Shown piece after piece: positions 1-5,789 of a DNA stretch of 5,789 nucleotides. The stretch is from an uncultured Verrucomicrobiales bacterium. GTDB taxonomy: Bacteria > Verrucomicrobiota > Verrucomicrobiae > Limisphaerales > CANJSG01. Every line of letters begins with the position of its first letter. Position 1 is the stretch's first letter. The DNA is taken from contig CAMLMI010000317.1 of assembly GCA_946480965.1 (NCBI GenBank), positions 1 to 5,789 on the forward strand, read 5' to 3'. The notes beneath the pieces were generated by a model. That model saw only the letters and a list, made by a program, of their open reading frames with translations. It had not been told where the DNA came from and ran no database searches. A program made the translations under genes and the position numbers.

Positions 1-17
1 GCCGTTGGTCGAGAGCG

Positions 18-1136
18 TCAGGCGCAGCCCCTTTTCGCGGCTTGTGTGGGGGCCACATGAGTCACGACGGCCGAGAGATCGACGCCGAGCGCCGGCGGCG
101 CGTCCGCCGGAGTCAACCGCCGGATGGCGGCGATGTCCGGGGCCACGCGGTCCATGGGCAACACCGCCGACACCGTCGTGCCCACCGGGGACTTCACCTC
201 CCGCACCCGGGTCCGGGTGATCTGGGGCAGGCCATTGGTCCAATCCAGGAACCCGGTCAGGTCCAGCCGGTCGCCGTGGAAATAGTCCAGCGAGACGAAC
301 CCGCGCAGCCGCACACGGCCGGTGCCGTCGTCGATGAACCACGCGTTGCTGTCCTGGATCAACCGTCCCTCCACATGGACCAGCGGTCCCAAGGCCGGGC
401 GGTTGGTCGATTCCAGCCAAGTGTCCAGCGTGGTCATCGGCGGGAGATCGTCCGTGTCGGGCCGGACCGCGACGATCTCGCCGACCTCGTTCAACCGGAG
501 ATCCATTCCCGTCGGCCCGTTCGTCCCGTAGTTGTAGGACACGGTGCCGCGCACGGTGACGATCTTGTTCAGGAACTCGGCCGGGAAACGTCCTTTCCGG
601 TTCTTGATCAGGACCGCGAAGTCATGCCGGCCCGAGGAAAGGCTCAACTGCATCCGCTCGCCGTTGACCATGCCGGAACGGACCACGCCCTCGGTCTCCA
701 CGTAGCGTGCGTTGCTTTCCCAGCGGAAAAGCTCGTCCATCTCGATCTGGCGCGCTTCGCGCGGACCGAAACGGTCGAGGACGATGGCGTTCGTCGGGCG
801 CATCGGTCCGGACTCGGTGACGCCCAGCAACACGATGTGCTGGCCCGGTTTGGCGACGAGGTTCGACGGCGCGTAGGTGAAGCTCGCCCCTTGTGCGTCC
901 TCCACGAAGAGCAGCCCGTGCTCGGCATCGTGGTGGTTGAGCATCACTTCCAGCCGCACCGGGTAGGCGTTGGATTGTGCGACCGCCCGGTCCATCGCCC
1001 AATAATTCTGGATGGATGTGACCGTCATGGAGGCCTGCTCCTCCGCCCCGAGTTCGAATCCACCAAGGCAAAGCAGCAGCAGCAACACCCGGAGGGTGCC
1101 TGAAAGCGTGGACTTCAAACGGTTCGTGGTCTGCAT
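18..1136 (-). CDS. Exported OB-like repeat protein, probable N-terminal sensor part of a histidine kinase; frame broken near the window edge
   Basis: The ATG at 1136 gives 372 residues; a TTG at 1157 would add seven, but ATG directly before a signal peptide fits better. Residues 1-31 look like a Sec signal: basic N-region (R6, K8, R16), hydrophobic run VLLLLLCLGGF, probable cleavage after A31. The rest is beta-rich, with repeated units starting near residues 58, 145, 252 and 345. Each follows the pattern 'V-x-G-x-V' strand, then 'LLFVEDAQGASF' or 'AWFIDDGTGRVRL'. I associate such serial OB-like units with periplasmic sensor regions of Verrucomicrobia histidine kinases; this is recall, and no kinase domain is in the window. 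The last unit stops abruptly at a TGA (18-20). One extra G in the GGGG run (28-31) would continue as GLRLTLSTNG to the edge, echoing MQLSLSSG of unit two. The visible stop is therefore probably a frameshift or sequencing error. Product family is moderately sure; function unknown. Confidence 0.6.
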   Translation of the reverse strand: MQTTNRLKSTLSGTLRVLLLLLCLGGFELGAEEQASMTVTSIQNYWAMDRAVAQSNAYPVRLEVMLNHHDAEHGLLFVEDAQGASFTYAPSNLVAKPGQHIVLLGVTESGPMRPTNAIVLDRFGPREARQIEMDELFRWESNARYVETEGVVRSGMVNGERMQLSLSSGRHDFAVLIKNRKGRFPAEFLNKIVTVRGTVSYNYGTNGPTGMDLRLNEVGEIVAVRPDTDDLPPMTTLDTWLESTNRPALGPLVHVEGRLIQDSNAWFIDDGTGRVRLRGFVSLDYFHGDRLDLTGFLDWTNGLPQITRTRVREVKSPVGTTVSAVLPMDRVAPDIAAIRRLTPADAPPALGVDLSAVVTHVAPTQAAKRGCA

Positions 1137-1216
1137 CGCGACGTTCTGGGTCAGCAACGGTGCATGAAAGTTTATCGGCGCATTCGATCCGTCACATTAG
1201 TCCCGCTGCACGACAA

Positions 1217-1245
1217 CGCCGATCCCCCGCACGGGAGGATCGGCG
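1217..1245 (-). terminator. GC-rich hairpin downstream of the SDR gene; possible weak or factor-assisted terminator
   Basis: CGCCGATCC (1217-1225) pairs perfectly with GGATCGGCG (1237-1245). Inside it, CCC (1226-1228) can pair with GGG (1233-1235) around a GCAC loop, with A1236 bulged. It lies 36 nt past the SDR stop codon. In the SDR transcript the U run (six, from 1254 to 1249) comes before the stem instead of after it, and no U tract follows, so it is not a classical intrinsic terminator. It may separate the enzyme cluster from the exported protein gene, or act as an RNA 3'-end stabiliser. The rest of 1137-1280 holds no gene that I can see. Confidence 0.35.
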
Positions 1246-1280
1246 CGCAAAAAACGGTCGGTCGTATGGTCGCAAATTGC

Positions 1281-2039
1281 TTACTGGGCGAGAAATCCGC
1301 CGTCCACCGCGAGGCTCTGTCCGGTGACGAAACTGGCCGGTCCGCCGGCCAGCCACAGCACGGCGGAGGCCACCTCTTCCGCCCGGCCCATGCGGCCGAC
1401 GGGATGGAGCGACGCGAGGTATTTGCCCTGGTCGGTGGCTTCGCCGCCGGTGAAGCGATCCATCATGTCGGTGACGATGGCGGCGGGGGCCACGGCGTTC
1501 ACGCGGATGCCCTGCTTGGCGAATTCCAGCGCGGCGGTCTTGGTCAGGCCTTCCACGGCGTGTTTGGTCGCGATGTAGATGGAGGCTCCGCCCATGCCGA
1601 TGTGGCCGGCCACGCTGGAGGTGTTGATGATGGAACCGCCGCCGGTCTTCAGCATGGCGGGGATCTCGTGCTTCATCGCGGCGAGCACACCCCAGACGTT
1701 GATGTCGAAGACCCTCCGGTAATCGGCCTCGCTCGCTTCGGTCAACGGCCCGAACCACTCGACGCCCGCGTTGTTGAAGGCCACGTCCAATCGTCCAAAC
1801 GCGGCCACGGTCCCGGAAACGAGCGCGGCGAGGTCGGATTCCTTGGCGACATCCGCCGGGATGAACTTTCCGGCGCCGCCGACGGCTTCGATCAACTTGA
1901 CGGTTTCTTGGCCTTCGGCTGCACGTCGGCCGGAGACGACGACCTTGGCGCCTTCTTGGGCGAAGGCGACGGCGGTGGCTCGGCCGATGCCGCTGGTGCC
2001 GCCAGTGATGAGAACGACTTTGTCCTGGAACGATTTCAT
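1281..2039 (-). CDS. SDR-family NADP(H)-type oxidoreductase
   Basis: A 252-residue classical short-chain dehydrogenase/reductase, the usual family length, with a Rossmann fold and cytoplasmic location. All signature residues are present: TGGTSGIG cofactor loop (12-19), D63-V64 near the adenine ring, NNAG (89-92), and the catalytic tetrad N114, S142, Y155 and K159 (Y-I-A-T-K). R38 and R39 after the second strand suggest a preference for NADP(H) over NAD(H). The C-terminal SFVTGQSLAVDGG motif is typical of glucose-1-dehydrogenase/FabG-like members. The substrate cannot be read from the sequence; reduction of an aldehyde, ketone or quinone-derived carbonyl would fit its neighbours. The ATG lies six bases after the VOC stop codon, so the two are almost certainly co-transcribed and probably translationally coupled. 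There is no Shine-Dalgarno sequence before the ATG. Confidence 0.9.
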   Translation of the reverse strand: MKSFQDKVVLITGGTSGIGRATAVAFAQEGAKVVVSGRRAAEGQETVKLIEAVGGAGKFIPADVAKESDLAALVSGTVAAFGRLDVAFNNAGVEWFGPLTEASEADYRRVFDINVWGVLAAMKHEIPAMLKTGGGSIINTSSVAGHIGMGGASIYIATKHAVEGLTKTAALEFAKQGIRVNAVAPAAIVTDMMDRFTGGEATDQGKYLASLHPVGRMGRAEEVASAVLWLAGGPASFVTGQSLAVDGGFLAQ

Positions 2040-2045
2040 GGGGAT

Positions 2046-2558
2046 TCAGTGGTGGTTGGAGACGGTTGAGACGGAAGGGAGGGAAAGGAGCGCGGCCAAA
2101 TCGAGCGGACACGTCGTCATGGCGAGGCCGCCCTGCGCATCGCGCGGCCAATCCGCCTCCGGCCGATCCCAATACAGCTCCACGCCGTTCTGGTCGGGAT
2201 CTCGGAGATACAGCGCCTCGCTCACGCCGTGGTCGCTTGCGCCATCCAGTTCGATGTCGGCGGCGATCAATCGGCGCAGCGCGTCGGCCAATTCAGCGCG
2301 GGTCGGGTAGAGGATCGCCACATGGTAGAGGCCGGTGGTGCCGGGCGGCGGCGGTTGGCCTCCGGCACTCTCCCAGGTATTGAGCGCAATGTGGTGATGG
2401 TAGCCGCCGACGGAAAGGAACACCGCCGAACGGCCGTAGTGTTGCGTCACCTCGAACCCCAGCACGTCGCGATAAAAACCCAGCGCGCGCTCCAGGTCGG
2501 CGACCTTGAGATGCACGTGGCCGATGCGGACACCGGGATGGATCGGGCTGGTTTTCAT
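2046..2558 (-). CDS. VOC-superfamily protein, CatE-like (glyoxalase/extradiol dioxygenase fold)
   Basis: 170 residues containing two beta-alpha-beta-beta-beta modules. The first opens with GHVHLKVADLERALGFYRD (13-31) and includes GYHHHIALNTW (52-62). The second opens with LYHVAIL (77-83) and closes with YLRDPDQNGVELYWDRP (117-133). H16, H79 and E127 sit where the 2-His-1-carboxylate metal site of extradiol dioxygenases lies. The tail (about 134-160, WPRDAQGGLAMTTCPLDL) is characteristic of the subfamily annotated as glyoxalase or catechol-2,3-dioxygenase-like. Bacillus CatE proteins carry two such double modules; this one has a single double module and would have to dimerise or serve another metal-dependent reaction. 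It follows the nitroreductase by 33 nt and precedes the SDR by 6 nt in the same direction. The fold is sure; ring cleavage is plausible but not shown. Confidence 0.88.
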   Translation of the reverse strand: MKTSPIHPGVRIGHVHLKVADLERALGFYRDVLGFEVTQHYGRSAVFLSVGGYHHHIALNTWESAGGQPPPPGTTGLYHVAILYPTRAELADALRRLIAADIELDGASDHGVSEALYLRDPDQNGVELYWDRPEADWPRDAQGGLAMTTCPLDLAALLSLPSVSTVSNHH

Positions 2559-2573
2559 GGCGGCACCAAGGCG

Positions 2574-2589
2574 GGTTCGGAGCCGAACC
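2574..2589. repeat. Perfect 7-bp dyad in the nitroreductase-VOC intergenic gap
   Basis: GGTTCGG (2574-2580) and CCGAACC (2583-2589) are separated by AG and fill half of the 33-nt gap between the nitroreductase stop and the VOC start. In the transcript this folds into a compact hairpin directly before the VOC start codon. It may protect or process the mRNA between cistrons, or tune VOC translation. The same CCGAACC/GGTTCGG heptamer occurs in the dyad in the leader of this operon (3275-3290). Confidence 0.5.
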
Positions 2590-2591
2590 GG

Positions 2592-3245
2592 TCAGATCGT
2601 TTCAACGAGTTGTCCGGTCGAAAAGCGAACTTTCGGCAACGACGCGTATTTGTCCTCGGCCGAGCGGTAGCCCAGCGCGGCGACGACGACGGACGAATAG
2701 CCGGTGCCTTCCAGCTTCAGCAGCTTGTCGTATTCGGCCGGGTTGAAGCCCTCGATCGGCGTGGCGTCCACGCCGAGCAACGCGGCGGTGGTCAACAGTT
2801 CGCCCAACGCGATATAGGCCTGGCGCGCGGCCCAATGCTGGACCACGGCGCTGCGCGGACCTTTCACCAAATCGCCGACCATCATGTCGCGGTAGCCGCC
2901 CAAGGCATCGGCCGGGCCGCCGCGCACGTCGCTGACGCGCTGGATGAACTCGTCCACATGTCGTTCGGTCAACGTGGTCCGGGCGGCGAAGACGACGAGG
3001 TGCGAAGCATCGGTGATCTGCGCCTGGCCCCAGGAATGGGGACGCAGTTCGGCGCGCTTGGCCGCATCGTTCACGACGAGAAACTTGTAGGGCTGGAGGC
3101 CGTAGCTGGAAGGTGCGAGCACGAGCGATTGCTCCAAGGTCTTCCAGACATCGGCCGGGATTTTCTTGGCGGTGTCATAGGCCTTGGTCGCATAGCGCCA
3201 ATTGAGGGCTTCGACGACGGTTTGCTGGGAGATGGTCGTGGACAT
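2592..3245 (-). CDS. NfsB-type FMN-dependent nitroreductase / quinone reductase
   Basis: 217 residues from the ATG at 3245, the same length as E. coli NfsB, with family motifs in register. Residues 17-24 (RYATKAYD) form the N-terminal FMN-phosphate contact. APSSYGLQPYKF (44-55) is the flavin-binding helix start, PIEGF (163-167) includes the conserved Glu165, and LPKVRF (203-208) holds Lys205 and Arg207, both known FMN ligands in NfsB. The enzyme should be a cytoplasmic homodimer that takes electrons from NAD(P)H to FMN and reduces nitroaromatics, quinones or flavins in two-electron steps. An upstream in-frame ATG at 3335 would add a 30-residue low-complexity leader. I reject it because the family starts here and because the candidate sigma-54 start site (about 3295) lies inside that extension. 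It is first in the cluster with the VOC and SDR genes and divergent from the sigma-54 activator. No Shine-Dalgarno sequence is visible. Confidence 0.92.
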   Translation of the reverse strand: MSTTISQQTVVEALNWRYATKAYDTAKKIPADVWKTLEQSLVLAPSSYGLQPYKFLVVNDAAKRAELRPHSWGQAQITDASHLVVFAARTTLTERHVDEFIQRVSDVRGGPADALGGYRDMMVGDLVKGPRSAVVQHWAARQAYIALGELLTTAALLGVDATPIEGFNPAEYDKLLKLEGTGYSSVVVAALGYRSAEDKYASLPKVRFSTGQLVETI

Positions 3246-3274
3246 AAACGTGGGATTTCGTGGTTTTGTGTATT

Positions 3275-3290
3275 GGCCGAAGGTTCGGCC
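3275..3290. promoter_or_regulatory. Perfect dyad in the nitroreductase leader (RNA hairpin or operator)
   Basis: GGCCGAA (3275-3281) and TTCGGCC (3284-3290) form a perfect inverted repeat around GG. If the sigma-54 promoter at 3307-3322 is real, it occupies about +6 to +21 of the nitroreductase transcript, so it would form a 5'-terminal hairpin with an ACCU-type loop. Such a structure could stabilise the mRNA; as DNA it could be an operator just after the start site. I cannot choose between these. Confidence 0.5.
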
Positions 3291-3306
3291 GGTTGTCCTC
3301 CTGAGT

Positions 3307-3322
3307 GCTGCTCCCGTGCCAA
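3307..3322 (-). promoter_or_regulatory. Candidate sigma-54 (-24/-12) promoter for the nitroreductase-VOC-SDR cluster
   Basis: Read on the minus strand, TTGGCACG (3322-3315) matches the -24 consensus exactly. GGAG follows, then CAGCA (3310-3306), against the -12 consensus TTGCA. The invariant GG and GC are exactly ten bases apart, as sigma-54 requires; the deviation is CA in place of TT just before the GC. With C3307 at -12, transcription would start near 3295, giving a 50-nt leader before the ATG at 3245. The adjacent divergent gene encodes a sigma-54 activator with GAFTGA, which strongly supports the call. Confidence 0.65.
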
Positions 3323-3416
3323 GGGATCGTTCCATTCCTCTGCTTCCGGCCTAACTCATTGATTCAAAGAGCACTGACTCACAATCCAACCAACCCACAT
3401 CCGTCATCGCCCATTC

Positions 3417-3430
3417 CACGAAACCTCGTG
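3417..3430. promoter_or_regulatory. Candidate activator (enhancer) site 1
   Basis: CACGA (3417-3421) and TCGTG (3426-3430) form a perfect dyad around AACC. Its 12-bp core ACGAAACCTCGT recurs exactly 39 bp away in site 2, including the non-palindromic AACC spacer. The centre lies about 128 bp upstream of the predicted sigma-54 start site, a normal distance for enhancer-binding proteins. A further CACGA at 3435-3439 pairs with TCGTG as well, giving three alternating half-sites at 9-bp steps. Confidence 0.6.
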
Positions 3431-3454
3431 AAACCACGACAACACCCCGTCGCC

Positions 3455-3470
3455 CAACGAAACCTCGTTG
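3455..3470. promoter_or_regulatory. Candidate activator (enhancer) site 2
   Basis: CAACGA (3455-3460) and TCGTTG (3465-3470) form a perfect 6-bp dyad around AACC and share ACGAAACCTCGT with site 1. The centre is about 167 bp upstream of the predicted nitroreductase start site. It ends only 31 bp before the activator's ATG, so binding here could also repress the activator's own promoter. No clear promoter for the activator was identified. Confidence 0.6.
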
Positions 3471-3501
3471 CGCCGTTTCGGTTCTGGCGCACTGTCGGTC
3501 C

Positions 3502-5010
3502 ATGCCGAAAAACGATCCGATGACGGTTGATCCGCTCAGCGCCAACGCGCTCTTCACCCTGTCCGAAGTGGAGATGTTGCGCCTGAACCAGACCGCGTTG
3601 ACCCAACTGCTCCAGCGCCGCGACGAGTTCTTCCGCAACGTCCTCGACAGCCTGCCGGTCGGCCTCCTCATCACCAATGCCGAGAGCAAGATCGTCTTCG
3701 CCAACGAGCCGCTCCAGGAAATGACCGGCTACAACCGGGACGAACTGCTCGGCCAGACCAGCTACAAGATGCTCCTGCCGCCCAAGGAATGGCCGATCAT
3801 GGAGCAACGCTTGCAGCAACGCCTCGAAGGCAAGTGCGAGGGCTACGAACACGAGATCCGCCGCAAGGACGGTTCCACCCATTGGGTCCATGTGAAGGCC
3901 GCGCCCTACTACAACGCCCAGGGCGACATCGCCGGGACCATCGGGGCCTTGAGTTGCTTGGAACGGCAGAAGGTCTTGGAGCGCGAGAACGAATATCTCC
4001 GCGACGAGGTCGGCCAGTCGGACATCTGCAACATCGTCGGTAACAGCCTGCCGTTGGCCAAGGTGCTGGAGCAGATCCGCATGGTCGCCCCAACCGACGC
4101 CACGGTCTTGATCCAGGGCGAATCCGGCACCGGCAAGGAACTCGTCGCCCAAGCCATCCACCAGGAAAGCAAGCGCCGCGAAAAGACACTCGTCCGCGTG
4201 AACTGCGCGAGCATTCCCAAGGAGCTGTTCGAGTCCGAGTTCTTCGGCCACGTGAAGGGCGCGTTCACCGGCGCGATCCGCGACCGCGTGGGCCGCTTCG
4301 AGCTGGCCGATGGCGGCACGCTCTTCCTCGACGAGCTCGGCGAGATCCCGCTGGAGCTCCAGAGCAAGCTGCTGCGTGTCTTGCAGGAGGGGCAGTTCGA
4401 GAAGCTCGGCGAGGAACGCACGCGCACCGTGAACGTCCGCGTCATCGCCGCGACCAATCGCGATCTCCGCATGGAGGTGAAGGCCGGTCGTTTCCGCCAG
4501 GATCTCTACTATCGGCTGAGCGTCTTCCCCGTCGAACTGCCGCCGCTGCGCGAGCGCCGCGAAGACATCCGCCAGTTGGCCGAACATTTCCTGAAAGCCT
4601 CCGCCAAACGCATGGGCCTGCCCGTGCCGCGCCTGAGCGCCGAGAACATCCGCGACCTCGAAGCCTACGACTGGCCCGGCAACGTGCGCGAACTCCAGAA
4701 CGTGATCGAACGCGCCGTCATCCTCGCGCGCGGCGGAGACCTGCGCTTCCACCTCGAAGCCGTAGAACCCGAACTGGTCGCGCCCGTCGTGCGCGAAGTC
4801 TCCCCTGCCCCTCTGTCTTCCCGCAGTGAAAGCCCCAGCCGCTTGGATCTCGCCGGATTGAAGGATCGCGAACGCGCGATGATCGAAGAAGCCCTCCAGC
4901 GTTCCCACGGCCGCATCTACGGCCCCGGCGGCGCCGCCGCGCTCCTCGGCCTCAAACCCACGACCCTCGCCTCGAAGATCAAGAAGCTGGGATTGAACGG
5001 GCAGAAATGA
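3502..5010 (+). CDS. PAS-containing sigma-54-dependent transcriptional activator (FhlA/NorR-like architecture)
   Basis: A 502-residue enhancer-binding protein. Residues about 40-155 form a PAS domain ([20 protein letters not shown], and later [12 protein letters not shown]), followed by a short charged coiled linker (about 153-170). The AAA+ domain has Walker A GESGTGKE (206-213), the sigma-54 contact loop GAFTGA (253-258, intact), Walker B GGTLFLDE (271-278), [20 protein letters not shown], and the [18 protein letters not shown] segment. The C-terminus (about 470-499) is a Fis-type HTH resembling that of FhlA-like regulators. There is no receiver domain, so it is not a phosphorelay response regulator; a small molecule or redox signal at the PAS domain is more likely, but no cofactor residue can be named. 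It should oligomerise on the dyads at 3417-3470 and use ATP to open sigma-54 promoters. It is divergent from the nitroreductase cluster, its probable target. The first in-frame ATG lacks a Shine-Dalgarno sequence; M7 is an alternative start. Confidence 0.93.
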
Positions 5011-5042
5011 AAAAGGCCGGAACCGATCGTTCGGTTCCGGCC
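5010..5042 (-). terminator. Intrinsic terminator for the copper-domain gene, hairpin shared with the convergent activator gene
   Basis: GGCCGGAACCGA (5015-5026) pairs perfectly over 12 bp with TCGGTTCCGGCC (5031-5042), with a four-base loop. On the minus strand the stem is followed by five T (5014-5010), so it is a textbook intrinsic terminator 20 nt past the stop codon of the gene at 5063-5789. The T tract overlaps the last base of the activator's TGA. On the plus strand the stem starts four bases after that stop but no T tract follows, so it would work less well in that direction. Confidence 0.85.
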
Positions 5043-5062
5043 GTGATTAGCCATTCTGCGGC

Positions 5063-5789
5063 TCACTCGAAACCGTTGGCCTTGTGCTCGTGGCCGGCTC
5101 CGGCGGTGGGCACGGGGGCTTGCGGGTTCTTCTGGAGGTAGTCGTCCACGTCGGTCGTGACCACGAGGCGACCCCACATGGATTGGTGATGGCCGGGGAA
5201 GGTGCAGACGTATTCGTAGTCTCCGGGTGTGGTCGGGGCGGTGAGTTTTAGGGTTTCGCGCTGGCCGCCCTCGATGAGCTTGGTGGCGGCAAGCACGGCG
5301 CTGCTCCCCGGAACATAGGGACGGCCGGAGCGGTCCAGACGATCGGGCGGCATCTGCGCGGCGGCGGTGCCGACGGCGTCGCGGGTGCCGGGCTTCACCA
5401 CGACGAGGTTGTGCGGCATGAAGTCGTCGTTGATCAGGATGATCTCAAACGGATTTCCGGCCTCCACCACGAGGCGCGGCGTATCGTAGCGCATCTGCTC
5501 GCGCACGGTGCGGACGACGAATACGGCGACGCGGTAGTCCTTCAATTCCTTGCGCGCGGCGGCGGCTTCAGCCGACGGCAAAAGCCCGGCCAGGTCGCCC
5601 GCCACCTGCACGGTCTCGATGTAATCCTGCGACGTGCGGTCGGCGACGGGAATGGTCTTGGCCCACGCCAGCAGCCCCTTCACCGCCGTGGCGGCTTCGG
5701 CCTTCGGCCAGGCGTCGTGCGGCAAGGTCCGCAGACCCTGCGCGGCGGCGGCGACGGATTCGCCCTTCGCGATCAATCCGGCCAACGCG
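5063..5789 (-). CDS. C-terminal part of a protein ending in an azurin/auracyanin-type copper domain (5' end outside the window)
   Basis: The frame is open to the right edge, so about 242 residues of a longer protein are visible; the TTG near 5785 is not a convincing start. The first 85 or so residues are alanine-rich and helical. The final 130 or so form a cupredoxin with a complete type 1 copper site: His in FMPHN (codon 5411-5413), then Cys, His and Met in YVCTFPGHHQSMWG (codons 5204-5206, 5189-5191, 5177-5179). The Cys+5 His and Cys+9 Met spacing equals azurin. The domain should carry single electrons in the periplasm. The helical part followed by VRTVREQMRYDTPRLVVEAG resembles the C-terminus of large PVC-group proteins that join dehydrogenase-like, HEAT-like, heme c and cupredoxin domains. 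That identification is recall, and none of the upstream domains can be seen. The tail ends in a His-containing GHEHKANGFE. Confidence 0.85.
   Translation of the reverse strand, partial: ALAGLIAKGESVAAAAQGLRTLPHDAWPKAEAATAVKGLLAWAKTIPVADRTSQDYIETVQVAGDLAGLLPSAEAAAARKELKDYRVAVFVVRTVREQMRYDTPRLVVEAGNPFEIILINDDFMPHNLVVVKPGTRDAVGTAAAQMPPDRLDRSGRPYVPGSSAVLAATKLIEGGQRETLKLTAPTTPGDYEYVCTFPGHHQSMWGRLVVTTDVDDYLQKNPQAPVPTAGAGHEHKANGFE

Follow-up and report, generated by a model that had tools for sequence, protein, structure and literature searches.

A conserved sigma-54-type promoter, a neighbouring activator gene and a likely enhancer array precede changing redox/detoxification-type operons

The window analysed here, a stretch of 5,789 nucleotides from an uncultured Verrucomicrobiales bacterium, very probably carries a real, conserved sigma-54 promoter together with an activator encoded next to it and a likely array of enhancer sites. 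The promoter, TTGGCACG-GGAG-CA-GC, lies on the minus strand at 3307-3322 with the -24 GG at 3320-3319 and the -12 GC at 3308-3307. It precedes three minus-strand genes separated by short gaps, encoding an NfsB-like nitroreductase (2592-3245; Pfam Nitroreductase; PRK11053 at 142.3 bits, below the cut-off of 227), a VOC/glyoxalase-fold protein (2046-2558; Pfam Glyoxalase) and a short-chain dehydrogenase/reductase (SDR; 1281-2039; Pfam adh_short_C2). This operon (3245-1281) and the plus-strand activator gene (3502-5010) are divergent and have a 256-bp control region in common. Several features are established at the level of sequence by comparison with related loci: a promoter element on a defined strand, an array of repeats, their linkage to the activator, turnover among the operon genes and, in the activator, a conserved cysteine.

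The promoter element in the window and in related loci

Direct reading of the minus strand from 3322 to 3307 gave TTGGCACGGGAGCAGC. The initial annotation had proposed an exact -24 element with a GC at the ten-base spacing from GG, about 60 bp before the nitroreductase ATG and with a start near 3295, and the sequence bears this out. TTGGCACG is an exact match to YTGGCACG, the GG-to-GC spacing is ten bases as in TTGGCACG-N6-GC, and 62 nt separate the -12 C from the ATG at 3245. Sigma-54 promoters usually start transcription about 12 nt past the -12 C; the predicted minus-strand start is therefore at 3295. The -12 box reads CAGCA, compared with the consensus TTGCW. A longer nitroreductase frame from 3335 was rejected because three homologues have their start close to the residue encoded at 3245. 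Also rejected, as an operator or leader element, was the palindrome GGCCGAAGGTTCGGCC (3275-3290), which has no counterpart in the dyad lists of the relatives. The stretch from 1150 to 5100 yielded no sigma-70-type promoter.

Statistics within the window are of limited reach. TGGCAYR-N6-GC matched once against 0.27 expected, with at least one match in 49 of 200 shuffles. The consensus TGGCAC-N5-TTGC, with two mismatches allowed, matched five times in the whole window against 6.03 expected, so this test was uninformative. Shuffling the 256-bp intergenic region 5000 times produced TTGGCACG-N6-GC on the operon strand in 2 rounds and TGGCAY-N7-GC in 47. The window by itself thus suggests a promoter without establishing one, its statistics being too weak to decide; the deciding evidence is the sequence conservation across related loci.

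These loci came from several searches. Eighty loci, headed by a Limisphaerales MAG (L001), were retained from a scan of named genomes. Close activator relatives were present in 23 of 293 genomes around L001 (1e-130), in 2 of 387 genomes drawn from the phylum and in 23 of 320 genomes of the order (both at 1e-150), the search sets overlapping. The main set comprised the window and 20 relatives, 21 activator loci in all for which upstream DNA was available. Of the 24 places matched at 1e-130, four were excluded before counting, two because their contigs end too soon upstream (G219/L105 and G071/L109) and two because they are alignable in the AAA+ and HTH part only (G167:C48/L129 and G210/L130); L012 was excluded for a broken frame. 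One of the activator alignments omits L125, whose start is uncertain; the starts of L118 and L125 are estimates, and the L202 frame, broken near residue 430, was taken as is. Three further loci came from searches made after the promoter pattern was fixed. Two of them, L201 and L202, are near-copies of L124, so 20 loci with a promoter element amount to about 18 independent ones. At least 56 loci of distant activators were used only for comparing the -12 boxes of other genes and for distant rows at Cys152. An RpoN DNA-binding domain was detected in 19 of the 20 relatives, in G031 as a 22-position end fragment only; none was detected in G122 (L113).

The activator is accompanied by a divergent redox/detoxification-type operon in 17 of the 21 loci. 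The initial annotation had named an absence of -24/-12 conservation in genomes retaining the gene pair as the outcome that would speak against the promoter; the loci gave the opposite picture. All 17 operon-bearing loci carry TGGCAY-N7-GC on the operon strand, no more than 330 nt from the activator start (200 rounds of shuffling: mean 0.165, maximum 3), and 0/17 carry it on the opposite strand. TGGCAC alone accounts for 15/17, the pattern having been widened to TGGCAY after TGGCAT was seen in L120 and L125. The four activators that lack such an operon also lack the element beside them on the operon strand; at L112-L114 the activator follows a gene on its own strand, and at L126 the divergent gene encodes ribosomal protein L28. 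The element was also present in all three later-found loci, bringing the total to 20/20 loci with such an operon, window included. When the 20 sites were aligned, most flanking positions carried less than 0.3 bit, indicating that conservation of the site goes beyond mere descent. Positions outside the demands of the pattern match the sigma-54 consensus, with G after TGGCAC in 16/20 and A after GC in 15/20 sites; C follows TGGCA in 18/20.

The -12 GC, demanded by the pattern, is found in 20/20 sites. The two bases before it are TT in one site, CA in five, TA in four, CC in four, TC in two and four other pairs once each; the second of them is A in 11/20. By comparison, among 23 sites of this kind beside other genes in the retrieved loci, 14 have TT (four sites of the activator-operon promoter family excluded). 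CA in place of TT, regarded in the initial annotation as the weak point of the promoter, is indeed present in the window but not peculiar to that copy; with TT in just 1/20 sites, the seemingly weak -12 box is a family trait. Genome-wide counts of the promoter pattern were not above the reversed control, and sites outside frames of at least 80 codons made up 12 of 23 of the TT type and 6 of 13 of the YAGC type (four from the activator-operon locus excluded), figures that fit a non-TT -12 box peculiar to the family as well as one general in the lineage. The L125 site departs from TGGCAYG, and its distance to the annotated pirin ATG is 13 nt, in a locus with an uncertain activator start. Several copies of GACAAAGGGACAGGCA lie around 5850-5960 of the oriented L125 locus, immediately before and within the presumed start of the activator frame.

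The activator and the repeat array

The divergent neighbour (3502-5010, plus strand) was correctly recognised from the outset as a sigma-54 activator. Its Pfam domains are Sigma54_activat, PAS and HTH_8. The AAA+ domain (PF00158, 243.9 bits) contains a Walker A motif and GAFTGA at residues 253-258, and the Fis-type HTH scored 30.7 bits (PF02954, cut-off 22). The NorR model PRK05022 gave the top NCBIfam score, 387.1 bits, under its cut-off of 476. No GAF domain appeared in the Pfam scan of the activator, in which PAS matched instead.

Cys152, at the end of the PAS domain, is kept in 21/21 aligned activators and in the three later ones. This position holds Ser in L105 and Glu in L109, both outside the main set, and Cys in L012. 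A counterpart was found in 0/20 rows of other, more distant activators, a weak control because many have no PAS domain there. Cys235 is also kept in 21/21 aligned activators and is part of a motif common to such ATPases. Cys152 is accordingly a candidate for signal reception, judging from the alignment, and sensing of electrophiles or redox state through it is a tentative proposal. Solved structures match the activator from about residue 152 onward only, and so do not show its PAS part.

The DNA between the promoter and the activator gene contains repeated CGTTG-type sites, which likely form a multi-site enhancer, as their number and spacing suggest. Candidate site 1, CACGAAACCTCGTG (3417-3430), has the 12-mer ACGAAACCTCGT in common with candidate site 3, CAACGAAACCTCGTTG (3455-3470), a dyad of the type AACG-N6-CGTT. 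The distance from CACGAAACCTCGTG to CAACGAAACCTCGTTG is 39 bp, perhaps with a weak third site in between: candidate site 2 (3433-3452, with CGTCG at 3448-3452, one mismatch to CGTTG) was placed by eye, by analogy with the CGTTG spacing of the relatives. Across 20 promoter-activator regions, CGTTG occurs in 42 copies against a shuffle mean of 5.95 (maximum 12) and CAACG in 23 against 5.98 (maximum 16). Eighteen of 30 CGTTG pairs are 17-24 bp apart; random placement gave a mean of 2.6, and none of 5000 rounds reached 18. The exact AACG-N6-CGTT dyad is present in 13/17 loci (shuffle mean 0.18). It is missing from the other four and from the intergenic DNA of the three later loci, where CGTTG copies do occur. 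None of 36 sigma-54-like sites from other parts of the genomes of the 20 relatives had the dyad within 400 nt. CAACG-N6-CGTTGCG had a single match in each of two genomes, one of them elsewhere in G167.

Exchange of the divergent enzyme genes

The first divergent gene encodes a nitroreductase in the window, L001, L123 and L200, a pirin in L002, L119, L122, L124, L125, L201 and L202, an SDR in L003, L121, L127 and L128, and DoxX in L115-L118 and L120. Other operon members among the loci encode VOC proteins, thioredoxin, DUF5069 and YceI. The nitroreductase-VOC-SDR operon put forward in the initial annotation as the target holds for the window; the wider target set is not specifically nitroreductase and varies among redox/detoxification-type enzymes. 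From their families, these enzymes may act against electrophiles or oxidants. On a tree of 24 activators (13 of 21 inner branches well supported), the first-gene label, with five states (the four genes and 'none'), required 10 changes. The least possible number is 4 and shuffled labels gave 14.7, pointing to some clustering. The first gene is thus swapped while the control DNA stays, so that a single control block precedes an exchangeable set of enzymes.

Several gene arrangements were seen along the way. DUF5069 lies between the DoxX and pirin genes in L115 (4703-5155) and L120 (4687-5178) and after DoxX in L117 (284-736). A VOC domain is fused to thioredoxin in L003 (3003-3872), and a separate thioredoxin gene adjoins a VOC gene in L121 (4581-4943).

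Proposed mechanism, rival readings and known systems

We propose that sigma-54 polymerase would wait at TTGGCACG-N6-GC (3322-3307) and that the activator would bind the CAACG-N6-CGTTG-type array at 3417-3470, which lies some 95-150 bp upstream of the -24 box. The PAS domain would receive a signal, possibly electrophile or redox stress and perhaps through Cys152, after which the GAFTGA loop of the AAA+ domain would be used to open the promoter. The activator gene may also be autoregulated, since the array sites are no more than 90 bp away from its ATG. This control block recurs, combined with varying enzyme genes, in relatives grouped around the Limisphaerales genome. Put more generally, and as a speculative view, this would be a one-component PAS activator forming the sigma-54 counterpart of thiol-based electrophile sensors. 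It would read an electrophile or oxidant via one conserved Cys between PAS and AAA+, and run an exchangeable detoxification cassette through an enhancer of several sites and through promoters that form a family distinguished by a YAGC-type -12 box.

It is barely credible that TGGCAC...GC is a chance match. The ready occurrence of the pattern in shuffled windows and the missing -12 TT would allow it, but the element's presence on the proper strand in every operon-bearing locus, amid little-conserved flanks, strongly contradicts it. A real promoter served by another sigma-54 activator, with the neighbour adjacent by happenstance, is very improbable. The genomes do appear to carry many such ATPases (a first look gave 26 to 105 candidates in the 23 matching genomes), and the L112-L114 activators can exist apart from such an operon; against this, 20 loci keep the element and the array next to the activator even as the operon genes vary.

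A role of the CGTTG array for another regulator, or for activator autoregulation only, rather than as operon enhancer, also seems improbable. Most CGTTG copies lie at -18 to -90 of the activator start, and L126 retains the dyad beside its divergent L28 gene, as such a role would have it. However, promoter element and array are jointly absent beside L112-L114, the nearest activators, which must therefore act elsewhere. Nor did another regulator recur among the divergent genes scanned in these partly annotated loci, where L001 has a TetR-type gene. We thus favour the local activator acting on the promoter from the array.

Among known systems, one of the closest is NorR-norVW of E. coli, where a sigma-54 activator adjoins its target detoxification operon and the intergenic region holds three essential enhancer sites (PMC2941729). 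NorR differs in sensing nitric oxide through a regulatory GAF domain (PMC2941729), whereas the window activator has a PAS domain with a conserved Cys. The norVW genes are unlike the window operon, and genes of window-type operons vary between species. The window system would thus be NorR-norVW-like in kind and yet, by its sub-cut-off PRK05022 score and its PAS in place of GAF, is not NorR.

MarR, NemR and HxlR/DUF24 regulators control nitroreductase, pirin or DoxX-type genes from sigma-70-type promoters, often as repressors. Their target enzymes are of similar kinds, but the window has an AAA+ activator and a sigma-54 promoter. The aoxC gene of Herminiimonas arsenicoxydans, for a putative nitroreductase, is on the same transcript as aoxAB. 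One report describes a sigma-54 promoter, TGGCACGCAGTTTGC, before aoxAB, and arsenite induction of AoxC with the sigma-54-linked aox genes (PMC2848651). The aox genes are thus alike in pairing a sigma-54 promoter with a co-induced putative nitroreductase, and differ in their two-component AoxS/AoxR, arsenite oxidase payload and TTGC in the -12 box. The earlier view that sigma-54 control of a nitroreductase cluster is unusual is therefore fair, although AoxC provides a precedent. Nor is sigma-54 control of stress or detoxification genes new per se, as NorR and the cyanate lyase and peroxiredoxin groups (PMC12316311) illustrate.

No description of the activator-array-promoter module was found in the open literature searched. 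With this module, a little-studied group gains a sigma-54 switch family whose targets look like redox/detoxification enzymes; its new feature would be a constant control block with changing enzymes. Such a block gives hints to the function of poorly known partners, for example DUF5069, and the system lends itself to a clear test of sensing via one cysteine by a sigma-54 activator.

Elsewhere in the window, a 379-aa minus-strand frame without a Pfam match (18-1157) lies downstream of the operon, and a terminator-like hairpin followed by T on the minus strand (5015-5042) lies between the activator and a cupredoxin-domain gene. Three paralogous activators, alignable to that of the window in AAA+/HTH only (L129, L130 and L131, the last being G001:C146), also have TGGCAY-N7-GC upstream. 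CAACG/CGTTG dyads are present at L129 and L130, and the divergent gene of L130 belongs to the carboxymuconolactone decarboxylase family.
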